Below are positions 1 through 64,000 of a stretch of 64,000 bases of DNA, in pieces. A program made the position numbers and the translations under genes. Below the pieces are notes generated by a model. It ran no database searches and was not told the DNA's origin. It was given only the letters and a program-made list of their open reading frames with translations. This DNA comes from Pseudomonadales bacterium (GTDB lineage: Bacteria; Pseudomonadota; Gammaproteobacteria; Pseudomonadales; Ketobacteraceae). The stretch is taken from the NCBI GenBank assembly GCA_002708905.1, contig PAPM01000037.1, positions 62,001-126,000 on the forward strand, given 5' to 3'. Numbering within the stretch: the first letter of the stretch is position 1; every line of letters begins with the position of its first letter.

Positions 1-962
1 TTGGCCGGGTCCTGATAACCGAGCAGAGTGGCCACCCGCTGAATCTCCAGGTTTCGGTCGTCCAGCAGCTGAATGGCATCCCGGCGTTTGGCTTCCTCCA
101 GCAGGGCTTTGAAGTTGGTGCCTTCTTCTTCCAGTTTGCGGCGCAACGTGCGGGTAGTCATGTTCAGGCGCCGGCTGATGTCTTCCAGGGTGGGATAGCC
201 TTCCAGCCCATACACCATTTCCTGTCGCACTTTTTCCCGCAGAACATAACCGGTGTCGTTGAGCAGGGCTTCTTCCCGCTGGCACTGCTGGATGGCGAAC
301 TGCAGGCCGGTGGGATTATGCATGGGTAGTTTCTTCTGCATCAGTTCGGCGTTGAAGCGGAATTGATTGGAGGGCATGTTGTAACGCACGTTGCCCAGGA
401 TGGCCTGAATTTTGTCAGCATAGTGCGGCGGTGAGCCGGTGAACCAGATTTCCATATCCTCGTGGCGGGCATCCACCAACAGTTGAAAACCCCGATAAAA
501 ACTGGCCATGGTGGACTCATAGCTGAGGTGTTCCAGTGGTGGCGGCAGGGGGAAAACATGATTGAGGTCGACTACGCACTGAGGCGGTTCTGTGCTGAAC
601 GAAACATTGACCGCCCGCCCCAGCAAATTCCAGTAGCGAATCAATAGGGTGGCAGCCTGTTCCAGGGTTTCACTGCACAGCAGTGCATAGCCCAGATTAC
701 CGTAGGCGGTGGGAGGAAGGCGTAAGCCGATATCCACACCCAGACTGTCATCCCCCAGGAAGTGGATGACGGCATTGGCCAGATCCCTTAATTCCAGTAA
801 TGAAAGCTCCGGGCTGACCTGTTCCAGCAGGCTGGTCGGCAGCCGGGCTTCGGCCATTAATGCGTCAAGATCCAGGTGATGCTCCCGGGCAAAATCCAGG
901 TAAGCCAAGGGGAACAGCGGTGGAACCGGCTGTTCCTGCCAATTATTTTTTCTTTTTGTCAT
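1..962 (-). CDS. AraC-family transcriptional regulator, C-terminus cut off by the window edge
   Basis: I translated this from the reverse strand starting at the ATG at 962 (MTKRKNNWQEQPVPPLF...). It stays open to base 1, giving about 320 residues. The first ~200 residues resemble the arabinose-binding-like sensor domain of OruR/VirS-type AraC regulators, and the last ~90 contain an AraC HTH: a first helix-turn-helix around 'LEDISRRLNMTTRTLRRKL' and the start of the second ('IQRVATLLGYQDPA'). The missing end should hold the rest of the second HTH. It lies downstream of, and in the same direction as, the dehydrogenase at 1087-1902, with a 124-bp gap. Regulators of this subtype often control adjacent lipid or amino-acid catabolic genes, so the dehydrogenase is a possible target. 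The ligand is unknown. Confidence 0.85.
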   Translation of the reverse strand, partial: MTKRKNNWQEQPVPPLFPLAYLDFAREHHLDLDALMAEARLPTSLLEQVSPELSLLELRDLANAVIHFLGDDSLGVDIGLRLPPTAYGNLGYALLCSETLEQAATLLIRYWNLLGRAVNVSFSTEPPQCVVDLNHVFPLPPPLEHLSYESTMASFYRGFQLLVDARHEDMEIWFTGSPPHYADKIQAILGNVRYNMPSNQFRFNAELMQKKLPMHNPTGLQFAIQQCQREEALLNDTGYVLREKVRQEMVYGLEGYPTLEDISRRLNMTTRTLRRKLEEEGTNFKALLEEAKRRDAIQLLDDRNLEIQRVATLLGYQDPA

Positions 963-1086
963 GGTGCTTTGTCAATGAAGCCTTGTAGACCAACCACCAT
1001 AACAGTATCACATCGCTGGAAAAATGGCCTCTGATGACAAGCATTCCGGCTTGGAGGTATCTATTCACAATGCCTCGATGGCAATG

Positions 1087-1902
1087 TTACTCCCGTAACA
1101 TGACCCGCCCCACCAGATTGGAGAAACCCTGGGGAAAGGTGCGGGTGAGGATATCCAGCAGATAGGCATCCTTACCCACCAACAGGCGTTGCTTGTTTTT
1201 CAGAATGCCGTCGATGATGATGCTGGCAGCCTTTTCGGCCGTGGTGCCGGCGATCTTGTCAAAGCGGGCGGCGGCCTGCTCCTTGGTGAGTTTTGGGGAG
1301 AGTGGTTTCACAATACGGCTGTTGCGCACGATGTTGGTTTTGATACCGCCTGGATGTACTGATGTGATGTGGATATTGCTGTCACGTAATTCCTGGATTA
1401 GGGTTTGGTTCAATGCTTTCACTGCGTGTTTGGCGCAGTTGTACGGGCCATTGCTGGGAAAGGGGAAAAATCCGTTCACACTGGAGATGTTGACGATATG
1501 CCCCTCCGGGCGTTGGCGCAGGTAGGGCAGAAACGCTTTGGTACCATAGAGCACGCCGTAAAACACAATATCGAAGACCCAGTTGAAGTCATCGTAGTTC
1601 AGATCTTCGATCAGGCCCTGGGATGCCACGCCGGCATTATTGATAATCACATCAACGCCACCGTGGGCTTTCACCACATCATCGGCCCATTGGTAGACCT
1701 GCTCTTTATTGGCGACGTCCACAATGTGCGTGGAGACCTGAGTGCCGGTGGGCAGGCTGTCTACGGTTTCCTGTAATCCTTGCTCATTCACGTCGGCCAG
1801 CGCCAGTATACAGCCTTTGGCGGCCAGTTGTTGGGCTAAAGCCCGGCCGATACCGGATGAGGCCCCGGTCAGGGCGACCACTTTGTTGGTCAGTGATTTC
1901 AT
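1087..1902 (-). CDS. Short-chain dehydrogenase/reductase (SDR), classical type
   Basis: The 271-residue protein is full length for a classical SDR. It has the nucleotide-binding TGASSGIG motif (residues 12-19), NNAG at 88-91, the catalytic serine near 140-141 and the YNCAK active site (Tyr154, Lys158). An acidic residue after the second strand (Asp37 in 'LALADVNE') suggests NAD(H) preference, but this is only an inference. The C-terminal ~70 residues continue beyond the core ('LLVGKDAYLLDILTRTFP'), as in the SDRs often found beside monooxygenases or AraC regulators in oil-degrading gammaproteobacteria. An AGGA Shine-Dalgarno sits just before the ATG at 1902. It would act in the cytoplasm on an alcohol/ketone substrate that cannot be named. 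Confidence 0.88.
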   Translation of the reverse strand: MKSLTNKVVALTGASSGIGRALAQQLAAKGCILALADVNEQGLQETVDSLPTGTQVSTHIVDVANKEQVYQWADDVVKAHGGVDVIINNAGVASQGLIEDLNYDDFNWVFDIVFYGVLYGTKAFLPYLRQRPEGHIVNISSVNGFFPFPSNGPYNCAKHAVKALNQTLIQELRDSNIHITSVHPGGIKTNIVRNSRIVKPLSPKLTKEQAAARFDKIAGTTAEKAASIIIDGILKNKQRLLVGKDAYLLDILTRTFPQGFSNLVGRVMLRE

Positions 1903-2128
1903 GGTTTTATCCTGTTCTGATTTTTATAGGGGCAAGTAAGGTGAACCCACTGGAGCTGTTACTTTAATCAATAGAATATATCCAGACCAGACTGAAATGG
2001 GACAATTGGCTTGTCATTTCCGGACTGGCTGCGCCAGGAGGCAAGCACGGATTTGTGGGCTATCTTTAATACGGGGGCATCGCCATTTGAGTAAAGAAAC
2101 CAGTTAAGTAAGGGAGCCAGCAATCAGG

Positions 2129-2896
2129 ATGGGTGAAAGCATAATGATTTATGATCGATTCTCCTGTGAAAATTGTCGAGATGAAGGGGCTCTTGACTTT
2201 GACTTCACGATGGCATTCCAGCCCATTCTGGATTTTGGAAGGCGTGAAGTCTTTGGCTATGAGGCATTGGTGCGGGGTTTAAATAACGAGCCTGCCATAT
2301 CCATAATATCCAAGGTGAATGATGACAATCGGTATTTGTTTGATCAGCTTTGCCGCGTGAAAGCCATTGCGCTGGCGGCGAAACTCAAGCTGGATTCGAT
2401 GTTAAGTATCAATTTCCTGCCTAATGCGGTTTACAAGCCAGAGCGTTGTATCCGCACTACCATCGATGCGGCCAAGCGTTATGGCTTTCCGGCCGACAAA
2501 ATCATGTTCGAGTTTACGGAAGTGGAAAGGATTGAGGATAGCGGCTTCGTTAAGGGAATTGTGGAGTATTACAATCATCTTGGGTTCAAAACCGCGATTG
2601 ATGACTTTGGTGCCGGTTATGCCGGATTGGGTTTGCTGGCTGAGTTTCAGACCAATATCATAAAACTGGATATGGGGTTGATTCGCAATATCGACCAGAG
2701 TGAATCCCGGCAGAAAATTGTCAAAAATTGTCTGAACTTATTCAGGGATTTGCATATTACCCCGCTAGCCGAGGGAGTGGAAACGAAGGCAGAAAAAGAG
2801 TGGTTGAGCAAAGCAGGCGTTTCGCTGATGCAAGGTTACTACTTTGCCAAACCCCAGTTTGAAAGTCTTGCCGAGATTGACTTCAGCACGTTGTAA
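2129..2896 (+). CDS. EAL-domain cyclic-di-GMP phosphodiesterase
   Basis: The 255-residue protein is a stand-alone EAL domain. The residues needed for c-di-GMP hydrolysis are all visible: the EALVR signature (45-49), Asn95 (INFLP), Glu128 (EFTE), the DDFG loop (158-161), Lys179 (KLD), Glu215 (EGVE) and Gln235 (MQGYYFAKP). An active phosphodiesterase is therefore likely. The N-terminus carries a short CENC motif (Cys13, Cys16) before the domain and no sensor domain or membrane segment. This arrangement resembles the EAL half of BLUF-EAL proteins without the photoreceptor. The ATG at 2129 has an AGGGAG stretch about 15 bases upstream; the in-frame ATG at 2144 is a possible alternative. It stands alone and converges on the allophanate hydrolase gene with only about 9 bases between stops. 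Confidence 0.9.
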   Translation: MGESIMIYDRFSCENCRDEGALDFDFTMAFQPILDFGRREVFGYEALVRGLNNEPAISIISKVNDDNRYLFDQLCRVKAIALAAKLKLDSMLSINFLPNAVYKPERCIRTTIDAAKRYGFPADKIMFEFTEVERIEDSGFVKGIVEYYNHLGFKTAIDDFGAGYAGLGLLAEFQTNIIKLDMGLIRNIDQSESRQKIVKNCLNLFRDLHITPLAEGVETKAEKEWLSKAGVSLMQGYYFAKPQFESLAEIDFSTL

Positions 2897-2905
2897 CGGG
2901 CAGGC

Positions 2906-4735
2906 TCAATTATTCTGTAATGATTTGATGTGCGTGCGCCAGCTGCCCAGTTCCGTGATGTCTTTCGCGCCCTCAAACCCATAGCCTTCACAGATAAACC
3001 CGCTTTCCCACCGCCCATCCGCCAGCTCCACTTTGCCGATGCCCAACGGTGCGGGAATTTCTGCAACAAAACTGCCGAACTGTGCTTTGGGAACCTGCCA
3101 TACCTCCACTTCAATTGCCTTGCCGCCGGTTTCCACCCGTTGCATGCCGGGGCGGAAGGGTGGGCCACCGGCCAGGGCAAACAATTTATAGCGGGGGGCG
3201 GACTGGGTTTTCTCCAATAAGGTGGCACCCCGTTCCTGCAGTTGCCAGTTCAATGGCAAACCCTCCAGATGGGCACCGCACACCACCACATTTATGGTAT
3301 CGGGAGCTGGTCGGACAGACGCGGGTTTAGAGAGTTTGATTGAAGTGGCTCCCAGGGATAATTGTGTGGACTGCTGCAACGTGGCTGCGATGGAAAGCAG
3401 GCGTTTATCCTGGAATGCTTTGTGATAGAAAGTGATGCCAAAGCCCACACCATTAGTGTAAAAATCGGAAGGTACCGCTACGCCGCAGCAATCCAGCAGG
3501 TTCATGAAGTTGGTGTAGTAGCCCATATTGCTGTTGAGCTGGATAGGATCGTCTAACACCTCTGCCACGGTGTAGATACTGCCGTTGGTGGGGATCACCA
3601 CCGCGTCCACTTTTGCCAGCTCAAGCTGTGCCTGCTGAGCGAAGGCCTGTAGTTGGTACTGCGCGCGGAATGCATCCAGCGCTGAGGGTTTGTTGCCGGC
3701 GCTGATGATGGTGTGGATTACCGGTAACATGGATTCCGGCGAGCGCTCAATCAGTTCCTGTGTGGCAAGATAGCGCTCGGCAACCCAGGGGCCTTCATAG
3801 AGTAGGCGGGCGGCACTGGCAAAGGGTTCGAAATCGATTTCCACCAAAGTCGCGCCGAGAGTTTTCAGTTGTTCCAGGCTGCCGGCAAACAGTTGCTCTG
3901 CCTCTCTATTGTCAAAAAAATTCAGTTGGGATACAGCGGGTACACCGATGGTTAACGATGCGGTGTCGGAACTGAAATAGCGCTTGCCGTTTTCATAGGG
4001 ATTGGGGCGGGAGAACGGGTCTGCAGGATCAAACTGTGCGGCGATATCAAACACGGTGTTGCAATCGGCAACGGTTAACGCAAATACAGTAATGCAATCC
4101 AGGCTGCGACAAGCCGGTACCAGCCCGCTGGTACTGAATAACCCTTTGCTGGGCTTCAATCCCACGATATTGTTCAGTGAAGCCGGCACCCGGCCCGATC
4201 CCGCCGTGTCGGTGCCCAGGGAAAAACTCACCAGGCCTTTGGCGACGGTGACACCGGAACCGGAACTGGAACCGCCGGAGATGTACTCCGGGTTCAGAGC
4301 ATTGCGGCACGGGCCCCAGGGTTCCGGGGAGCGCACACCTACCAGACCAGTGGCGAATTGGTCCAGGTTGGTTTTGCCCAGGGGAATGGCACCGGCCTCC
4401 AGCAGCAGTTGTACGACAAACGCATTTTTATCAGGCGTATAGGTGAAATCCGGGCAGGCGGCGGTGGTCGGTACACCGGCCAGATCAATGTTGTCCTTGA
4501 TGGCGAAAGGAACGCCGTACAACGGCAGGTCGTCTGCTGATTTGCCTTGCAGTTTTTCCAGATAAGGTTCCAGCTCTTCCGGGCTCAGCAAATGAATCCA
4601 CACCGGATTGGTCTGGTTATATTCGGCGTTGGCATCCCGCAGCAGTCGAAGCATCTGTGCCGGTGTAAAATCACCATTGCGATAATGTTGCTGCAGTCCG
4701 GTGATGGTCATATCAATGGTGCTGAGATTCAACAT
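2906..4735 (-). CDS. atzF: Allophanate hydrolase (last step of guanidine/urea carboxylation pathway)
   Basis: The enzyme hydrolyses allophanate to two ammonium and CO2. The ATG at 4735 (MLNLSTIDM) is preferred over the longer reading from 4882 because AGGAG lies about 10 bases upstream and the longer frame would run deep into the carboxylase gene. That gives 609 residues, the usual AtzF/DUR1 size. The amidase-signature triad is visible: Lys80 (FAIKDN), Ser156 in the GGSSSGSG loop and nucleophile Ser180 (TDTAGSGR). The C-terminal ~140 residues form the extra domain typical of allophanate hydrolases (from 'INVVVCGAHLEG'). It is the last gene of the operon, directly behind the carboxylase, whose stop codon overlaps this gene's ribosome-binding region. 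Confidence 0.95.
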   Translation of the reverse strand: MLNLSTIDMTITGLQQHYRNGDFTPAQMLRLLRDANAEYNQTNPVWIHLLSPEELEPYLEKLQGKSADDLPLYGVPFAIKDNIDLAGVPTTAACPDFTYTPDKNAFVVQLLLEAGAIPLGKTNLDQFATGLVGVRSPEPWGPCRNALNPEYISGGSSSGSGVTVAKGLVSFSLGTDTAGSGRVPASLNNIVGLKPSKGLFSTSGLVPACRSLDCITVFALTVADCNTVFDIAAQFDPADPFSRPNPYENGKRYFSSDTASLTIGVPAVSQLNFFDNREAEQLFAGSLEQLKTLGATLVEIDFEPFASAARLLYEGPWVAERYLATQELIERSPESMLPVIHTIISAGNKPSALDAFRAQYQLQAFAQQAQLELAKVDAVVIPTNGSIYTVAEVLDDPIQLNSNMGYYTNFMNLLDCCGVAVPSDFYTNGVGFGITFYHKAFQDKRLLSIAATLQQSTQLSLGATSIKLSKPASVRPAPDTINVVVCGAHLEGLPLNWQLQERGATLLEKTQSAPRYKLFALAGGPPFRPGMQRVETGGKAIEVEVWQVPKAQFGSFVAEIPAPLGIGKVELADGRWESGFICEGYGFEGAKDITELGSWRTHIKSLQNN

Positions 4736-4749
4736 AACGGCTTTTACTC

Positions 4750-7700
4750 CTAATCCTGCTTTAAAATCAAAAGAGGTTGTCCGGCATTGACCTGCTGCCC
4801 CTGCTGTCGGTTGAGGGACACAATGGTGCCGCTCTCCGGGGCGGTAACATCGATTTCCATTTTCATGGATTCCAGGACGCACACCACATCACCGGCATTG
4901 ACCTGATCCCCTTCTTTCACCTTCCATTGCCACAGGTTGCCGGCCACGTGACTGTCAATGGCCACGCAACCTGCTTCCAGGGTTTGCTCTTCTTCGGCGA
5001 TGTCATGGCCGACGCTTTCCGAATCAAAATGGAACTGGCCGCTGTCGATCCAATGTTGCAGTTCGGTCTCAAAGGCAGCATCCCGCTGCTGCACAAACTC
5101 ATCAATGCTGGTCTGGTTGTCGGCCAGAAACTGTTGGTACTGTTTCAGACTGAATTCCGTTTTCTCAATTTTCAGCGGGTACTGGCCCCGGGGAAATTGA
5201 TGGCGGATGGTCTGCAGCTCTTCGGCACTGACTTCATAGAATTTTATCTGGTCGAAGAAACGCAGCAACCAGGGTTGCTCGAACTCCGGTGTTTTGCGAT
5301 AGCGATTCCACATTTGTAATGTGCGGCCAACAAACTGATATCCACCAGGTCCTTCCATACCATAGACGCAAAGATAAGAGCCACCGATACCCACTGAGTT
5401 TTCCGCCGTCCAGGTACGGGCCGGATTGTATTTGGTGGTCACCAGACGATGGCGGGGATCCAGTGGTGTGGCCACCGGTGCGCCCAGGTACACATCCCCC
5501 AGACCCATCACCACATAGTTGGCGTCGAAAACAATGCGTTTGACTTGCTCGATATCCGCCAGGCCGTTGATGCGACGAATAAACTCGATGTTGCTCGGGC
5601 ACCAGGGCGCGTCTTTACGCACGGACTGCATATACTTTTCAATAGCCAGGCGGCAGGCTTCATCGTCCCAACTCAGTGGAATATGCACGATGCGGGAAGG
5701 CACGGTTAAATCATCATGCCGTTGCAGTTCCCGCTCCGCCGTTTTTAAAATTTGCACCAGTTCATTTAAGGGCAGCTGCAGACTGTCGTAGTGAATCTGC
5801 AGAGAGCGGATACCTGGGGTGAGTTCCTGAATGGCGGCCAGTTTGGGATTGCTCTGCTTGTGTTCCTGCAACCAAAGCATTAGGGTGTGGGCCAGAAAGC
5901 GCAATTCGATATCCAGTTTCTGCGGGCCGTATTCCACCAACAGATATTTGTCACCGGCGGGGCGATACACCACCTGAACACCGTTGTCCGCTTCACTCAG
6001 CTCATCATAAATGGGAGTAAGATCCGCCAACGTCGCTGCTGTTGGTACGTAGGCGGAAGCCGACAGTGATGCAATCTGTTCCTGCTGCGCCAGCTCCATT
6101 TGGCGCGCGGTATCCTGAGTAACCGGAATAAACTGCAGCTTGTCACCGGCTTTCAATTGACCCAGCTTCCACAGGTCTGCTGTTACCACGGTAGCGGGGC
6201 AGACAAAACCACCCAAAGACGGACCGTCCGGCCCCAGAATCACCGGCATGTCACCGGTGAAATCCACGGTGCCGATGGCGTAAGCATTGTCGTGAATATT
6301 GGACGGGTGCATACCCGCTTCGCCGCCACTGCTACGGGCCCATTTGGGTTTGGGTCCAATCAGGCGCACACCGGTGCGGCTGGAGTTATAGTGCACCTCC
6401 CAGGTGGCGTCGAAGAATGTGGTGATGTCCTCGTCGGTGAAAAAATCCGGCGCACCATGAGGACCATAGGTCACATGCAGTTGCCATTGATTTGAAATGG
6501 CGGGCTTGATGATGTCGTTTAGTGGCTTGCTGACACCTGCGTGATCCGGTTGCAGTAAATGCAGAACATCCCCACTGCGTAATCCCCGGCCGCTGAAACC
6601 ACCAAATTGGCCCAGCGCAAACGTAGCGCGGGAACCAAGGTAATTGTTGCCATCCAATCCACCGGCAATCAATAAATAGGCACGGGCACCACTCCCTTGT
6701 ACTTTGCCCATCTTCAATACTTGTCCGGCATTCACCTCCTGTACTTGCCAATTGGGCAGAGGCTGGTCGTCCAGGGCGGCATCCAGGGCAGCACCGGTGA
6801 TGACGATGCGGGTGGGGCAATTGAACTGCAGGGTGGGGCCGTTTACGGTGATTTCCAAACCGGCGGCGTCGGCCGGATTACCCAGCATTTCATTGCCCAG
6901 GCGGAAGGAATAACTGTCAAAGGGACCGGAAGGGGGCACACCTACATCCCAATAGCCGGTGCGGCCGGGATAGTCCTGAATGGTGGTGAGGGTGCCGGGC
7001 ATGATCACATCCAGGGTACCGGGCTGATAGGCCAGGTCGTTCAGGTAGCGGGTGTGAATGCGGCCTTCTTTGAATACGTCGGTGTGCAGAATCGTCTGCA
7101 CATAATCCATATTGGTTTCGATGCCCTGGATAGTGCAGTCCTGCAATGCCTGATCCAGATCGGCAATGGCCTGCTCCCGGGTTTCCGCCCAGGTAATGAC
7201 TTTGGCCAGCATGGGATCGAAAAACGGAGAGACTTCCAGTCCGGCACTGATCCAGTGATCGATGCGCAGCTGTTTGCCGTCGGCCTCCGGTAAATCAACG
7301 GCAGATAATAAACCCGCGCTGGGCTGGAATTGTTTGTGGGGGTTCTCGGCATACACCCGGGCCTGCAGTGCATGGCCTTTGGGTTGCAGGTTGGCGCCCA
7401 GCGTTTTTAAAGGTGCTAAATCGCCTGCGGCTAATTGTACCATCCACTTAACCAGATCCACGCCGTACACTTGTTCAGTGACGCCGTGTTCCACCTGCAG
7501 GCGGGGGTTCACCTCCAGGAAATAAAATTTTGCGTCAGCCTCATCATAGATAAATTCCACGGTACCGGCATTGCGGTATTGTACTGAGGCCACCAGACGT
7601 TTGGCCACGTCGTGCAGTGTGGTGCGAACCTCATCGGATAAATTCGGGGCCGGAGTTTCTTCCAATACTTTTTGATTGCGGCGTTGCGCGGAACAATCCC

Positions 7701-8376
7701 GTTCACCCAGAGCCAGGGCATTACCGGCACCGTCACCGAACACCTGCACCTCGATATGGCGGGCATGTTGAATATATTTTTCCAGGAACACGCCATCGTT
7801 GCTGAAGTTGTTGGCGCTCAGGCGTTTGACGCTGTCGAACGCCTTTTCCAGTTGCGCGTCGCTGAAGCAGGTCTGCATACCGATACCACCACCACCGGCG
7901 GTGCTTTTCAGCATCACTGGGTAACCAATACGGTTGGCGGCGGTCAGGGCTTCCGCCAACGAGGTCAGCAAATCGGTACCGGGCAGCAGGGGCACGTCGC
8001 TCTGCTGTGCGATATCACGGGCAGTATGCTTCAGGCCGAACACCCGCATCTGGTCTGCTGTAGGGCCGATAAAGGCAATACCTTTCGCTTCGCAACGTTC
8101 AACAAACTCTGGGTTTTCGCTGAGAAAGCCGTAACCGGGGTGAACCGCGTCCACGCCTTCCTGAGCAATGATCTCGAACAATTTGTCCTGGTTCAGATAG
8201 GTTTCCCGCGCGGTGCCCACACCCAGGCTGACGGCGGTGTCGGCCTGCAGCACATGCAGGGAATCCGCATCGGCTTCGGCATACACAGCAACTGAGTGAA
8301 CACCCATCTGCTTCAGGGTGCGGATAACACGTACCGCAATGGCACCACGATTAGCGATCAGTACTTTGTTTAACAT
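4750..8376 (-). CDS. Biotin-dependent guanidine carboxylase (family name: urea carboxylase)
   Basis: The 1208-residue enzyme has the complete single-chain layout. It runs biotin carboxylase (about 1-445, with the glycine-rich ATP-grasp loop KSTAGGGGIGM and EVNPRLQVEH), carboxyltransferase halves of the KipA/AHS2 type (about 460-765) and KipI/AHS1 type (about 800-1030), and a C-terminal biotinyl domain with the ESMKM motif (biotin on Lys1172). The family is usually annotated as urea carboxylase. Members that sit behind a guanidine-I riboswitch with DUF1989 partners have been shown to prefer guanidine, making carboxyguanidine. Both hallmarks are present here, so I call guanidine as the substrate; the active-site residue that separates urea from guanidine enzymes was not identified. 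It needs biotinylation by BirA, encoded elsewhere. Confidence 0.92.
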   Translation of the reverse strand: MLNKVLIANRGAIAVRVIRTLKQMGVHSVAVYAEADADSLHVLQADTAVSLGVGTARETYLNQDKLFEIIAQEGVDAVHPGYGFLSENPEFVERCEAKGIAFIGPTADQMRVFGLKHTARDIAQQSDVPLLPGTDLLTSLAEALTAANRIGYPVMLKSTAGGGGIGMQTCFSDAQLEKAFDSVKRLSANNFSNDGVFLEKYIQHARHIEVQVFGDGAGNALALGERDCSAQRRNQKVLEETPAPNLSDEVRTTLHDVAKRLVASVQYRNAGTVEFIYDEADAKFYFLEVNPRLQVEHGVTEQVYGVDLVKWMVQLAAGDLAPLKTLGANLQPKGHALQARVYAENPHKQFQPSAGLLSAVDLPEADGKQLRIDHWISAGLEVSPFFDPMLAKVITWAETREQAIADLDQALQDCTIQGIETNMDYVQTILHTDVFKEGRIHTRYLNDLAYQPGTLDVIMPGTLTTIQDYPGRTGYWDVGVPPSGPFDSYSFRLGNEMLGNPADAAGLEITVNGPTLQFNCPTRIVITGAALDAALDDQPLPNWQVQEVNAGQVLKMGKVQGSGARAYLLIAGGLDGNNYLGSRATFALGQFGGFSGRGLRSGDVLHLLQPDHAGVSKPLNDIIKPAISNQWQLHVTYGPHGAPDFFTDEDITTFFDATWEVHYNSSRTGVRLIGPKPKWARSSGGEAGMHPSNIHDNAYAIGTVDFTGDMPVILGPDGPSLGGFVCPATVVTADLWKLGQLKAGDKLQFIPVTQDTARQMELAQQEQIASLSASAYVPTAATLADLTPIYDELSEADNGVQVVYRPAGDKYLLVEYGPQKLDIELRFLAHTLMLWLQEHKQSNPKLAAIQELTPGIRSLQIHYDSLQLPLNELVQILKTAERELQRHDDLTVPSRIVHIPLSWDDEACRLAIEKYMQSVRKDAPWCPSNIEFIRRINGLADIEQVKRIVFDANYVVMGLGDVYLGAPVATPLDPRHRLVTTKYNPARTWTAENSVGIGGSYLCVYGMEGPGGYQFVGRTLQMWNRYRKTPEFEQPWLLRFFDQIKFYEVSAEELQTIRHQFPRGQYPLKIEKTEFSLKQYQQFLADNQTSIDEFVQQRDAAFETELQHWIDSGQFHFDSESVGHDIAEEEQTLEAGCVAIDSHVAGNLWQWKVKEGDQVNAGDVVCVLESMKMEIDVTAPESGTIVSLNRQQGQQVNAGQPLLILKQD

Positions 8377-8458
8377 ATCGATTCACTTACGGGTCGTCCC
8401 GTTATTCGTTTCTGAAGCAGGTCGTCCTGTTCAGCATGATTACGTCTGGGTGAATGCG

Positions 8459-9097
8459 TCAGTTCCAGATCAGTACTTCGACGGGCGTTGGGTTGTAACC
8501 GTTACAGGGGTTGTTTAATTGCGGGCAGTTGGAAATCAACACGATCACGTCCATGGCTGTCGTCATTTCCACATATTTGCCGGGCGCAGAGATACCATCT
8601 TCAAAAGTTAATCCGCCCTGGGCGGTCACCGGTACATTCATAAAGAAATTGATGTTGTGGGTGATGTCCCGTTTGGTCAGCCCCAGCTCTTCGTGCTCGG
8701 CGACCGCCAGCATCCAGCTGTCACGGCAGGCGTGCATGCAACGCTTTTCCAGGTCATAGCGCACGGTATTGCTTTCCGTGGCACAGGCTCCCCCCAGGGT
8801 GTCGTGACGGCCACAGGTGTCCGCCACAATGGTGAGCATCTCGTTACCCAGATTGGATAATAATCTGGTGCCTGCAGTCAGGTACACGTTACCCTGTTCG
8901 CGAATAGTATCCATTGCGCTATAACGCTCCGACACATCATCAGCGTTATAAAATAAGGTATCAGCGGCCTGGTTGCCTTCCAGATCCAGAATGCGAAAGG
9001 TTTGCCCGGCCTTCACCACTTTCAGGAAATAATCGCCGGCAGGAACCACTTCACTGAAGATGGCGTCGGCGGTTTGCTTTTGACTTTCCACGATCAT
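8459..9097 (-). CDS. Carboxyguanidine deiminase subunit (DUF1989, 'urea carboxylase-associated protein')
   Basis: The 212-residue DUF1989 protein is one of a pair in this operon. In characterised guanidine pathways the two DUF1989 proteins (CgdA and CgdB) form a zinc-dependent heteromeric carboxyguanidine deiminase that converts carboxyguanidine to allophanate. This one begins '[32 protein letters not shown]'-like (first ~32 residues) and carries '[15 protein letters not shown]' and two conserved cysteines near '[12 protein letters not shown]', which may be metal ligands. The end '[17 protein letters not shown]' matches the family's usual C-terminus. It follows the other DUF1989 gene by 12 bases and precedes the carboxylase by 82 bases. 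I cannot tell which of the two is CgdA or CgdB. Confidence 0.87.
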
Positions 9098-9109
9098 GAT
9101 GCCGATCTC

Positions 9110-9826
9110 CTAGCGACAAAAATGGTAGAGACGATTGTTTTCAAAACCGCGGCGGTTTTCCGGGCGGAAGTTCATGCAGTAATCGTCCTCTGACACCGGT
9201 GCCGATTGCAGCAGTTCGCAGTGCACGGGTTTGTAGGGATAATCCGCAGCCGGGTTCAAAGGATGGGGGCAGGTATGCATGATTACCAACGCATCCATCT
9301 CAAACCGCAGGGTGATCTGGGCACCGGCTTTGGCTGCCGATGTATCCAGGCTCAGGTTACCGCTGTCGTCCACAATCACTTTGCTGAACAGGTTTAAGTT
9401 GGACGCCAGATCCTTGCCGTTCAGACCGTACTTGGCCAGCTCCACCAAAAAGCTGTCGTAACCATTCTGGTGCCATTCGTTGCGGGCAGCCTGGTAATCT
9501 TTTTCACCCCATTTTTTGGCTACCATGTCTTTGTTGGTGTTGCCACACACGGTGTCGTGCCAGCCGAAACTGTCTTCAGTGATGGAGCAGAAAATGCGGC
9601 CCATATCGGAATACAAACAATTACCCCGGGTGAGTTTAAAAGTGTGTTGGCACTTTAAGCTGTCCGGCGCGTTGTATTTTTCCAGTTTGTCTTCCGGGTT
9701 GTAGAACATCATGCCCAGGTTGGCACCCCCTTCCACATCGGTAAGGCGCAGGCTGGTGCCGCGGCGAACCCGCAGGGACCAGTGCGCCGCCGGGGGCAGG
9801 GTGTATTGATACAGTCTTTCTGTCAT
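9110..9826 (-). CDS. Carboxyguanidine deiminase subunit (second DUF1989 protein)
   Basis: The 238-residue DUF1989 protein is the larger member of the pair. It has 'SFGWHDTVCGNTNKDM' in place of the partner's '[14 protein letters not shown]', so the HDT(x)xG element is shared, and a 'MHTCPHPLNPAADYPYKPVHC' tail (21 residues from about 187) that parallels the partner's '[17 protein letters not shown]'. By comparison with characterised systems the pair deiminates carboxyguanidine to allophanate, bridging the carboxylase and AtzF. Its ATG overlaps the stop of the ABC ATPase gene by four bases (ATGA), indicating translational coupling. Older databases call these proteins urea-amidolyase-associated proteins. 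Confidence 0.87.
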   Translation of the reverse strand: MTERLYQYTLPPAAHWSLRVRRGTSLRLTDVEGGANLGMMFYNPEDKLEKYNAPDSLKCQHTFKLTRGNCLYSDMGRIFCSITEDSFGWHDTVCGNTNKDMVAKKWGEKDYQAARNEWHQNGYDSFLVELAKYGLNGKDLASNLNLFSKVIVDDSGNLSLDTSAAKAGAQITLRFEMDALVIMHTCPHPLNPAADYPYKPVHCELLQSAPVSEDDYCMNFRPENRRGFENNRLYHFCR

Positions 9827-10632
9827 GGTGTGACTCCACTCATTGCTGGTTCATCTAAGTCAGCGTCTTCCTGCTGCAGGGATTCACGGATTTTTGCACT
9901 GGCTTTCTCGTCCACGGAGCCCACCGGCATATCGTAGGTAATGCGTGCACCAAAGGCGCCGGGTGCCTGGGGATCGATACGGTCTTTATCGAATACCCAC
10001 AGGCGGGTTCCGAGATAAAACGCTTCTTTCAGATCGTGAGTGATCATGAATATGGTGAGTTTGTAGCGCCGCCACAGATCCAGTACCAGTTGGTGCATAT
10101 CGGCCCGAATACCCGGGTCCAATGCACCAAAGGGTTCATCCAGCAGCAGGATGCGGGGCTTTTTAATTAACGCCTGGGCAATGGCCAGACGCTGTTGCAT
10201 ACCACCGGACAATTCATGGGGATACTTGTTGATGGCCGGGGTTAAGCCCACTGCCTCGATCATGGTGAGCGCTTCTTCGACGGCCTGCTTTTTTGCGCTG
10301 CCGAACAGCCTGGAGAGAAAGCGACTTTTTTCAAATTCCCGTGCCAACACCACGTTCTGCAACACGGTCATATGGGGGAAAACAGAATAGCGTTGAAACA
10401 CGATGCCGCGCTGGGCATCAGGCTCAGCGTGCAACGGTTCATTGGCCACAGTAATGATGCCGCGGCTGGGTCCTTCTGTACCCAGCAGCATTTTCAGAAA
10501 GGTAGTCTTTCCGCAGCCGGAGGCACCGACAATGGTGATGAAGTCGCCTTTTTCCACCGTGTTGTTGATACGCTCCAATACCACCTGGTCCCCGTATTCT
10601 TTCCATACATTTTTAATGTTGATGTAACTCAT
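9823..10632 (-). CDS. ABC transporter ATPase of NitT/TauT type, guanidine uptake
   Basis: The 269-residue ATP-binding subunit has Walker A GASGCGKTTF, signature LSGGMQQRLAIAQAL, Walker B RILLLDEPFGALD and a switch histidine in 'MITHDLKEAFYLG'. It resembles the TauB/SsuB/NrtD group. The C-terminal ~40 residues extend past the core with an acidic stretch ('QQEDADLDEPAMSG'). It lies 2 bases after the permease gene and overlaps the next gene by four bases, so the three transport genes and the pathway genes are one transcription unit. The operon position behind a guanidine riboswitch suggests guanidine as the cargo; urea or another small amide is the alternative. Confidence 0.92.
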   Translation of the reverse strand: MSYINIKNVWKEYGDQVVLERINNTVEKGDFITIVGASGCGKTTFLKMLLGTEGPSRGIITVANEPLHAEPDAQRGIVFQRYSVFPHMTVLQNVVLAREFEKSRFLSRLFGSAKKQAVEEALTMIEAVGLTPAINKYPHELSGGMQQRLAIAQALIKKPRILLLDEPFGALDPGIRADMHQLVLDLWRRYKLTIFMITHDLKEAFYLGTRLWVFDKDRIDPQAPGAFGARITYDMPVGSVDEKASAKIRESLQQEDADLDEPAMSGVTP

Positions 10633-10634
10633 GA

Positions 10635-11462
10635 TTACGCGCCCTCCGGTGTTTGGTCATGGAACCAGGGATACAGCCACAGAGACAGCTTGCGCAGTGC
10701 AAAATCCACCGCGAAGGCCAACAAAGTAATCCACAACACATAGGGCAGGATCACGTCCATTGAAAGATAGCGACGTACCAGAAAAATTCGATAACCCAAG
10801 CCATCAGTGGAAGCGATCGCCTCGGCGGCAATCAGGAACAGCCAGGCGGCACCCAATGACAGGCGCACACTGGCAATCAAGCGCGGCATCACCTGGGGTA
10901 ACACCACCCGCACGATGATCTGCCAGGTATTGGCACCGAGGGTTTGGGCTTTGATCAGTTGTTCACTGGGAATTTCCAATACCCGTTGTTGCATATCGCG
11001 GATCAGGAACGGGGTAATGCCGATGGCAATCAACACGATCTTAGACAACTCCCCCAAACCGAAAACAATAAACAACACCGGCAGGATCGCCATGGGTGGC
11101 ACCAGCGAAATGGCGGTGATCAATGGTGACAGATTGGCCCGCACATAGGGTATGGTGCCGTTGACTACACCAAAGATCAGCGCAATCAACGCACTGACCC
11201 CCACACCAATGCCCAGGCGTTCCAGGCTGCTCACCGTATCCTGCCAGAACACATATTCCCCACTGCGTTTGCTGGGTTCAAAGGCCAGGCGATCCATGGC
11301 TTCAACAAAGCTGCCTAAAGCCGGCAGCAATTTATCGTTCGGGTTCTCCGCCAGTCGCGCGTTGGACGCGCCAATGTAGAGAATCAGTAAAATAAAAAAC
11401 GGAATAATGCCCAACAGCCATCGAAACGGTTTGGTGGGTTGTTGATTGATGAGCTTTTTCAT
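10635..11462 (-). CDS. ABC transporter permease of NitT/TauT type, guanidine uptake
   Basis: The 275-residue inner-membrane protein is of the BPD_transp_1 family. About six hydrophobic segments are visible, the first near residues 14-32. The EAA loop that docks the ATPase is present ('EQLIKAQTLGANTWQIIVRV'), followed by 'LPQVMPRLIASVRLSLGAAW', which is characteristic of the TauC/SsuC group. A periplasmic loop of about 60 residues after the first membrane segment is longer than in TauC and is typical of the permeases in riboswitch-linked carboxylase operons. It sits between the binding protein (105-bp gap containing a hairpin) and the ATPase (2-bp gap). Confidence 0.92.
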   Translation of the reverse strand: MKKLINQQPTKPFRWLLGIIPFFILLILYIGASNARLAENPNDKLLPALGSFVEAMDRLAFEPSKRSGEYVFWQDTVSSLERLGIGVGVSALIALIFGVVNGTIPYVRANLSPLITAISLVPPMAILPVLFIVFGLGELSKIVLIAIGITPFLIRDMQQRVLEIPSEQLIKAQTLGANTWQIIVRVVLPQVMPRLIASVRLSLGAAWLFLIAAEAIASTDGLGYRIFLVRRYLSMDVILPYVLWITLLAFAVDFALRKLSLWLYPWFHDQTPEGA

Positions 11463-11529
11463 TTGGAACCCCAGCGTACAGTGAATGGTGCGTTGGTGGT
11501 TAAGCGTTTGGTCTTAATGTTGGAATAGC

Positions 11530-11549
11530 GGGGTGCCTTGCGACACCCC
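11530..11549 (-). terminator. Intercistronic hairpin between binding-protein and permease genes
   Basis: Six-base GC arms (GGGGTG/CACCCC) with an 8-base loop begin 19 bases after the stop of the binding-protein gene. There is no T-run, so it is more likely an mRNA 3'-end stabiliser or partial terminator than a full stop. Such hairpins commonly raise binding-protein levels above those of the membrane components. Confidence 0.5.
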
Positions 11550-11567
11550 TTAGCGATACCAATGGCG

Positions 11568-12623
11568 TTACAGCTTGCCGTCTGCTGCCATCTTCATGAA
11601 CGACGGATCAAAGCGCAGTTTGATATTGCCTTTGTCTCCGTAAACACCGGCAGGGGTTTCAATGCCGATGAAGCCAGCGTCAGCCGCACCTTCGCCCAAC
11701 AGTCCGTGGTCGAACGAGAATTCCGCCACGTATTGCATGGTGGTTTTCAATTGAGCGCTGGTGGTGAAGGTCACTGCGTCTGCAGGGGTATAAAACATTT
11801 TGGTGGAAGCCAGTTGCGCATCGTAGCCCGCCAGATCGGTACCGGAGGCTTTGCCCATGAATTCCCGGGCGGCTTTACCGGCATCGCTGTCGGCACTCAT
11901 GGTGCTCATGATTTCATACCAGGCGCCCACCAAGGCTTTACCGAATTTGGGGTTGGCTTGCAACGTTTCGGTATTCACTACCATCAGGTCGATGATTTCG
12001 CCGGGAATTTGTGAGGAATCGAATACCTTGGTGCTCTTCGGCATGCCGGTGATTTCGCTCAGCAGCGGATTCCAGGTTACCACCGCAGTAACGTCATCCG
12101 TGGTGTAAGCCGCGACCATGTCGGCGTCGGAGGTGTTCACCACTTTCACATCTTTCTCGGTCATACCAACGGATTCCAGACCCCGTGCCAACAGGTAGTG
12201 GGACACGCTCAGTTCCACCAGGTTAACGGTTTGGCCTTTAATATCTTTCAGCGCGCTTTTGCCTTTCAGCACCACGCCGTCATTACCGTTAGAGAAGTCA
12301 CCCACCACCAGGGCAGTGGAATCCACGCCGCCGGCGGCAGGAATAGTGAGGGCATCCATATTGGTCATGGTGCAGCCGTCGTACTGGCCAGCCGTGTACT
12401 GGTTGATGGATTCCACATAGTCATTGATTTGAACCACTTCAATATCAATGCCGTATTTATCGGCCCACTTTTTTACAATGCCTTTTTGAGCACCGTAATC
12501 CCAGGGCATCCAGCCCACATAAATGGACCAGCAAACTTTGAAGGAATCTTTTGCGTTAGCGAGGGGAGCAAAGCTGAGTAGAGCAACAAGTACACAAAGT
12601 GCAGTGGTGACACGCTTGGTCAT
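11568..12623 (-). CDS. Periplasmic substrate-binding protein of NitT/TauT ABC importer, guanidine uptake
   Basis: The 351-residue protein begins with a clear Sec signal peptide (MTKR, hydrophobic run, cleavage after about Ala24 'ANA'). The mature part matches the NMT1/TauA-like binding proteins found in carboxylase operons ('VCWSIYVGWMPWDYGAQKG' near the start, 'GQYDGCTMTNMDAL' near residue 80). It is the first gene of the operon, has a strong AGGAGG Shine-Dalgarno six bases before its ATG, and lies directly under control of the guanidine-I riboswitch. Guanidine as ligand is an inference from that position; the family has so far usually been labelled 'putative urea transporter'. Confidence 0.9.
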   Translation of the reverse strand: MTKRVTTALCVLVALLSFAPLANAKDSFKVCWSIYVGWMPWDYGAQKGIVKKWADKYGIDIEVVQINDYVESINQYTAGQYDGCTMTNMDALTIPAAGGVDSTALVVGDFSNGNDGVVLKGKSALKDIKGQTVNLVELSVSHYLLARGLESVGMTEKDVKVVNTSDADMVAAYTTDDVTAVVTWNPLLSEITGMPKSTKVFDSSQIPGEIIDLMVVNTETLQANPKFGKALVGAWYEIMSTMSADSDAGKAAREFMGKASGTDLAGYDAQLASTKMFYTPADAVTFTTSAQLKTTMQYVAEFSFDHGLLGEGAADAGFIGIETPAGVYGDKGNIKLRFDPSFMKMAADGKL

Positions 12624-12629
12624 GGTTAA

Positions 12630-12720
12630 CCTCCTGAGGGTTACACGTTTTTATTACAGAGGAGTCAATGGCATCTTGGCCATTTTGCCTCCCGGGCTTT
12701 TGTCCCGCCGTGTAACCCCA
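12630..12720 (-). promoter_or_regulatory. Probable riboswitch expression platform with 10-bp alternative pairing beside the SD
   Basis: On the minus strand GGGTTACACG (12718-12709), at the start of the aptamer's 3' part, is perfectly complementary to CGTGTAACCC (12647-12638), which ends two bases before the AGGAGG Shine-Dalgarno (12635-12630). A small local hairpin (AATGGC/GCCATT) lies between them. Pairing of the two arms would compete with folding of the aptamer 3' part, so ligand binding could free the leader. No run of Ts follows, which favours translational over intrinsic-terminator control, but this is inference. Confidence 0.6.
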
Positions 12721-12832
12721 AGCGGCTATCCAGGCAAATAAGCCGAATAATGCGAGAGGTCGACAGCTCTCGGACCAGTCACCAGATCGCATAGTTGCAA
12801 CGAAATCTGATCGGAACCCTAGCTGTCCATTG
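12680..12832 (-). promoter_or_regulatory. Guanidine-I riboswitch (ykkC class, subtype 1)
   Basis: The reverse strand shows the hallmark blocks of the ykkC aptamer in order: CTAGGGTTCCG (around 12822-12811), CTGGTCCGAGAG (around 12777-12763), then ACGGCGGGACAAAAGCCCGG and GAGG (12711-12688). A 7-bp P1-like stem closes the first two blocks: GACAGCT at about 12830-12824 pairs with AGCTGTC just after CCGAG. The class binds guanidinium and normally turns expression on. It lies 57-210 bases upstream of the first gene of the operon and identifies the whole unit as guanidine-responsive. Confidence 0.95.
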
Positions 12833-12844
12833 ATGTAGCGCCAG

Positions 12845-12873
12845 ATTGTAGTCAGAGCCAACAGCAAGATCAA
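12845..12873 (-). promoter_or_regulatory. Candidate sigma-70 promoter for the guanidine operon
   Basis: On the minus strand TTGATC (12873-12868) and TACAAT (12850-12845) are separated by exactly 17 bases. Transcription would start near 12838, only a few bases before the P1 stem of the riboswitch, which is where a promoter for a riboswitch-led transcript is expected. Confidence 0.6.
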
Positions 12874-12911
12874 GCTGCCATTGATTCCTCTGAAATGGTC
12901 AAATAGTGAAT

Positions 12912-12927
12912 AGCAAGGCCTGTGCCA
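12912..12927 (-). promoter_or_regulatory. Candidate sigma-54 (RpoN) promoter for the guanidine operon
   Basis: The minus strand reads TGGCACAGGCCTTGCT, which fits the -24/-12 consensus TGGCACG-N4-TTGCW at all fixed positions except one (A for G at position 7). The start would be near 12900, about 70 bases before the aptamer. Three GGTGC elements at 12991-12995, 13002-13006 and 13032-13036 lie 65-125 bases upstream and resemble NtrC half-sites, though no full palindrome was found. Nitrogen-limitation control would suit a nitrogen-acquisition operon. Confidence 0.6.
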
Positions 12928-13059
12928 TAGAGTGAAAGATCAGTAAAACACCGGTAAATAACTGTTTTTTAGAGGCGGTCAGGTTGAAGTGGTGCGCTGG
13001 TGGTGCGAATAATAGGTGGCAGCGTTAAATTGGTGCGGAAAAAAGGTCCATGAAAGATC

Positions 13060-13746
13060 ATGAGCAAACATGAAGGGATACCGCTGGCGTGGTTGGCCTG
13101 GTGCGCTGCACTGTTGCCGTTGCTCACCACCCACACCACGTATCTGGTGGCGGCCAACTATGAATTGGTGCACTGGTGCGTGCCCTATTGGGATAGCTGT
13201 ACCTCCATCAGTGCGACCGGGCGCCAGCTTCCTGCCAAGTATATATTTAAGTTGGGTATGATCCCGGCGGCACTGCTGACGGCGCTGCTCTGGTGGGCGC
13301 TGTGGCAATGGGGCCGGAGCATGGGGGTACGTTCCACTATCTGGATGCCGGTGCTGGGAGTGGTGGCCGCGCTCTGTCTTATTCTTTATACCCTGGCACT
13401 GGGCGAAGTGGGGGACGGCTACCGATTGCTGCGCCGAATCGGCGTGGTGTTCGCCTTTGCGTTCACGTTTATCGCCCAGGTGTTATTGACCAGACAAACG
13501 CTGATGATATCGCTGCGGCAGCCAGACTTTGGATTTGGCCGGGATTATCGTTGGATGCTGAGAGTGCAATTGGTCCTGCTCTCCATCGGTATGACCAGCG
13601 TGATTCTGGATGGAATTATGGGTGATGCTTATGATGCTATAGAAGATGCGTTTGAGTGGTGGATGGCGCTGCTGCTCAATGGCTATTTTGTGCTGGTTGC
13701 GCGAATGCTGCAGAAGACTTCAGCTGTGTTGTTTGTTTCGACTTAG
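13060..13746 (+). CDS. Integral membrane protein, Frag1/DRAM/Sfk1-like
   Basis: The 228-residue protein has about six hydrophobic segments, the first at residues 9-30. The loop 'TSISATGRQLPAKYIFKLG' after the first segment resembles the conserved SISxTG..P..xIF motif of the Frag1/DRAM/Sfk1 (CWH43 N-terminal) family. The function of the bacterial members is not established. It is divergent from the guanidine operon, and the putative upstream activator elements of that operon lie in its leader. No functional link to guanidine can be argued from the sequence. Start ATG is at 13060, with a weak purine stretch upstream. Confidence 0.6.
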   Translation: MSKHEGIPLAWLAWCAALLPLLTTHTTYLVAANYELVHWCVPYWDSCTSISATGRQLPAKYIFKLGMIPAALLTALLWWALWQWGRSMGVRSTIWMPVLGVVAALCLILYTLALGEVGDGYRLLRRIGVVFAFAFTFIAQVLLTRQTLMISLRQPDFGFGRDYRWMLRVQLVLLSIGMTSVILDGIMGDAYDAIEDAFEWWMALLLNGYFVLVARMLQKTSAVLFVST

Positions 13747-13796
13747 AATTTGCAGTAGACAGGGGTTATGCAGAGTAAGACAATTATTTAGGTATG

Positions 13797-13906
13797 CCGG
13801 AACTTCCGGTATATGCTTCCGGGATATACCGAAGGTTTCGTGATTTGGTCCTCGGATATCACGAAGGTTTCGTCATTTTCTGGCCTGGATATCTCTAAAC
13901 CTTCGG
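13797..13906. repeat. Three imperfect 32-33-bp direct repeats with nested inverted repeats
   Basis: The motif GGATAT starts at 13822, 13854 and 13887 (32- and 33-bp spacing). In the first two units it is followed by (A/C)C(C/A)CGAAGGTTTCGT-like sequence, while in the third the GAAGG core is inverted. CCGAAGGTTT (13829-13838) and AAACCTTCGG (13897-13906) form a perfect 10-bp inverted pair, followed by CTTTTTC, so the block could also act as a terminator on the plus strand. A CCGGAA-C-TTCCGG palindrome lies at 13797-13809. It fills most of the 278-bp gap between 13746 and 14025. Confidence 0.55.
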
Positions 13907-14024
13907 CTTTTTCCAGACGGATTTGTAACCTGTTATTGTCAATAAATTGTTTAAAACAAATGGTCCGGTGGGCGGAGCTTAGGTGTCGCGAAAGGTTCGG
14001 TGCACTAAGTTGTTATAACTACTC

Positions 14025-14573
14025 ATGGGAAGTACGGTGTTTTTAGATTTAGTTCGGTTACAGGATAAAGATTGGCCGCAAATTGAAGATCCAGATAAGT
14101 ATACGTCTGTTAGAGTATGGTTCTGTAAGTACCGAACTTTGGATGCGATTTCCTACTTCCAAAATCTAAAAAACTTGGTGATCGCTGGTTTTCCGGACCC
14201 ATCGCTTGTTGCGATATCTCGATTAACTGAGCTTGAGTATCTTAGAATTCTTCATTTGCCAAAGATTACTAGTCTTGCAGGAATAGAAAAACTAAAGAAT
14301 CTTGAAAGCTTGTCTTTGTCTACTGCGCCAAGCTGGGATTCGTCAGGGAAAAGGACTGAGGTGGATTCTCTAGCCCCAGTTGGAACGCTAGAAAAGCTAA
14401 AACACATTGAGCTTTTTGGAGTTTGTCAAACTGGTAGCTCTTTGTCTGAGCTGGAGTCATGCTCGTCGTTGGTAACAGGAAGGTTCAACAAATACCCAAA
14501 AGGTGTAGCTGAGCAGTTTATCGAGAAAATGGGTCTTAAAAACCAATTTGTTCCCGAGCCCGTGCTGGAATAG
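14025..14573 (+). CDS. Hypothetical cytoplasmic leucine-rich-repeat-like protein
   Basis: The 182-residue protein has no signal peptide. The centre (about residues 50-135) shows irregular leucine-rich repeats: 'FQNLKNLVIAGF', 'LTELEYLRILHLPKITSLAGI' (21 residues from about 67), 'LKNLESLSLSTAP', 'LEKLKHIELFGV'. Short LRR proteins of this kind in accessory islets are sometimes immunity or protein-binding proteins, but nothing here proves a role. The gene is AT-richer than its neighbours and starts at an ATG only about 20 bases after a TTGTTATAAC sequence. It is the first of three same-strand orphan genes. Confidence 0.6.
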   Translation: MGSTVFLDLVRLQDKDWPQIEDPDKYTSVRVWFCKYRTLDAISYFQNLKNLVIAGFPDPSLVAISRLTELEYLRILHLPKITSLAGIEKLKNLESLSLSTAPSWDSSGKRTEVDSLAPVGTLEKLKHIELFGVCQTGSSLSELESCSSLVTGRFNKYPKGVAEQFIEKMGLKNQFVPEPVLE

Positions 14574-14687
14574 CCTTAGTATCAAGTTTGAACTGCGAAT
14601 AAACTGGGGTTTTGAAAGATATTCATATTTTGTTGAAGCTTTTATAGATGAGCGATCAAAGTAGTCGAGAATTAGAGCGAGATATAA

Positions 14688-15002
14688 ATGAGGTTGCATA
14701 TGTTCCATGAAAATATGCCGTCAACAATTTCCAAAATTGTGATAATTGGGCTAGTCGCCTTGGTTTCTTCGTTGTCGGTTCGAAATATTTATTACGGTAC
14801 AGTCCATAAGCCCTGGTTTTATTTGTTGGTTCTGGCGGGCTTCGCTCTATTTCTAACAGCTAAGCTTTCTCTGTTTATTAAAGGTGAATTGCTTTCATAT
14901 GGTTGCAAAAGCATGGCTCCTTGGGCGGCGAATGCCTACAGGGTCGGTTATTGGTTTATGATTGTTGGTGGGCTGGGCACATTTTTCGGACCCGTCATTT
15001 AA
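14688..15002 (+). CDS. Small hypothetical membrane protein
   Basis: The 104-residue protein (or 99 residues if ATG 14703 is used) has three predicted membrane segments at about residues 15-32, 43-63 and 83-102. I recognise no family. It follows the LRR-like gene by 114 bases on the same strand and shares its AT-rich composition. The stop codon lies inside the sequence that begins the attC-like fold at about 14997. Function is unknown. Confidence 0.5.
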   Translation: MRLHMFHENMPSTISKIVIIGLVALVSSLSVRNIYYGTVHKPWFYLLVLAGFALFLTAKLSLFIKGELLSYGCKSMAPWAANAYRVGYWFMIVGGLGTFFGPVI

Positions 15003-15116
15003 CAACACCTTACTCAGGAAGCCAACTACGCGCCGCCAATTGTGGCGCGCTACTCGCACTTTACCGCAATTGGCTCTACTGCGTTGTCTCCTGCTATGCT
15101 GGTGTTTGGCTAAAAA
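14997..15116 (+). other. attC-like folded sequence between orphan genes (speculative)
   Basis: The 120-bp stretch begins TTTAACAACACC and ends GGTGTTTGGCTAAA, which are largely complementary outer arms. Inside it CGCGCC/GGCGCG and GCCAATTG/CAATTGGC form further stems. This resembles the long attC (VCR-type) sites of chromosomal integrons, and RYYYAAC is met (ATTTAAC), but the GTTRRRY core is not (GTTTGGC has one mismatch). No integrase is present. Alternatives are a terminator region or an unrelated interspersed repeat. Confidence 0.3.
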
Positions 15117-15135
15117 TGGATTACGGTAGTAAATA

Positions 15136-15987
15136 ATGAATAAATTTTTATTATGTTTAATAGTAAGTTGTTCTTTGATTGGTTGTGGCTCTGATAGTAA
15201 GCCCAATAATATCGCCAATGTTGAGCAGGATTCGATAGAGATGCAACAAACAGATTTGTCTGGAACTTGGCTCTTGATAGCTGAGACAGAAGTAATTAAA
15301 GAGTCAACAAATGAATATATCCGTACTAATTACTATCAAGATTACTATGTGTTTGAAGATACAAGTTCCGGCGTGAAAGTTGAATATTGTGCAGATGTAG
15401 GTGGATGGGCACCTTATGGTGTTAAAACTATGCAGCATTTCTATATTAATGTTAACGATGAGGGCTTCACTCTAGGTGATGAGAATACTCTTCAACAAAC
15501 CGTTGAATATACCGATGAATATTCGCCAGGATTCCTATTCAAAAAGCATACTACATTGAGGCGAATATCTCCTGTTCAAGTAATAGATTTCGGGTCATTT
15601 GATATAGCAGGTACAAATGTTAATGTATCAGAAAGTGAACATGTTTGTGTCGCGCGCTACTGGTCGAGCTTGGGAACTACGCAGTCTTTGCATGTTGCAG
15701 TTCCTTATGGTGAAGGCGTATTGGAATTCTCTATACAGTATTACGATGACTTGGTTGTCGGTGTTTACGAATTTGAAGAGTACAATGACAACAATCAGAT
15801 ATTAGATGTGAATGTACACTCAAATGATGATCAATTTTGGGATCTTGTTGGTTCTAACATTCTGGCTCCAGAGAGTGCAACGATTGAGATATTATCTATT
15901 AACACCAATTTCATTTCAGGGGTGTTTAGTTTTGTTGGACAAGATGCTCAGGAATATTCAGGTTCATTCAGTGCTGAGCTTCCCTAA
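15136..15987 (+). CDS. Hypothetical lipoprotein
   Basis: The 283-residue protein begins with a lipoprotein signal: MNKF, a hydrophobic run and lipobox LIGC with acylated Cys17, followed by GSDS. The Asp at +3 or +4 does not clearly specify inner-membrane retention, so outer-membrane placement is possible. The mature part starts with a 'LSGTWLLIAE' element similar to the opening strand of lipocalin-like or copper-resistance-like beta barrels, and is rich in Thr, Tyr and Asp. I recognise no family. It is AT-rich like the two genes before it and looks recently acquired. Confidence 0.6.
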   Translation: MNKFLLCLIVSCSLIGCGSDSKPNNIANVEQDSIEMQQTDLSGTWLLIAETEVIKESTNEYIRTNYYQDYYVFEDTSSGVKVEYCADVGGWAPYGVKTMQHFYINVNDEGFTLGDENTLQQTVEYTDEYSPGFLFKKHTTLRRISPVQVIDFGSFDIAGTNVNVSESEHVCVARYWSSLGTTQSLHVAVPYGEGVLEFSIQYYDDLVVGVYEFEEYNDNNQILDVNVHSNDDQFWDLVGSNILAPESATIEILSINTNFISGVFSFVGQDAQEYSGSFSAELP

Positions 15988-16026
15988 CAAGCTGCACATC
16001 GAGCGACCGTTGTGCAGAGAGTATGC

Positions 16027-16404
16027 TCAGCACGCTTTACTCTTTGCAAGCCATGCAACCGCCTGTGGGTATGAATGAAAGACCTTAACGAGGTAACCCG
16101 CATTGTGAGCGACGGTTTCCTGAAAGTGATGCGAGCGATCGCCTTCATCCGCTAAAATGGCCGCCCGAATGTCGCGGGGGAGCCCGATGGCTTGAACGTC
16201 TTTGTAGGCGTAATCATAGGAGCTGATCGTGCTCATCGCGTCCCTGACACCGCGCACATCATTCAATATCCGCTTAATGCCGGTGGATTCAATAATTGCG
16301 TAGTATTCTTTTGCCAGTTGTTGAGCGGTATCGCGGGTTAACGGTCCTGTTACGGTGCCAATAATGAAGGTTCCGTCTTCAGATAGTTCGATTTTGTAAG
16401 GCAT
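16027..16404 (-). CDS. STAS/SpoIIAA-like protein
   Basis: I choose the ATG at 16404 (MPYKIELSEDG), giving 125 residues, because the longer reading from 16482 runs through a hairpin and has no family similarity. AGGGTAAG precedes this ATG. The protein resembles the SpoIIAA-like/STAS-SEC14 small domains: 'IIGTVTGPLTRDTAQQLAKE' then 'GIKRILNDVRGVRDA' and 'DIRAAILADEGDRSHHFQETV'. Such stand-alone domains are common in marine gammaproteobacteria and probably bind a small or lipid ligand; the role here is unknown. It lies on the minus strand below the xylanase gene with a double hairpin between them. Confidence 0.7.
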   Translation of the reverse strand: MPYKIELSEDGTFIIGTVTGPLTRDTAQQLAKEYYAIIESTGIKRILNDVRGVRDAMSTISSYDYAYKDVQAIGLPRDIRAAILADEGDRSHHFQETVAHNAGYLVKVFHSYPQAVAWLAKSKAC

Positions 16405-16454
16405 CGTCTTACCCTGCTGGTTCTTTCCGTAGAGCGCATATGTTCTGATAAATA

Positions 16455-16496
16455 GGGGGAGAGATCCCCTAGCTGCTGACATTAGGGTGTCAGCAG
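16455..16496 (-). terminator. Tandem hairpins downstream of the xylanase gene
   Basis: CTGCTGACA (16473-16481) and TGTCAGCAG (16488-16496) form a perfect 9-bp stem with a 6-base loop. It is adjacent to a second stem GGGGA-GAGA-TCCCC (about 16455-16468). The pair lies about 60 bases after the xylanase stop. No long T-run follows on the minus strand, so a processing or stabilising role is possible instead. Confidence 0.45.
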
Positions 16497-16556
16497 TTCT
16501 TCTATCGAATCTGAATCATTATCACAGCAGGACCGCATCGGAAGCAATCAGGTTTA

Positions 16557-17996
16557 TCAGTTCAATATCCGGCAGAACCACAGGCTCCAGCCACTGAGTC
16601 CGGCACAGGGATCGGCCGGTGGTGGTGGAGGCGGCGGTGGTGGCGGTGTTGAGTCGTCATCACAATTGCCGCTGAAGCAATCATAGGTATTGCCGAAACC
16701 GATCACGCCGTTGCAATGCATGATTTCAGAATACGAGCCGCCGCCACAGCTGCCGTTCGCATAGGTGGCGGTGTTGTACTCCATGTCCTCGGCCTGGCGG
16801 GTTTCGTTGTTGACCTTGATGTAGTCGAGGATGACATCGTTGGCCGAGTTGTCATTATCGAACTGTACCTGAATGTCACCGGTGGCCGTGCCGGAATAGA
16901 CATAGTTACGGGGCGAGGTCGACAGATTCCAGCCGGCAACCACGTTTCCGCCAATACGCAGATTAATATGCTCGCTGCCGGAAACACCTGAAGCGCGTAC
17001 TGTAATGCTACCCGTGCCGCCGGCGGGGGGTGGCGGGGTTGTGGTGCTGGTGTAATTCTTCAGCCAGGTCAATGCCGGACGTTCCCGACCATCAGAATAC
17101 ATCAGGCCAGAGTTCGTCATCCAGGTCAGCCCCTGCACATAGCCCCAGATCGTCACCCCGGCGACACTGGAATGCTCCCAAACGATGGGGAACTTTTCGC
17201 GATACTGGGCCAGTTGGGCTGAATCATTGGCGTCGATATCCCATTCCGAGATATAGACCGGCAAGCCCGCCTGGGCGATGTAATCGAGGTTACCTTTGAG
17301 CGTCGCAGCGGAATAGTTGATCAGGCTGAATGAGTGCGATTGCAGACCCACACCATCAATCAGACCACGGGCCTTAAGAATATTAACGATTTCACGATAA
17401 CGCGTCGCGGCATTGCGATCGTTGATGATGCCATAGTCGTTCAGCAATAACTTGGAGTTTGGGCAATACTGGCGCGCCCACTGAAATGTGCGCACGATCC
17501 AGTCCCAGCCAGTGCTGCCACTGCCACCCAGACCCCAGCGGGCATTGGAAGGCGCATGCAAGGGTTCATTCACCACATCAATCATGTCCATATTCGGGTA
17601 GCGGCGACAGGTATCGCGAATCAGCTCTTCCACTTCCTGGGCGCGAGCTGAATCTGACAGGCCGCCCAACCAACGGGGTTCCTGGTTACCCCAGACAAAA
17701 GTATGGTGTTTGAAAGGCAGTCCTCTTGATTTGGCAAAATTGTAGGCCTGATCGAGCTTGCTCCAGTTATAGCTGTCGCGATTGGGTTCCACGGATTCCC
17801 ATTTACCGGAGTTTTCCGGTGTTACCTGGTTCCAGTACTGGGTGTAATTGGTGGTGCTGGAATCCACAATGTTGCCCAGGAATTTTTGCTCAGCCGCTTC
17901 GGCTTGAACGCCGACCATGGCCGTTATGCCTAGCACAATGGGAATTACAAACTTCCGTGTTGGATTCGGAAGGACTGACGAGAGTATTGTTTTCAT
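16557..17996 (-). CDS. Secreted endo-1,4-beta-xylanase, GH10 with C-terminal CBM60/36-like module
   Basis: The start at ATG 17996 (MKTILSSVLP) gives 479 residues with a signal peptide ending near Ala33-Ala35; the upstream extension to 18077 lacks support. The GH10 barrel spans about 37-315, with acid/base Glu144 (VVNEPLH) and nucleophile Glu251 (ISEWDID). A TTTPPPP linker leads to a beta-sandwich module (about 328-430) starting 'GSITVRASGVSGSEHINLRI' with a run of Asp/Asn ('FDNDNSANDVILDYI'), as in calcium-dependent xylan-binding CBM60/CBM36 domains. After a second linker of ten consecutive prolines comes an 18-residue tail with two Cys and two Trp. The enzyme would cut xylan outside the cell. 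It is divergent from a secreted SGNH hydrolase. Confidence 0.92.
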   Translation of the reverse strand: MKTILSSVLPNPTRKFVIPIVLGITAMVGVQAEAAEQKFLGNIVDSSTTNYTQYWNQVTPENSGKWESVEPNRDSYNWSKLDQAYNFAKSRGLPFKHHTFVWGNQEPRWLGGLSDSARAQEVEELIRDTCRRYPNMDMIDVVNEPLHAPSNARWGLGGSGSTGWDWIVRTFQWARQYCPNSKLLLNDYGIINDRNAATRYREIVNILKARGLIDGVGLQSHSFSLINYSAATLKGNLDYIAQAGLPVYISEWDIDANDSAQLAQYREKFPIVWEHSSVAGVTIWGYVQGLTWMTNSGLMYSDGRERPALTWLKNYTSTTTPPPPAGGTGSITVRASGVSGSEHINLRIGGNVVAGWNLSTSPRNYVYSGTATGDIQVQFDNDNSANDVILDYIKVNNETRQAEDMEYNTATYANGSCGGGSYSEIMHCNGVIGFGNTYDCFSGNCDDDSTPPPPPPPPPPADPCAGLSGWSLWFCRILN

Positions 17997-18499
17997 TTTG
18001 TCGATCCTGAATATAGATTCTTGTTTTGACTGGCAGACGCCAAACGTAAACATCCTGGGTTCTTCGACTCGCACCAACTTTGGAGTCGACAGTTAATTAC
18101 CGACTCACCATCTCCCTAAGGCTCGTAACACAGTTTTTTCATGTGTTATTTTCTTCGAGCATTCTTAATAGCGTGGTAACCGATATATAACAAACTGCGA
18201 ATAACCTAATGTGAGCGATCGGCATGGCTCGCTGACCTATTTGTGGCGCTTCTTCACTAGGCCTCTACAGAGTGGCCGGTTTGATATGTGTTATGGCCTC
18301 TTTCCTTTCATGTTTCCCTCGTTCCAGCGAATTCCTGCCTGGGAATTATGCCAAGCGCCAAATTGTGTGCTATTACTGAATTGTCTACTTTTTAACCAGT
18401 AGGCGATCGAGCAGCATACTGTGCTCACTGCAAGTCTCCATAACTGAACTGACATCTTTTGGGTGCGGTCACTTATAAAAGTATCAAGGAGAATCCCAA
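17997..18499. promoter_or_regulatory. 503-bp divergent control region of xylanase and SGNH hydrolase genes
   Basis: On the minus strand TTGTTA (18193-18188) and TATTAA (18170-18165), spaced by 17 bases, form a good sigma-70 candidate for the xylanase, with a start near 18158. Directly at that start lies a nested inverted repeat (18121-18160): outer arms GCTCG/CGAGC, inner arms TAACACA/TGTGTTA. It could be an operator or a 5'-UTR hairpin; the UTR would be about 160 bases. On the plus side AAGGAG at 18486-18491 serves the hydrolase start. No convincing plus-strand promoter was found in the rest. Confidence 0.5.
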
Positions 18500-19333
18500 G
18501 TGAATCTGAATACTCGCTTCATTCGATATTGTGTTTTACTCATCGCGTCCATGTTCGCCAGTGGTACCTACGCTTTTCATTTTTCCCTCTTGCCGGAAAA
18601 ACCGCTCATCCTGATCGGCGCCTCCTATGCCAACGGAAATACACCGTTGCAGCAGGATTTGCAGGGCCCGCTGTTTGGTATTTCAGTGGGAGCCGGTGAC
18701 TATGTCGACCTGGGTATGGCGCTGACGCGCTATGGTGCAAAGGTACGTAATGAAGGCCAGGCGGGTGCCACCACGTTCAGCCGAATCACCTGCAACCCTG
18801 TATGTGGTACCGCCACTTGGGACAGCTATTCCACCCAACTGCAACGGGCGTTACGGCGGGTAACCATCTTCGGTGCCAATGGTCCGGCCGGATATAATGC
18901 AGATTATGTCATCATCAGTCTCAGCAACGATTGCCTGCACTCTGATTCCTTTGGTTTGGACCAGGCATTAACCAGCCCGTGCTCCCTGGCTGAGCAATAC
19001 GCCGCCCTGGACCGAGTGATTGTACTGGGACAGGAAGTGCTGGATCTGGGGATGACGCCGGTGTTCGCCCGGTATCCCAGCGCTGATGATCTGGATCTGC
19101 CGTTGTTTGCCCAGCTTTCCGGGCTTATCTGGGCCATGACCAATGAGCAATACGATGCGTTCGGTGAGCTGTATGCAGCCAGAATCCGTCAGGAACTGCC
19201 GGACGCTATTTTGGTTAACGCGTGGAAACACTTTACCCACAGAGGAGACGGTGTTCACCCAGATGAAGCCACCGTGACCCGGGCGGCCTATCAGATCCTG
19301 CGCGCCATTTATTGGAATCAAAAGCAGCAATAA
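18500..19333 (+). CDS. Secreted SGNH/GDSL-family hydrolase, possible carbohydrate esterase
   Basis: The 277-residue protein starts at GTG 18500, nine bases after AAGGAG. A signal peptide is visible (cleavage after about Ala25, 'GTYA'). SGNH blocks can be placed: nucleophile Ser42 in 'LIGASYANG', Gly/Asn of blocks II and III ('NEGQAGAT' near 84-91, Asn143 in 'SLSNDC') and the Asp-x-x-His dyad Asp250/His253 ('GDGVHPDE'). The spacing fits an active esterase. Paired divergently with a xylanase, an acetyl-xylan or similar esterase is attractive, but many SGNH enzymes act on lipids, so the substrate remains open. Confidence 0.75.
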   Translation: MNLNTRFIRYCVLLIASMFASGTYAFHFSLLPEKPLILIGASYANGNTPLQQDLQGPLFGISVGAGDYVDLGMALTRYGAKVRNEGQAGATTFSRITCNPVCGTATWDSYSTQLQRALRRVTIFGANGPAGYNADYVIISLSNDCLHSDSFGLDQALTSPCSLAEQYAALDRVIVLGQEVLDLGMTPVFARYPSADDLDLPLFAQLSGLIWAMTNEQYDAFGELYAARIRQELPDAILVNAWKHFTHRGDGVHPDEATVTRAAYQILRAIYWNQKQQ

Positions 19334-19342
19334 AACCATCCC

Positions 19343-19378
19343 GTTACCGTGCTGGCGGATGTGGCCAGCACGGGTAAC
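19343..19378. terminator. Bidirectional hairpin between convergent genes
   Basis: GTTACC-GTGCTGGC (19343-19356) pairs with GCCAGCAC-GGGTAAC (19364-19378) with a single bulged base and a 7-base loop. It occupies the 50-bp gap between two converging stops, the expected place for a shared terminator. T-runs are weak on both sides. Confidence 0.6.
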
Positions 19379-19383
19379 CACAC

Positions 19384-21375
19384 CTATCCATCATCCCCAT
19401 CAGCAGGGTAATTCTGGTAAATCCCATAACCCAGATAGTCCTGAACCCGCTTTAGTGCCTCGCGGTATTCCTTGTAGCCTTCTGCCGGGATGGAGTCGGT
19501 TTTGGTCTGGTAGTGGTAGTGAAGCTTCAGTACCTTGTCAGACGCTGCGAATGTCGCCTTATAGCGGAAGGTAAAGAACGGGTTGTCTTCCTTGAAGTTC
19601 TGATTGTCGAAGCTCCAGTTATCCGTTTCAAACTCGATCAGAATGGTCTGGTCCAGCCGGTGGGGATAGGTCAGGTAGAGTGGGTCCTTGCGTGCGGGTT
19701 CGCTGGGCACGTCCAGATAAGAACTGAGGCCATTGGGATAAAAGTCGGCGGTGAAGCGTTGGTTGTCCTTGTCGTCATACCAGAAGTTCGGGATCTGGTA
19801 CTGCTCACTGATTTTCAGTTGATTGAATTGCTCGTCGTCCTGTGTGGTCAGGTTCTGGCTGGAGAAGATGTCGGGATAGTAATACTGAAAAAATTCCACG
19901 TATTCTTTCTGCAGCTTGGTTTGTCCAATGCCGGCGATTCGGTTGCGCTGCCGTTCCGCATTCCAGCCCATGTAGACGCTGCTGGAAGTGAAGGTGATGG
20001 GCTTGCTGGTGTCCTTACTCAAAATGAAGTGATCGTTAATATTGATCCCGTGTCGACGGTTCATGGAATCCATGTCCTGCAATTGGCGGTTGCCCGCTTT
20101 CAATACCAGCGCTGTGCCGAAATCCGGCTGGTGTATGGAATCGATGGAGCCGAATTGATAAGTGCGGGTGGGATCGAGCCACCACCTGCGGCTTTGGTGT
20201 TCCACTAAGGTGATGACATGGTTGAAGGCCTGAGTGGAGGGCAGGTGCTCGGTTAAAGCGTCTTCGAGTTCGGTGTTCACCAGCGCCGGGTGCGCGTTGA
20301 TGCCCAGTTTTTTCAGCAGGGTAATGAACAGCACGGTTTTGTCTTTGCAGTCGCCGTAGCGGCGTTGCAGAGTTTCATAGGCCGGCGATGGCCGGTGTGA
20401 ATTCTCCCCCAGCTCAATACCCAGGTAGCGGATCTCATCCTGCACAAAGCGCAGGGCTTTGCTGATTTTCTGGATGTCGGAATCGCTACTGCTTTCGATG
20501 TCGGCGGCAATCTGGTCCAGCTCCTCGTTGCTCTGCCAGGCGTCTTGGTAGAGGCCGGTGCCCCACTTTACCACTTCATCCCAGGATTCCAGCTCACTGA
20601 AGCTGATCTCGCCCCAGGGGATATACCAGCCGGGGGTGTTGTCTTCCTCCGCCAGCGCAGCGATGTTGTGGTCGGTGAGGCGGTATTCCATGCCCGTTGC
20701 CGTTTTGGTTTGTTGAACGCGCAGCTTTGAACGGGTGACTTTGTGGTGGAGCGGCTTGGGTTTTTCCCACAATACCCTTAGTTGGAAAGCGCCTACCGGC
20801 ACGGACCAGCTCAGGCTGTGCTTGAATGCGAACAGGTCCTGATACACCGGGTTGGAGCCGATGCGGCTGAAGCTGTATTCAATGGTATCGCCCACGCGGA
20901 CATCGTCGAGAATAATGTTGAGGGTGTGTTGGCCGCTGTAGATAAGGCGTTCCAGTTCCTCTTCCCGCTGCAGGATCTTCATGCGGGCGCTGTTGATTTT
21001 GTCGATGGCTTTGCCTTTTCGAATGATTCTGAGTGCATGCAGTTGTAAAGCCTGATAGGACGGATCGTAGCTGATATTGATCTGAGAGTTTTCCGTGACA
21101 CCGTTCTGATTGACGATGTGCTCAGCATAATGCTGGTAGGTGTGAAGAGGTTGCTTGTCGCAGGCGCGAACCTGCACATCCAGGATCAGGTAATGGGTTC
21201 CATTCTGTATGTCCGAGGCAGGATATTGAATCGTTTTGGGTATGGACAGGGGGGTTACCCAGGTCGGCTCGTTACTGATTTCTATGTCGTTGGCCAGAGC
21301 GCTGGGAGCGGGCAGTAAAATGGCGAGACCCAACACCAGCAGTCCGTAAAGGACAGATAAATTATGGGTGATCAT
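19384..21375 (-). CDS. Periplasmic DUF3857/transglutaminase-like protein
   Basis: The 663-residue protein has a signal peptide (cleavage after about Ala28, 'SALA'). It then has a DUF3857 beta domain (about 60-240) and a transglutaminase/cysteine-protease-like core with all three catalytic residues visible: Cys in 'YGDCKDKTVLFITLLKK', His in 'AFNHVITLV' and Asp in 'RRWWLDPTRT'. The C-terminal ~200 residues form another beta-rich domain, the usual DUF3857 architecture. The substrate of these proteins is unknown; a role in cell-envelope peptide or protein processing is generally supposed. It lies downstream of a DUF2059-like gene on the same strand with a 78-bp gap. Confidence 0.85.
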   Translation of the reverse strand: MITHNLSVLYGLLVLGLAILLPAPSALANDIEISNEPTWVTPLSIPKTIQYPASDIQNGTHYLILDVQVRACDKQPLHTYQHYAEHIVNQNGVTENSQINISYDPSYQALQLHALRIIRKGKAIDKINSARMKILQREEELERLIYSGQHTLNIILDDVRVGDTIEYSFSRIGSNPVYQDLFAFKHSLSWSVPVGAFQLRVLWEKPKPLHHKVTRSKLRVQQTKTATGMEYRLTDHNIAALAEEDNTPGWYIPWGEISFSELESWDEVVKWGTGLYQDAWQSNEELDQIAADIESSSDSDIQKISKALRFVQDEIRYLGIELGENSHRPSPAYETLQRRYGDCKDKTVLFITLLKKLGINAHPALVNTELEDALTEHLPSTQAFNHVITLVEHQSRRWWLDPTRTYQFGSIDSIHQPDFGTALVLKAGNRQLQDMDSMNRRHGININDHFILSKDTSKPITFTSSSVYMGWNAERQRNRIAGIGQTKLQKEYVEFFQYYYPDIFSSQNLTTQDDEQFNQLKISEQYQIPNFWYDDKDNQRFTADFYPNGLSSYLDVPSEPARKDPLYLTYPHRLDQTILIEFETDNWSFDNQNFKEDNPFFTFRYKATFAASDKVLKLHYHYQTKTDSIPAEGYKEYREALKRVQDYLGYGIYQNYPADGDDG

Positions 21376-21453
21376 GATGTCCAGTATTTAATGGTGATGC
21401 AATGAACTCAATTCAGTGTAGTTCAGGCAACGGGTTCGGGTTTGTCGAACTGG

Positions 21454-22278
21454 TTATTTGGCAGCACTGGCGTTGTTGGCCTTCATAACCTCAGGAACCC
21501 GCACCGCAACCGTTTGCACCGTATAGTCCAGTGAGGCACGCAGGGCGCTGAACAGCTTCTTGCCGGACTGGCTGTCGGCGAATTCCAGGAATTCTTTGAT
21601 GGTCTCGTCGCTGACGGTCTCCAGCGCGACAGTTTGCTGTAGTAGCAGCTGCTCGGAGATCTTGTCCGCCATCATGCCGCGGGTGGCGGCAAAGCTGTTG
21701 CGGACCTGATGAAAACTTTGTGTCTGGTTGGGCGCAATCATGGTACCCAGGCCGGTCATAAAGGCTGCCTGCACGTTCACCATCATATCCAGCGCGATGT
21801 CATTGGCCTGGGTGGAGGCGGACATGTGTTGCAGTAGCTGCAGCCGTTCCGGTGATGCCTGGGCTTTCTGGCTGGCCAGCACTTCCCCCATTTTTTTAAC
21901 GGTTTCCGGCTTGGTGGCGTGCTTGTGGGCACCGATCAGGGCTTTGGCATTGTCGCTGCGATACCACTGCATGGCATCCAGCAGGGTGGGCACATCCAGT
22001 CGCTTGGTGAGGTCCGCCGCCAGGATGGCCAGCATTTCGTTGGGGTCGAAAACGGAGGCCAGGGATTGCAGCAAAGGGCTGACGAATGCGCTGGTGGGAG
22101 CACTACTGGAACCGGCGGTCTTGCTTAATGCTGCCGGAATTTGCTGGATGTGCTTGTCCAGTCCGGTGGCCGAGATCAGTTGCTGAACCTGGCTTAGGTC
22201 GGGTTTGCTCTGCTCCGCCCAGGCGACAACGCTGGAGCACAGTAGCGTGATGATAATCAGCACTTGGCGCATAAACAT
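21454..22278 (-). CDS. Secreted DUF2059-like protein
   Basis: The 274-residue protein has an N-terminal signal peptide (MFMRQVLIIITLLCSSVVAWA, 21 residues). The rest is alpha-helical and Ala/Leu/Gln-rich, with repeated helix pairs of the DUF2059 kind ('LLDAMQWYRSDNAKALIGAH' and 'IKEFLEFADSQSGKKLFSAL', the typical 'F..S..G.k' pattern). The protein is expected in the periplasm; the family has no known function. It starts 3 bases after the stop of the upstream DsbA-fold gene and is probably cotranscribed with it. Confidence 0.7.
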   Translation of the reverse strand: MFMRQVLIIITLLCSSVVAWAEQSKPDLSQVQQLISATGLDKHIQQIPAALSKTAGSSSAPTSAFVSPLLQSLASVFDPNEMLAILAADLTKRLDVPTLLDAMQWYRSDNAKALIGAHKHATKPETVKKMGEVLASQKAQASPERLQLLQHMSASTQANDIALDMMVNVQAAFMTGLGTMIAPNQTQSFHQVRNSFAATRGMMADKISEQLLLQQTVALETVSDETIKEFLEFADSQSGKKLFSALRASLDYTVQTVAVRVPEVMKANNASAAK

Positions 22279-22281
22279 TTC

Positions 22282-23610
22282 CTAATTTCCGTTTTTGGTT
22301 CCCGCCAGCACTTCTTTCTCCAGAGCCCACAGGCGGTCTTGCCCCCACAGGACCAGGTGACCGTATTTGAAGGCCGGCACACCCCACAGGCCCAGCTTGC
22401 CCAGCTCATCCCGGTTGCGTTCCGCCGGTTTGCGCCAGCTGTCGGTACCCAGGCAAGCTTCCGCTTCATTCCAGTCGAGATCAGCTCGCTCCACGATTTT
22501 CTTGAGGTGGGATTTGCGGGTCACATCCAGTCCTTCGGACCAGATGCCGCTCATGACGGAGACCACGTATTCCTTATCCAACCCCTTTTGCTGGGCGAAC
22601 ATAAAGAGTGCCATGGCATTGCCGATGCCGTCGCCAAGGGGATCACAAATCTTGCCGAAAGGCAGGTTGTATTTTTCCGCTTCGCGTTTGGCGTCCTTGA
22701 GGATGTAGTTGCGCTTGGACTTGGGCAGAGCAATGCCGCGGTTGACCATGGGCATCACCGGCTTGGGAATGACCGGTATTTTGTAGAGGTCCGCCAGTTT
22801 GAAGACGCGATCCGCTGCCAGGTAAGAATATGGGCTGCGGAAGGAAAAGTAGAAATCGAGAGTTTTGACCTGCTTTGGGCGGGGCCGCAGGGTGTTGTAG
22901 CTCTGCAGGACATGGCGGTACTGGCGTTGGTAGTCTGCCAGATCCCCTGTGGCCCGGCGCATACCGGGTTTGTTGAGTCGGTCGGCCAGGTGGGCCAGCC
23001 GGTCCAGGCCCCAGTACCATTCGCCACCGTAGTAGAGCATGGCGGAGTTGTAATGGCCACGGGCCAGGAGTTCTGACGTAGCCTGGTTTAACAGCGGGCG
23101 GGCTTCTGTGTCTTTCAGGCTGCCATAACGTTTGGCTGCACTTTGGAATGTGGTGGTACTGCAACCCCACAGGGCCCCGGTAACTTCGGTGACCAGATGC
23201 AGCAGCTTGGGACGATTCTGGTGTTTCAACAGGATGGCGGTGGCTTTGAGGGCATCTTCGTAGCTGGGGGTCTTGGCATCTTCCGGAAATACCAGCTCAT
23301 GCAGTTTCGCCAGGCGTTTGGCATCCTGGAGGGCGTATTGAGCCTGCAAATCCGGGTGGGGCGAGGTCTCCTCCGGCAAATCCAGTACAAACCGGATCTG
23401 CAGGTTGACCTTGAAGTCCTCCAGGAAGCGGGGCATGGCTTGCAACAGCAATAGGGAATAGGGGTCGTTTACCCGATGGTAAAAGATCACCGTATTCAAT
23501 GACGGCAGCAGGCGTCGTTTTACTTCAAACCAGCCCCGGCGCAGATTCCGGGTTTTGGGGCTGGTTGCCATCTTGGCAAACAATGGCATGAGCAGTCGGG
23601 TTAAAGTCAT
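22282..23610 (-). CDS. Tandem DsbA-fold protein, 2-hydroxychromene-2-carboxylate isomerase-like
   Basis: The 442-residue protein contains two thioredoxin/DsbA-fold domains. The N-terminal one runs from about residue 38 ('NTVIFYHRVNDPYSLLLLQA'); the C-terminal one from about 245 ('LDFYFSFRSPYSYLAADRVF') to 'LGLWGVPAFKYGHLVLWGQD', the cis-Pro loop and WG(Q/R)D end of the HCCA isomerase/kappa-GST group. Neither domain has the CxxC of disulfide oxidoreductases, so a glutathione-dependent isomerase or binding role is more likely than dithiol chemistry. There is no signal peptide. This doubled layout is longer than the usual ~200-residue isomerase. The substrate is unknown; no naphthalene-type degradation genes are nearby. 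Confidence 0.75.
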   Translation of the reverse strand: MTLTRLLMPLFAKMATSPKTRNLRRGWFEVKRRLLPSLNTVIFYHRVNDPYSLLLLQAMPRFLEDFKVNLQIRFVLDLPEETSPHPDLQAQYALQDAKRLAKLHELVFPEDAKTPSYEDALKATAILLKHQNRPKLLHLVTEVTGALWGCSTTTFQSAAKRYGSLKDTEARPLLNQATSELLARGHYNSAMLYYGGEWYWGLDRLAHLADRLNKPGMRRATGDLADYQRQYRHVLQSYNTLRPRPKQVKTLDFYFSFRSPYSYLAADRVFKLADLYKIPVIPKPVMPMVNRGIALPKSKRNYILKDAKREAEKYNLPFGKICDPLGDGIGNAMALFMFAQQKGLDKEYVVSVMSGIWSEGLDVTRKSHLKKIVERADLDWNEAEACLGTDSWRKPAERNRDELGKLGLWGVPAFKYGHLVLWGQDRLWALEKEVLAGTKNGN

Positions 23611-23665
23611 AATGTTCTGAAGTGTTCCCCCAGGCTCGCTCCATGCGGCTCTGTGATGTGCAACG

Positions 23666-24994
23666 TTAACGCTCCGCTGTCAGTCGTTTTACAAAAACCT
23701 TTGAATTCCTTTGGTAATTGTACAGGGATTGCCTGTGTTGTGGCAGTTCCGATATGGCTGCACTGCAGAATCCCCGTTCCATAAACCAATGGGCGGTGCG
23801 TGTGGTCAGCACGAACAGGGAATTCAGTCCCAGCATCAGGGCCCGTTGCTCGATGGCTTTCAGCAGCGTGTCACCGCGATTGCCCTGACGGTATTCCGGA
23901 TGCACCACGACACAGGCCAGTTCGCCGCAATGCTCGTTAGGAAACGGATAGAGCGCCGCGCAGGCAATGATCTTGTCATCCCGTTCAATCAGGGTGAAGT
24001 GTTCAATTTCATTTTCCAGCAATTCCCGGGAGCGTCTAACCAGGACACCCTGTTGCTCAAGAGGTTCAATCAATTCCAGCAAACTGGCCACATCGTCCAC
24101 ACCGGCCAGGCGCACTTTTTCGTAGGTTTGCTGGGTAATGAGCGTGCCGGTGCCGTCCAGGGTGAACAGCTCCTGCAGCAGCGCGCCATCATGATGGTAG
24201 CTGATGACATGAGCGCGATTGATGCCTTTGACAACCGCATCGCGGGCACTGATCAGGGTGTAATGAGGCAGGTCCTGGGCGGCAATCAGCGTATTGGCCT
24301 CGGGCACCGTCAACTCGCGAATCAGGTTGCCGTTGGTATCGAGAATGCCTTCGTTGCCGTTGAAATAGATGATCTTGTCCGCCTTCAGTGAGGTGGCGGC
24401 TGCTTCAGCCACTTCTTCCCACAACAGGTTGAAAGATTCTCCGGTGGGGGAGTAACCCAGGGGGGACAGCAGCACCAGATGGCCGTTGTTCAATTGCTGG
24501 TGAATGGCATCGTGGCGTAGCTTGCGGACTTCGCCGCTGTGCTGGTAATCAATACCGTTGTGCACGCCATAGGGCTTGGCCACCACATAATTGCCGGTGG
24601 AGACCACGCTGTTGGCAGGGTTCAGGTGGGCCGCCGCCATGCTCTGTACCAGCTGGCTTTGTACCTGAATCGCGGTGCGGCCAATGGCTTCAGTGACGGC
24701 GTGCAGGCTGTTGAGGTCCGTCACTCTGCGGTGGTATTCAATCTGTATGGGTAGCTGGCTTTCCTGCAGGCGCTGATCAATCTGCGGGCGGGCACCATGC
24801 ACCAGAACCACGCGGATGCCCAGGCTGTGGAGCAGGACCACATCCTGAATCAATTGGGGAAAACGGGGTGCGTCGACGGCTTCGCCGGGAAACGCCACCA
24901 CAAAGGTTTTGCCACGATGCGCATTAATGTAGGGAATGCTGCTACGAAACCCGTTTACGTAAGGGCTGGGTTCCTGTCCCGGGTCAGATTGCAT
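23666..24994 (-). CDS. argA: N-acetylglutamate synthase (amino-acid N-acetyltransferase)
   Basis: The 442-residue enzyme makes N-acetylglutamate from glutamate and acetyl-CoA, the first step of arginine synthesis. The amino-acid-kinase-like regulatory domain spans about 20-290 ('KTFVVAFPGEAVDAPRFPQL', 'RVVLVHGARPQIDQRL'). The GNAT domain occupies the last ~150 residues ('CAALYPFPNEHCGELACVVV' followed by 'HPEYRQGNRGDTLLKAIEQR'). Length and order match proteobacterial ArgA. It is preceded on the same strand by putA with a 61-base gap; both handle glutamate, but co-regulation is not evident. Arginine feedback inhibition is known for the family. Confidence 0.96.
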   Translation of the reverse strand: MQSDPGQEPSPYVNGFRSSIPYINAHRGKTFVVAFPGEAVDAPRFPQLIQDVVLLHSLGIRVVLVHGARPQIDQRLQESQLPIQIEYHRRVTDLNSLHAVTEAIGRTAIQVQSQLVQSMAAAHLNPANSVVSTGNYVVAKPYGVHNGIDYQHSGEVRKLRHDAIHQQLNNGHLVLLSPLGYSPTGESFNLLWEEVAEAAATSLKADKIIYFNGNEGILDTNGNLIRELTVPEANTLIAAQDLPHYTLISARDAVVKGINRAHVISYHHDGALLQELFTLDGTGTLITQQTYEKVRLAGVDDVASLLELIEPLEQQGVLVRRSRELLENEIEHFTLIERDDKIIACAALYPFPNEHCGELACVVVHPEYRQGNRGDTLLKAIEQRALMLGLNSLFVLTTRTAHWFMERGFCSAAISELPQHRQSLYNYQRNSKVFVKRLTAER

Positions 24995-25055
24995 GATGCT
25001 GTTGCGAAGCCTCCGAATATTCAGGGGTTATCTTATCCTTGCGGCGGCCCTGATC

Positions 25056-28000
25056 TCAATCGTCCGTCAGTAATTTTGTATTGCCACCCACGGCGGCGGT
25101 GTTCACCGAGATGGTTTTTTCGTTGGCCAGCCGCAGCAGGTAATGTGGGCCACCTGCCTTGGGGCCGGTTCCCGAGAGATCCTGACCGCCGAAAGGCTGT
25201 GAGCCCACTGTAGCGCCAATCATGTTGCGGTTGATGTAGACATTGCCCACCTGAGCACGCTTCGCCACAGTTTCACAGAACTGGTTAATGCGACTGTGCA
25301 CGCCCAGGGTCAGGCCGAATCCGGTGCGGTTGATCTGCTTGATGATGTCCCCGACTTTGTCGGCGCGATAGCTGATTACATGCAGAACCGGGCCGAACAC
25401 CTCTTCATGCAGCTCGTTGAGGTCTTCCAGTTCGATGATGGTGGGAGGGACAAAGTGGCCCTTCAATTCCGGCATCGAGCCCTGATAAAGAATACGTTCC
25501 TGGGCGCGGAAGCGCTCGATATGGAGCATCAGTTCCGACTGCGAATGGCTGTCAATGACCGGGCCGATGTCGGTTTCCCAATCCAGCGGGTCCCCCAGGG
25601 AGATGGTTTGCAGATAGCCGATCAGCGTTTCCAGGGTCTTCTCTTTTACGTCTTCCTGCACAAACAGGACCCGCAGGGCAGAGCAGCGCTGGCCGGCACT
25701 GTCGAAGGCCGATTGCACGATATCCCGCACCACCTGCTCGGTCAGGGCGGAGCTGTCCACAATCATCGCGTTCTGGCCGCCGGTCTCGGCGATCAGGGGA
25801 ATGATGGGGCCGTCCCGTTCGGCGATCTTGCGGTTGATTTGCTTGGCCGCCGCGGTAGAGCCGGTGAACATAACGGCTCTTAGTGCGGATTCCTTGAGAA
25901 TGGTGTCTTCCACCAACTTGCCCGAGGCCAGAATGGTCTGCACGACATTTTTAGGGAAACCGGCTTCATGGAACAGTTCGATGGCCCGGCTTGCGATCAG
26001 CGGAGTGAGGGGGCTGGGCTTGGCGATGACGGTGTTGCCTGCCGCCAGGGCTGCCGAAACCTGTCCGCTGAAAATGGCCAGGGGGAAGTTCCAGGGGCTG
26101 ATGCAAAGCACCGGGCCTTTGCCTTCCAGCACCAGGGTATTTTCCTCGCCGGTGACGCTGGGCAGTTGGGTGGGTTCGAACAGGCGGCGGGCCTGGTTGG
26201 CGTAGTAGCGCAGGAAATCCACCGCCTCCCGCACTTCGGCCAGGGCATTGCTCAGGGTTTTGCCCGCCTCCCGCATGGTAAGCAGAATCAATTCGTCGTA
26301 ATGTTCCTCGTACAGCCGGGCTGTGGCTTCCAACAGGCTGGCCCGTTCTTCCACTTCTTCAAAGCGCCAGCTTTTCCAGGCCTCACGGCTGCGGTCAAAG
26401 GTTTGGTGGCAATCCTGCCGCCCGGCTTTTTTGTAGTACCCCACCACTTCTTCCGGGTCGGTGGGGGAAAATACGGTCACCGTTTTGGGTTCTTCCGCGT
26501 CCGGGTCGGCCGAGATTCCAGGCAGGGCCGCAGGTTGTTTAAGTTGTTCCCCCATGGACTTGGCCAGCCGTTGCAGGGTCTTCATGCTGTCCAGGTTCAA
26601 GCCCAGGGAATTTTTGCGCTCCGGTTGAAACACCCGTCTCGGCAAGGGGATTTTAGGGTTGCGTAACCGGTCCATGTTGCGGATGTTGGCGCTCGGCTCT
26701 TCAATCAGCCAGCTACCGTCGCTTTGCGCCAATTGCACCTGACGTACGAAGGAGGTGTTGGCACCGTTTTCCAGCAGTCGGCGCACCAGATAAGGCAGCA
26801 GCTCCTGGTAACGGCCAACGGGAGCATAGATGCGGCAATGAGCATGGTCGTAACTGCTCAGCAGGTGATCGTAGAGGGATTCACCCATGCCGTGGAGGCG
26901 TTGGAATTCGTACTGGCGCACTTTGCTCTGTTCAGAGAGAGTGAGGATACTGGCCACCGTGTGGGCATTGTGGGTAGCGAACTGGGGGTAGAGGAAGTGG
27001 CGGCCTGTCAGCAACATCTGCGCACAATAGAGGAAACTCAGGTCAGTGTGATCCTTCTGGGTGTAAACCGGATATTCTTCCAACCCCAGTTGTTGGGCCT
27101 GTTTGATCTCGGTATCCCAATAGGCGCCTTTCACCAAGCGCACCGGGATTTGGCAGTGCTGGGTTTTACTCACATCCATCAGCCACTGCAGCTGTGCGGG
27201 TGCCCGCTTCTGGTAGGCTTGTACCGCCAGCCCCAGTTTACCCCAATGGCGCAAACGGTTATGGCTGATGGCGCGGGAAAACTGCATTAACGTGGCTTCC
27301 AAACGCCAGCTTTCCTCAGCGTCGATGGTGACGGAAATATCCTTTTCCTGGGCCAGTAACAGCAGATCCATCAGGCGACTGTGGAGCTGGTTCAGGTTTT
27401 TACTCTGGCGCAGTTCGAAACGGGGATGCAGGGCTGACAGCTTGATGGAGATGCCGCCATGGTCCTTGCGGGTCTCCAGCTTTTCACTTTGATGGGTGAT
27501 GGCGTGTTCGTAGGCGTCCATGTAACGCTCCACGTCCGCCATGGTCATGGCCGCTTCCCCCAGCATGTCGTAGGAGTGGTAGTAGCCCTTTTCGGATTCG
27601 TCTTCGCTGCGTTGCAGGGCTTCCTCAATGGTTTCCCCCGCTACGAATTGCTGGCCGATGACCATCATGGCCTGGCGAATGGCGCTCAGCGCCAGGGGTT
27701 CGCCCAAACGGCGAATCAACCCTTTGAAACTGTCGGAGAGCCAGTTGCCGGGGAGCTGATCCTTGGTAAACAGTTTGCCGGTGATCAGCAGGCCCCAGGT
27801 GGAGGCGTTGACCCAGCGGGCGTCACTGTGCCCCAGATGCTCTGCCCAATTGCCCTGTTGCAGCCGGTCCTGCAGAAAGCGCTCGGCGGTCTCCTGGTCG
27901 GGTATGCGCAGCAACGCTTCCGCCAGGCACATCAGGGTGACGCCCTCTTTGTTGTCGAGGCCGTATTCCTTAAGCAGGGTTTCCACCCGCACCCCAGGCT

Positions 28001-28190
28001 TGGTGTTACGGATGGCCACCAGAAACTCACTGGCCTGGGCCTTGATGCGGTCCCGGGCCGGGTTGTCCAGGGTGTAGCCCATGAGCAATTCCTGCACAGC
28101 TTCTTCCTCGTTGCGCAGGTATTGAGTCAGCAGATTGTCTGGGAGTGGAAACTCCAATCCCATGGATGAGGGGGCTCTACAGCGTGCCAC
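25056..28190 (-). CDS. putA: Bifunctional proline dehydrogenase / P5C dehydrogenase PutA
   Basis: The 1044-residue protein oxidises proline to glutamate. The FAD-dependent proline dehydrogenase barrel occupies about 100-480 ('KDHGGISIKLSALHPRFEL', 'RLVKGAYWDTEIKQAQQLG'). The aldehyde dehydrogenase half begins about 560, with Glu in 'LIAETGGQNAM' and catalytic Cys about 836 ('AGQRCSALR'). It lacks the N-terminal ribbon-helix-helix DNA-binding domain of E. coli PutA and the extra C-terminal domain, so it is not an autoregulator. The GTG start at 28190 follows AGGA by six bases; ATG at 28163 (MGLEFPLPDN) is the alternative. The enzyme is peripheral to the membrane, passing electrons to quinone. 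Confidence 0.95.
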   Translation of the reverse strand: MARCRAPSSMGLEFPLPDNLLTQYLRNEEEAVQELLMGYTLDNPARDRIKAQASEFLVAIRNTKPGVRVETLLKEYGLDNKEGVTLMCLAEALLRIPDQETAERFLQDRLQQGNWAEHLGHSDARWVNASTWGLLITGKLFTKDQLPGNWLSDSFKGLIRRLGEPLALSAIRQAMMVIGQQFVAGETIEEALQRSEDESEKGYYHSYDMLGEAAMTMADVERYMDAYEHAITHQSEKLETRKDHGGISIKLSALHPRFELRQSKNLNQLHSRLMDLLLLAQEKDISVTIDAEESWRLEATLMQFSRAISHNRLRHWGKLGLAVQAYQKRAPAQLQWLMDVSKTQHCQIPVRLVKGAYWDTEIKQAQQLGLEEYPVYTQKDHTDLSFLYCAQMLLTGRHFLYPQFATHNAHTVASILTLSEQSKVRQYEFQRLHGMGESLYDHLLSSYDHAHCRIYAPVGRYQELLPYLVRRLLENGANTSFVRQVQLAQSDGSWLIEEPSANIRNMDRLRNPKIPLPRRVFQPERKNSLGLNLDSMKTLQRLAKSMGEQLKQPAALPGISADPDAEEPKTVTVFSPTDPEEVVGYYKKAGRQDCHQTFDRSREAWKSWRFEEVEERASLLEATARLYEEHYDELILLTMREAGKTLSNALAEVREAVDFLRYYANQARRLFEPTQLPSVTGEENTLVLEGKGPVLCISPWNFPLAIFSGQVSAALAAGNTVIAKPSPLTPLIASRAIELFHEAGFPKNVVQTILASGKLVEDTILKESALRAVMFTGSTAAAKQINRKIAERDGPIIPLIAETGGQNAMIVDSSALTEQVVRDIVQSAFDSAGQRCSALRVLFVQEDVKEKTLETLIGYLQTISLGDPLDWETDIGPVIDSHSQSELMLHIERFRAQERILYQGSMPELKGHFVPPTIIELEDLNELHEEVFGPVLHVISYRADKVGDIIKQINRTGFGLTLGVHSRINQFCETVAKRAQVGNVYINRNMIGATVGSQPFGGQDLSGTGPKAGGPHYLLRLANEKTISVNTAAVGGNTKLLTDD

Positions 28191-28380
28191 TTAGGTTCCT
28201 GATGTCCAAATCAATGTTCTATAAGACATTTTGGCACAGGATAGGCTTCGGTGTGAGGTTTTTGCTGGATTCGTTGATTAAGCTGTTGATAGTGTTATTA
28301 AGGAGGAGGTGGGGATTTGTGCGTGATTGCTGAAAAGTGGGACAGCGCAAGGGTGCGGAGGGCGTAATGATGTCGGAGTT

Positions 28381-28408
28381 ATTCCGGCGGCAGGCTGACC
28401 GCCGGAAT
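28381..28408 (-). terminator. Perfect GC-rich hairpin downstream of the HhH fusion gene
   Basis: ATTCCGGCGG (28381-28390) and CCGCCGGAAT (28399-28408) form a perfect 10-bp stem with an 8-base loop, 30 bases after the stop of the gene at 28438-29229. No T-run follows on the minus strand. It could be a terminator without a U-tract, an mRNA 3' stabiliser or a REP-like element. A partial copy, GCGCCGGAATAA, follows at about 28415. Confidence 0.5.
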
Positions 28409-28437
28409 CAACTGCGCCGGAATAAACTACGCGAGAT

Positions 28438-29229
28438 TTACAGGGAAATGGAACCCTGGATTTTCTCCAGAAGCTTAGCTCCCATGCCTTTCACCTTCAG
28501 CACTTCGTCCAGGGTGTTAAAGGGACGGGCTTCCACCAGGCGAGCGGCCAGTTTGGTGGAGACGCCTTTGATGGAGGCGATCTCTTTCTGCGTGGCGGAA
28601 TTCAGGCACAGGGTGTCGGTGCGGTTCTGTGCTTTTGTCGCCTTCGCAGACTGAGCTTTTTTTGCAGCAGCTTTTGTGGTTGGGTCAGCGACTGCTTTGG
28701 CCTCAGTTTTTGCTGCAGGCTTCTCTGGCTTCTTCGCCTCTGCTTTCTTATCAGATTGTTCAGTTTTTTCCGTTTCATTGAAGCTGACACTGATGACGTT
28801 GTCGGTTGGGTTTTTGATAACCGTGGGCACCCAGCTTGCGGTATAGGGAACGGCAAAGTTTACCGCGTCGCGAGTCTCATAGGCAGAACCGTTCCATTCA
28901 CGCAGCATCAGTACGATGTGCCAGTTGCCAACCGGTGGCTCTTTGAATATCAGATCATATTGGCAAGCCGGAATAAAGTGCTGTCCAAGAATTTGGCCGA
29001 TGGTGGTTCCGGCCAGTGCAACACCTTCAAAATTTCCACCCTGGTAAGGATGCTTCAAGGCCCAGAGCTCAATAGCGAGGGTGCCGCTGACATTATCCGC
29101 ATCCCGCTGATTGGCAATGCTGTCGATGTTGATGCTGACGCGATCGTTTTGAATGTTGAATCCACAGTTCCCGTTCAGTTGCAGATTGGAGTGGGTATTT
29201 AGCGCAAAGTTTGGCTGAGTATTAATCAT
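28438..29229 (-). CDS. Hypothetical protein with C-terminal helix-hairpin-helix (ComEA-like) domain
   Basis: The 263-residue protein has three parts. An N-terminal ~150-residue beta-rich domain of no recognised family contains 'VGNWHIVLMLREWNGSAYET' and 'VNFAVPYTASWVP'. A Lys/Ala/Glu-rich linker follows at about 153-200. A C-terminal helix-hairpin-helix domain completes it: 'LCLNSATQKEIASIKGVSTK', then 'LAARLVEARPFNTLDEVLKV' and 'KGMGAKLLEKIQ'. The HhH part matches the DNA-binding repeat of ComEA, but there is no signal peptide, so a periplasmic competence role is unlikely. The linker resembles histone-H1-like tails. DNA binding in the cytoplasm is a reasonable inference. Confidence 0.75.
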   Translation of the reverse strand: MINTQPNFALNTHSNLQLNGNCGFNIQNDRVSINIDSIANQRDADNVSGTLAIELWALKHPYQGGNFEGVALAGTTIGQILGQHFIPACQYDLIFKEPPVGNWHIVLMLREWNGSAYETRDAVNFAVPYTASWVPTVIKNPTDNVISVSFNETEKTEQSDKKAEAKKPEKPAAKTEAKAVADPTTKAAAKKAQSAKATKAQNRTDTLCLNSATQKEIASIKGVSTKLAARLVEARPFNTLDEVLKVKGMGAKLLEKIQGSISL

Positions 29230-29462
29230 TCTATTTTATAGTCCTGGATGATGGGGCGCGCGCATTGTAGTGAAAACAGAACAGGATTTGTGAACTTTTT
29301 TCACGCTTTGTTTAACGTGAATTGCCTGACCTTATTTGGTGCAGGCCGCACCTCAAAGTTGGCGATAGAAGTGCGATTCTGTGCCCTGATCTGAAGCATT
29401 CTGCGCGTCTGCTGTGACCGTTTTATAATGACCTGTTAAAGGTGTTTTTTGCGTGGAAAATA

Positions 29463-30476
29463 TCAGGGTAGGTTGCGCTTTCGATACTCGCCAGGGGTTT
29501 CTCCCGTCCAGCGCTTGAATGCTTTGGTGAAGGGGCTCTGTTCGGAAAAACCCAACAGAAACGCAACATCCACCAGGGACATATCCGGCTCCAACAAATA
29601 ATGTCGCGCCAACTCCGCGCGGGTGGAATCCAGTAGCCCGCGAAAGCTGGTGCCGGATTGTTCCAGTTGATACTGCAAGGTCCGTGTTGAAATCTGTAGG
29701 GCCTCCGCCACATTTTCCAGCGTGCAGCGACCGCCGGATAACTGCTCCATGATGGATTTTTTGATGCTGTTTTGCAGTTCGCCCGGTTGCTTCAAACTTT
29801 GGGTTTGCTGGATCACTTGAGAGATGAGGATGCGATGGCTCTCTGGGTCGTGATAGGTAATGGGTATCTGGAGGTATTCTTTGGGGAACAGTAGTTGCGT
29901 GGTGTTTTGTCCGAATTGAACGTTACCACCGAACAGTTCGTGGAATGGCGCAGTGTCTGGTGGTGGGTCAAAAGTGAAGTCCACATCCGCCACCAAATCA
30001 CGGCGTCCGGTATGTCGGCGGGCAAACACTACCCAACTCGCAACGGATACCTGCATCAGGGCGGGATGCAGATTCTCCATGCGCGGAATCCACTGTAATC
30101 CCACCCGATCCTGCAGCAGTACCATGTGCGTATCGTTGGCTTCGTCGATGACGGTTTCGTAGCGCACCAACATACTGGCGACTTCCGCCAGGTTTTTACA
30201 GGTCATAGCTGCGTAGGAGAACACCCCCCAATGTTTGGGATTGATTTCTTTGGCCAGTTTCAGGGGCAGGCATTGGTCACCGGAACAGGCAATTGCCTTA
30301 GCCATCAGCTCACTCCACAGGGGAACAGGTATACGTTCATTCAGCGAGTGGTCCTGCAGATGGAGTGTAAGTTCGGTCGTCAGATCTGCGCTGCTGGTAC
30401 TGCAATGATTGTCCAGATAATCCAGAAGTGCACGGACATAACCGAGGCGAACGCTGCCGGTGGTCGCGAATTCCAT
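29463..30476 (-). CDS. AraC-family transcriptional regulator, OruR-type
   Basis: The 337-residue regulator has an arabinose-binding-like N-terminal sensor domain (about 20-210) and a C-terminal double HTH. The first HTH is at 'CTLENVAEALQISTRTLQYQ' and the second at 'SLVDVAFLLGFSEQSPFTKA', followed by the family's 'FKRWTGETPGEYR'. It is divergent from the CocE-type hydrolase gene with a 259-bp gap, making that gene its most likely target. In that gap ACGCCCAT (30592-30599) and ATGGGCGT (30642-30649) form an inverted pair 50 bp apart, possibly a regulator site. The effector is unknown. Confidence 0.9.
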   Translation of the reverse strand: MEFATTGSVRLGYVRALLDYLDNHCSTSSADLTTELTLHLQDHSLNERIPVPLWSELMAKAIACSGDQCLPLKLAKEINPKHWGVFSYAAMTCKNLAEVASMLVRYETVIDEANDTHMVLLQDRVGLQWIPRMENLHPALMQVSVASWVVFARRHTGRRDLVADVDFTFDPPPDTAPFHELFGGNVQFGQNTTQLLFPKEYLQIPITYHDPESHRILISQVIQQTQSLKQPGELQNSIKKSIMEQLSGGRCTLENVAEALQISTRTLQYQLEQSGTSFRGLLDSTRAELARHYLLEPDMSLVDVAFLLGFSEQSPFTKAFKRWTGETPGEYRKRNLP

Positions 30477-30735
30477 TGGGGTTCCTTTCTAACGCTTCGC
30501 TTCTTGTTATTTTGTTTTTTAGGTCGTTTTTTATAGAGGTATCACGATTGGCCGGATTTAACCGGAGGCGGCCGATTCGATCTTACATTCTACGCCCATC
30601 TGCATCTCTTTGTACAAATTCACCGCTTGCGCATTTGGTCTATGGGCGTCGGTTTTCATCAATACCGTTGCACCGTAAAGGGATAAGGTGGTGTTTTAAA
30701 TAAGATCAATAACAAGAATCAAAAGGAGAGGTGCT

Positions 30736-32781
30736 GTGGTCAAGCATCAATGCGTTGTGCTCTGCCTGGGAGCATTGTTATTAGGGGGGTGCGGAGGTTC
30801 CAGTGAATCACCGTCCCGGCCGTCAGAGGAGCGTTCGTTGCAACCGGTGTCTGCATCGGAATCCAATTCATCGCCCGAATCCCCGGCAGAGTCTGGGGAC
30901 CCGGTGACTCTGCAACTGGACGACGCCGACAGTCTCTATCACCGGCCTGCAGAATACCCTGGGGTGCATATTGCGCCCATGCGCTACATTCCCATCTCCA
31001 CCGGGCAGAAGTTGGGTATGCGCCTGACGCTACCGGCGGATGAAAACGGCGAACCCCTGCCGGGACCCTTCCCGGTGATCCTGGTACAGAGTGGATACAA
31101 CATTGGTTTGATGTCCTTCGCTGCAGCACCGGGTGGGGTATTTCTGGGGATACCGGATTCCTATCTGGTGCGGCGCGGTTACGCCATGGTGTCGGTGGAC
31201 GTCATTGGCGGTGGTATTTCCCAGGGCGGCTGGGAACTGTTTGGTGAGAAAGAGCAGGCCGGCTACATGGATACGGTGGACTGGGTTAAGGCGCAGCCCT
31301 GGTGTAACGGTGACATCGGCGTTACCGGTGCTTCCTATATGGGTATCACTTCCCTGTTTACTGCACAGCTGCGGCCCGATGACGTCAAGGCGGTATTTGC
31401 CAGTGTGCCGCTGGGGGATGCCAAGCGGGGAATTGTCGGCACCGGTGGCCTGCTGAATGCCGTGTTTATGGGGGAGTGGATGGCCCTGACTCATCTCACC
31501 TCCACCCAGAACGTGCCCCTGATGTTGCTGCAGCCGGAACTGATGCCCCAGGTGATGGCCGCCACCCAGGAACACATTGATCACATCGAGGATTACTATC
31601 TGCCATTGATTGAGCGTGCCATCCACGGCGATGCGGAGCTGGCTTATGATTCCGCTTTCTGGCGAGTGCGCTCACCACTGGAAAACATGGACCGAATCCA
31701 GGCACCCACGCTGATCGCTGGTGCCCTCAATGATTTGTTTCAGCGCGATGCACCCTTGTTGTATGAAAGCCTGCGGGATCGGGTGGATGCGCGCCTGATA
31801 CTGTTTGATGGTGACCACGTCAGCAACTTTTTGCAGGCATTGCCCGGCACGGAAAAAACCGATCCGGTATTGCATGTATTGTTGCAGTGGTTTGATCGTC
31901 ACCTGAGGGGAATGGACAGCGGTACTGAGCGGATTCCGCCGGTGACGCAATATGTAAAACATTATAAACCGGGCAATTGGCAGGGCTTTATCAGTGCTGA
32001 CAACTGGCCCCATCCGGCGGCGCAGCCGGAGCGCTGGTATCTGCATGGCGACGGCGGCCTGACCCAACAGGCTCCGTTTCAGGAAGAGGTGGAGCGCACC
32101 ATGGCGGCGGCACCCTTTGCGGAATATGCCTATGGTAAGAGCAAAGATGGTGGATTTCTGAGGCTGGAGATCCAGCCCAGCGATGGTTCTGACTGCTCAT
32201 TAAGCTATGTACAGTGGACACTGGGTGTGGCCGGTATCACGCAGATCCGCCCTTGCTATTGGGATCACCGGGAGCTGGAGCAGAATGCCCTGAATTACGA
32301 AACCGCTCCCATGCCGGAGGATTACTTCATTGCCGGACCGTTGCAGGCAGACGTCTGGATGTCCAGTACCACGGAGGATGCGGTACTCTCGGTGCGGGTG
32401 GATGAGGTGTTGGCCAGCGGACGGGTGGTGCCCATCACCAACGGATTGTTACTGGCTTCCTTGCGGGCGGTGGATGAAAGCCGGTCCCGTTATGTGTATG
32501 GAGAAATGGTGCAGCCATACCACTTTCTTACCCAGGAGCACGAACAATTGCTGACGCCTGGTGAAGTGGTGAAAATGCAGGTGGAGATTTTCCCCACCAG
32601 CGCCATCATCCGGGCAGGAAGCCGACTGCGGGTATCCATCAGCCCCAGCAACCAGGCCCAGGGTGTCCTGAATCTGGTGCAGCGGCAGCGGGTGGAAGGT
32701 GGCGTCACCACCATCCACCACGGTCCTCAGTATCCTTCCAGCCTGGCGTTACTGTCGGTACCGCTTTCTGAGTTGAATTGA
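30736..32781 (+). CDS. CocE/NonD-type hydrolase, predicted lipoprotein
   Basis: The 681-residue protein starts at GTG 30736 after AAGGAGAG. It has a lipoprotein signal with lipobox LGGC (Cys about 20) followed by a Ser/Pro/Glu-rich spacer. The alpha/beta-hydrolase core has nucleophile Ser in 'GVTGASYMGITSLF', Asp in 'AGALNDLFQRDA' and His in 'DGDHVSNF'. The C-terminal ~200 residues are the X-Pro dipeptidyl-peptidase-type jelly roll ('GSRLRVSISPSN'). CocE relatives hydrolyse esters, acyl-amino acids or peptides, and the exact substrate cannot be read from sequence. Lipidation would anchor it to the envelope. Its last 55 bases overlap the convergent transporter gene. Confidence 0.85.
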   Translation: MVKHQCVVLCLGALLLGGCGGSSESPSRPSEERSLQPVSASESNSSPESPAESGDPVTLQLDDADSLYHRPAEYPGVHIAPMRYIPISTGQKLGMRLTLPADENGEPLPGPFPVILVQSGYNIGLMSFAAAPGGVFLGIPDSYLVRRGYAMVSVDVIGGGISQGGWELFGEKEQAGYMDTVDWVKAQPWCNGDIGVTGASYMGITSLFTAQLRPDDVKAVFASVPLGDAKRGIVGTGGLLNAVFMGEWMALTHLTSTQNVPLMLLQPELMPQVMAATQEHIDHIEDYYLPLIERAIHGDAELAYDSAFWRVRSPLENMDRIQAPTLIAGALNDLFQRDAPLLYESLRDRVDARLILFDGDHVSNFLQALPGTEKTDPVLHVLLQWFDRHLRGMDSGTERIPPVTQYVKHYKPGNWQGFISADNWPHPAAQPERWYLHGDGGLTQQAPFQEEVERTMAAAPFAEYAYGKSKDGGFLRLEIQPSDGSDCSLSYVQWTLGVAGITQIRPCYWDHRELEQNALNYETAPMPEDYFIAGPLQADVWMSSTTEDAVLSVRVDEVLASGRVVPITNGLLLASLRAVDESRSRYVYGEMVQPYHFLTQEHEQLLTPGEVVKMQVEIFPTSAIIRAGSRLRVSISPSNQAQGVLNLVQRQRVEGGVTTIHHGPQYPSSLALLSVPLSELN

Positions 32782-35069
32782 GTCCCGGGTTCGTCACCGA
32801 ACAGTTTCAATAGCAGGATGGGCAGCAGGATCAAATCCACCAGCACGGCACACAGGATGGTGATGATGGTGATTAAGCCGAGATCCTGATTGGGAATGAA
32901 ATCCGAGAACAGCAGGGATGTAAACGCAATGGACATGATGGCGGTGGTCAGCAGCATGGCTACCCCTACGGTGTCCATTGCATACTGCACTGAATCATAG
33001 TTATTAAAGTGCAGCTGTTCTCGGGCGTATTTGTATTTGGCCAGGAAGTGAATGGTGTCATCCACCACAATGCCCAGGGTAATGGTGATCCCCACGGACA
33101 TGCCGAAACCGATCTTGCCACTGATTAGCGCCCACACGCCAAAGGCCATGGCAGCGGGGAACAGATTGGGCACCATGCTGATCAGGCCCAACGACCAGGA
33201 ACGGAACATGGCGATCAGCAGGAAAGAAATCAGAATCAGTGCCACCACAAAGCCCTTCGAAAGGTTGTTTACGTTAGTGTACTGCATGTGGGCAAAGGCC
33301 AGGTTGGCACTGCCGATGGTGGCGTGTTTGGTGTCGAATTGATGCTGGTCCAGCCAGTGTTGAATCTGATGCTCCAGATCAATCAGCTCTTTATCGGAGA
33401 GTTGATCGTACACTGCAATAACCCGGGTTTCTGAACGATCAAAGTTGATCAGGTTGTTGAGGTCCTGGCCAAAAGGCAGGGACATCTCATACATCAATAA
33501 ATACTGTGATGCCAGCTGGCGGGATTCCGGAATGCGATACCAGTCTGGATCATCTTCATGCAGATTTTTATTCAGGGTTTTCATGACTTCCAGCAAGGAC
33601 GTGGTAAAACGCAATTGCGGATTTTCCTGCAGGCGGTCATCCAGATCCTGCAGCAGGTTCAGATAAAGCGGGTCGTAGATGCCGCCGTTCTCGGTGGCAG
33701 GAATGCTGATGTTGACCACCACGGACCCGCTGATGCGCTCGATCATGAAATCCATGTCACGACGTACTTCCAGATCCTCATCGAAAAACTCAACGAAGTT
33801 ATCGTCCAGGCGATTCAGTGGAATAAATGAGGCCAGGGTAACCATCACCAGCACAAAACCAACGATGATTTTTTTGGCGTGGGGTTGATAAAAGCGAATC
33901 AAGCCACCCATGTTGGGGAGCTTGGTGACACCCTTGGCCTTGCTGGGTAAGTAGTAGACCAGAGCCGGCAGGAAGCTGAGCGAAGCCAGCATGGCGTAAA
34001 GAATGCCTACACCGGCGGCAGTGCCCATATGGGCAAAGGGTGGCGACTCACTGAAATTCAGGGCGAAGAAACTGACTGCGGTGGTGAGGCTGGTAAAAAT
34101 GATCGGGGAGAAATTCACCTCGATACTTTTTTCCAGCGCAGCTTTTTTGTCGAGCCCTCTGGCCAGACCCTGGGCATAATTCACCATCAGGTGAATGCAG
34201 TCGGCCATGGCAATGATGACGATAATAGCCGGTGTATTGACCAGAATGGGGGAAACTTTTACGCCGGTCCAGAGCACCGCGCCCATGCCCGCCATAATGG
34301 CCAACAGCGCTGTCACAATGCAGGCGATGTTGCCGATGAAATCCCGCAGGGTGAAGATCAGGAAGGCGAACACCAGGATCAGTGCAAAGGGAAAAATCGT
34401 GCGGCCATCTTCTTCAATGATGGCGGGCAGGGAGGTTTCCACGGCAACGCCGCCCACCACGCGAAAGTCGATGTCAGGATACTGCGCTTCCATTGCGTTC
34501 ACATAGTCGCGTACGTATTGCACTACCTCCACGGCGGCCTGGCCGCTATCGGCTTCCGGAAAATTCAAAATCACGGACACCAGGGACAGGTCCCCCTGTT
34601 GGGTGATCAGGTAATCCCTAACCCCCACTTTGGCGGTCGCGTAACGTTTGCGAACCAGCAATTCCTGTGGGGTCAGTGCGTCCACATCCTCCACCAGAAA
34701 TTCCACCAGCAGATCGTCACCGTCGACCCGGGTATAGAGGTGGTTGCTGAGGGATTCCACCCGCTGGGAATAGGGGATAGACCAGCCGAACTCGGTCAGT
34801 TGTTGAATGGCTTTGAGGGTGTCGGGCGTAAAGACATTCTGATTATGTGGCTCCACCAGCACCATGACGTTCTTGTCGCTGGTGTAGTCTTCTTCAATCT
34901 GGATCAGATTGCCCAGGTTGGTGTCATTGGCTTTGAAGAAGTCCCGCTGATTGGCTGAGAACTGGGCGTCTTTGGCCCCCATGGCCAACAGCATTGCCCC
35001 TAATATGACCACGACGATGCTGGTGATGCGATGATTCATCACCCACTGCGCCCAAGCTCTTGCTAACAC
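32727..35069 (-). CDS. RND-superfamily exporter of the MMPL/HAE3 type
   Basis: The 780-residue inner-membrane protein has twelve expected membrane segments, with two large periplasmic loops after segments 1 and 7. The N-terminal segment (about 14-32) is followed by the 'FFKANDTNLGNLIQIEEDYT' loop typical of the HAE3/MMPL group. Membrane repeats 'IIVIIAMADCIHLMVNYAQG' and 'TITLGIVVDDTIHFLAKYKY' show the charged GxxxDDT/H pattern of proton-coupled RND pumps. Related proteins export hopanoids or lipids; the cargo here is unknown. It stands alone, without a membrane-fusion partner or outer-membrane channel. It overlaps the convergent hydrolase gene by 55 bases at the 3' end. Confidence 0.9.
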   Translation of the reverse strand: MLARAWAQWVMNHRITSIVVVILGAMLLAMGAKDAQFSANQRDFFKANDTNLGNLIQIEEDYTSDKNVMVLVEPHNQNVFTPDTLKAIQQLTEFGWSIPYSQRVESLSNHLYTRVDGDDLLVEFLVEDVDALTPQELLVRKRYATAKVGVRDYLITQQGDLSLVSVILNFPEADSGQAAVEVVQYVRDYVNAMEAQYPDIDFRVVGGVAVETSLPAIIEEDGRTIFPFALILVFAFLIFTLRDFIGNIACIVTALLAIMAGMGAVLWTGVKVSPILVNTPAIIVIIAMADCIHLMVNYAQGLARGLDKKAALEKSIEVNFSPIIFTSLTTAVSFFALNFSESPPFAHMGTAAGVGILYAMLASLSFLPALVYYLPSKAKGVTKLPNMGGLIRFYQPHAKKIIVGFVLVMVTLASFIPLNRLDDNFVEFFDEDLEVRRDMDFMIERISGSVVVNISIPATENGGIYDPLYLNLLQDLDDRLQENPQLRFTTSLLEVMKTLNKNLHEDDPDWYRIPESRQLASQYLLMYEMSLPFGQDLNNLINFDRSETRVIAVYDQLSDKELIDLEHQIQHWLDQHQFDTKHATIGSANLAFAHMQYTNVNNLSKGFVVALILISFLLIAMFRSWSLGLISMVPNLFPAAMAFGVWALISGKIGFGMSVGITITLGIVVDDTIHFLAKYKYAREQLHFNNYDSVQYAMDTVGVAMLLTTAIMSIAFTSLLFSDFIPNQDLGLITIITILCAVLVDLILLPILLLKLFGDEPGTQFNSESGTDSNARLEGY

Positions 35070-35216
35070 GATCCACCCCCTACTTCTATTATTGGTATAT
35101 AGCGTGTATTGCGCGAGACATCATAGCGGTGATGTCTTGGGGGCGGTAGCGCTGGAAAGGACAGATTTCTGTGAAATTATGTCAGGCACCTGCCAGCCAT
35201 TGGCCGGCAGGCGATT

Positions 35217-35732
35217 TTAATGATGGGCTTTAGATGCCCGGTCCATCTTGTCCATTACCTGCATGCAGAGGGCAGATAGCACAAACCCCATGTGAACAAT
35301 CAATAGCCACATGAGTTTGGTTTCAGCCCCGTCGCCCCCATCGGGGGAGAACTCCATATAGGATTTGAGAAGATGTATGGCAGATATCGCCACAATCGAG
35401 GCAGATAGCTTCAATTTGAGCGAGCCTGAGTCCATTTTTCCCAGCCAGGACAGCTTCTCGCCACCTTCCTCAATATCAATCTTGGAGACGAAATTCTCGT
35501 AGCCGGAGAACATCACCATCACCACCAGGCTGCCTACCAGGGTCAGGTCCACCAGAGTGAGGATCTTCAGGATCAGCGTTTGCTCAGGCATGGTCAGCAG
35601 GGCGGGTAGGATGTGTATCAGCTCCTGAAAGAACTTGAAGGCCAGTACCAGCAATAGAATGCTCAGACCCAGATAAACCGGGGCCATGATCCAGCGGCTG
35701 GCGTAGAGGGGTTTTTCGATCAATGATTCCAT
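35217..35732 (-). CDS. yqhA: YqhA/UPF0114 family inner-membrane protein
   Basis: The ATG at 35732 ([14 protein letters not shown]) is chosen since UPF0114 members begin 'mEk.lE...y.sRWl.aPlYlgL'; this gives 171 residues, the usual size. Three to four membrane segments are visible, at about residues 17-40, 55-80, 109-124 and 140-160. The characteristic '[13 protein letters not shown]' follows the second, and '[20 protein letters not shown]' the third. The function of the family is unknown. It is a single gene between the RND exporter (147-bp gap) and the divergent GspE-like ATPase. Confidence 0.88.
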
Positions 35733-35900
35733 GGGAACGTGATTCCTGAGAGACCGTAATGATGAAGGCAAAGATACCGGATTTTTGGCGGCGGGTCACG
35801 GTTCTGCAAGGTTGTATGCGGGGGAGGTTGGTTTGGTTAAGCGCTTGAGTCTACAATTGTTTTATTGTTGCAACATTCCGACTCCAGTAGAGCACCCGTC

Positions 35901-37697
35901 GTGACCAGCATTCAAAAAGGTAAAGCCAGTTTCATGCAGCCCAGTATCCGCATCGATGTGCGTTGGGTATTGGACGGCCTGTTCGATGATGGCCGCATCA
36001 GCGAACGGGACCTGAATTTCATTGCCGGTCAGCGGCGGGAAAAGAGTGAGCTCAACTGGAACCCCCTGCAGTTCATCGCCAAGTTCGGCCTCGACGACCA
36101 GCAGTTCGAAAATCGCAAGCTGGACCTGGACAACCTCACCGAGTGGTTGGCCAAGCGGGCCAACCAGCCCATTTATCATATCGACCCATTGAAGGTAGAT
36201 GTGGGTGCCACCACAGCGGTGATGTCCTTCCAGTTTGCCGAGCGTCACGAGATTCTGGCGGTAGCGGTGGACGATGAGACGGTCACCATCACCAGCGGCC
36301 AGCCTTTTCTCAATGAGTGGGAGCAGGGGCTGGAACAGACCCTTAAAGGCAAGCGCATCAAGCGGGTGATCACCAACCCGGCGGATATCCGGCGTTTTAC
36401 CCTGGAATTCTATAACCTGGCCCGCTCCGTCAAAGGTGCCAGTGGCGGTAAAGGCCCATCTAACGTCACCAACTTCGAGCAACTGCTGCAGCTGGGTGAG
36501 TTGACTTCGCCGGATGCCAATGACCAGCACATCGTCAAAATCGTGGATTGGCTGCTGCAGTATGCCTTCGACCAACGGGCCAGCGATATCCACCTGGAGC
36601 CACGTCGCGAGCACGGCAATATCCGCTTCCGTATTGATGGTGTATTGCATGACGTCTACGAGCTCCCGGCGCCGGTTATGGCGGCGGTCACCAGTCGGAT
36701 TAAAATCCTGGGGCGAATGGATGTGGCGGAGAAGCGCCGCCCCCAGGACGGGCGCCTGAAAACCAAGAGTACCGAGGGGGATGAGGTGGAGCTGCGTTTG
36801 TCCACCTTGCCCACCGCGTTCGGTGAGAAGATGGTTATGCGTATCTTCGATCCGGAGGTGCTGGTGCGTTCTTCGGCCCAGATGGGGTTGGCGGATGAGG
36901 ATTACGAGCGCTGGCAACAGATGGTGACCCAGCCTAACGGAATTGTGCTGGTGACCGGGCCCACCGGGTCCGGTAAAACCACCACGTTGTATTCCACCTT
37001 GAAGCAGTTAGCCACCCGGGAGGTAAACGTTTGTACCATCGAAGACCCTATCGAAATGGTGGAGCCCTCCTTTAATCAGATGCAGGTGATGGACAATGTA
37101 GATCTGACCTTTGCCGACGGTGTGAAAGCCCTGTTGCGTCAGGACCCGGACATCATCATGGTGGGGGAGATCCGGAATCTGGAAACCGCCAATATGGCGA
37201 TTCAAGCCGCCCTCACCGGTCACTTGGTGATTTCCACCCTGCACACCAACGATGCACCTTCTGCCATTGTGCGTCTGACGGATCTGGGGGTGCCGCCCTA
37301 CATGATTTCCGCCACCCTGTTGGGGGTAATGGCCCAGCGTCTGGTGCGTACCCTCTGTCCTCACTGCAAGCGGGATTCGTTTATTGATCCGGACGCCTGG
37401 GACAACCTGATATCCCCCTGGAAGGGTAAGCAGCCGGAGAAAATCAAAGCGCCGGTGGGCTGTCTGGAGTGTCGCAAAACCGGTTATATGGGGCGTGTTG
37501 GCATCTATGAAGTGATGCCGTTGTCCCAGGACCTTAAGGACATGATCAGTCACAATGCAGAGCTGACGGATATCCGCAAGCAGGCCATGAAAGAGGGTAT
37601 GCGTACCCTGCGTTTGAGTGGTGCCCAGAAGGTGGCGGCAGGCCTTACCACAGCGGAGGAGGTGATGCGGGTCGCACCCATAGTAAACAGCACCTGA
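35901..37697 (+). CDS. Orphan GspE/PilB-type secretion ATPase
   Basis: The start is uncertain: TTG 35865, GTG 35901 and ATG 35934 are all in frame. I choose GTG (MTSIQKGKASF...; about 598 residues). An N-terminal MshE/N1-like domain (about 20-170) precedes the RecA-like core with Walker A GPTGSGKTTTLYS, Asp box, Walker B 'LLRQDPDIIMVGEIR', His box 'TGHLVISTLHTNDAPS' and a four-Cys zinc element (CPHC...CLEC). All catalytic parts are intact. No pilin, platform protein or secretin gene is near, so it is an orphan ATPase that may power pili or type II secretion encoded elsewhere. It resembles conserved stand-alone PilB/GspE paralogues of gammaproteobacteria. Confidence 0.9.
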   Translation: MTSIQKGKASFMQPSIRIDVRWVLDGLFDDGRISERDLNFIAGQRREKSELNWNPLQFIAKFGLDDQQFENRKLDLDNLTEWLAKRANQPIYHIDPLKVDVGATTAVMSFQFAERHEILAVAVDDETVTITSGQPFLNEWEQGLEQTLKGKRIKRVITNPADIRRFTLEFYNLARSVKGASGGKGPSNVTNFEQLLQLGELTSPDANDQHIVKIVDWLLQYAFDQRASDIHLEPRREHGNIRFRIDGVLHDVYELPAPVMAAVTSRIKILGRMDVAEKRRPQDGRLKTKSTEGDEVELRLSTLPTAFGEKMVMRIFDPEVLVRSSAQMGLADEDYERWQQMVTQPNGIVLVTGPTGSGKTTTLYSTLKQLATREVNVCTIEDPIEMVEPSFNQMQVMDNVDLTFADGVKALLRQDPDIIMVGEIRNLETANMAIQAALTGHLVISTLHTNDAPSAIVRLTDLGVPPYMISATLLGVMAQRLVRTLCPHCKRDSFIDPDAWDNLISPWKGKQPEKIKAPVGCLECRKTGYMGRVGIYEVMPLSQDLKDMISHNAELTDIRKQAMKEGMRTLRLSGAQKVAAGLTTAEEVMRVAPIVNST

Positions 37698-37838
37698 TTC
37701 CCGACGGGTGCGCCTAGCCTAGACGGTGATTCCATTGCTAGAATGGGGCCTTCTCGTTGTTGCAGACTTGCCGGGGGTATGGCCAGGGGTGAGGGGGCAC
37801 AGCAGTCTGAAAATTAGAAAAACAAGAAGAGAATTTTC

Positions 37839-39119
37839 ATGAGTACCCTGTTGTCGGCGTTTTCTCCGGTTCGTAACCTGAAGCTCCTGTTCGTTCGACC
37901 GGCTTCCAATTTTCCTGTTCTTGACGGGTTTCGTGCCCTTTCCATGCTGATGATCATGGTGTTTCACACCTTCAGCATCTATTCCGTTTCCCACCCGGAT
38001 ATCGAATTGATTGATATGGTGGATGCCAGTACCTGGTCGGCCTGGATCTGGAATGCGGATAAAAGTGTGGATATTTTCTTTGTTATAAGTGGCTTTCTGA
38101 TCACGGGTATATTGTTGCGCCAGATCGACAAGGAAAACCGTATCCGCTTTGGTAACTTTTATTTTCGCCGCTTTTTACGTTTAAGCCCCGCTTATTGGCT
38201 GGTGCTGGGGTTGTATGCCTGGATGGGCTACACGGCGATGGACGCTGCAGGCCGCGAGCAATTGAATCTGCACAACATCTGGACCAACGTGTTGTACATC
38301 AACAACTTTGTGCCCTATGACGAGCAGGCCATGAACTGGACCTGGACTCTGGCCATTGAGGAACAGTTCTATCTGATCTATCCGTTGGTGCTGTTGTTGT
38401 TGGTAAAGCACACCCGCCGGCCGCTCACGGGACTGTGGGTGTTGTTGGGGATTTCGTTCCTGGTGCGCTTTCTGGTCATCATGACAGATGAGCCTATTCG
38501 GACCATGTCAGGCAGTCAGGTGGTCATTGATCAGGAGTTTCATGCTTATCACTTCTCCGTGCTCTATGACAATCTGTATACCCGTTTCGGTGCTCTGGTG
38601 TGCGGTTGTATTGCCGCCTTTTATTATTTCCATCACGAAACAGCATTGCGTCAGTTTCTGAACTCCTTCTGGGGTAAATTTTTCGAACTCGCGAGTTTCG
38701 CGGCCATTATTCTGTTTTTGTGGTTGCCGGTGGTCAGCACCAGAATGGATGATCAGCAGACCCTGACGATTCTTTATCAAACCTTCAGCCGCAATCTGTT
38801 CAGCGGCGCAGTGGCTTATCTGGCGCTGGTGTGCCTGGAAAAAAGTTATTTAAGCTGGTTGTTGAATCTGCTGTTTTCCAATCGGTTTTGGTATCCGTTG
38901 GCGCAGTTGTCTTATTCCATGTATTTGCTGCACGTATTCCCCATTCTGATTCTGGTGCAAATGGGAGTGAATGCCATGCAACAGTATCCGGAGCGCTATG
39001 ATTATACCCATTGGCAGGCGATGAGCCTGATCTGTCTCTATTCAACCATCATTACCATCATCGGGGCTGTGATCATTTATCTGTTGATCGAGCGTCCGAT
39101 TATGAACCTGCGGAAATAG
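37839..39119 (+). CDS. Acyltransferase 3 family membrane protein (OafA/YrhL-like)
   Basis: The 426-residue protein has about ten membrane segments. The N-terminus shows the family's hallmarks: 'VLDGFRALSMLMIMVFHTF' with the catalytic-type His, then 'DIFFVISGFLITGIL' and 'FYFRRFLRLSPAYWLVL'. These proteins transfer acyl groups, usually acetyl, to surface sugars such as O-antigen or peptidoglycan at the inner membrane. The next gene starts one base after its stop, so the two are cotranscribed and may act on the same glycan. The LPS locus beginning at 45 kb is close but not contiguous. Confidence 0.9.
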   Translation: MSTLLSAFSPVRNLKLLFVRPASNFPVLDGFRALSMLMIMVFHTFSIYSVSHPDIELIDMVDASTWSAWIWNADKSVDIFFVISGFLITGILLRQIDKENRIRFGNFYFRRFLRLSPAYWLVLGLYAWMGYTAMDAAGREQLNLHNIWTNVLYINNFVPYDEQAMNWTWTLAIEEQFYLIYPLVLLLLVKHTRRPLTGLWVLLGISFLVRFLVIMTDEPIRTMSGSQVVIDQEFHAYHFSVLYDNLYTRFGALVCGCIAAFYYFHHETALRQFLNSFWGKFFELASFAAIILFLWLPVVSTRMDDQQTLTILYQTFSRNLFSGAVAYLALVCLEKSYLSWLLNLLFSNRFWYPLAQLSYSMYLLHVFPILILVQMGVNAMQQYPERYDYTHWQAMSLICLYSTIITIIGAVIIYLLIERPIMNLRK

Positions 39120-39120
39120 C

Positions 39121-40878
39121 ATGACTTTCTTTAACAAGCCGACCCAATGGGCTCTGTTGTTGGGGTTGCTGCTGGCCGTGCCTTCCCTGTGGGTAGGGAT
39201 GCAGCTGGACGATTATTTTCACTGGGGACTGGTAACCCAGCGCAGTCAGGTTCTGCAAACGGTGAGTCCGGCCAGCCCCTATGGCCTGTTCAGCTTTGTG
39301 GATGGCAATCCCGCCCGGGTAATGGATCTGATGAATCTGGGGTTGGCGCCCTGGTGGACCTATCCGCAGGTGGAATATGCTTTCTGGCGGCCGCTGACCG
39401 AGGTGACCCATGGTCTGGACTATTCCCTCTGGCCGCAATATCCCATGCTCATGCATGTCCACAGTCTGCTGTATTTTGCGTTGATGTTGTGGTGTGGCTT
39501 TCGCTTGTTTAAATTGATTCAGGGAGAAAGCACAGCCTGGATCTGGGCGGTGTTTCTGTTTGCGCTGTCCTACACCCATGGTGTTCCGGTTGGCTGGCTG
39601 GCCAACCGCAATGCCGTGTTGGCAGTGATATTTGTGATTCTGACGTTGCACTACCACCATGATGGGCGGGAGACGGACCGTGGCCTGTTGAATCTGCGGG
39701 CCAGTCTCTGTTTTACGCTGGGGCTGTTGTGTGGCGAGATGGCGGTGACGGCCGGCGCCTATCTGTTTGCGTATGCCGTGTTCCTGGAGAAGGGCTCCTG
39801 GCGGGAGCGCATGTTTTCCCTGGCGCCCTATGTGGTCATCGGGGCGGCTTGGCTGGGGATGCGTTCGTTGCTGGGGTATGGTGCCAGCGGTTCAGGGCAC
39901 TATGTGGATCTGTTTCAGTCACCGCTTATGTTTTTGCAGGTACTGGTTGGCCGCGGACTGGATCTGCTGGGGGGGTTGTTCTGGGTAATACCACCGGAGC
40001 TGGGGTCGGGGCTCCCTGAAATTCGACGCCCGGTTTTTCTGTTGTTGTTCCTCATTTTGCTCTGGCTATCTTGGCCGTTATTGCAATCAGATCGAAGGGC
40101 GCGCTTCTGGTTGGCGGGCTCCTTGTTTTGCCTGGTGCCGGTGGCCAGTACCATTCCCCATAGTCGGCTGCTGATTGCCGCCAGTGTGGGAGCAGCAGGC
40201 TTTCTCGGCTTGTTTTTGCAGGCTTGGCGCTCCGGTCGACTTGCCGGTTCCGGCCCGACAAAATCTCTTACGGCGATCATGGGTGGCTTACTGCTGGTGT
40301 TGCAGCTGGGGCTGTCATCCTTGTTGCTGCCGATGGAAATGGTGTCCATGCGCATTGTGGGGGATAACTACCTGAACAAGGGCGCACGTGCCTGGGATCT
40401 TGGGGATATTCCCCGTGGTACGACCCCTATTTTGATCAATCCCCCACTGTCCAGTGCCGGAGGTTACATCAACGGCGTGCGGGCTTATCTGGGTTTGCCG
40501 GTGGCGTCCAAGACCTGGTTGCTGGCGTCCGGCCTGCAGCCGTTATCGCTGACAGTATTGAATGACTACACCTTCGATCTGTACAGCAAGGAAGGCCTTT
40601 ACGATGCGGTACAGGAAGGTGTTTTGCGGGGCCCTCAGGCGCCATTCGCGGTGGGAGACAGTGTTCAGTTGGCCGGGATGATTGTCACCGTTATGGAAGT
40701 GAAGCGTGGTGTACCTGTGCGTGCCCGTTATCAGTTTGCCCACCCCATTACCAGTGATTATTATCGATTCTCCCATTGGAACAGCGGCAAGGTGACACTC
40801 TGTCGATTGCCTGCCAAGAACCAGTCCATAGAATTGCGGGTGGATTCCACCCATTGTGCTGAGCCGGAGGCGGGATGA
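39121..40878 (+). CDS. Polytopic membrane protein, GT-C glycosyltransferase-like
   Basis: The 585-residue protein has about ten to eleven membrane segments. The loop after the first segment carries 'VGMQLDDYFHWG' (Asp-Asp near 29-30), a DD-type element seen in GT-C transferases that use polyprenyl-phosphate sugars. The C-terminal ~150 residues are soluble. I cannot assign a family beyond this. Together with the acyltransferase one base upstream it probably forms a pair that builds or decorates a surface glycan. A GT-C fold is an inference from topology and the DD loop only. Confidence 0.6.
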   Translation: MTFFNKPTQWALLLGLLLAVPSLWVGMQLDDYFHWGLVTQRSQVLQTVSPASPYGLFSFVDGNPARVMDLMNLGLAPWWTYPQVEYAFWRPLTEVTHGLDYSLWPQYPMLMHVHSLLYFALMLWCGFRLFKLIQGESTAWIWAVFLFALSYTHGVPVGWLANRNAVLAVIFVILTLHYHHDGRETDRGLLNLRASLCFTLGLLCGEMAVTAGAYLFAYAVFLEKGSWRERMFSLAPYVVIGAAWLGMRSLLGYGASGSGHYVDLFQSPLMFLQVLVGRGLDLLGGLFWVIPPELGSGLPEIRRPVFLLLFLILLWLSWPLLQSDRRARFWLAGSLFCLVPVASTIPHSRLLIAASVGAAGFLGLFLQAWRSGRLAGSGPTKSLTAIMGGLLLVLQLGLSSLLLPMEMVSMRIVGDNYLNKGARAWDLGDIPRGTTPILINPPLSSAGGYINGVRAYLGLPVASKTWLLASGLQPLSLTVLNDYTFDLYSKEGLYDAVQEGVLRGPQAPFAVGDSVQLAGMIVTVMEVKRGVPVRARYQFAHPITSDYYRFSHWNSGKVTLCRLPAKNQSIELRVDSTHCAEPEAG

Positions 40879-40884
40879 TTCACG

Positions 40885-40915
40885 GGCGCCTGTTGTAGAT
40901 CATGGCGCCTCTTTT
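40885..40915 (+). terminator. Probable intrinsic terminator
   Basis: GGCGCC (40885-40890) and GGCGCC (40904-40909) pair across a 13-base loop, followed by TCTTTTAT. It lies 7 bases after the stop of the GT-C-like gene and before glnE, so it probably ends that operon. The stem is short. Confidence 0.55.
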
Positions 40916-40975
40916 ATCGTTGGCCGATAATTGTGAGCGTTACGTTCCAATCTATAACAAGGACTTGAGCTGACC

Positions 40976-43909
40976 ATGAATGTGTTCTCTGCGGAACGAT
41001 TCCCTGACTCGGTTAAATCTTCCGTTCAGCAAAATCTTGATCGTGTGCACTCGGCGCTGCAGGATGCTGAGCTGGTTGATGTTGTGGTCCAGTGGGATGT
41101 CTCCCTGCAACATGAACTGCAGGACTGTGTGCTCGCCAGCGATTATGTGGCTGACCAATTCAATCGGCACCCGCAGCTACTGCTTGAGTTGGTAGCGAGC
41201 GGTGATCTCCATCGAACCTATGGGCCCGGGGAATTCAAAGCGAATCTACAACGGATATTGCAGAGCGCAGAAGACGAGGCGGCACTGTCCAGGTGCCTGC
41301 GTCAGGCGCGTCGTCGTGAGATGGTGCGCATTATCTGGCGGGACACCACCGGTTTAGCTCAGTACCCGGAAACGGTATCCGATCTCAGTCGCTTGGCGGA
41401 TGCCTGCATCGATTGCGCGCTGGAAAAACTCTACGCCTGGATGGAGCCTCAATTCGGTTTGCCTTATTACGATGACCGTAACGAGGCCATGCCTACCCCC
41501 ATGCCCATGGTGGTGTTGGGGATGGGAAAGTTGGGGGCCGGCGAATTGAACCTGTCGTCGGACATCGACCTGATGTTCGCCTATGCCCATGAGGGTGAAA
41601 CCCGGGGCGGGCGTAAAGAGCTGGCCAACCGGGATTTCTTTACCCGGCTGGGGCAGAAGCTGATTAAGGCGCTGGATGAAAATACCGTGGACGGTTTTGT
41701 CTTTCGGGTGGACATGCGGTTGCGCCCCTATGGCAGCAGCGGCGCGCTGGCCTTGAACTTTCGGGCCATGGAAAGTTATTACGAAGAACAGGGGCGGGAG
41801 TGGGAACGCTACGCCATGATCAAGGCGCGGGCTATTGGCAGCGACAATGGCGATGGCGAGGAATTGCTGCGCCGCCTGAAGCCCTTTGTGTATCGGCGCT
41901 ATGTGGATTTTGGTGTGATTGAATCCCTGCGTGAGCTCAAAAAAATGATCAACCAGGAAGTCCTGCGCAAAGGTAATGAAGACAACGTAAAGACCGGTGC
42001 CGGCGGGATTCGTGAGGTGGAATTCATCGCCCAGGTGTTCCAGTTGATTCGGGGTGGTCAGGATGTGGAATTGCAGCAGCGCAATCTGTTGCAGGTCATG
42101 GGCATCATCCGCGATCTTGGTCTGTTACCGGGGGACATTGTTGATGAGCTGTGTTCCGACTATGTATTCCTGCGTAATGTGGAACACCGTATTCAGGCGT
42201 TGCAGGATCGTCAGACCCAGCTGCTGCCAACCGATCCCAACCTGCGGGCGCGGATTGCCCTGGGGCTGGGCTACCCGGATTGGGAAACGTTTTATGCGGA
42301 ATTAGGAGCGGCCCGCCAACGGGTGCGCAGCCATTTCGATGCCCTGATTGCGGCCCCGCAGGAACAGGAGGAAGTGGCGGTGTTGGATCAGGCGATCGCG
42401 CTCTGGTTAACCGAACCTTCCCGGGAGGATGCAGAACAGGATCTCGGGCAACTCGGATTCCAGCAGCCCGCAGAGGCCTGGCATCTTCTGCATGAGTTTA
42501 AAACCAGTCGTCAGGTTACCCATTTGCAGGCGGTGGGTCGTGAGCGCCTGGACAAACTTATGCCTCTGCTGATCAATGCCTGCTCCCAGCAAGCCGACCC
42601 CGGGCTGACCCTGCAGCGGGTGCTGGGATTGGTGGAGTCCATTCTGCGCCGTTCGGCCTATATTGCCCTGCTGGTGGAAAACCCGAATTCCCTGGAGCGC
42701 CTGGCCATGTTGTTTGCCGCCAGCCCCTGGGTGGCGGAAAGTATTGCCCGTTATCCCATGCTGTTGGATACCCTGCTGAATGAAGCCACGCTGCTTTCCC
42801 CGTTGGGGGTGGACACGTTGCAGAGTGAATTGCGCCAGGTGCTGCTGCGCATTCCGGAGGATGATCTGGAGCGCCAAATGGATGCCCTGCGCCAGTTCAA
42901 ACACAGCCATGTACTGCGGGTGGCGGCCTCCGAGATAGCAGGCACGCTACCCTTGATGAAAGTAAGTGATTACTTAACATGGTTGGCCGAAACTCTGCTG
43001 CAGTCAGTGCTGGATCTGTCCTGGCGTCAGATGGAGGCAAAATACGGGCGCCCCCTGCGGGCGGATGGTTCCCCTTGCGAGCAGGATTTCATTATCGTGG
43101 GCTACGGCAAAGTGGGGGGCATTGAGCTGAGCTACAGCTCCGACCTGGACCTGGTGTTCATTCATGACGCGGACCCCGCCAGCGCCACTGACGGCGAAAA
43201 GAGCATCGACAACAGCGTGTTCTTCGCCCGGCTGGGGCAGCGCATCATTCATATTCTCACCAGCAAAATGGCTTCCGGGGCGCTGTATGAGACCGATATG
43301 CGGTTGCGCCCCTCCGGCAATTCAGGGCTGCTTGTAAGTACCCTGAAAGCCTTCCGGGATTATCAGCAGGAGAAGGCCTGGAACTGGGAGCATCAGGCCC
43401 TGGTGCGGGCCCGGGTGGTGGCGGGCTGTCCGCACCTGGCTGAGCGTTTCAATCAGGTGCGGGATGATATTCTCTCCCGGCCCCGGGATGAAGCCAGACT
43501 CAGGCAGGAAGTGATTGAAATGCGCGAGAAAATGCTGGGCCACCTGAGTACCTACAAGGAGCTGGAGCTTAGGCAGGAACGGCTGACACCGGAGAGTACC
43601 TTTGATCTGAAACAGGATCCCGGTGGTATCGTCGATATTGAGTTCCTCGCGCAGTACCTGGTACTGCGCTGGTCGGCGGACAAGCCTGCCATGACCCGCT
43701 GGACCGACAATATGCGGATTTTGGACAGCGCTTTGGAGCAGGGGCTGCTTGGCGCTGATGATGTGGCTTCCCTGCAGAATGCTTACTTGAGTTACCGCAG
43801 CCAGACCCATGCCCTGGCGCTGCAGAACGGGGGGACCAAGATCAGTGGTGACCGGTTCGTGAATGAGCGCAGGCAGGTGCGTGAAATCTGGCGAAAAACC
43901 TTTGCTTAA
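40976..43909 (+). CDS. glnE: Bifunctional glutamine synthetase adenylyltransferase/deadenylase
   Basis: The 977-residue protein controls glutamine synthetase by adding or removing AMP in response to PII and glutamine. Both nucleotidyltransferase domains are visible. The N-terminal deadenylase has 'GMGKLGAGELNLSSDIDLMF' (about 178-197) and the C-terminal adenylyltransferase has 'GYGKVGGIELSYSSDLDLVF' (about 708-727). The intervening and C-terminal helical PII-binding domains are present and length is normal. The next gene is ilvE, the same order as in Pseudomonas. A small purine-rich stretch (AAGGACTTGAG) precedes the ATG. Confidence 0.97.
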   Translation: MNVFSAERFPDSVKSSVQQNLDRVHSALQDAELVDVVVQWDVSLQHELQDCVLASDYVADQFNRHPQLLLELVASGDLHRTYGPGEFKANLQRILQSAEDEAALSRCLRQARRREMVRIIWRDTTGLAQYPETVSDLSRLADACIDCALEKLYAWMEPQFGLPYYDDRNEAMPTPMPMVVLGMGKLGAGELNLSSDIDLMFAYAHEGETRGGRKELANRDFFTRLGQKLIKALDENTVDGFVFRVDMRLRPYGSSGALALNFRAMESYYEEQGREWERYAMIKARAIGSDNGDGEELLRRLKPFVYRRYVDFGVIESLRELKKMINQEVLRKGNEDNVKTGAGGIREVEFIAQVFQLIRGGQDVELQQRNLLQVMGIIRDLGLLPGDIVDELCSDYVFLRNVEHRIQALQDRQTQLLPTDPNLRARIALGLGYPDWETFYAELGAARQRVRSHFDALIAAPQEQEEVAVLDQAIALWLTEPSREDAEQDLGQLGFQQPAEAWHLLHEFKTSRQVTHLQAVGRERLDKLMPLLINACSQQADPGLTLQRVLGLVESILRRSAYIALLVENPNSLERLAMLFAASPWVAESIARYPMLLDTLLNEATLLSPLGVDTLQSELRQVLLRIPEDDLERQMDALRQFKHSHVLRVAASEIAGTLPLMKVSDYLTWLAETLLQSVLDLSWRQMEAKYGRPLRADGSPCEQDFIIVGYGKVGGIELSYSSDLDLVFIHDADPASATDGEKSIDNSVFFARLGQRIIHILTSKMASGALYETDMRLRPSGNSGLLVSTLKAFRDYQQEKAWNWEHQALVRARVVAGCPHLAERFNQVRDDILSRPRDEARLRQEVIEMREKMLGHLSTYKELELRQERLTPESTFDLKQDPGGIVDIEFLAQYLVLRWSADKPAMTRWTDNMRILDSALEQGLLGADDVASLQNAYLSYRSQTHALALQNGGTKISGDRFVNERRQVREIWRKTFA

Positions 43910-44001
43910 TGTGCTATAGTTCCCGGTCCCGGCAGCCCGCACCCCGTGGGCTCCGGTGGAATTACCCTGTAAAACGCCACTATTTGAAGGAGAAGTAGAT
44001 C

Positions 44002-44922
44002 ATGTCCATGGCCGACCGTGACGGTCTTATCTGGTTTGACGGAGAAATGGTTCCCTGGCGCGATGCCCGGGTGCACGTGCTGACCCATACCCTGCATTAC
44101 GGCATGGGTGTCTTCGAAGGTGTCCGCGCATATGAAACCGTCAAAGGCCCTGGCATTTTCCGCTTGCAGGAACACACCGATCGTCTGTTCCGCTCCGCCC
44201 ACATTATGAACATGAAAATTCCGTTCACCAAGGACGAAGTGAACGAAGCCCAACTGGCGGCGGTACGTGAGAACAACCTGCCCCACGCTTACCTGCGCCC
44301 AATGGTATTTTACGGATCAGAAGGCATGGGCTTGCGCGCCCACAACCTGCAGGTGCACATGATCGTGGCAGCCTGGGAATGGCCTTCCTACATGACCCCG
44401 GAAGCCAAGGAAGTGGGCATTAAAGTGCGTACCTCGTCTTACACCCGCCACCATGTGAACATCACCATGTGTAAGGCCAAGGCCAACGGTAACTATATCA
44501 ACTCCATGCTGGCGTTGAATGAAGCCCTGTCCTGTGGCGCGGAAGAAGCGCTGCTGCTGGACCCGGAAGGCTATGTGGCAGAAGGCAGCGGCGAGAACGT
44601 GTTCATCGTCTATAAGGGCAAGATCTATACCCCAGAGCTGACCTCCTGTCTCGACGGTATCACCCGTGCCACCGTCATTACCCTGGCGGAAGAGCTGGGT
44701 TATGAAGTGATTGAGAAGCGCATTACCCGGGATGAAGTGTACGTGGCCGATGAAGCCTTCTTCACCGGCACGGCTGCAGAAGTGTTGCCGATCCAGCAAC
44801 TGGATGGCCGCATCATCGGTTCCGGTAAGCGTGGTCCGATCACCGAGCAGTTGCAGAAGCTGTATTTCGATCATGTCATGGGGCGCACCGACAAGCACGC
44901 GGACTGGATTAGCCTGGTCTGA
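44002..44922 (+). CDS. ilvE: Branched-chain amino acid aminotransferase
   Basis: The 306-residue fold-type IV PLP enzyme interconverts Leu/Ile/Val and their 2-oxo acids. The start shows 'RDGLIWFDGEMVPWRDARVH' followed by 'VLTHTLHYGMGVFEGVRAYE', the PLP lysine lies in 'CKAKANGNYINSML' (about 155-168), and 'GSGENVFIVYKGKIYTP' and 'GTAAEVLPIQQLDGR' bind the cofactor phosphate. A strong GAAGGAGAA Shine-Dalgarno is present. It follows glnE by 92 bases and ends at a strong terminator, just upstream of the LPS locus. Confidence 0.97.
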   Translation: MSMADRDGLIWFDGEMVPWRDARVHVLTHTLHYGMGVFEGVRAYETVKGPGIFRLQEHTDRLFRSAHIMNMKIPFTKDEVNEAQLAAVRENNLPHAYLRPMVFYGSEGMGLRAHNLQVHMIVAAWEWPSYMTPEAKEVGIKVRTSSYTRHHVNITMCKAKANGNYINSMLALNEALSCGAEEALLLDPEGYVAEGSGENVFIVYKGKIYTPELTSCLDGITRATVITLAEELGYEVIEKRITRDEVYVADEAFFTGTAAEVLPIQQLDGRIIGSGKRGPITEQLQKLYFDHVMGRTDKHADWISLV

Positions 44923-44949
44923 GGCGGTTCTGGAATCTGCGTCATCGCG

Positions 44950-44982
44950 AAACCGCAGGGTGACTCCTGCGGTTTTATTTTG
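44950..44982 (+). terminator. Strong intrinsic terminator after ilvE
   Basis: AAACCGCAGG (44950-44959) and CCTGCGGTTT (44966-44975) form a perfect 10-bp stem with a 6-base loop followed by TATTTTG. It lies 27 bases after the ilvE stop and separates the metabolic genes from the glycan locus. Confidence 0.9.
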
Positions 44983-45016
44983 TGCCCCGCTTTTTAGCTA
45001 ACAGGTAAATACACCA

Positions 45017-45934
45017 ATGAGTCACGCTGAACCCCGAGTATTGTGGGTGGTAACCGACGAAAAACCCGGTCATCGCAGCCAGCAGGAAGGGTTGGTGGAG
45101 CGGCTGCAGGCGTTGGCACCGTTTGACGTCCATTGGCTGAACATCGAGAACCTGAAGGTGAGCCTGGCGGACGTGTTGCTGCAGCGCAGGGTGCAACCGG
45201 ACTTGCCTCGGCCGGACTGGATACTGGGTGCCGGGGCGGGTACTCACAGCCTGATTCTGAAACTCAAATACCGGTTTGGTGCCAAGACCATCCTGCTGAT
45301 GCGCGGGGCGTTCCCCATGGCATTGTTCGATGCCAATATTACACCGGTGCACGATAATCCGCCCAAGCGTGATAACGTGTTGCCCACCATTGGCGTAATG
45401 AATCCGGTGCTGCCCCGCTATGAAGGTCGCGACAAAGCAACAGGGACTTTTCTGATTGGTGGGATCAACGACCATTATCAATGGGATGACGGCAGTACCA
45501 TTGCGCAGATCGAAGCAGTCTGCCATGGGCAGCCCCAAGTGCAATGGACCCTGACGGATTCCCGCCGTTCGCCGGACAGGTTTTTACCGGCTCTGGCGGC
45601 AAAGCAGATTCCGAATCTGATATTGATTTCCCACAAAGACACCCAGCGTGGCTTTATCAAACAGCAGCTGGATACGACCGGTCAGCTGTGGGTGACCCGA
45701 GACAGTGTATCCATGGTGTATGAATGCATTACATCAGGAGCACCCACAGGGTTGCTGGATATGAAACCGCTGCGCCAGTCCCGTGTGGTGAAAGATATGA
45801 ACAAGCTGCTGGCGGAAGGTTGGGTTCAGGACTACACAAAGTGGAACGTCAGCCAGCCATTGCCGGAAACCGAAAAGCGTCTTTGGGAAGCGGATCGGGG
45901 TGCTCGCTGGTTGTTGAGTAGGTTTGGGGATTAA
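45017..45934 (+). CDS. ELM1-family protein, putative GT-B glycosyltransferase
   Basis: The 305-residue protein belongs to the 'mitochondrial fission ELM1' family: 'VLWVVTDEKPGHRSQQEGLV' at the start, 'LGAGAGTHSLILKLKYRFGA' near 75, 'PTIGVMNPVLPR' and 'VTRDSVSMVYECITSGAPTG' near 235. The name comes from a plant homologue; the bacterial proteins show a GT-B-like arrangement and are repeatedly found in LPS or envelope loci. It is the first gene of the glycan region and lies directly after the ilvE terminator, followed 17 bases later by another glycosyltransferase gene. A glycosyltransferase role is inferred. Confidence 0.85.
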   Translation: MSHAEPRVLWVVTDEKPGHRSQQEGLVERLQALAPFDVHWLNIENLKVSLADVLLQRRVQPDLPRPDWILGAGAGTHSLILKLKYRFGAKTILLMRGAFPMALFDANITPVHDNPPKRDNVLPTIGVMNPVLPRYEGRDKATGTFLIGGINDHYQWDDGSTIAQIEAVCHGQPQVQWTLTDSRRSPDRFLPALAAKQIPNLILISHKDTQRGFIKQQLDTTGQLWVTRDSVSMVYECITSGAPTGLLDMKPLRQSRVVKDMNKLLAEGWVQDYTKWNVSQPLPETEKRLWEADRGARWLLSRFGD

Positions 45935-45951
45935 GATTTTAAGGTATTGGT

Positions 45952-46968
45952 ATGCGCGTTCTTCACATAGATTATCAACAGATACGTCGATATGGAAAAA
46001 ATCACGGCAACTGGGTGGAGAAACTTGCCTTTGGCATGATCAAGAACGGGCATTATCTGCAAAGTTTCAGTGATCGCGATGTGGCGGCATTTGAATCCCC
46101 TTTTGGTCTGCGTGATTTGGGCTGGAAGCGGGCTAACCGGCGGGCAGTAGAAATGGTGGAAGCGGTTGCGCCTGAGCTGATCGTGCTCGGGCACTGCGAT
46201 AAGATCACCAACAACTCAGTAGCGGAAATGCGAAAAGTCAGTCCGCATTCTGTTATTGTTCATTGTAATTGTGATCCCCTGTTTGTTCCCTATAACGTAG
46301 ATAATATTCAGCTCCGAGCAGAAGTATGTGATGCCGTGTTTGTTACCACTGGTGTCCGGGAATTGGAGCAGTTTAAGGGGAAGCGCGCCCGTGCCTACCA
46401 CATACCGAATCCCGTGGATGAGTCCATTGAAACCCTGGATAATTCCCTTGAGACAGACCTGCCGATAGATTTGCTGTTTTGCAGTAACGCCACCAAGTAC
46501 ACCAGCAGAGGTAAAATCGTCCAGCATGTGAAAGACGCTCTTGATAGCGAGCTGGCTTTTCATACCTACGGTAGCTTTGGCATGCCGGCAGTTTGGGGGC
46601 GCGAATACGACCGGGTGCTGGCACAAAGCCGGATGGGATTGAACCTTAACCGGCAGGAGGGCAATTACTGGTATGCATCGGATCGTATGGCGCAGTTGGC
46701 CGGTTCTGGAATCCTGCAGTTTACCAGCGACCAGCAGCGGTTTGATGAATTGTTTCCTGAAGAAACCATCGTGTATTTCAGTGATGAAAGCGACCTGGTC
46801 AGCAAGATTCGGGAATTCCATCATGATGATGCCCGACGGCGGGCCTGGGCAGCCAACGCGCGCCGCTTCTTTTTTGCGGAAATGAACACAAGGCTGTATG
46901 CACAGTACATTGTCGAAGCGGCGTTTGAGAAACCCTTCAGTCACGACTATGTCTGGCATCAGGAGTGA
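45952..46968 (+). CDS. CgeB-like glycosyltransferase (GT-B)
   Basis: The 338-residue protein resembles the CgeB/Glyco_trans_1_2 group. The N-terminal Rossmann half begins 'RVLHIDYQQIRRYGKNHGNW', and the donor-binding half contains 'ARMGLNLNRQEGNYWYASDR'-like sequence near 225-245 and 'QLAGSGILQFTSDQQRFDEL'. It ends with the family's 'IREFHHDDARRRAWAANARR'. No signal peptide is present; it would act on the cytoplasmic face of the inner membrane. The next gene begins 6 bases after its stop. Donor and acceptor are unknown. Confidence 0.82.
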   Translation: MRVLHIDYQQIRRYGKNHGNWVEKLAFGMIKNGHYLQSFSDRDVAAFESPFGLRDLGWKRANRRAVEMVEAVAPELIVLGHCDKITNNSVAEMRKVSPHSVIVHCNCDPLFVPYNVDNIQLRAEVCDAVFVTTGVRELEQFKGKRARAYHIPNPVDESIETLDNSLETDLPIDLLFCSNATKYTSRGKIVQHVKDALDSELAFHTYGSFGMPAVWGREYDRVLAQSRMGLNLNRQEGNYWYASDRMAQLAGSGILQFTSDQQRFDELFPEETIVYFSDESDLVSKIREFHHDDARRRAWAANARRFFFAEMNTRLYAQYIVEAAFEKPFSHDYVWHQE

Positions 46969-46974
46969 TTGCGG

Positions 46975-47679
46975 ATGATTCGTTTATCCACTGAAGCACC
47001 GTTTGCTCACGGTGGGAACCGGTTGTGTTTTGTTGATCCAGGTAATCAGGATCGTTGTATCAAAGTCCGTCGCCCGGAATTCACGCTGGCGGATCTAAGG
47101 AAGAAAAAAGGGTTTCCCTATACCTTGTTGCCCCTGTCTGCCGTGGATGAAAGCCGCAAGGAAGACAAGATATTGCGGGCTTGTGAGAGAAGGTTGGGGG
47201 ACGACCTATACGCCGTTGTTAGTCGTCACTATGGGTTTGTCGATACCGATATGGGGCCAGGTCTGTGTTCCGAGCTGATTCGGAGCGCGGATGGCCGGAT
47301 TTCGTTGTCCGTGATGGAGTATGTCTGGGAATTCGGTAAGACGGAATCCTTATTGAAAGCGCTTGATCGTTTTGCGGATTTGTGGCCGGAGATGATGGTT
47401 CCTTCCCGGGATCTGCTGCTGCATAATGTCGTCGCCCAATGCGATGCTGATAATGAAGTGGAAAGGCTGGTGGTCATTGACGGGCTCGGCTATTCCGGCA
47501 TGATTCCTTTTTCCTGGTTGTCCTCCTCCTATAAAATTCGTCGTGCAAACAAAAAGCTGCAGAAGTTTAGACAGTTGCTTGATGAGCTATTGGATGTGCA
47601 AAAAAAAGGTGAAATGACCAACCTGTTCTGGAAGCAGAAACATGACGGCAAAGCCCATCATGAGGCAGATAATCCATGA
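46975..47679 (+). CDS. YrbL-family protein with kinase-like catalytic core, candidate glycan kinase
   Basis: The ATG at 46975 (MIRLSTEAPF, 234 residues) is better placed after CAGGAG than the TTG at 46969. The protein matches the PhoP-regulated YrbL family. Residues typical of the protein-kinase fold can be placed: a beta3-like lysine (Lys30 in 'DRCIKVRRPE'), a catalytic-loop pair Asp146/Asn151 ('SRDLLLHNVV') with the canonical five-residue spacing, and a DFG-like Asp169 ('VVIDGLG'). It overlaps the next glycosyltransferase gene by four bases and sits inside an LPS locus, where WaaP/WaaY-type kinases phosphorylate core sugars. An LPS-core or sugar kinase role is therefore my inference. Confidence 0.8.
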   Translation: MIRLSTEAPFAHGGNRLCFVDPGNQDRCIKVRRPEFTLADLRKKKGFPYTLLPLSAVDESRKEDKILRACERRLGDDLYAVVSRHYGFVDTDMGPGLCSELIRSADGRISLSVMEYVWEFGKTESLLKALDRFADLWPEMMVPSRDLLLHNVVAQCDADNEVERLVVIDGLGYSGMIPFSWLSSSYKIRRANKKLQKFRQLLDELLDVQKKGEMTNLFWKQKHDGKAHHEADNP

Positions 47680-48698
47680 AGATCTGCTATTTGCTGGCTA
47701 CGGTAAGCGATTGGGGTGGCCTGGAAAAGCACACATTTGATGTGGCGGGTGCAATGGCGAACCGGGGGCATGAAGTGGTTGTCCTGTGTGATCCGTCGTA
47801 TCGTCGTTATTGTCCCGAAGGTGTGACAATATGCGATTTCGATTGGAGTGGCAATCGTCGCAATCCTTGGGTGTGGTTCAGACTCAGAAAAGTGCTCGAG
47901 CGGTTGGCACCCGATATAGTTCATGCTCAAGCCGATAAACCTGCCTATATGCTCACTAAATCGGGCTGCCCAAAAGCTACCGTGACCGTCGGAACAGTAC
48001 ACAACATCAAATCCAATTATCGAGCCTATAACAATTTAAGGGCCTTGATTGCGGTTAGCGGCATGATTGCGAAACAGCTTAACCACGCCGCTGTTACCGT
48101 CGTGCATAATGGAGTGAACTTTCCGCAGCCTGATTTGAATCGCGTGGATGAGCTTAAAAAATTCTTGAGCGACAAGCCTGCACCGCATTTTGTGGCTATT
48201 GGGCGCTTGGTGGAGGCAAAAGGTTTTGATGTGCTGTTACAGGCCTGGCCGAACTCCGGAAAAGGGACTCTTGTTGTGCTGGGTGATGGCAAAGAGAGAG
48301 AAAACCTGGAGCGGTTGTGCCGTGAGCGCCAATTGGATTCGGTAATCCTCAAGGGGCATTCAACAGAAGTCGCTGAATGGTTAGCTGCTTCGGACTGTTT
48401 GATCATAAGTTCCCGCAACGAGGGTGGGCCCTACGTGCTGTCGGAAGCCTTGTTGAGTCAGCTGCCGGTAATAGGGACCCGTGTCGGGATGGTGCCAGAT
48501 ATTTTGCCGCCCTCGCTTGTTGTTGAACCAGGCAGTATTCCAGAATTGAATGCCTTGATAGAGGCAGCAATCCATAATTTGGAACAATTGAAAGACCAAT
48601 GTGCGCCAGCCTTTGCCAAAGCCAACGAATGCTTAACCTTTGATGCAATGATGAATGCTACGGAAAGCGTTTATTTAAAGCTGGTTAACAGGGCCTGA
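47676..48698 (+). CDS. Glycosyltransferase family 4
   Basis: The 340-residue GT-B enzyme starts in an ATGA overlap with the YrbL-like gene. The N-terminal half has 'TVSDWGGLEKHTFDVAGAMA', the acceptor-side glycine loop. The donor half has 'AIGRLVEAKGFDVLLQAWPN' and the E-x7-E region 'SSRNEGGPYVLSEALLSQLP', then 'VIGTRVGMVPDIL'. This pattern fits retaining transferases using nucleotide sugars such as WaaG- or PimA-like enzymes. It is the last of the plus-strand genes of this subcluster and converges on the GT25 gene with 3 bases between stops. Confidence 0.9.
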   Translation: MKICYLLATVSDWGGLEKHTFDVAGAMANRGHEVVVLCDPSYRRYCPEGVTICDFDWSGNRRNPWVWFRLRKVLERLAPDIVHAQADKPAYMLTKSGCPKATVTVGTVHNIKSNYRAYNNLRALIAVSGMIAKQLNHAAVTVVHNGVNFPQPDLNRVDELKKFLSDKPAPHFVAIGRLVEAKGFDVLLQAWPNSGKGTLVVLGDGKERENLERLCRERQLDSVILKGHSTEVAEWLAASDCLIISSRNEGGPYVLSEALLSQLPVIGTRVGMVPDILPPSLVVEPGSIPELNALIEAAIHNLEQLKDQCAPAFAKANECLTFDAMMNATESVYLKLVNRA

Positions 48699-48701
48699 GC
48701 T

Positions 48702-49493
48702 CTATCGCATCCTTGCGCTCTTGCCTGGTTTTGTCTTGCATTTTTCAGCCGGCATCATTTCAGAATAGTGTCGCAGAAGGTAGAAGCGCCGCCGCAAGCT
48801 TCTATGTAACTTGAACATTTGCCATCTGAGTATGGCCAGGGGCGAACTCAACAGGTTGCCGGCCTTCGATACATTGGAAGATGAAGGTGTCTCGTGAATG
48901 ACGTGTGGCTCGATCGCGTAGCAATGTAATCCAAACATGAAGAAGTTGTCGTACAGCTTGTCGATGGGCATGCAAACTTCCGACCCGTAATCCAACACCA
49001 ATTCCATGCCCTGTCGATTGAGGACATAACCCTGTGTGCCGAGGGTGCCGCGGAGTGGACGCGTCAACCAATGCTGGTTTCCGAGCAGCTTGATGACTTT
49101 CCTTTTAGTGGGTTTTAATTCCATCAGGCGTACCATGTGGAATTCTTTAGGCAGGGTTGCTATTTCCTTTATAGTGCTGGCCAGATCTGGTTCTGCGATA
49201 ACGTCGTCTTCAAATAACGCCACATACTCAACATCCTGCTCGTATGCTTTCCTGATCGCCCTGAGGTGAGAGAGATAACAACCAATTTCCGACGACGTTA
49301 GATCGCGGCGTCGGTGCGCCCTGGCTTTTGCCTGGTTCAGGCTTTCGTTATCGTGCAACTCGGGAAGCCTGCCTCTACCATCTACCGCGGGGAATAACTC
49401 AACATCAACCTGGTTTTGCTGTAAATAGTCAATCAGATTTCTGGCGGTTTGGTTCTGGTCGTCCAGGGAAATGACCCATGCCTTTAATTGCAT
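48702..49493 (-). CDS. Glycosyltransferase family 25 (LPS biosynthesis)
   Basis: The 263-residue protein matches the LOS/LPS GT25 family. It opens with '[20 protein letters not shown]', has 'LTSSEIGCYLSHLRAIRKAY' near 66-85, and the metal-binding acidic motif 'VALFEDDVIAEPDL' near 93-106. A later 'GTQGYVLNRQGMELVL' and 'MPIDKLYDNF' complete the family pattern. GT25 enzymes add galactose or glucose to LOS core. It overlaps the upstream GT4 gene by 10 bases and probably forms an operon with it and the UDP-glucose dehydrogenase gene. Confidence 0.9.
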   Translation of the reverse strand: MQLKAWVISLDDQNQTARNLIDYLQQNQVDVELFPAVDGRGRLPELHDNESLNQAKARAHRRRDLTSSEIGCYLSHLRAIRKAYEQDVEYVALFEDDVIAEPDLASTIKEIATLPKEFHMVRLMELKPTKRKVIKLLGNQHWLTRPLRGTLGTQGYVLNRQGMELVLDYGSEVCMPIDKLYDNFFMFGLHCYAIEPHVIHETPSSSNVSKAGNLLSSPLAILRWQMFKLHRSLRRRFYLLRHYSEMMPAEKCKTKPGKSARMR

Positions 49494-50614
49494 AGAGAGC
49501 GCTCCTGCAGCAGGCTTTGGTATACCGCCAACGTGCCCTGCACCTGGCTTTCGAGATAGAATTCCTGGGGCAATGATATAACGTGCTCCCTGTGCAGTAG
49601 TTCGCTTACTCGAACCGCAAAGGCGTTGACGTCGTCAGCAGGGACCAATCCTTCGGGAAAACCGGCATTCAGCGACTCGCTGGCCCCACCGCGGTCAAAC
49701 GCCACCACGGCACAGCCGCAGGCAAGCGCTTCCGGCACTGTGCGGCCAAATGGCTCAGCCTTGTTGGACATGTGGCAAGTCACAGCGGCCAGACCGTAGA
49801 AAGATTGAATGTCCGAGCGGTGGCCGACAAAGGTCACCTTTTCCTGCAGACCCAGCTCATCCCGTTTTTGGAGTAATTCATCAAGGTAGTGTTCCTTGTT
49901 GGGTTCGGCTGCTCCGACCACCACGCCGTGGGCCTCCGGCTCCAGTTTCACCAGTTTAGCCATCATCTCCAGAAAGGCTTCCTGACCTTTCCAGCGGGAC
50001 AGGCGGCCTGGCATCAGGATGATCTTTTTGCCCTGCAACTGGGGAAAGTCGTGGTAGAGGCCGGATTTCCATGTGTCACTGCAGGCATCCGCATTGAATG
50101 ATGCGGGGTCCAGTCCCCGGTAGACGCGGGTAATTTTGGCGGGGTCCACGTCATAGTTATCAAGAATGTATTGATGCACGCAGTCGGAAATGGCGATCAG
50201 CTTTTCACCCTTGGCCATGATGGCGCTGTAGGGTGAGACGGAGTACATGCCATGAAAGGTACTGACCAGGCCGGGGCGGGTGGCCGAAGGCATCTTGCGC
50301 CAGGCAAGCCAGACAATCCAGGCTGGGATACGTGAACGTACATGTACTATATCGGGTTTCAGCGTGGCCAGTAGCTTGCGCATGGGCCTTACCTGAAGCA
50401 AGGATGTTGGGGACTTCTTGTGCACAGGCATAAGAATATGCTCAGTGCCCTCGGCCTCCAGCTGTCGTACCATCCCGCCGCCATTGGAGATGACAATGGA
50501 GCGATGACCAAGATTAACGAGCTCGCGGGCAAATTCCGCCGTGCCACGTTCTACACCGCCGGAATTAAGCGCGGGTAGAACCTGGACGATGGTTAGTTTC
50601 TTGCTGGATGTCAC
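49484..50614 (-). CDS. Glycosyltransferase family 4
   Basis: The 376-residue GT-B enzyme has '[20 protein letters not shown]' at the N-terminus, '[20 protein letters not shown]' in the donor domain and the E-x7-E region '[20 protein letters not shown]', then '[10 protein letters not shown]'. The set is typical of LPS-core or O-chain GT4 transferases. Its start overlaps the stop of the UDP-glucose dehydrogenase gene by four bases, and its end overlaps the GT25 gene by ten. Because the operon makes UDP-glucuronate, this enzyme or its neighbour may use it, but that is not shown by the sequence. Confidence 0.9.
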
Positions 50615-51957
50615 TGTACTGGAGAGGCGATGGAATCGCCGCGGGCGACCGCATAATATTGGAAGCCAGCGGCCTTGGCATCGTCAGGATTATAGAGGTT
50701 ACGGCCATCAACAATGATCGCGTTATTGAGTTGTTGCTTTAACCAGTCAAAATCCACCGTACGGAATGCCTTCCACTCGGTACAGATCACCAGGGCGTCG
50801 GCGCCTTTGACGGCTTCATTACGGGTCCCGCAGAACATCAGGTCATCCCGGTTACCGTAAATGCGTTGGCACTCTTCCATCGCTTCGGGGTCATAGGCTT
50901 TTACGTTGGCGCCGGCAGCCCACAGTGACTCCATCAGCTTGCGGCTGGGGGCTTCCCGCATGTCATCCGTGTTGGGCTTGAAGGACAGGCCCCACACAGC
51001 GATGGTTTTGCCGCTTAAGCCCCCATCGAAAGCTTTGTTGATCTTGGCAAACAGAGTTTCCTTCTGGCGCAGATTGACATTTTCTACAGCCAACAGCAGT
51101 TCTGGATGGTAGCCGATGTCCTTGGCGGTACGCGCCAAAGCCTGAACATCTTTAGGGAAGCAGGAGCCACCGTAGCCCGCACCCGGGTAGATGAAGTGAT
51201 AGCCTATACGGGGGTCAGAACCGATGCCTTCACGGACGTGTTCGATATCAACACCCAGTCGTTCCGCCATCTGGGACATTTCATTCATGAAGCTGATTTT
51301 GGTGGCCAGCATGGCGTTGGCGGCATACTTGGTAAATTCTGCTGCCCTCACATCCATAAACATCAGTTTGTCGTGTATTCGCATGTAGGGGGAGTAGCAT
51401 TCCCGCATCAGGTCGCGAACCTGGTCGGAGTCGGTGCCTACGACAATGCGGGCGCCCTTGGTGAAATCCTCTAACGCACTGCCTTCTTTCAGGAACTCAG
51501 GGTTTGAGCACACATCGAAATCAAAACTGGCCCCGCGGGCTTCGAGTTCTGCCGCAATAGCGGCCTGGACTTTTTCAGCTGTCCCCACCGGCACAGTGGA
51601 TTTGTCTATGACGACTTTATAGTCGTTCATATATTTGCCGATAGTCTTGCCCACCGCCAGCACGTATTGTAAATCGGCTGCACCATCTTCGTCTGGGGGG
51701 GTGCCAACGGCAATAAACTGAAGGGTGCCGTGGGCTACGGCCTCTTCTGCGTCGGTCGTGAAGTTCAGCGTGCCTTCACTGTAACAGCGCTTGACCACAC
51801 CTTCGAGCCCAGGCTCGTATATGGGGATAACCCCTTGTTTTAGTTTATCTATTTTGCTCTGGTCGACATCAACACACATTACCTGGTGGCCAACGTCTGC
51901 GAGGCAGGCGCCAGTGACGAGCCCTACGTAGCCGGTTCCGAATACAGTGATTTTCAT
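50611..51957 (-). CDS. ugd: UDP-glucose 6-dehydrogenase
   Basis: The 448-residue enzyme oxidises UDP-glucose to UDP-glucuronate with two NAD+. The N-terminal Rossmann domain has '[20 protein letters not shown]'. The catalytic cysteine is in '[17 protein letters not shown]' (Cys about 260), with the dimer helix after it, and the C-terminal domain contains '[20 protein letters not shown]'. Length is normal. It heads a minus-strand trio with GT4 and GT25 genes, linked by four- and ten-base overlaps. Its product would feed uronic acid into the surface glycan. Confidence 0.95.
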
Positions 51958-52293
51958 GTCCAGTAAATTCCTGTGCTACTGATGGTGAAGAAGGTTAACG
52001 TTCCCATGGTCTCAACAGTACGCGATGGGGGGGCAATACTTCAGCTTTGGTCAGCGAACATTTGCCCGAAGGATAAACGTGTTGAACGCAAAATTCTACG
52101 CTGAATTAGTAAGCACAAGGATTTTGTCAGAATTGGAGTAATTGGATGTGTGTGGTGTAAAATGCTAGTCCAAATCTCAGAACCTATTGTATTGGCTTCA
52201 CTTTTTCATGCCAGTTGATTGCGCACCAAAATGAATCCCAATGTAAAGCTGTGTAGATGCACCTATGACCCGTAACTTGGAAAGGCGTTATTC
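51958..52293. other. Divergent intergenic region between ugd and msbA
   Basis: The 336-bp region must hold promoters for both divergent genes. TAAAAT at 52158-52163 could be a -10 for msbA, but only a poorly spaced TTGGAG (19 bases away) precedes it. No clear operator, riboswitch or terminator was seen. It is AT-rich and marks the left edge of the AT-rich part of the glycan locus. Confidence 0.35.
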
Positions 52294-54045
52294 ATGAAGT
52301 CGAGTGACCAGGAACCTTCTAAATGGAAGACATATTTCAGATTGTTGTCTTATTTGAAGGGGCTCAAAGGCAGGTTTGCGGTTAGCATTCTCGGGTTTTT
52401 GATTTTTGCAGTCTCCCAGCCAGCTTTGGCTAAGGTCATGGAAGAGATCATCGATGCGATAGAGAAAAAGGATGCGGAGGCTCGCTGGGTTTTACCTTTT
52501 GTAGCGGTCGGCGTGTTCTTTATGCGTGGCGTGGGGTCCTTCCTGGGTGTTTATTACAACGAGTTCGTGGGGGCGAGCGTCGTAACAAGGGTAAAAAAGG
52601 AAGTTTTTGAACATCTCATTTTGTTGCCCGCGTCTTTCTACAATGAAACCTCGCAAGGTTTGATTTTGCACCGATTGAATAATGGTGTGGGACAGATTCA
52701 GGCGGCTGTCACCAATGCGCTCAAGATACTAGTAAAGGAAGGATTTACTGTCATATGTTTGCTGGCATACGTGTTCTATTTGAATTGGCAGCTTTCTCTG
52801 GTGTTCCTTGTGATATCACCGATCCTGGCGTTTATTGTTTCAGTCTCAACTAAGAAGTTGAGAAAAATTGCAAAGAAGAATGAATTTATTGCTGGACAAC
52901 TTCTGCAAGTATCCAAAGAGTTGGTCAGTAACTACAACGTAGTGAGAGGCTTTGGTGCCGAAGAGTATGAGAAAAAGCGTTATGGTTTCGCTCTGTCGAA
53001 GGCTTTTAAGGCTCAACTAAAGATTCGCCGTATTTCTGCAGTGTTTAGCCCATTTTCACAGCTGATCGTTGCGGGTGCAGTGGCGGTTATAGTGTTTTTT
53101 ATTTTGAATCCGGTGTTTTTGGAGAATAGTACCACAGGTGAGCTGGTGGGATATCTAACGGCAGTGGCTTTGCTGCCCAAGTCCCTGCAACAGCTAAGCG
53201 GGATAAATATGATTATTCAGAGAGGGTTGATTGGGGCTGAACAGGTTTTCGAACTGTTGGATACGGAGCCAGAACAGGATTGCGGGCAGCACGAAGCAGA
53301 TCAAATTGAAGGCCGGATTGAAATTCGGCATCTTTCCTTTAGTTATCCTGGGGCGGAAAAGCCTGTACTTCATGATATATGTTTCGAAGTCAACCCGGGA
53401 GAGATGGTAGCGTTAGTGGGTAGATCTGGTAGTGGTAAATCCACCTTGGCAAGCTTGATCTTCAGGCAGTATCGAATTGACAATGGAATGATTTTTATCG
53501 ACGGAGTCGACATCAATGATTACAAATTGGTAAATCTCAGAACACATATCGCTGCGGTAAATCAGAATATTGCTCTGTTTGAGGATACCGTCCGTAACAA
53601 TGTTGCCTATGGGGATGCGGAGTATACTGATGAGCAAATTAGAAGTGCTCTTATCCGAGCTCACGCGGCGGAATTTATTGATGCAATGCCGGAAGGCTTG
53701 AATACTCAGATAGGAGAAAATGGCATTAAGTTATCTGGTGGGCAAAGGCAGCGATTGTCTCTGGCTCGTGCTTTCTTGAAAAATGCACCAATATTAATAT
53801 TGGATGAAGCCACGTCTGCTCTGGATAACGAGTCAGAGAGAATAGTTACACAGGCTATTGATCAGCTTGCAAGCGATAGAACATCATTAGTGATTGCACA
53901 TAGATTGTCTACCATAATGCGTGCTGACCGGCTGATTGTAATGGATGAAGGTAAGGTTGTGGAGTTAGGTACGCACGACCAATTGTTGTCTGCTAATGGA
54001 TTCTACTCGAAATTGTATAGCTCTGAATACGGTATGAGTGGATGA
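52294..54045 (+). CDS. msbA: Lipid A/LPS core flippase MsbA
   Basis: The 583-residue ABC half-transporter flips lipid A-core across the inner membrane. Six membrane helices occupy about 25-310. The nucleotide-binding domain has Walker A 'GRSGSGKSTLASLIF', Q-loop 'AAVNQNIALFEDTVRNNVAY', signature 'LSGGQRQRLSLARAFL', Walker B 'ILILDEATSALDNES' and switch 'IAHRLSTIMRADR'. Length matches MsbA. It is AT-richer than the flanking metabolic genes. The RgpF-like gene follows 6 bases after its stop. Position between LPS-core genes and waaA resembles the Pseudomonas LPS locus. Confidence 0.93.
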   Translation: MKSSDQEPSKWKTYFRLLSYLKGLKGRFAVSILGFLIFAVSQPALAKVMEEIIDAIEKKDAEARWVLPFVAVGVFFMRGVGSFLGVYYNEFVGASVVTRVKKEVFEHLILLPASFYNETSQGLILHRLNNGVGQIQAAVTNALKILVKEGFTVICLLAYVFYLNWQLSLVFLVISPILAFIVSVSTKKLRKIAKKNEFIAGQLLQVSKELVSNYNVVRGFGAEEYEKKRYGFALSKAFKAQLKIRRISAVFSPFSQLIVAGAVAVIVFFILNPVFLENSTTGELVGYLTAVALLPKSLQQLSGINMIIQRGLIGAEQVFELLDTEPEQDCGQHEADQIEGRIEIRHLSFSYPGAEKPVLHDICFEVNPGEMVALVGRSGSGKSTLASLIFRQYRIDNGMIFIDGVDINDYKLVNLRTHIAAVNQNIALFEDTVRNNVAYGDAEYTDEQIRSALIRAHAAEFIDAMPEGLNTQIGENGIKLSGGQRQRLSLARAFLKNAPILILDEATSALDNESERIVTQAIDQLASDRTSLVIAHRLSTIMRADRLIVMDEGKVVELGTHDQLLSANGFYSKLYSSEYGMSG

Positions 54046-54051
54046 GAAGTT

Positions 54052-55008
54052 ATGGTGAGACCACTGGAATACATTAAAAGAAAAAGTAGAAAGATATCTA
54101 ATCGCGTTCGTGTAGATACGACCGATTTTTTGTCCAGGTGGAGAACGAATGTTCTTTCATCTGAGTTTTGTCAGCAGGGTACGCGTGAGAGAGCTTTGTG
54201 TGTCTTTGCTCATTATTCTGACGAAAATATTATTCACGACTACGTTGTGTACATGGTGCGAGAATATAAAAAGGCAGGCTGTGATGTGTTGTTTGTCAGT
54301 GCCTGTGGTGATGGCTTTTCCATATTGGAGTTTAAGAAGCTTGATGGCTTGGTCGTCGGTGCAGTGTTAAGAGCAAATTTCGGATATGATTTTGGAAGTT
54401 GGAAAACTGCTTATGACTTATATCCAGAAATGACCAAAAACTATGAGGCCATAATTTTTACTAATGATAGTGTTTATGGCCCCTTTAGTGATTTAAAGCC
54501 ACTTATTGATCGAGTGATCAATAGTGAGCTTGATATTTGGTCATTGACTGATAGTTACGAGCGAAATTATCATTACCAGAGTTATTTCTGGGGTGTTAGT
54601 TCGAATCTTGCTAAAAGTGCGTTGTTTAAAGAGTTCTGGGGGAAAAGGTTCAGTTACACGTCAGATCGGAATAAAGTGATTAGGTTATATGAGTTGGCGT
54701 TAGAAAGTTGGTTTGTGCAGGAGCATGGCGTGCTAGGAGGAGTGCTATTCCCTATAAAAATACTGGCGGAAGGTCGGGGTGGCTCTTTACCCTTAACGAG
54801 GATCAACCCTATGCATCATTATGGCTTATTGTTGTTGAGAGAGTTTAGTTTTCCTTTTGTTAAGAGAGAGTTGATATTGAGTAATCTGAAAGGTATTCAT
54901 GATGTGAGCGACCTGTTAGATATTATGAGAAGAAAGAACGAAAAAGTCTTCAGCATGTCTTTAGATCATTTGAAATCTATTGGCTTCGAAGTGGCGGAGT
55001 CAAATTGA
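54052..55008 (+). CDS. Rhamnan-synthesis RgpF-like protein
   Basis: The 318-residue protein matches the RgpF family: 'LCVFAHYSDENIIHDYVVYM' at about 48-67, 'NFGYDFGSWKTAYDL' near 108-122 and 'AIIFTNDSVYGPFSDLKPLI' near 131-150. It then has the 'WSLTDSYERNYHYQSYFWGV' element. RgpF-family proteins act in rhamnose-containing polysaccharide synthesis and are probably glycosyltransferases. It follows msbA by 6 bases in the same direction. The low GC content suggests import with the cassette. Confidence 0.88.
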   Translation: MVRPLEYIKRKSRKISNRVRVDTTDFLSRWRTNVLSSEFCQQGTRERALCVFAHYSDENIIHDYVVYMVREYKKAGCDVLFVSACGDGFSILEFKKLDGLVVGAVLRANFGYDFGSWKTAYDLYPEMTKNYEAIIFTNDSVYGPFSDLKPLIDRVINSELDIWSLTDSYERNYHYQSYFWGVSSNLAKSALFKEFWGKRFSYTSDRNKVIRLYELALESWFVQEHGVLGGVLFPIKILAEGRGGSLPLTRINPMHHYGLLLLREFSFPFVKRELILSNLKGIHDVSDLLDIMRRKNEKVFSMSLDHLKSIGFEVAESN

Positions 55009-55066
55009 GCTTTTTCCTATTTGCTGGACGCTATGTGAGTGTCGGTCATTTTCTTTGGAGTTACAA

Positions 55067-55830
55067 GTGAGCCAGGCTTTATTTACATACCCTCAAGTTG
55101 ATCATCAGTCATATATTAGCGCTTTTCCCTTCCCTCATGCCGTAATTCATGGCGGGTGGGATGAAGATAAGCTGTGTTTGTGCAAAGAGGAGTTAGCAGG
55201 CTTCGATGATTGGGATGGTCAAAAAGACTTCTACGGTGCTCAATTAAAGCAGTATTGCAGCAATATGGAAAAGTTGCCGGAGTCGGTGAAATGCATAATA
55301 TATGAGGCAAGTTCCCCAAGGTTTCTGCGATGGTTGGAGGAGCTTACAGGAGAAGTGGGGCTGATTCCTGATCCATATTTGGAGGGGGGCGGAGTACATC
55401 GAATCAAGCCGGGTGGATTTCTCAAAGTTCATGCAGACTTTAATTGGAATGGTAGGCTCAAGCTATACAGGCGCTTGAACGTGCTAATTTATATTAATCC
55501 AGGTTGGAAAGAAGAGTGGGGGGGGTGCTCGGATTGTGGAGTGAGGATATGCAGTCAAAATGCAAGTCTGTGTTGCCATCATTGAATACGATGGCAATTT
55601 TTACAACTGATGATAGGTCATTTCATGGTCATCCGCACTGTCTTTCCTGCCCGGAAGGAGTCTATCGAGAGTCGATTGCTCTTTATTACTATTCGTCTGT
55701 TATGCCGGTGAAAAACTTTTCTGAGCCTAGAGTTTCTACGGATTACAGGCCAATTGAAGGTGATTCATTTGAGGCAGGATCTAGTAAGAAGAAAAAAGGA
55801 TTTTTCAATAAACTTTTTAAGAAAGTTTGA
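55067..55830 (+). pseudogene. 2-oxoglutarate/Fe(II) oxygenase, frameshifted at an 8-G tract (possibly phase-variable)
   Basis: Translation from GTG 55067 (GGAG six bases upstream) gives a prolyl-4-hydroxylase-like domain with Fe ligands His122 and Asp124 ('KVHADFNW') up to 'WKEEWGG'. There the frame enters eight G residues (55518-55525) and stops at 55585. The continuation is in another frame ('GVLGLWSEDMQSK' to 'SLALYYYS'-like 'SIALYYYSSV' and a Lys-rich end at 55830), including the second His ('SFHGHPH') and the 2OG-binding Arg ('YRESIALYYY'). Nine Gs instead of eight would restore one reading frame of about 254 residues. The break may be real phase variation, transcriptional slippage or a sequencing error. 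Such oxygenases hydroxylate or modify sugars in glycan loci. Confidence 0.8.
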
Positions 55831-55896
55831 GTGGCCAGGGAATGCATTCCATTTGCATGGCAGGTGTGCATTACTATCTGAGGTTAGACTAAGAAA

Positions 55897-56898
55897 TTAT
55901 ATAATACGTAATGTTTCTAATGCTCTGATCCAGCGTTGAGTAATTGCCTGCTCGGAATAGTTGGTGTTGATGTAGTCTATTCCCTTTCGTGTGCGAAGAT
56001 TTTCCTCTGGAAGGTTTTCTATCATTTGTTTCAAATTAAAAAACCAGTTACTGAATCTAACATAATCTCTGAACTCGCTATACGATGGTATTTCATCTGC
56101 TAGAGTGGGAAGGCCAGCTAGAATTGATAGAGTAATCCGGTTATTTGTTTTACATATAGTAAAAGGGTTGACACCGACAGGTAAAAGGCAAATATCATGC
56201 TTCTTGAGTAAGTGGTAAAAAGTATCCTCTTTCCACTTAATGTAATGGACTTGAAAACGACATTTTGTGTTGAAAAAATGGTCAAACTTTTCTTTCGAAT
56301 TACTTATTATGCTTAATTGAATATTGTAATGAGTTGAAACTTGATTGAGCTCAGGTATCTTCTCAGCGATGTCGCACATTCCAAACTTTGGGTTGCTGGA
56401 ACCGGAATTACCAAACCAAACTAATTTGATGCTAGCGGGATTGAAGCAATTTCTGTACTTGAGGTCGGCTTTTAGGCAGCTAACTAATCTTGTTTTTGGG
56501 ATCTCAATGTAGTCGGGTACTACCACGGTTGTTTTTTGAGGATAAAGCTTCGCTATTTCTTTGGTAGAAACAAGCAATGCATCAGAAATCGAGGCCATCT
56601 GTTTCATTCTATCTGCGCGTTCAAGTAGCATTTTGTTTTCTTGATCAAAAATAAAATGGTTGTCGCACTGGTCTAGAATGACGGCTCTACCTGAATCCTT
56701 GGTTCTTTTGGCAATCTCGATATCTGATTCCGTGTATGCTTTTTGGAAAATTATTGCATTGTATTTGTTTTTGTTTTCCGGTTTGTATATTTCTATATCT
56801 ACTCCAGCTTTTCGCAAATGCTCAACCGGCAGGTATGCTCTGAGCCGAGAACTTGCTACATTGCTGCCCCCAATCGGTTTGATCGCTAGCATGGTCAT
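55897..56898 (-). CDS. Putative glycosyltransferase, GT-B fold
   Basis: The 333-residue protein starts 'MTMLAIKPIGGSNVASSRLR', an acceptor-side loop like that of GT4-type enzymes. It has a donor-domain pattern 'IKLVWFGNSGSSNPKFGMCD' near 155-174, 'HDICLLPVGVNPFTICKTNN' near 245-264 and 'ILAGLPTLADEIPSYSEF' near 270-287. The E-x7-E pair is not obvious. Similar proteins are annotated as group-1 glycosyltransferases in O-antigen loci. It converges on the broken oxygenase gene and lies downstream of the methyltransferase with a 21-bp gap. AT-rich. Confidence 0.7.
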   Translation of the reverse strand: MTMLAIKPIGGSNVASSRLRAYLPVEHLRKAGVDIEIYKPENKNKYNAIIFQKAYTESDIEIAKRTKDSGRAVILDQCDNHFIFDQENKMLLERADRMKQMASISDALLVSTKEIAKLYPQKTTVVVPDYIEIPKTRLVSCLKADLKYRNCFNPASIKLVWFGNSGSSNPKFGMCDIAEKIPELNQVSTHYNIQLSIISNSKEKFDHFFNTKCRFQVHYIKWKEDTFYHLLKKHDICLLPVGVNPFTICKTNNRITLSILAGLPTLADEIPSYSEFRDYVRFSNWFFNLKQMIENLPEENLRTRKGIDYINTNYSEQAITQRWIRALETLRII

Positions 56899-56919
56899 TC
56901 TTAGTTAAAGCTGTATATT

Positions 56920-57969
56920 TCAATTTTTTGTGCAATAGGCATGTATTCGGTCGCCCTTACGTATAATGGCATTCAGCTTTGAGTAGAGTGAGCTGCGCAA
57001 AAACAGGTTGCGTTTATTGGGCAGGCGTTCAATTTCTTCGCTTGCTATAGGCGTTTCAGCAAACGCTGAATATGCTTTGCTTCTTATAGCATCTTTAGGG
57101 TTTTCCTCATGAATGATTTTTATATCGCTAAAGCTGCTTTCTTTTAAGAGTGTCGTAAGAGTTGAGGGGGAATATAAAATGACGTGCCTTGGGCATTCTA
57201 AACCCCGCCAATGGTTTTTGTATTTGGTTGCAGAATATCCGCCAGCGTTTGGGGTGGATAGATAGAGTATGCCGTTGGATTTTAGCTTTGATCGAAGTTG
57301 GGCTAGCAGTTTTCTAGGTTCAAAGATGTGTTCGATGACGTGGTTCATCCTGATTAAATCAATAGAGTCGTTATCAATTTCATTCCATGCGTCTTCGGAC
57401 TGATATAGTATTCCTTTATGTCCGCTAGATTGCACTGACAGAATAGCTTTCTCGCTGAAATCCATTCCAATGGTGGACCAGCCAGCTTTGCGCGCCAAGT
57501 TGAGGTAGGAGTCAGATCCGCAGCCAAAGTCCAGTAATGTTTTGTTGCCTTCCTTCTGGCGAAATAAAAGGCTCGATAGAAAAGGTTCTAGGTGATCTGG
57601 AAAAATCCTGCTCAACCACTTTTTCAATTTCTTGTGTAGCTTTGCATTTGAGCTGTTTTTTCTCACATAATCCTGAATTTCCGGCGAATCAACTTTTGGA
57701 AGTTGTCGCTCTATCTCGTCTGAATTTTTGTAAGGATCATACTCTTCAGGATAGTAAGAACCTATTAATTCAGCAGGTATTCTCTCTCGAGCGTAAATCA
57801 AGGTGCAATTGTTGCAGCGCACATACTCGAATGGAAGATCGGTTAAGCCATGTAAAATATCATGACCAACAGTCCAGTGCGTTGAGTCATAGGAGAAGCA
57901 TAGTGGACAAGAAGTGACAGTTTCCAATAGTGCTTGTGTCAATGGGGCTTTCATAAGGTTTCCATTCAT
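56920..57969 (-). CDS. Class I SAM-dependent methyltransferase with N-terminal zinc-ribbon-like element
   Basis: The 349-residue protein begins with a two-CxxC element ('SCPLCFSY' near 20 and 'RCNNCTLIYA' near 50). The Rossmann SAM domain has motif I 'TLLDFGCGSDSYLNLARKAG' (about 142-161), followed by 'IGMDFSEKAI' and 'IDLIRMNHVIEHIFEPRKLL'. This architecture is common among sugar or lipid methyltransferases of O-antigen clusters. The ATG at 57969 overlaps the stop of the upstream gene (ATGA); ATG 57954 (MKAPL), preceded by GGAAACC, is an equally good start. It may cap or decorate the chain. Confidence 0.85.
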   Translation of the reverse strand: MNGNLMKAPLTQALLETVTSCPLCFSYDSTHWTVGHDILHGLTDLPFEYVRCNNCTLIYARERIPAELIGSYYPEEYDPYKNSDEIERQLPKVDSPEIQDYVRKNSSNAKLHKKLKKWLSRIFPDHLEPFLSSLLFRQKEGNKTLLDFGCGSDSYLNLARKAGWSTIGMDFSEKAILSVQSSGHKGILYQSEDAWNEIDNDSIDLIRMNHVIEHIFEPRKLLAQLRSKLKSNGILYLSTPNAGGYSATKYKNHWRGLECPRHVILYSPSTLTTLLKESSFSDIKIIHEENPKDAIRSKAYSAFAETPIASEEIERLPNKRNLFLRSSLYSKLNAIIRKGDRIHAYCTKN

Positions 57970-59528
57970 CTCTTGGGCGTTGGCTCTGCATTTGCGTGTA
58001 TCTTTATCGGAGAAGATGTTAGGTTTTGCTGGCTATCGTTAGTCTTGCTATGAAGTTTAATTATCGCACTGCAGATAAGCTTGTGCGCTATTTTTTTTGC
58101 TAGACTTTTCTTCTTTTTGGCGTTCTGTCTTCGGTGAGGTGGTAGAAATCCGGCGTCGGAGTATTTCTTGAATAGTTTAATAACTACCTTGTTGTGCTTT
58201 TTCCTTGTTAGTTCAAAGTAGAGTGAGGGGCGTATTTCCTCGGCGAGAATGCTTTCGACGATTGTGTCCATTGATAAGAAACCATCGGTAATTGCGTCAG
58301 ATAGCTCATTAACCCAGATTTTACTTAGTGGGTTTTTTGTGCTCAACCAAGGTTGGGTTTCCATATCGGTATAGTGGAGGAGCTTTGTTTTGCCAGTCTC
58401 ATAGAATTCTAGTGAGTTCCACTCCGGTTCAAGCGATGGGTCTACAACTGCTACGCACATTTGGTGCATTAGCTCTTCATAACTGTATTCACCATTGTCT
58501 AAACCGGAAATAATGTTCTCAATACGCCAGTCGAGCTTATCGCAGTCAAGCAACATCACGCTAAATTGAGGAATTCTCTCAGAGCTTTCTTGTAACCAAG
58601 CGGAAAGCACATTAGCCGTTCCAAAGTCTCTCTGCCAAAGGTCATGGATGTCTTGGAAAACTTGCATATCAGAATCGAGATAAATGGCTTTCCCTTTGAA
58701 TCTCTTCAGCTCAGGGATAAGGAACCGCTGAAAAGAAAACGGGGTGCGCGGCTGGTTTTTTGGGTCTTTGGGATAATTGTAGTCAATGCTGTTTTTGTGC
58801 AGCGGAACGACTCGAACACTTGCTTTGCAGTGCTTCATTATAGAATATTCAAGAACACCTACGGCTATCATCTGCTCCTGCTGAGAACCCACGAATATCC
58901 AAATCGGCTCATTCATGCCTATTGGCATAAGTTCTACGCCTGTCTGTTTAAGCGTTTTTGCAATTGCTCTAAATTGGCAATTGAAATTAGGCTGGCCATT
59001 TTTTAGTAGCGTCTTAGTCTCGAAAGGTTTGAATGAGTCAGCGTACGACTGACCTCCATCTATACCAATTGTGCGTATCTTTTTAATTCCATTATAAGCG
59101 AGTAAAGCAATTACAGCGTCAGCGCTAAAAAACCAGACAGGAACTACTGGGTGTTCATTGTCAGGGTTGTCCCATGTGCTTGAATTGTACCAAAATAATC
59201 TATCTGTTTCGGAAAGATATTGTAAGACGGGGATTTCCTTGATTAGTTCATGCAAAGATTTTTCTGAGGCTACAAAGTCGATGTGAGGATGGAGTGGTAG
59301 AATGAGATATTTTGAGTTCTGTAGAATCGCTTGTGCACAATCTTCTACAACATCAAGATCAATTGCGTGGGCGATGTCGCACTTGGTCTCCTTTATTGCG
59401 TGATTTAAGGCGACGCTGGTATGAGAGCTCAAGATCTCTGCTGTCAAATTTGAAAAAGATGGCCCCTTGCCAACAACCAGCCAATCTTTCTTGGTATTTA
59501 GTAAAGGTAGTGCGCTTATGTGCTTCAT
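57966..59528 (-). CDS. Two-domain glycan protein: DUF115-like N-terminus plus GT8-like glycosyltransferase
   Basis: The 520-residue protein joins two parts. Residues 1-210 resemble the DUF115/sialyltransferase-like Rossmann domain ('WLVVGKGPSFSNLTAEIL' at 16-33, 'HAIDLDVVEDC' and 'IRTIGIDGGQSY' near 151-162). Residues 210-430 resemble GT8-type transferases: 'IFVGSQQEQMIAVGVLEYSI', 'KGKAIYLDSDMQVFQDIHDL' with the metal-binding DxD at 285-287, and 'LLHYTDMETQPWLS'. A basic C-terminal ~90 residues may contact the membrane. The upstream gene is 70 bases away; the downstream methyltransferase overlaps by four bases. Sugar specificity is unknown. Confidence 0.78.
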   Translation of the reverse strand: MKHISALPLLNTKKDWLVVGKGPSFSNLTAEILSSHTSVALNHAIKETKCDIAHAIDLDVVEDCAQAILQNSKYLILPLHPHIDFVASEKSLHELIKEIPVLQYLSETDRLFWYNSSTWDNPDNEHPVVPVWFFSADAVIALLAYNGIKKIRTIGIDGGQSYADSFKPFETKTLLKNGQPNFNCQFRAIAKTLKQTGVELMPIGMNEPIWIFVGSQQEQMIAVGVLEYSIMKHCKASVRVVPLHKNSIDYNYPKDPKNQPRTPFSFQRFLIPELKRFKGKAIYLDSDMQVFQDIHDLWQRDFGTANVLSAWLQESSERIPQFSVMLLDCDKLDWRIENIISGLDNGEYSYEELMHQMCVAVVDPSLEPEWNSLEFYETGKTKLLHYTDMETQPWLSTKNPLSKIWVNELSDAITDGFLSMDTIVESILAEEIRPSLYFELTRKKHNKVVIKLFKKYSDAGFLPPHRRQNAKKKKSLAKKIAHKLICSAIIKLHSKTNDSQQNLTSSPIKIHANAEPTPKR

Positions 59529-59598
59529 TAGATTAAGTGGTGACTGTAATGTTAATATGATTTCTGGACGCGTGTTTGTAATTTATGGTGTATATGAT

Positions 59599-61368
59599 TT
59601 AGCCTCTTTGTCTCGGGGGCCAGGATAAGCTGTAATCTTCATACCTCAAAGTCAGGTTGGGGTTATAGTTTGGATCATTTTCCAATAATTTGCCCCATGT
59701 TGCTTTCATGTAGCTTGCCTCTTGTTTGAGTCTTGTTCGTTTCTCGGGAGTAATCTCTAAGCCTCGGGTAGCAGACTCATGATGATATAACAAGGCATGC
59801 GGTGTGAATAGATTGGTGTATCCACGTTCTCTAATCTTTAAGCAAAAATCTACATCGTTATAGGCCACCTTGAGCTGATCCTCATTTAGTCCACTTACCT
59901 CTAGGTAGGTTGATCGTCTAATAATCAGGCATGCTGCGGTGACAGCAGAGCACTCCAGCAGTGTTGCTGCAGTATTGAAGTAACCTCCATCTTCCCTCTG
60001 TATATTTTTGTTTGGGTGTCCGGCAATACCACCAATCCCTAGTACAATCCCCGCATGCTGGACGCGATTGTTGGAATAAAGTAGTTTTGCGCCTATTGCG
60101 CCAGCGTCGGGGCGCATTGCTAGTGCTACCATTTCGCTGAGCCAGTTAGGTTCTATTACTTCTATATCGTTATTGATTAACCCTACCAGATCACTAGAGG
60201 TAAGGTGAACAGCGGTATTGTTTAATTGGGAAAAATTGAATGGCCGAGGGTCTCTAATGACGGTTACAGCGCGGTTACGCTGAATTTGGTCCAAGTATTC
60301 CAAGGTTTCACTTTCGTCCGAGCCATTATCAACGATGATGATGTCGTAATTTGGGTAGCTGGTTTTGCAGAATATACTGTCTAAACACTGTTTTAATAGG
60401 TTGTAGCCATTTTTCGTGGGAATGATTAGCGTAACCATTGGCAAGGTGGTGGGTAGATTGGGATTTAACTTTATAGCTCCATCCTCATACGTGGACGCGC
60501 TAGCGTTGTTTGTTCTTCTGAAATGATTGTTTAACGCATTGCTAAAGTTTTGTGAAACTTTAAGAGAAAAATGGGCGTTATGAAGTAAAATTAGAGGTAA
60601 GTGTAAAATGTGTTCTGATTCCAGGTTTTCCAGAAAACGTAATCTAAAATCAAATTCATGTGCATCGAGAAGTGTGGGGTTGAAACCATCTATCTTTCGA
60701 CAATGTTCTATGTGGTAATAGCAAGATTTTCCAATGTAATTGGTCGAATAAAAATATGATCTGTTCCAATCTGGTTTGAAGTGTGGGCGCGTAGGCTGGC
60801 CGCCTTCAATAGAGTCTTCGTCAGTGTAAATAAGTCGAACGTTACTAGTCTGTGCAGCTCTTTCTATTTGGGAGAGAGCATAGGTGCTTAGGGTGTCCCC
60901 TGCTTTGATGAATGTGATCCACGCTCCAGAAGAATATTCTAGTGCAAGATTCTTCAAGTCTGCATCAGAAGAGGTGTCTGTTGCCTTAATTGATATTATA
61001 TTCGCTTTGTTTTTTAGCTGTTCTATGAATGTATCATATAGACTGGTTTGCTCTGATTCTCTATGAACAAGTATTAGCTGCCAGTTAGCATGTGATTGGC
61101 GTAATAATGATTGTGTGGAGGCATAGCATTTATCGATAGAAGCGCCGTCTATAATGATAGCAATGCTGAACTGGATGCTATTATCTCTATTTATAGGCAT
61201 GTTGCATGCTTCGCCGATTTGTTCCGGGTAAAGGCTGCACCATAACTCATAGTCGTTCTTAAGCTTGGAGCGTATCTTCTTTTTTCCAAGCTTTAGCTCA
61301 ATTCTTGCGATCTGCCTCAGAAGGGAGATTTTCAGAGTTGGTTTTCTGTTGTTTGATTTCGGATTCAT
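59599..61368 (-). CDS. Two-domain glycosyltransferase family 2 protein
   Basis: The 589-residue protein contains two GT-A-type domains. The first (about 65-290) has 'VRLIYTDEDSIEGGQPTRPH' with the acidic DED and 'SYFYSTNYIGKSCYYHIEHC'. The second (about 310-560) is a clearer GT2 with 'MVTLIIPTKNGYNLLKQCLD', 'DIIIVDNGSDESETL', 'VGLINNDIEVIEPNWLSEMV' and 'VAYNDVDFCLKIRERGYTNL'. This layout is typical of large O-antigen or rhamnan glycosyltransferases with two activities. The gene is AT-rich. A 38-base gap separates it from the next GT2 gene on the same strand. Confidence 0.9.
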   Translation of the reverse strand: MNPKSNNRKPTLKISLLRQIARIELKLGKKKIRSKLKNDYELWCSLYPEQIGEACNMPINRDNSIQFSIAIIIDGASIDKCYASTQSLLRQSHANWQLILVHRESEQTSLYDTFIEQLKNKANIISIKATDTSSDADLKNLALEYSSGAWITFIKAGDTLSTYALSQIERAAQTSNVRLIYTDEDSIEGGQPTRPHFKPDWNRSYFYSTNYIGKSCYYHIEHCRKIDGFNPTLLDAHEFDFRLRFLENLESEHILHLPLILLHNAHFSLKVSQNFSNALNNHFRRTNNASASTYEDGAIKLNPNLPTTLPMVTLIIPTKNGYNLLKQCLDSIFCKTSYPNYDIIIVDNGSDESETLEYLDQIQRNRAVTVIRDPRPFNFSQLNNTAVHLTSSDLVGLINNDIEVIEPNWLSEMVALAMRPDAGAIGAKLLYSNNRVQHAGIVLGIGGIAGHPNKNIQREDGGYFNTAATLLECSAVTAACLIIRRSTYLEVSGLNEDQLKVAYNDVDFCLKIRERGYTNLFTPHALLYHHESATRGLEITPEKRTRLKQEASYMKATWGKLLENDPNYNPNLTLRYEDYSLSWPPRQRG

Positions 61369-61406
61369 TGCTTGCTTGTCCGGAATGCTTTTTCTGCAAG
61401 TTTGTT

Positions 61407-62276
61407 TTAAGGTGTGTAGGGCGACCCTGAATGCAATATCGCAGGCCTTTGAAGTAGAAAGGATAGGGTCCCTTTAAGCCTGTACTTGTATCTGTTTTTC
61501 TTTGCTTGATCGGTAGCTAGCACATACTTTATAAAATAGCGAATAGCTCTACGGTAAGGGTTGTACTTTCCATGATCGCTGTGATGTTTGTGGTGGAAAT
61601 AGCAAAAAGACCAAGCTTGATGCCAGTCTTTCAGCGCTTCAGTTTTTGGGTTTGGAGTACTTGATTGGCGGTACAGATGTTCAATATAGACGTCCGTGTC
61701 GAGCAAGATTTTAAGGCCTGCTTTTTGAATACGCATGCAGAGGTCGGTTTCTTCCGAGAACAGAAATATCTTATCGTCAAAACCACCAACTGGTTTCATG
61801 GCATCCATGTTGAACATCATTGCTGCACCAATAACCCAATCTTGCTCAACCAACCCCTGCTTTGTATGCGCTTTTTCTTCAACAGCGGGAGCTAGTAATG
61901 CGACCTTCTCATTCTGCTGTTTGAAAGTAAGTAGTAGCTGCTTGACCTCGGCCGTTGTGGCTTTAAGATCCGGGTTGATTAAAAATAAGTATTTTGTAGT
62001 ACAGGATGCCATGGCCAGGTTGGCAGCGCGGCCATAGCCTAGATTGCAAGGGCTTTTGACCAGGGTTGAATCGGGAAATCTTTGCTCTAACCTTTCAGCA
62101 GTATCATCTGAACTGGCGTTATCAATGATAATGACCGGGAACGATCGGGAGTCGATAAGTTCGCTCAGGCAGGAGCTGATTGCCTGGAAACTGTTGTAAG
62201 AAACGATGGCGATGGTGACGTCATCTGATCTGTTCATGAGCTGGTGGTTTTCCTGCGTGCAACCTGTATTTCTCAA
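61407..62276 (-). CDS. Glycosyltransferase family 2 (rhamnosyltransferase-like)
   Basis: The 289-residue GT-A protein shows 'VTIAIVSYNSFQAISSCLSE' at about 20-39, 'VIIIDNASSDDTAERLEQRF', 'CNLGYGRAANLAMASCTTKY' and 'LFLINPDLKATTAEVKQLLL'. It also has 'IFLFSEETDLCMRIQKAGLK' near 170-189, the pattern of WbbL-like rhamnosyltransferases. The start could be ATG 62276 or ATG 62237 (MNRSDDVTIA), the latter closer to the domain edge. It heads a minus-strand series running to 55.9 kb and is divergent from the next GT2 gene. Confidence 0.9.
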   Translation of the reverse strand: MRNTGCTQENHQLMNRSDDVTIAIVSYNSFQAISSCLSELIDSRSFPVIIIDNASSDDTAERLEQRFPDSTLVKSPCNLGYGRAANLAMASCTTKYLFLINPDLKATTAEVKQLLLTFKQQNEKVALLAPAVEEKAHTKQGLVEQDWVIGAAMMFNMDAMKPVGGFDDKIFLFSEETDLCMRIQKAGLKILLDTDVYIEHLYRQSSTPNPKTEALKDWHQAWSFCYFHHKHHSDHGKYNPYRRAIRYFIKYVLATDQAKKNRYKYRLKGTLSFLLQRPAILHSGSPYTP

Positions 62277-62401
62277 TTCAAAACAGGGGTTTGTTTGGCT
62301 GTCTTGGGGGTAAGTTTACCACCTCACCGGCTATTTGTGGTTATACTGCATCAAATTCCCATAGTGTTTGATTTTTGTTTGTTAATGGAGCTGGAGTGAG
62401 C

Positions 62402-63343
62402 GTGAACTCGGTAAAAGTTTCTATTGCCATGTGTACTTTCAATGGTGAGCGCTTCATTCGAGAGCAGTTGGATTCAATAGTAAATCAAACTTACTCAGAT
62501 CTTGAGATAATCATTTGCGATGATGGTTCTAACGACGGTACATGCGACATAGTCCGTGATTATGCCGGTCGGGATAGTAGGATCAGGTTTGTACAGAACA
62601 CCGAAAACCTTGGGTTCATAGGCAATTTTGAAAAAGCGCTGTCCATGTGCAGTGGCGTCTTTATTGCCTTGGCTGACCAGGATGATGTTTGGCTGCCGCA
62701 AAAAATTGAAGTCCTGATGTCCGAAATAGGTGACAACCTGTTGCTGTACTCCGCTGTGCGCCTCATTGACGAGAATGGAGCCGGAATGGACAAGGTGTTT
62801 CCCAGTGTAAAGCGCCTTGAAGGTGACGTTGCGTTGTCTCTGATTGTGGGGAACTGTGTCACTGGGCATGCGTGTTTGATTCGGCGGGAATTACTTGAGT
62901 TGGCGTTGCCCTTTCCAGGAAACGTATTGGCGCATGATCAGTGGCTGGCTGTAGTCGCCGCCAGTCAGGGCAAGCTTAAGGCAAGTGAGCAGGTGTTGTC
63001 CCTCTATCGGCAGCATGAAACCAATGCCATACTGAGCAACAAAGCGCCCAGAAAAGTACCCCGTTATGTCAAGAAGCTGGAAAGTGACGTGAAGATGCTG
63101 GGCCTGGTCAACAGCATGCTGGATTCGGGGCTATTCAGTGCCGAGCAAGAGGTACTGCTGCAAGCCTTCCGTGACCTGATACAAGCCAACAGCAGGGCTT
63201 TTTATAACGCCAAGCTCGCCCGGTTTCTGAAAAGTCACAGGCAGGATTTTCTGGCACTTTTTGACACCGAAGAAAAGGCTGACAAAATGGTGAAAAAACT
63301 TTGTCGGGGTAAGTGGTATCTCAAGTTGCTGCCTTTTTCATGA
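62402..63343 (+). CDS. Glycosyltransferase family 2, DQDDVW type
   Basis: The GTG at 62402 after GGAG is preferred over the TTG at 62375, giving 313 residues. Visible GT2 motifs are 'VSIAMCTFNGERFIREQLDS', 'EIIICDDGSNDGTCDIVRDY', 'NLGFIGNFEKALSMCSGVFI' and 'LADQDDVWLPQKIEVL'. The DQDDVW motif is common in alpha-1,3-rhamnosyltransferase-like enzymes. The base composition returns here to that of the chromosomal flanks, so this gene lies outside the AT-rich block. waaA follows 93 bases downstream. Confidence 0.9.
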   Translation: MNSVKVSIAMCTFNGERFIREQLDSIVNQTYSDLEIIICDDGSNDGTCDIVRDYAGRDSRIRFVQNTENLGFIGNFEKALSMCSGVFIALADQDDVWLPQKIEVLMSEIGDNLLLYSAVRLIDENGAGMDKVFPSVKRLEGDVALSLIVGNCVTGHACLIRRELLELALPFPGNVLAHDQWLAVVAASQGKLKASEQVLSLYRQHETNAILSNKAPRKVPRYVKKLESDVKMLGLVNSMLDSGLFSAEQEVLLQAFRDLIQANSRAFYNAKLARFLKSHRQDFLALFDTEEKADKMVKKLCRGKWYLKLLPFS

Positions 63344-63436
63344 GTGGGCGAGCGATCCAAAAATATTGACCCAATCCCTTGGGGCTGCAGCATCCAGCCA
63401 TTATACTTCCATATACAACAATCACTTGGACCCCCA

Positions 63437-64000
63437 ATGCTAACCCGCTGGCTATACACCCTCGCTTTCTACCTGGCCCTACCGATGCTGCTGTTTCGCC
63501 TGCATAAGCGTGTCAAAAAGAACCCGGCTTACCGTCATCGCGTTCGTGAACGCTTTGGTCTGTATCCCCCCGGTAAACCGCTACAGAACACCCTGTGGTT
63601 CCACACGGTGTCGGTGGGCGAGTTCCTTGCGGCCAAGCCACTAATTGATCGCATTCTAGCGACCTATCCGAATTCCCCCTGCCTGATCACCACCATGACG
63701 CCCACGGGATCTGAGCGGGTGCAGAAAGCCTATTCGGAGCAGCTGGCGAGCGGGAAGCTGCATCATGTCTATCTGCCCTACGATTTGCCGGATGCGCTTA
63801 GCCGTTTCCTCAAGCGCTTCAACCCCAAAGTGTTGGTGATCATGGAGACGGAACTTTGGCCCAACATGATTCATTACACCCGTCAGCGAGGGGTGCCCAT
63901 CATTGTGGCCAATGCCCGCTTGTCTGAGAAATCGGCCAATGGCTATCGCAGGATATTGCCCCTGTTCCGCCCCATGATGCGGGAGGTGGCCTTGATCGCG
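63437..64000 (+). CDS. waaA: 3-deoxy-D-manno-octulosonic acid (Kdo) transferase, cut by window end
   Basis: The 188 residues visible are the N-terminal part of WaaA/KdtA, which adds Kdo to lipid IVA. An N-terminal membrane anchor (MLTRWLYTLAFYLALPMLLF) is followed by 'RVRERFGLYPPGKPLQNTLW', 'HTVSVGEFLAAKPLID' (with the catalytic-type Glu in the SVGE motif) and 'LITTMTPTGSERVQ'. 'VLVIMETELWPNMIHYTRQR' completes the diagnostic set. About 230 residues are missing beyond 64000. It marks the right edge of the LPS locus. Confidence 0.95.
   Translation, partial: MLTRWLYTLAFYLALPMLLFRLHKRVKKNPAYRHRVRERFGLYPPGKPLQNTLWFHTVSVGEFLAAKPLIDRILATYPNSPCLITTMTPTGSERVQKAYSEQLASGKLHHVYLPYDLPDALSRFLKRFNPKVLVIMETELWPNMIHYTRQRGVPIIVANARLSEKSANGYRRILPLFRPMMREVALIA

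Follow-up and report, generated by a model that had tools for sequence, protein, structure and literature searches.

Does an operon that standard annotation labels as urea carboxylase serve to assimilate guanidine, and what would decide when it is expressed? The question is raised by a locus in a Pseudomonadales bacterium of the Ketobacteraceae (GCA_002708905.1), of which we analyzed 64,000 nt, positions 62,001-126,000 of contig PAPM01000037.1 (the window). Seven collinear minus-strand genes lie there downstream of a Guanidine-I aptamer, the last one ending at 2906. It is very probable that they form a guanidine-assimilation operon whose expression is gated three times, by sigma-54, by Guanidine-I, and by a Guanidine-II riboswitch. 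Gene content and order, the aptamers (by model and by covariation), the partition of carboxylases at residue 705, and the sigma-54 element with its enrichment were all computed here. The features are as follows, in the order of transcription.

12912-12927, minus strand: candidate promoter, sigma-54 (-24/-12) element TGGCACAGGCCTTGCT, matching 11 of 12 consensus positions, with the GG-N10-GC core
12687-12833, minus strand: Guanidine-I (ykkC) aptamer, RF00442, 78.6 bits (gathering cut-off 63)
12624-12686, minus strand: Guanidine-I expression platform, a hairpin followed by CGUGUAACCCU and then the Shine-Dalgarno sequence AGGAGG, with no U-run
11568-12623, minus strand: substrate-binding protein of an ABC importer, NitT/TauT-like, TIGR03427, 586.7 bits (cut-off 333.9)
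10635-11462, minus strand: permease of the ABC importer (BPD_transp_1), from profile searches
9823-10632, minus strand: ATPase of the ABC importer, from profile searches
9110-9826, minus strand: UAAP1/DUF1989, probable carboxyguanidine hydrolase subunit, TIGR03425, 336.6 bits (cut-off 205.95)
8459-9097, minus strand: UAAP2/DUF1989, probable carboxyguanidine hydrolase subunit, TIGR03424, 341.7 bits (cut-off 284.7)
8389-8433, minus strand: Guanidine-II (mini-ykkC) element, two ACGA-loop hairpins, RF01068, 32.5 bits (cut-off 32)
4750-8376, minus strand: predicted guanidine carboxylase, biotin-dependent (annotated urea carboxylase), TIGR02712, 1846 bits (cut-off 1303.85)
2906-4735, minus strand: allophanate hydrolase AtzF with C-terminal domain AH_C (PF21986), TIGR02713, 792.9 bits (cut-off 511.05)

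The coordinates and family matches bear out the first-pass annotation in its claim of seven collinear genes behind an aptamer; the importer that it named is present and makes up three of the seven genes. The intergenic gaps are, in order, 105, 2, -4, 12, 82, and 14 nt. The carboxylase, which has its biotin motif ESMKM at residue 1169, the two DUF1989 subunits, and the allophanate hydrolase all score above the cut-offs of their families, with the functions of UAAP1 and UAAP2 assigned by family from the literature. The AtzF profile scores were obtained on the frame 2906-4741, and the start of this gene is most likely the ATG at 4735, which is preceded by TTAGGAGT. The claim that standard annotation would call every gene urea-related was too strong: four of the seven do receive a urea name at an NCBIfam cut-off, but the amidase is named allophanate hydrolase, and the permease and ATPase fall below every NCBIfam cut-off, with no urea name among the best 25 families listed. 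The first-pass annotation also overlooked both the Guanidine-II riboswitch (8433-8389) and the sigma-54 element (12927-12912). Elsewhere in the window, a glnE-type glutamine synthetase adenylyltransferase is encoded at 40976-43909 on the plus strand, and a small leucine-rich-repeat-like protein with weak family matches only is encoded upstream of the operon (14025-14573, plus strand).

The residue at position 705 of the carboxylase suggests which substrate the enzyme would use. According to a review, Asp marks guanidine carboxylases and Asn marks urea carboxylases (PMC12186494). An active-site comparison, proposed with the first-pass annotation, places Asp705 of the window protein opposite Asn1330 of the yeast urea amidolyase 5i8i and so makes it guanidine-type by this rule; the number 1330 is read off the 5i8i alignment, not from any paper, and was sought but not found in PMC5770610. 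Among 61 rows, 48 have Asp and UAAP genes, nine have Asn without UAAP genes, three have Asp without them, and one has Asn with them (L054, which lacks the 705 column, was dropped from these counts, as were L196 and L208, which have no carboxylase match above 600 bits). Of the three Asp rows that lack UAAP genes, L049 and L214 are truncated by a contig end, and L186 shows no such genes within its stretch. The nine Asn rows without UAAP genes group as a single clade in the tree (support 100), and the tenth Asn row, L046, falls elsewhere. In each of the six genomes with both kinds of copy, UAAP genes and a linked Guanidine-I element accompany the Asp copy, whereas the Asn copy lacks UAAP genes and any linked switch. 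The window genome contains a single carboxylase of this kind. It also has a urease elsewhere, which would make a urea role for the operon redundant.

Within a single genus, L046 (the same as L222; titled Hyphomicrobium sp.), L225, and L226 have Asn at the 705 site despite adjacent UAAP genes, and L046 carries both guanidine riboswitches. These loci nest, with support of 100, among 14 Asp-bearing congeners, an independent Asp-to-Asn change. The one-residue rule thus has exceptions.

A covariance-model search, the check proposed for the ykkC/guanidine-I aptamer of the first-pass annotation, confirmed this element with a strong match that is full length (RF00442 positions 1-107; E 2.6e-12 for 64 kb). 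It was the only Guanidine-I element found in the 5.4-Mb genome, where scoring covered 150 of 238 first-look candidates, and no other riboswitch family appeared at 12600-12900 in a scan up to E 10. Two Guanidine-I elements surround the operon in L197 and L210 (genomes G073 and G105), the first ahead of the UAAP genes and carboxylase, the second ahead of permease and ATPase genes further downstream.

Just 5' of the Shine-Dalgarno sequence, CGUGUAACCCU can pair over 11 nt with an aptamer stretch containing the conserved core GGUUACACG. This pairing was matched by none of 100 shuffles and is used in the minimum-energy fold of the window leader. All eight family members have a run of 9 to 13 pairs at this place, once via a G-U pair, a result reached by 0 to 4 of 100 shuffles; outside the family, such pairing occurs in some leaders and is missing from most. 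When the aptamer core was blocked in the model (n = 8), the free fraction of the Shine-Dalgarno sequence rose clearly in three members (G002, G003, and G004), fell in G001, and changed by no more than 0.04 in four, the window included. An intrinsic-terminator platform was considered and rejected, as a scan of 12687-12623 found none and no T-run. A U-run is present 3' of the platform hairpin in the congener G003, so a terminator may once have existed in the lineage. Given that the window leader has no terminator-like U-run, Guanidine-I most likely acts here through ribosome access; because blocking of the core brought no consistent gain in access to the Shine-Dalgarno sequence, this translational control is inferred.

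The second riboswitch ends 12 nt ahead of the carboxylase ATG, and no good Shine-Dalgarno sequence is apparent between the two. Its score is only just above the cut-off, and its two ACGA loops fit the ACGR pattern. No other Guanidine-II element was found in the 5.4-Mb genome (150 of 375 first-look candidates scored). When six genus sequences were aligned, 96.4% of stem cells were paired, with double changes at 3 of 14 pairs. The covariation score was reached by 0 of 500 shuffles and the count of double-change pairs by 29 of 500; further pair types lend no support to the element, since their number is reached by 483 of 500 shuffles. The congener G004 has a broken P1 pair, and the search reported no Guanidine-II there. 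The element precedes UAAP1, not the carboxylase, in L187, L200, L208, and L046; the first three of these have a distant set of transporter genes (about 30% identity), and L046 has the usual set. In L185, the element is found between UAAP1 and a distant ATPase gene.

One set of 115 genomes, which includes that of the window, was searched for the carboxylase, RF01068, and RF00442. A linked Guanidine-I element accompanies 31 of the 35 Asp-type carboxylase loci found. Guanidine-II lies within 110 nt of the carboxylase in 20 of the 35, with scores under the curated cut-off in two of these (G003 and G087); in three more it occupies a position farther upstream in the operon. Guanidine-I and a carboxylase-adjacent Guanidine-II occur together in 17 of the 35. 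A scan of named genome contigs gave 80 loci, diluted by other biotin carboxylases; the first 19 (L039-L057) were taken as relatives from the table of matches and checked by tblastn, and the remaining 61 were left out, so this sample may miss some relatives (e.g. L068). The riboswitch scan covered 17 of the 19 (all but L049 and L054) and found Guanidine-I in 12 and both switches in six.

Upstream of both riboswitches lies a candidate promoter of the sigma-54 type, whose consensus, as used for scoring, has a GG-N10-GC core (TGGCAC / TTGC). The element TGGCACAGGCCTTGCT is ∼80 nt upstream of the Guanidine-I aptamer, predicts a transcription start near 12901, and is the sole site with at least 11 of 12 matches on either strand within the 64 kb. 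Sites with at least 10 of 12 matches precede 33 of 45 Guanidine-I leaders, within 150 nt, compared with 94 of 13,524 tiled windows from the same loci; these 45 leaders, found by a sequence pattern and not by Infernal, are related to one another and are not independent. The remaining 12 leaders lack the element. Three leaders that the pattern missed were looked at separately, and all have a site, with 10 matches in L046 and 11 in L055 (both alphaproteobacterial) and 11 in L057 (betaproteobacterial). The element is also present in all eight family genomes in which the operon was found. In the controls, no site was found in the 200 nt upstream of the carboxylase (0 of 50) or ahead of stand-alone Guanidine-II elements (0 of 7). 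The latter set was drawn from the 14 Guanidine-II matches that lie apart from a listed carboxylase: two of these share a contig with further genes of a split operon, and the control comprises seven of the other 12. A sigma-70-like site at 12873-12845 was set aside, as such sites are no commoner than in shuffles (7 versus 7.6). In urea-type clusters, in which the allophanate hydrolase comes before the carboxylase (L213, L215-L221, and L050), a sigma-54-like site was present in nine of nine when a wider span, 400 nt upstream of the hydrolase, was searched.

In 16 of the 33 leaders with a sigma-54 site, an NtrC-like palindrome with at least 10 of 12 matches is found a further 20-130 nt upstream, compared with 236 of 18,468 in the background. 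The corresponding site in the window, with 9 of 12 matches, is weak: 45.5% of shuffles do as well. The genome contains rpoN. None of its proteins reaches the NtrC equivalog cut-off (best 424 versus 558.6 bits). Given the weak site and this negative result, NtrC is no more than a probable candidate for the activator. Neither NtrC nor rpoN nor any sigma factor is named as a regulator in the main texts of PMC12508155 and PMC12186494. We found no description of guanidine operons under sigma-54 control in the literature searched, a scope that does not take in a 2021 study of guanidine-using isolates, and a full-text search combining guanidine riboswitch and NtrC matched only articles on c-di-GMP. 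The sigma-54 layer over a guanidine operon is thus apparently unreported.

Other explanations of the locus have to be weighed against guanidine assimilation. The operon could be a urea amidolyase operon, as annotated, with a carboxylase and importer that act on urea and riboswitches that are incidental. The NCBIfam names (urea carboxylase, urea amidolyase associated proteins, and putative urea transporter substrate-binding protein) say as much, and all 15 listed of 269 plasmid records that carry a relative are annotated as uca, urea carboxylase. This reading would have to accommodate two unrelated guanidine riboswitch classes within one operon, Asp rather than Asn at position 705 when the Asn copies without UAAP genes form a clade of their own, and a genome that already has urease, and we regard it as very unlikely. 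The Guanidine-II match, which clears its cut-off by half a bit, might instead be a chance pair of hairpins; this is extremely unlikely, considering that the pair is unique in the 64 kb by pattern search, that the six genus sequences have double changes at three pairs, and that the element recurs at the same place in 20 of 35 loci.

If guanidine is a ligand, the pathway might still serve a wider range of guanidino compounds, such as methylguanidine, with guanidine one among them. In Vreelandella boliviensis, both guanidine and methylguanidine bind to the Guanidine-II element, and the operon contains mgdH and mgdL between carboxylase and atzF (PMC12508155), but at the window locus the 14-nt gap between carboxylase and AtzF leaves no room for them in that position, and we consider the proposal unlikely. 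Detoxification of guanidine, as opposed to feeding on it, would fit the many guanidine riboswitches that control exporters (PMC12186494) and an Alcanivorax Guanidine-I leader before a urea-type transporter gene that has been read as export (PMC9788540). The operon has an importer with a binding protein and a nitrogen-type sigma-54 promoter element, and none of its seven genes encodes an exporter; detoxification is hardly credible here.

The best reading is that of a nitrogen-scavenging operon that would require both nitrogen shortage and guanidine, with guanidine sensed twice. Under nitrogen shortage, sigma-54 RNA polymerase, with NtrC as its probable activator, would start near 12901. Binding of guanidine to the Guanidine-I leader would then permit expression of the importer and hydrolase genes, and its binding to the internal Guanidine-II element would permit translation of the carboxylase and probably of AtzF. 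Guanidine brought in by the ABC importer would be converted to carboxyguanidine by the biotin carboxylase, with consumption of ATP; the two DUF1989 proteins would yield allophanate and ammonium, and AtzF would release CO2 and ammonium from allophanate. The route from guanidine via carboxyguanidine to allophanate and ammonium, as proposed in the first-pass annotation, gains support from the Guanidine-I match, Guanidine-II, Asp705, and the separate urease; like the direction of both switches and the role of NtrC, it is predicted from sequence. It also seems likely, though we hold this less firmly, that guanidine operons in the bacterial order to which the window belongs, and in named gamma-, beta-, and alphaproteobacteria, belong to a sigma-54/NtrC nitrogen-starvation regulon, each transcript passing three serial gates. 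This analysis corrects a widespread urea label and yields a prediction that we did not find in the literature searched: guanidine would be used subject to nitrogen status. It bears on the circumstances in which free guanidine is important to bacteria and on the reason for stacking two guanidine sensors in one operon.

Operons of this kind are already known, and what appears to be new is the predicted sigma-54 layer. The guanidine carboxylase pathway and its mis-annotation as urea-related have been published (PMC12186494, PMC12508155), so the guanidine substrate is no new discovery. The two-switch layout is also in print, for Vreelandella boliviensis (PMC12508155) and for enterobacterial isolates (PMC12186494). 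As described for the V. boliviensis gca operon, Guanidine-I comes first and Guanidine-II precedes gca, and an ABC importer, cgdA/B, and atzF are present, as in the window, but mgdH and mgdL lie between gca and atzF, where the window has its 14-nt gap; this organism grows on guanidine as sole nitrogen source (PMC12508155). In the enterobacterial isolates, as in the window, Guanidine-I heads the importer and carboxyguanidine deaminase genes and Guanidine-II heads the carboxylase and allophanate hydrolase. These are other bacteria, and they use guanidine as sole nitrogen source (PMC12186494). The urea amidolyase KlUA (3va7/5i8i) is homologous to the window carboxylase over residues 4-1203 but has Asn in place of Asp705, and 9 of 10 bacterial Asn copies, unlike the window, have no adjacent DUF1989 gene. 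Nitrogen-scavenging operons under NtrC and sigma-54 are a known class. The window resembles them in its canonical -24/-12 element, as do about half of the related loci in having an NtrC-like site upstream, and differs from them in that its transcript would traverse two guanidine riboswitches.
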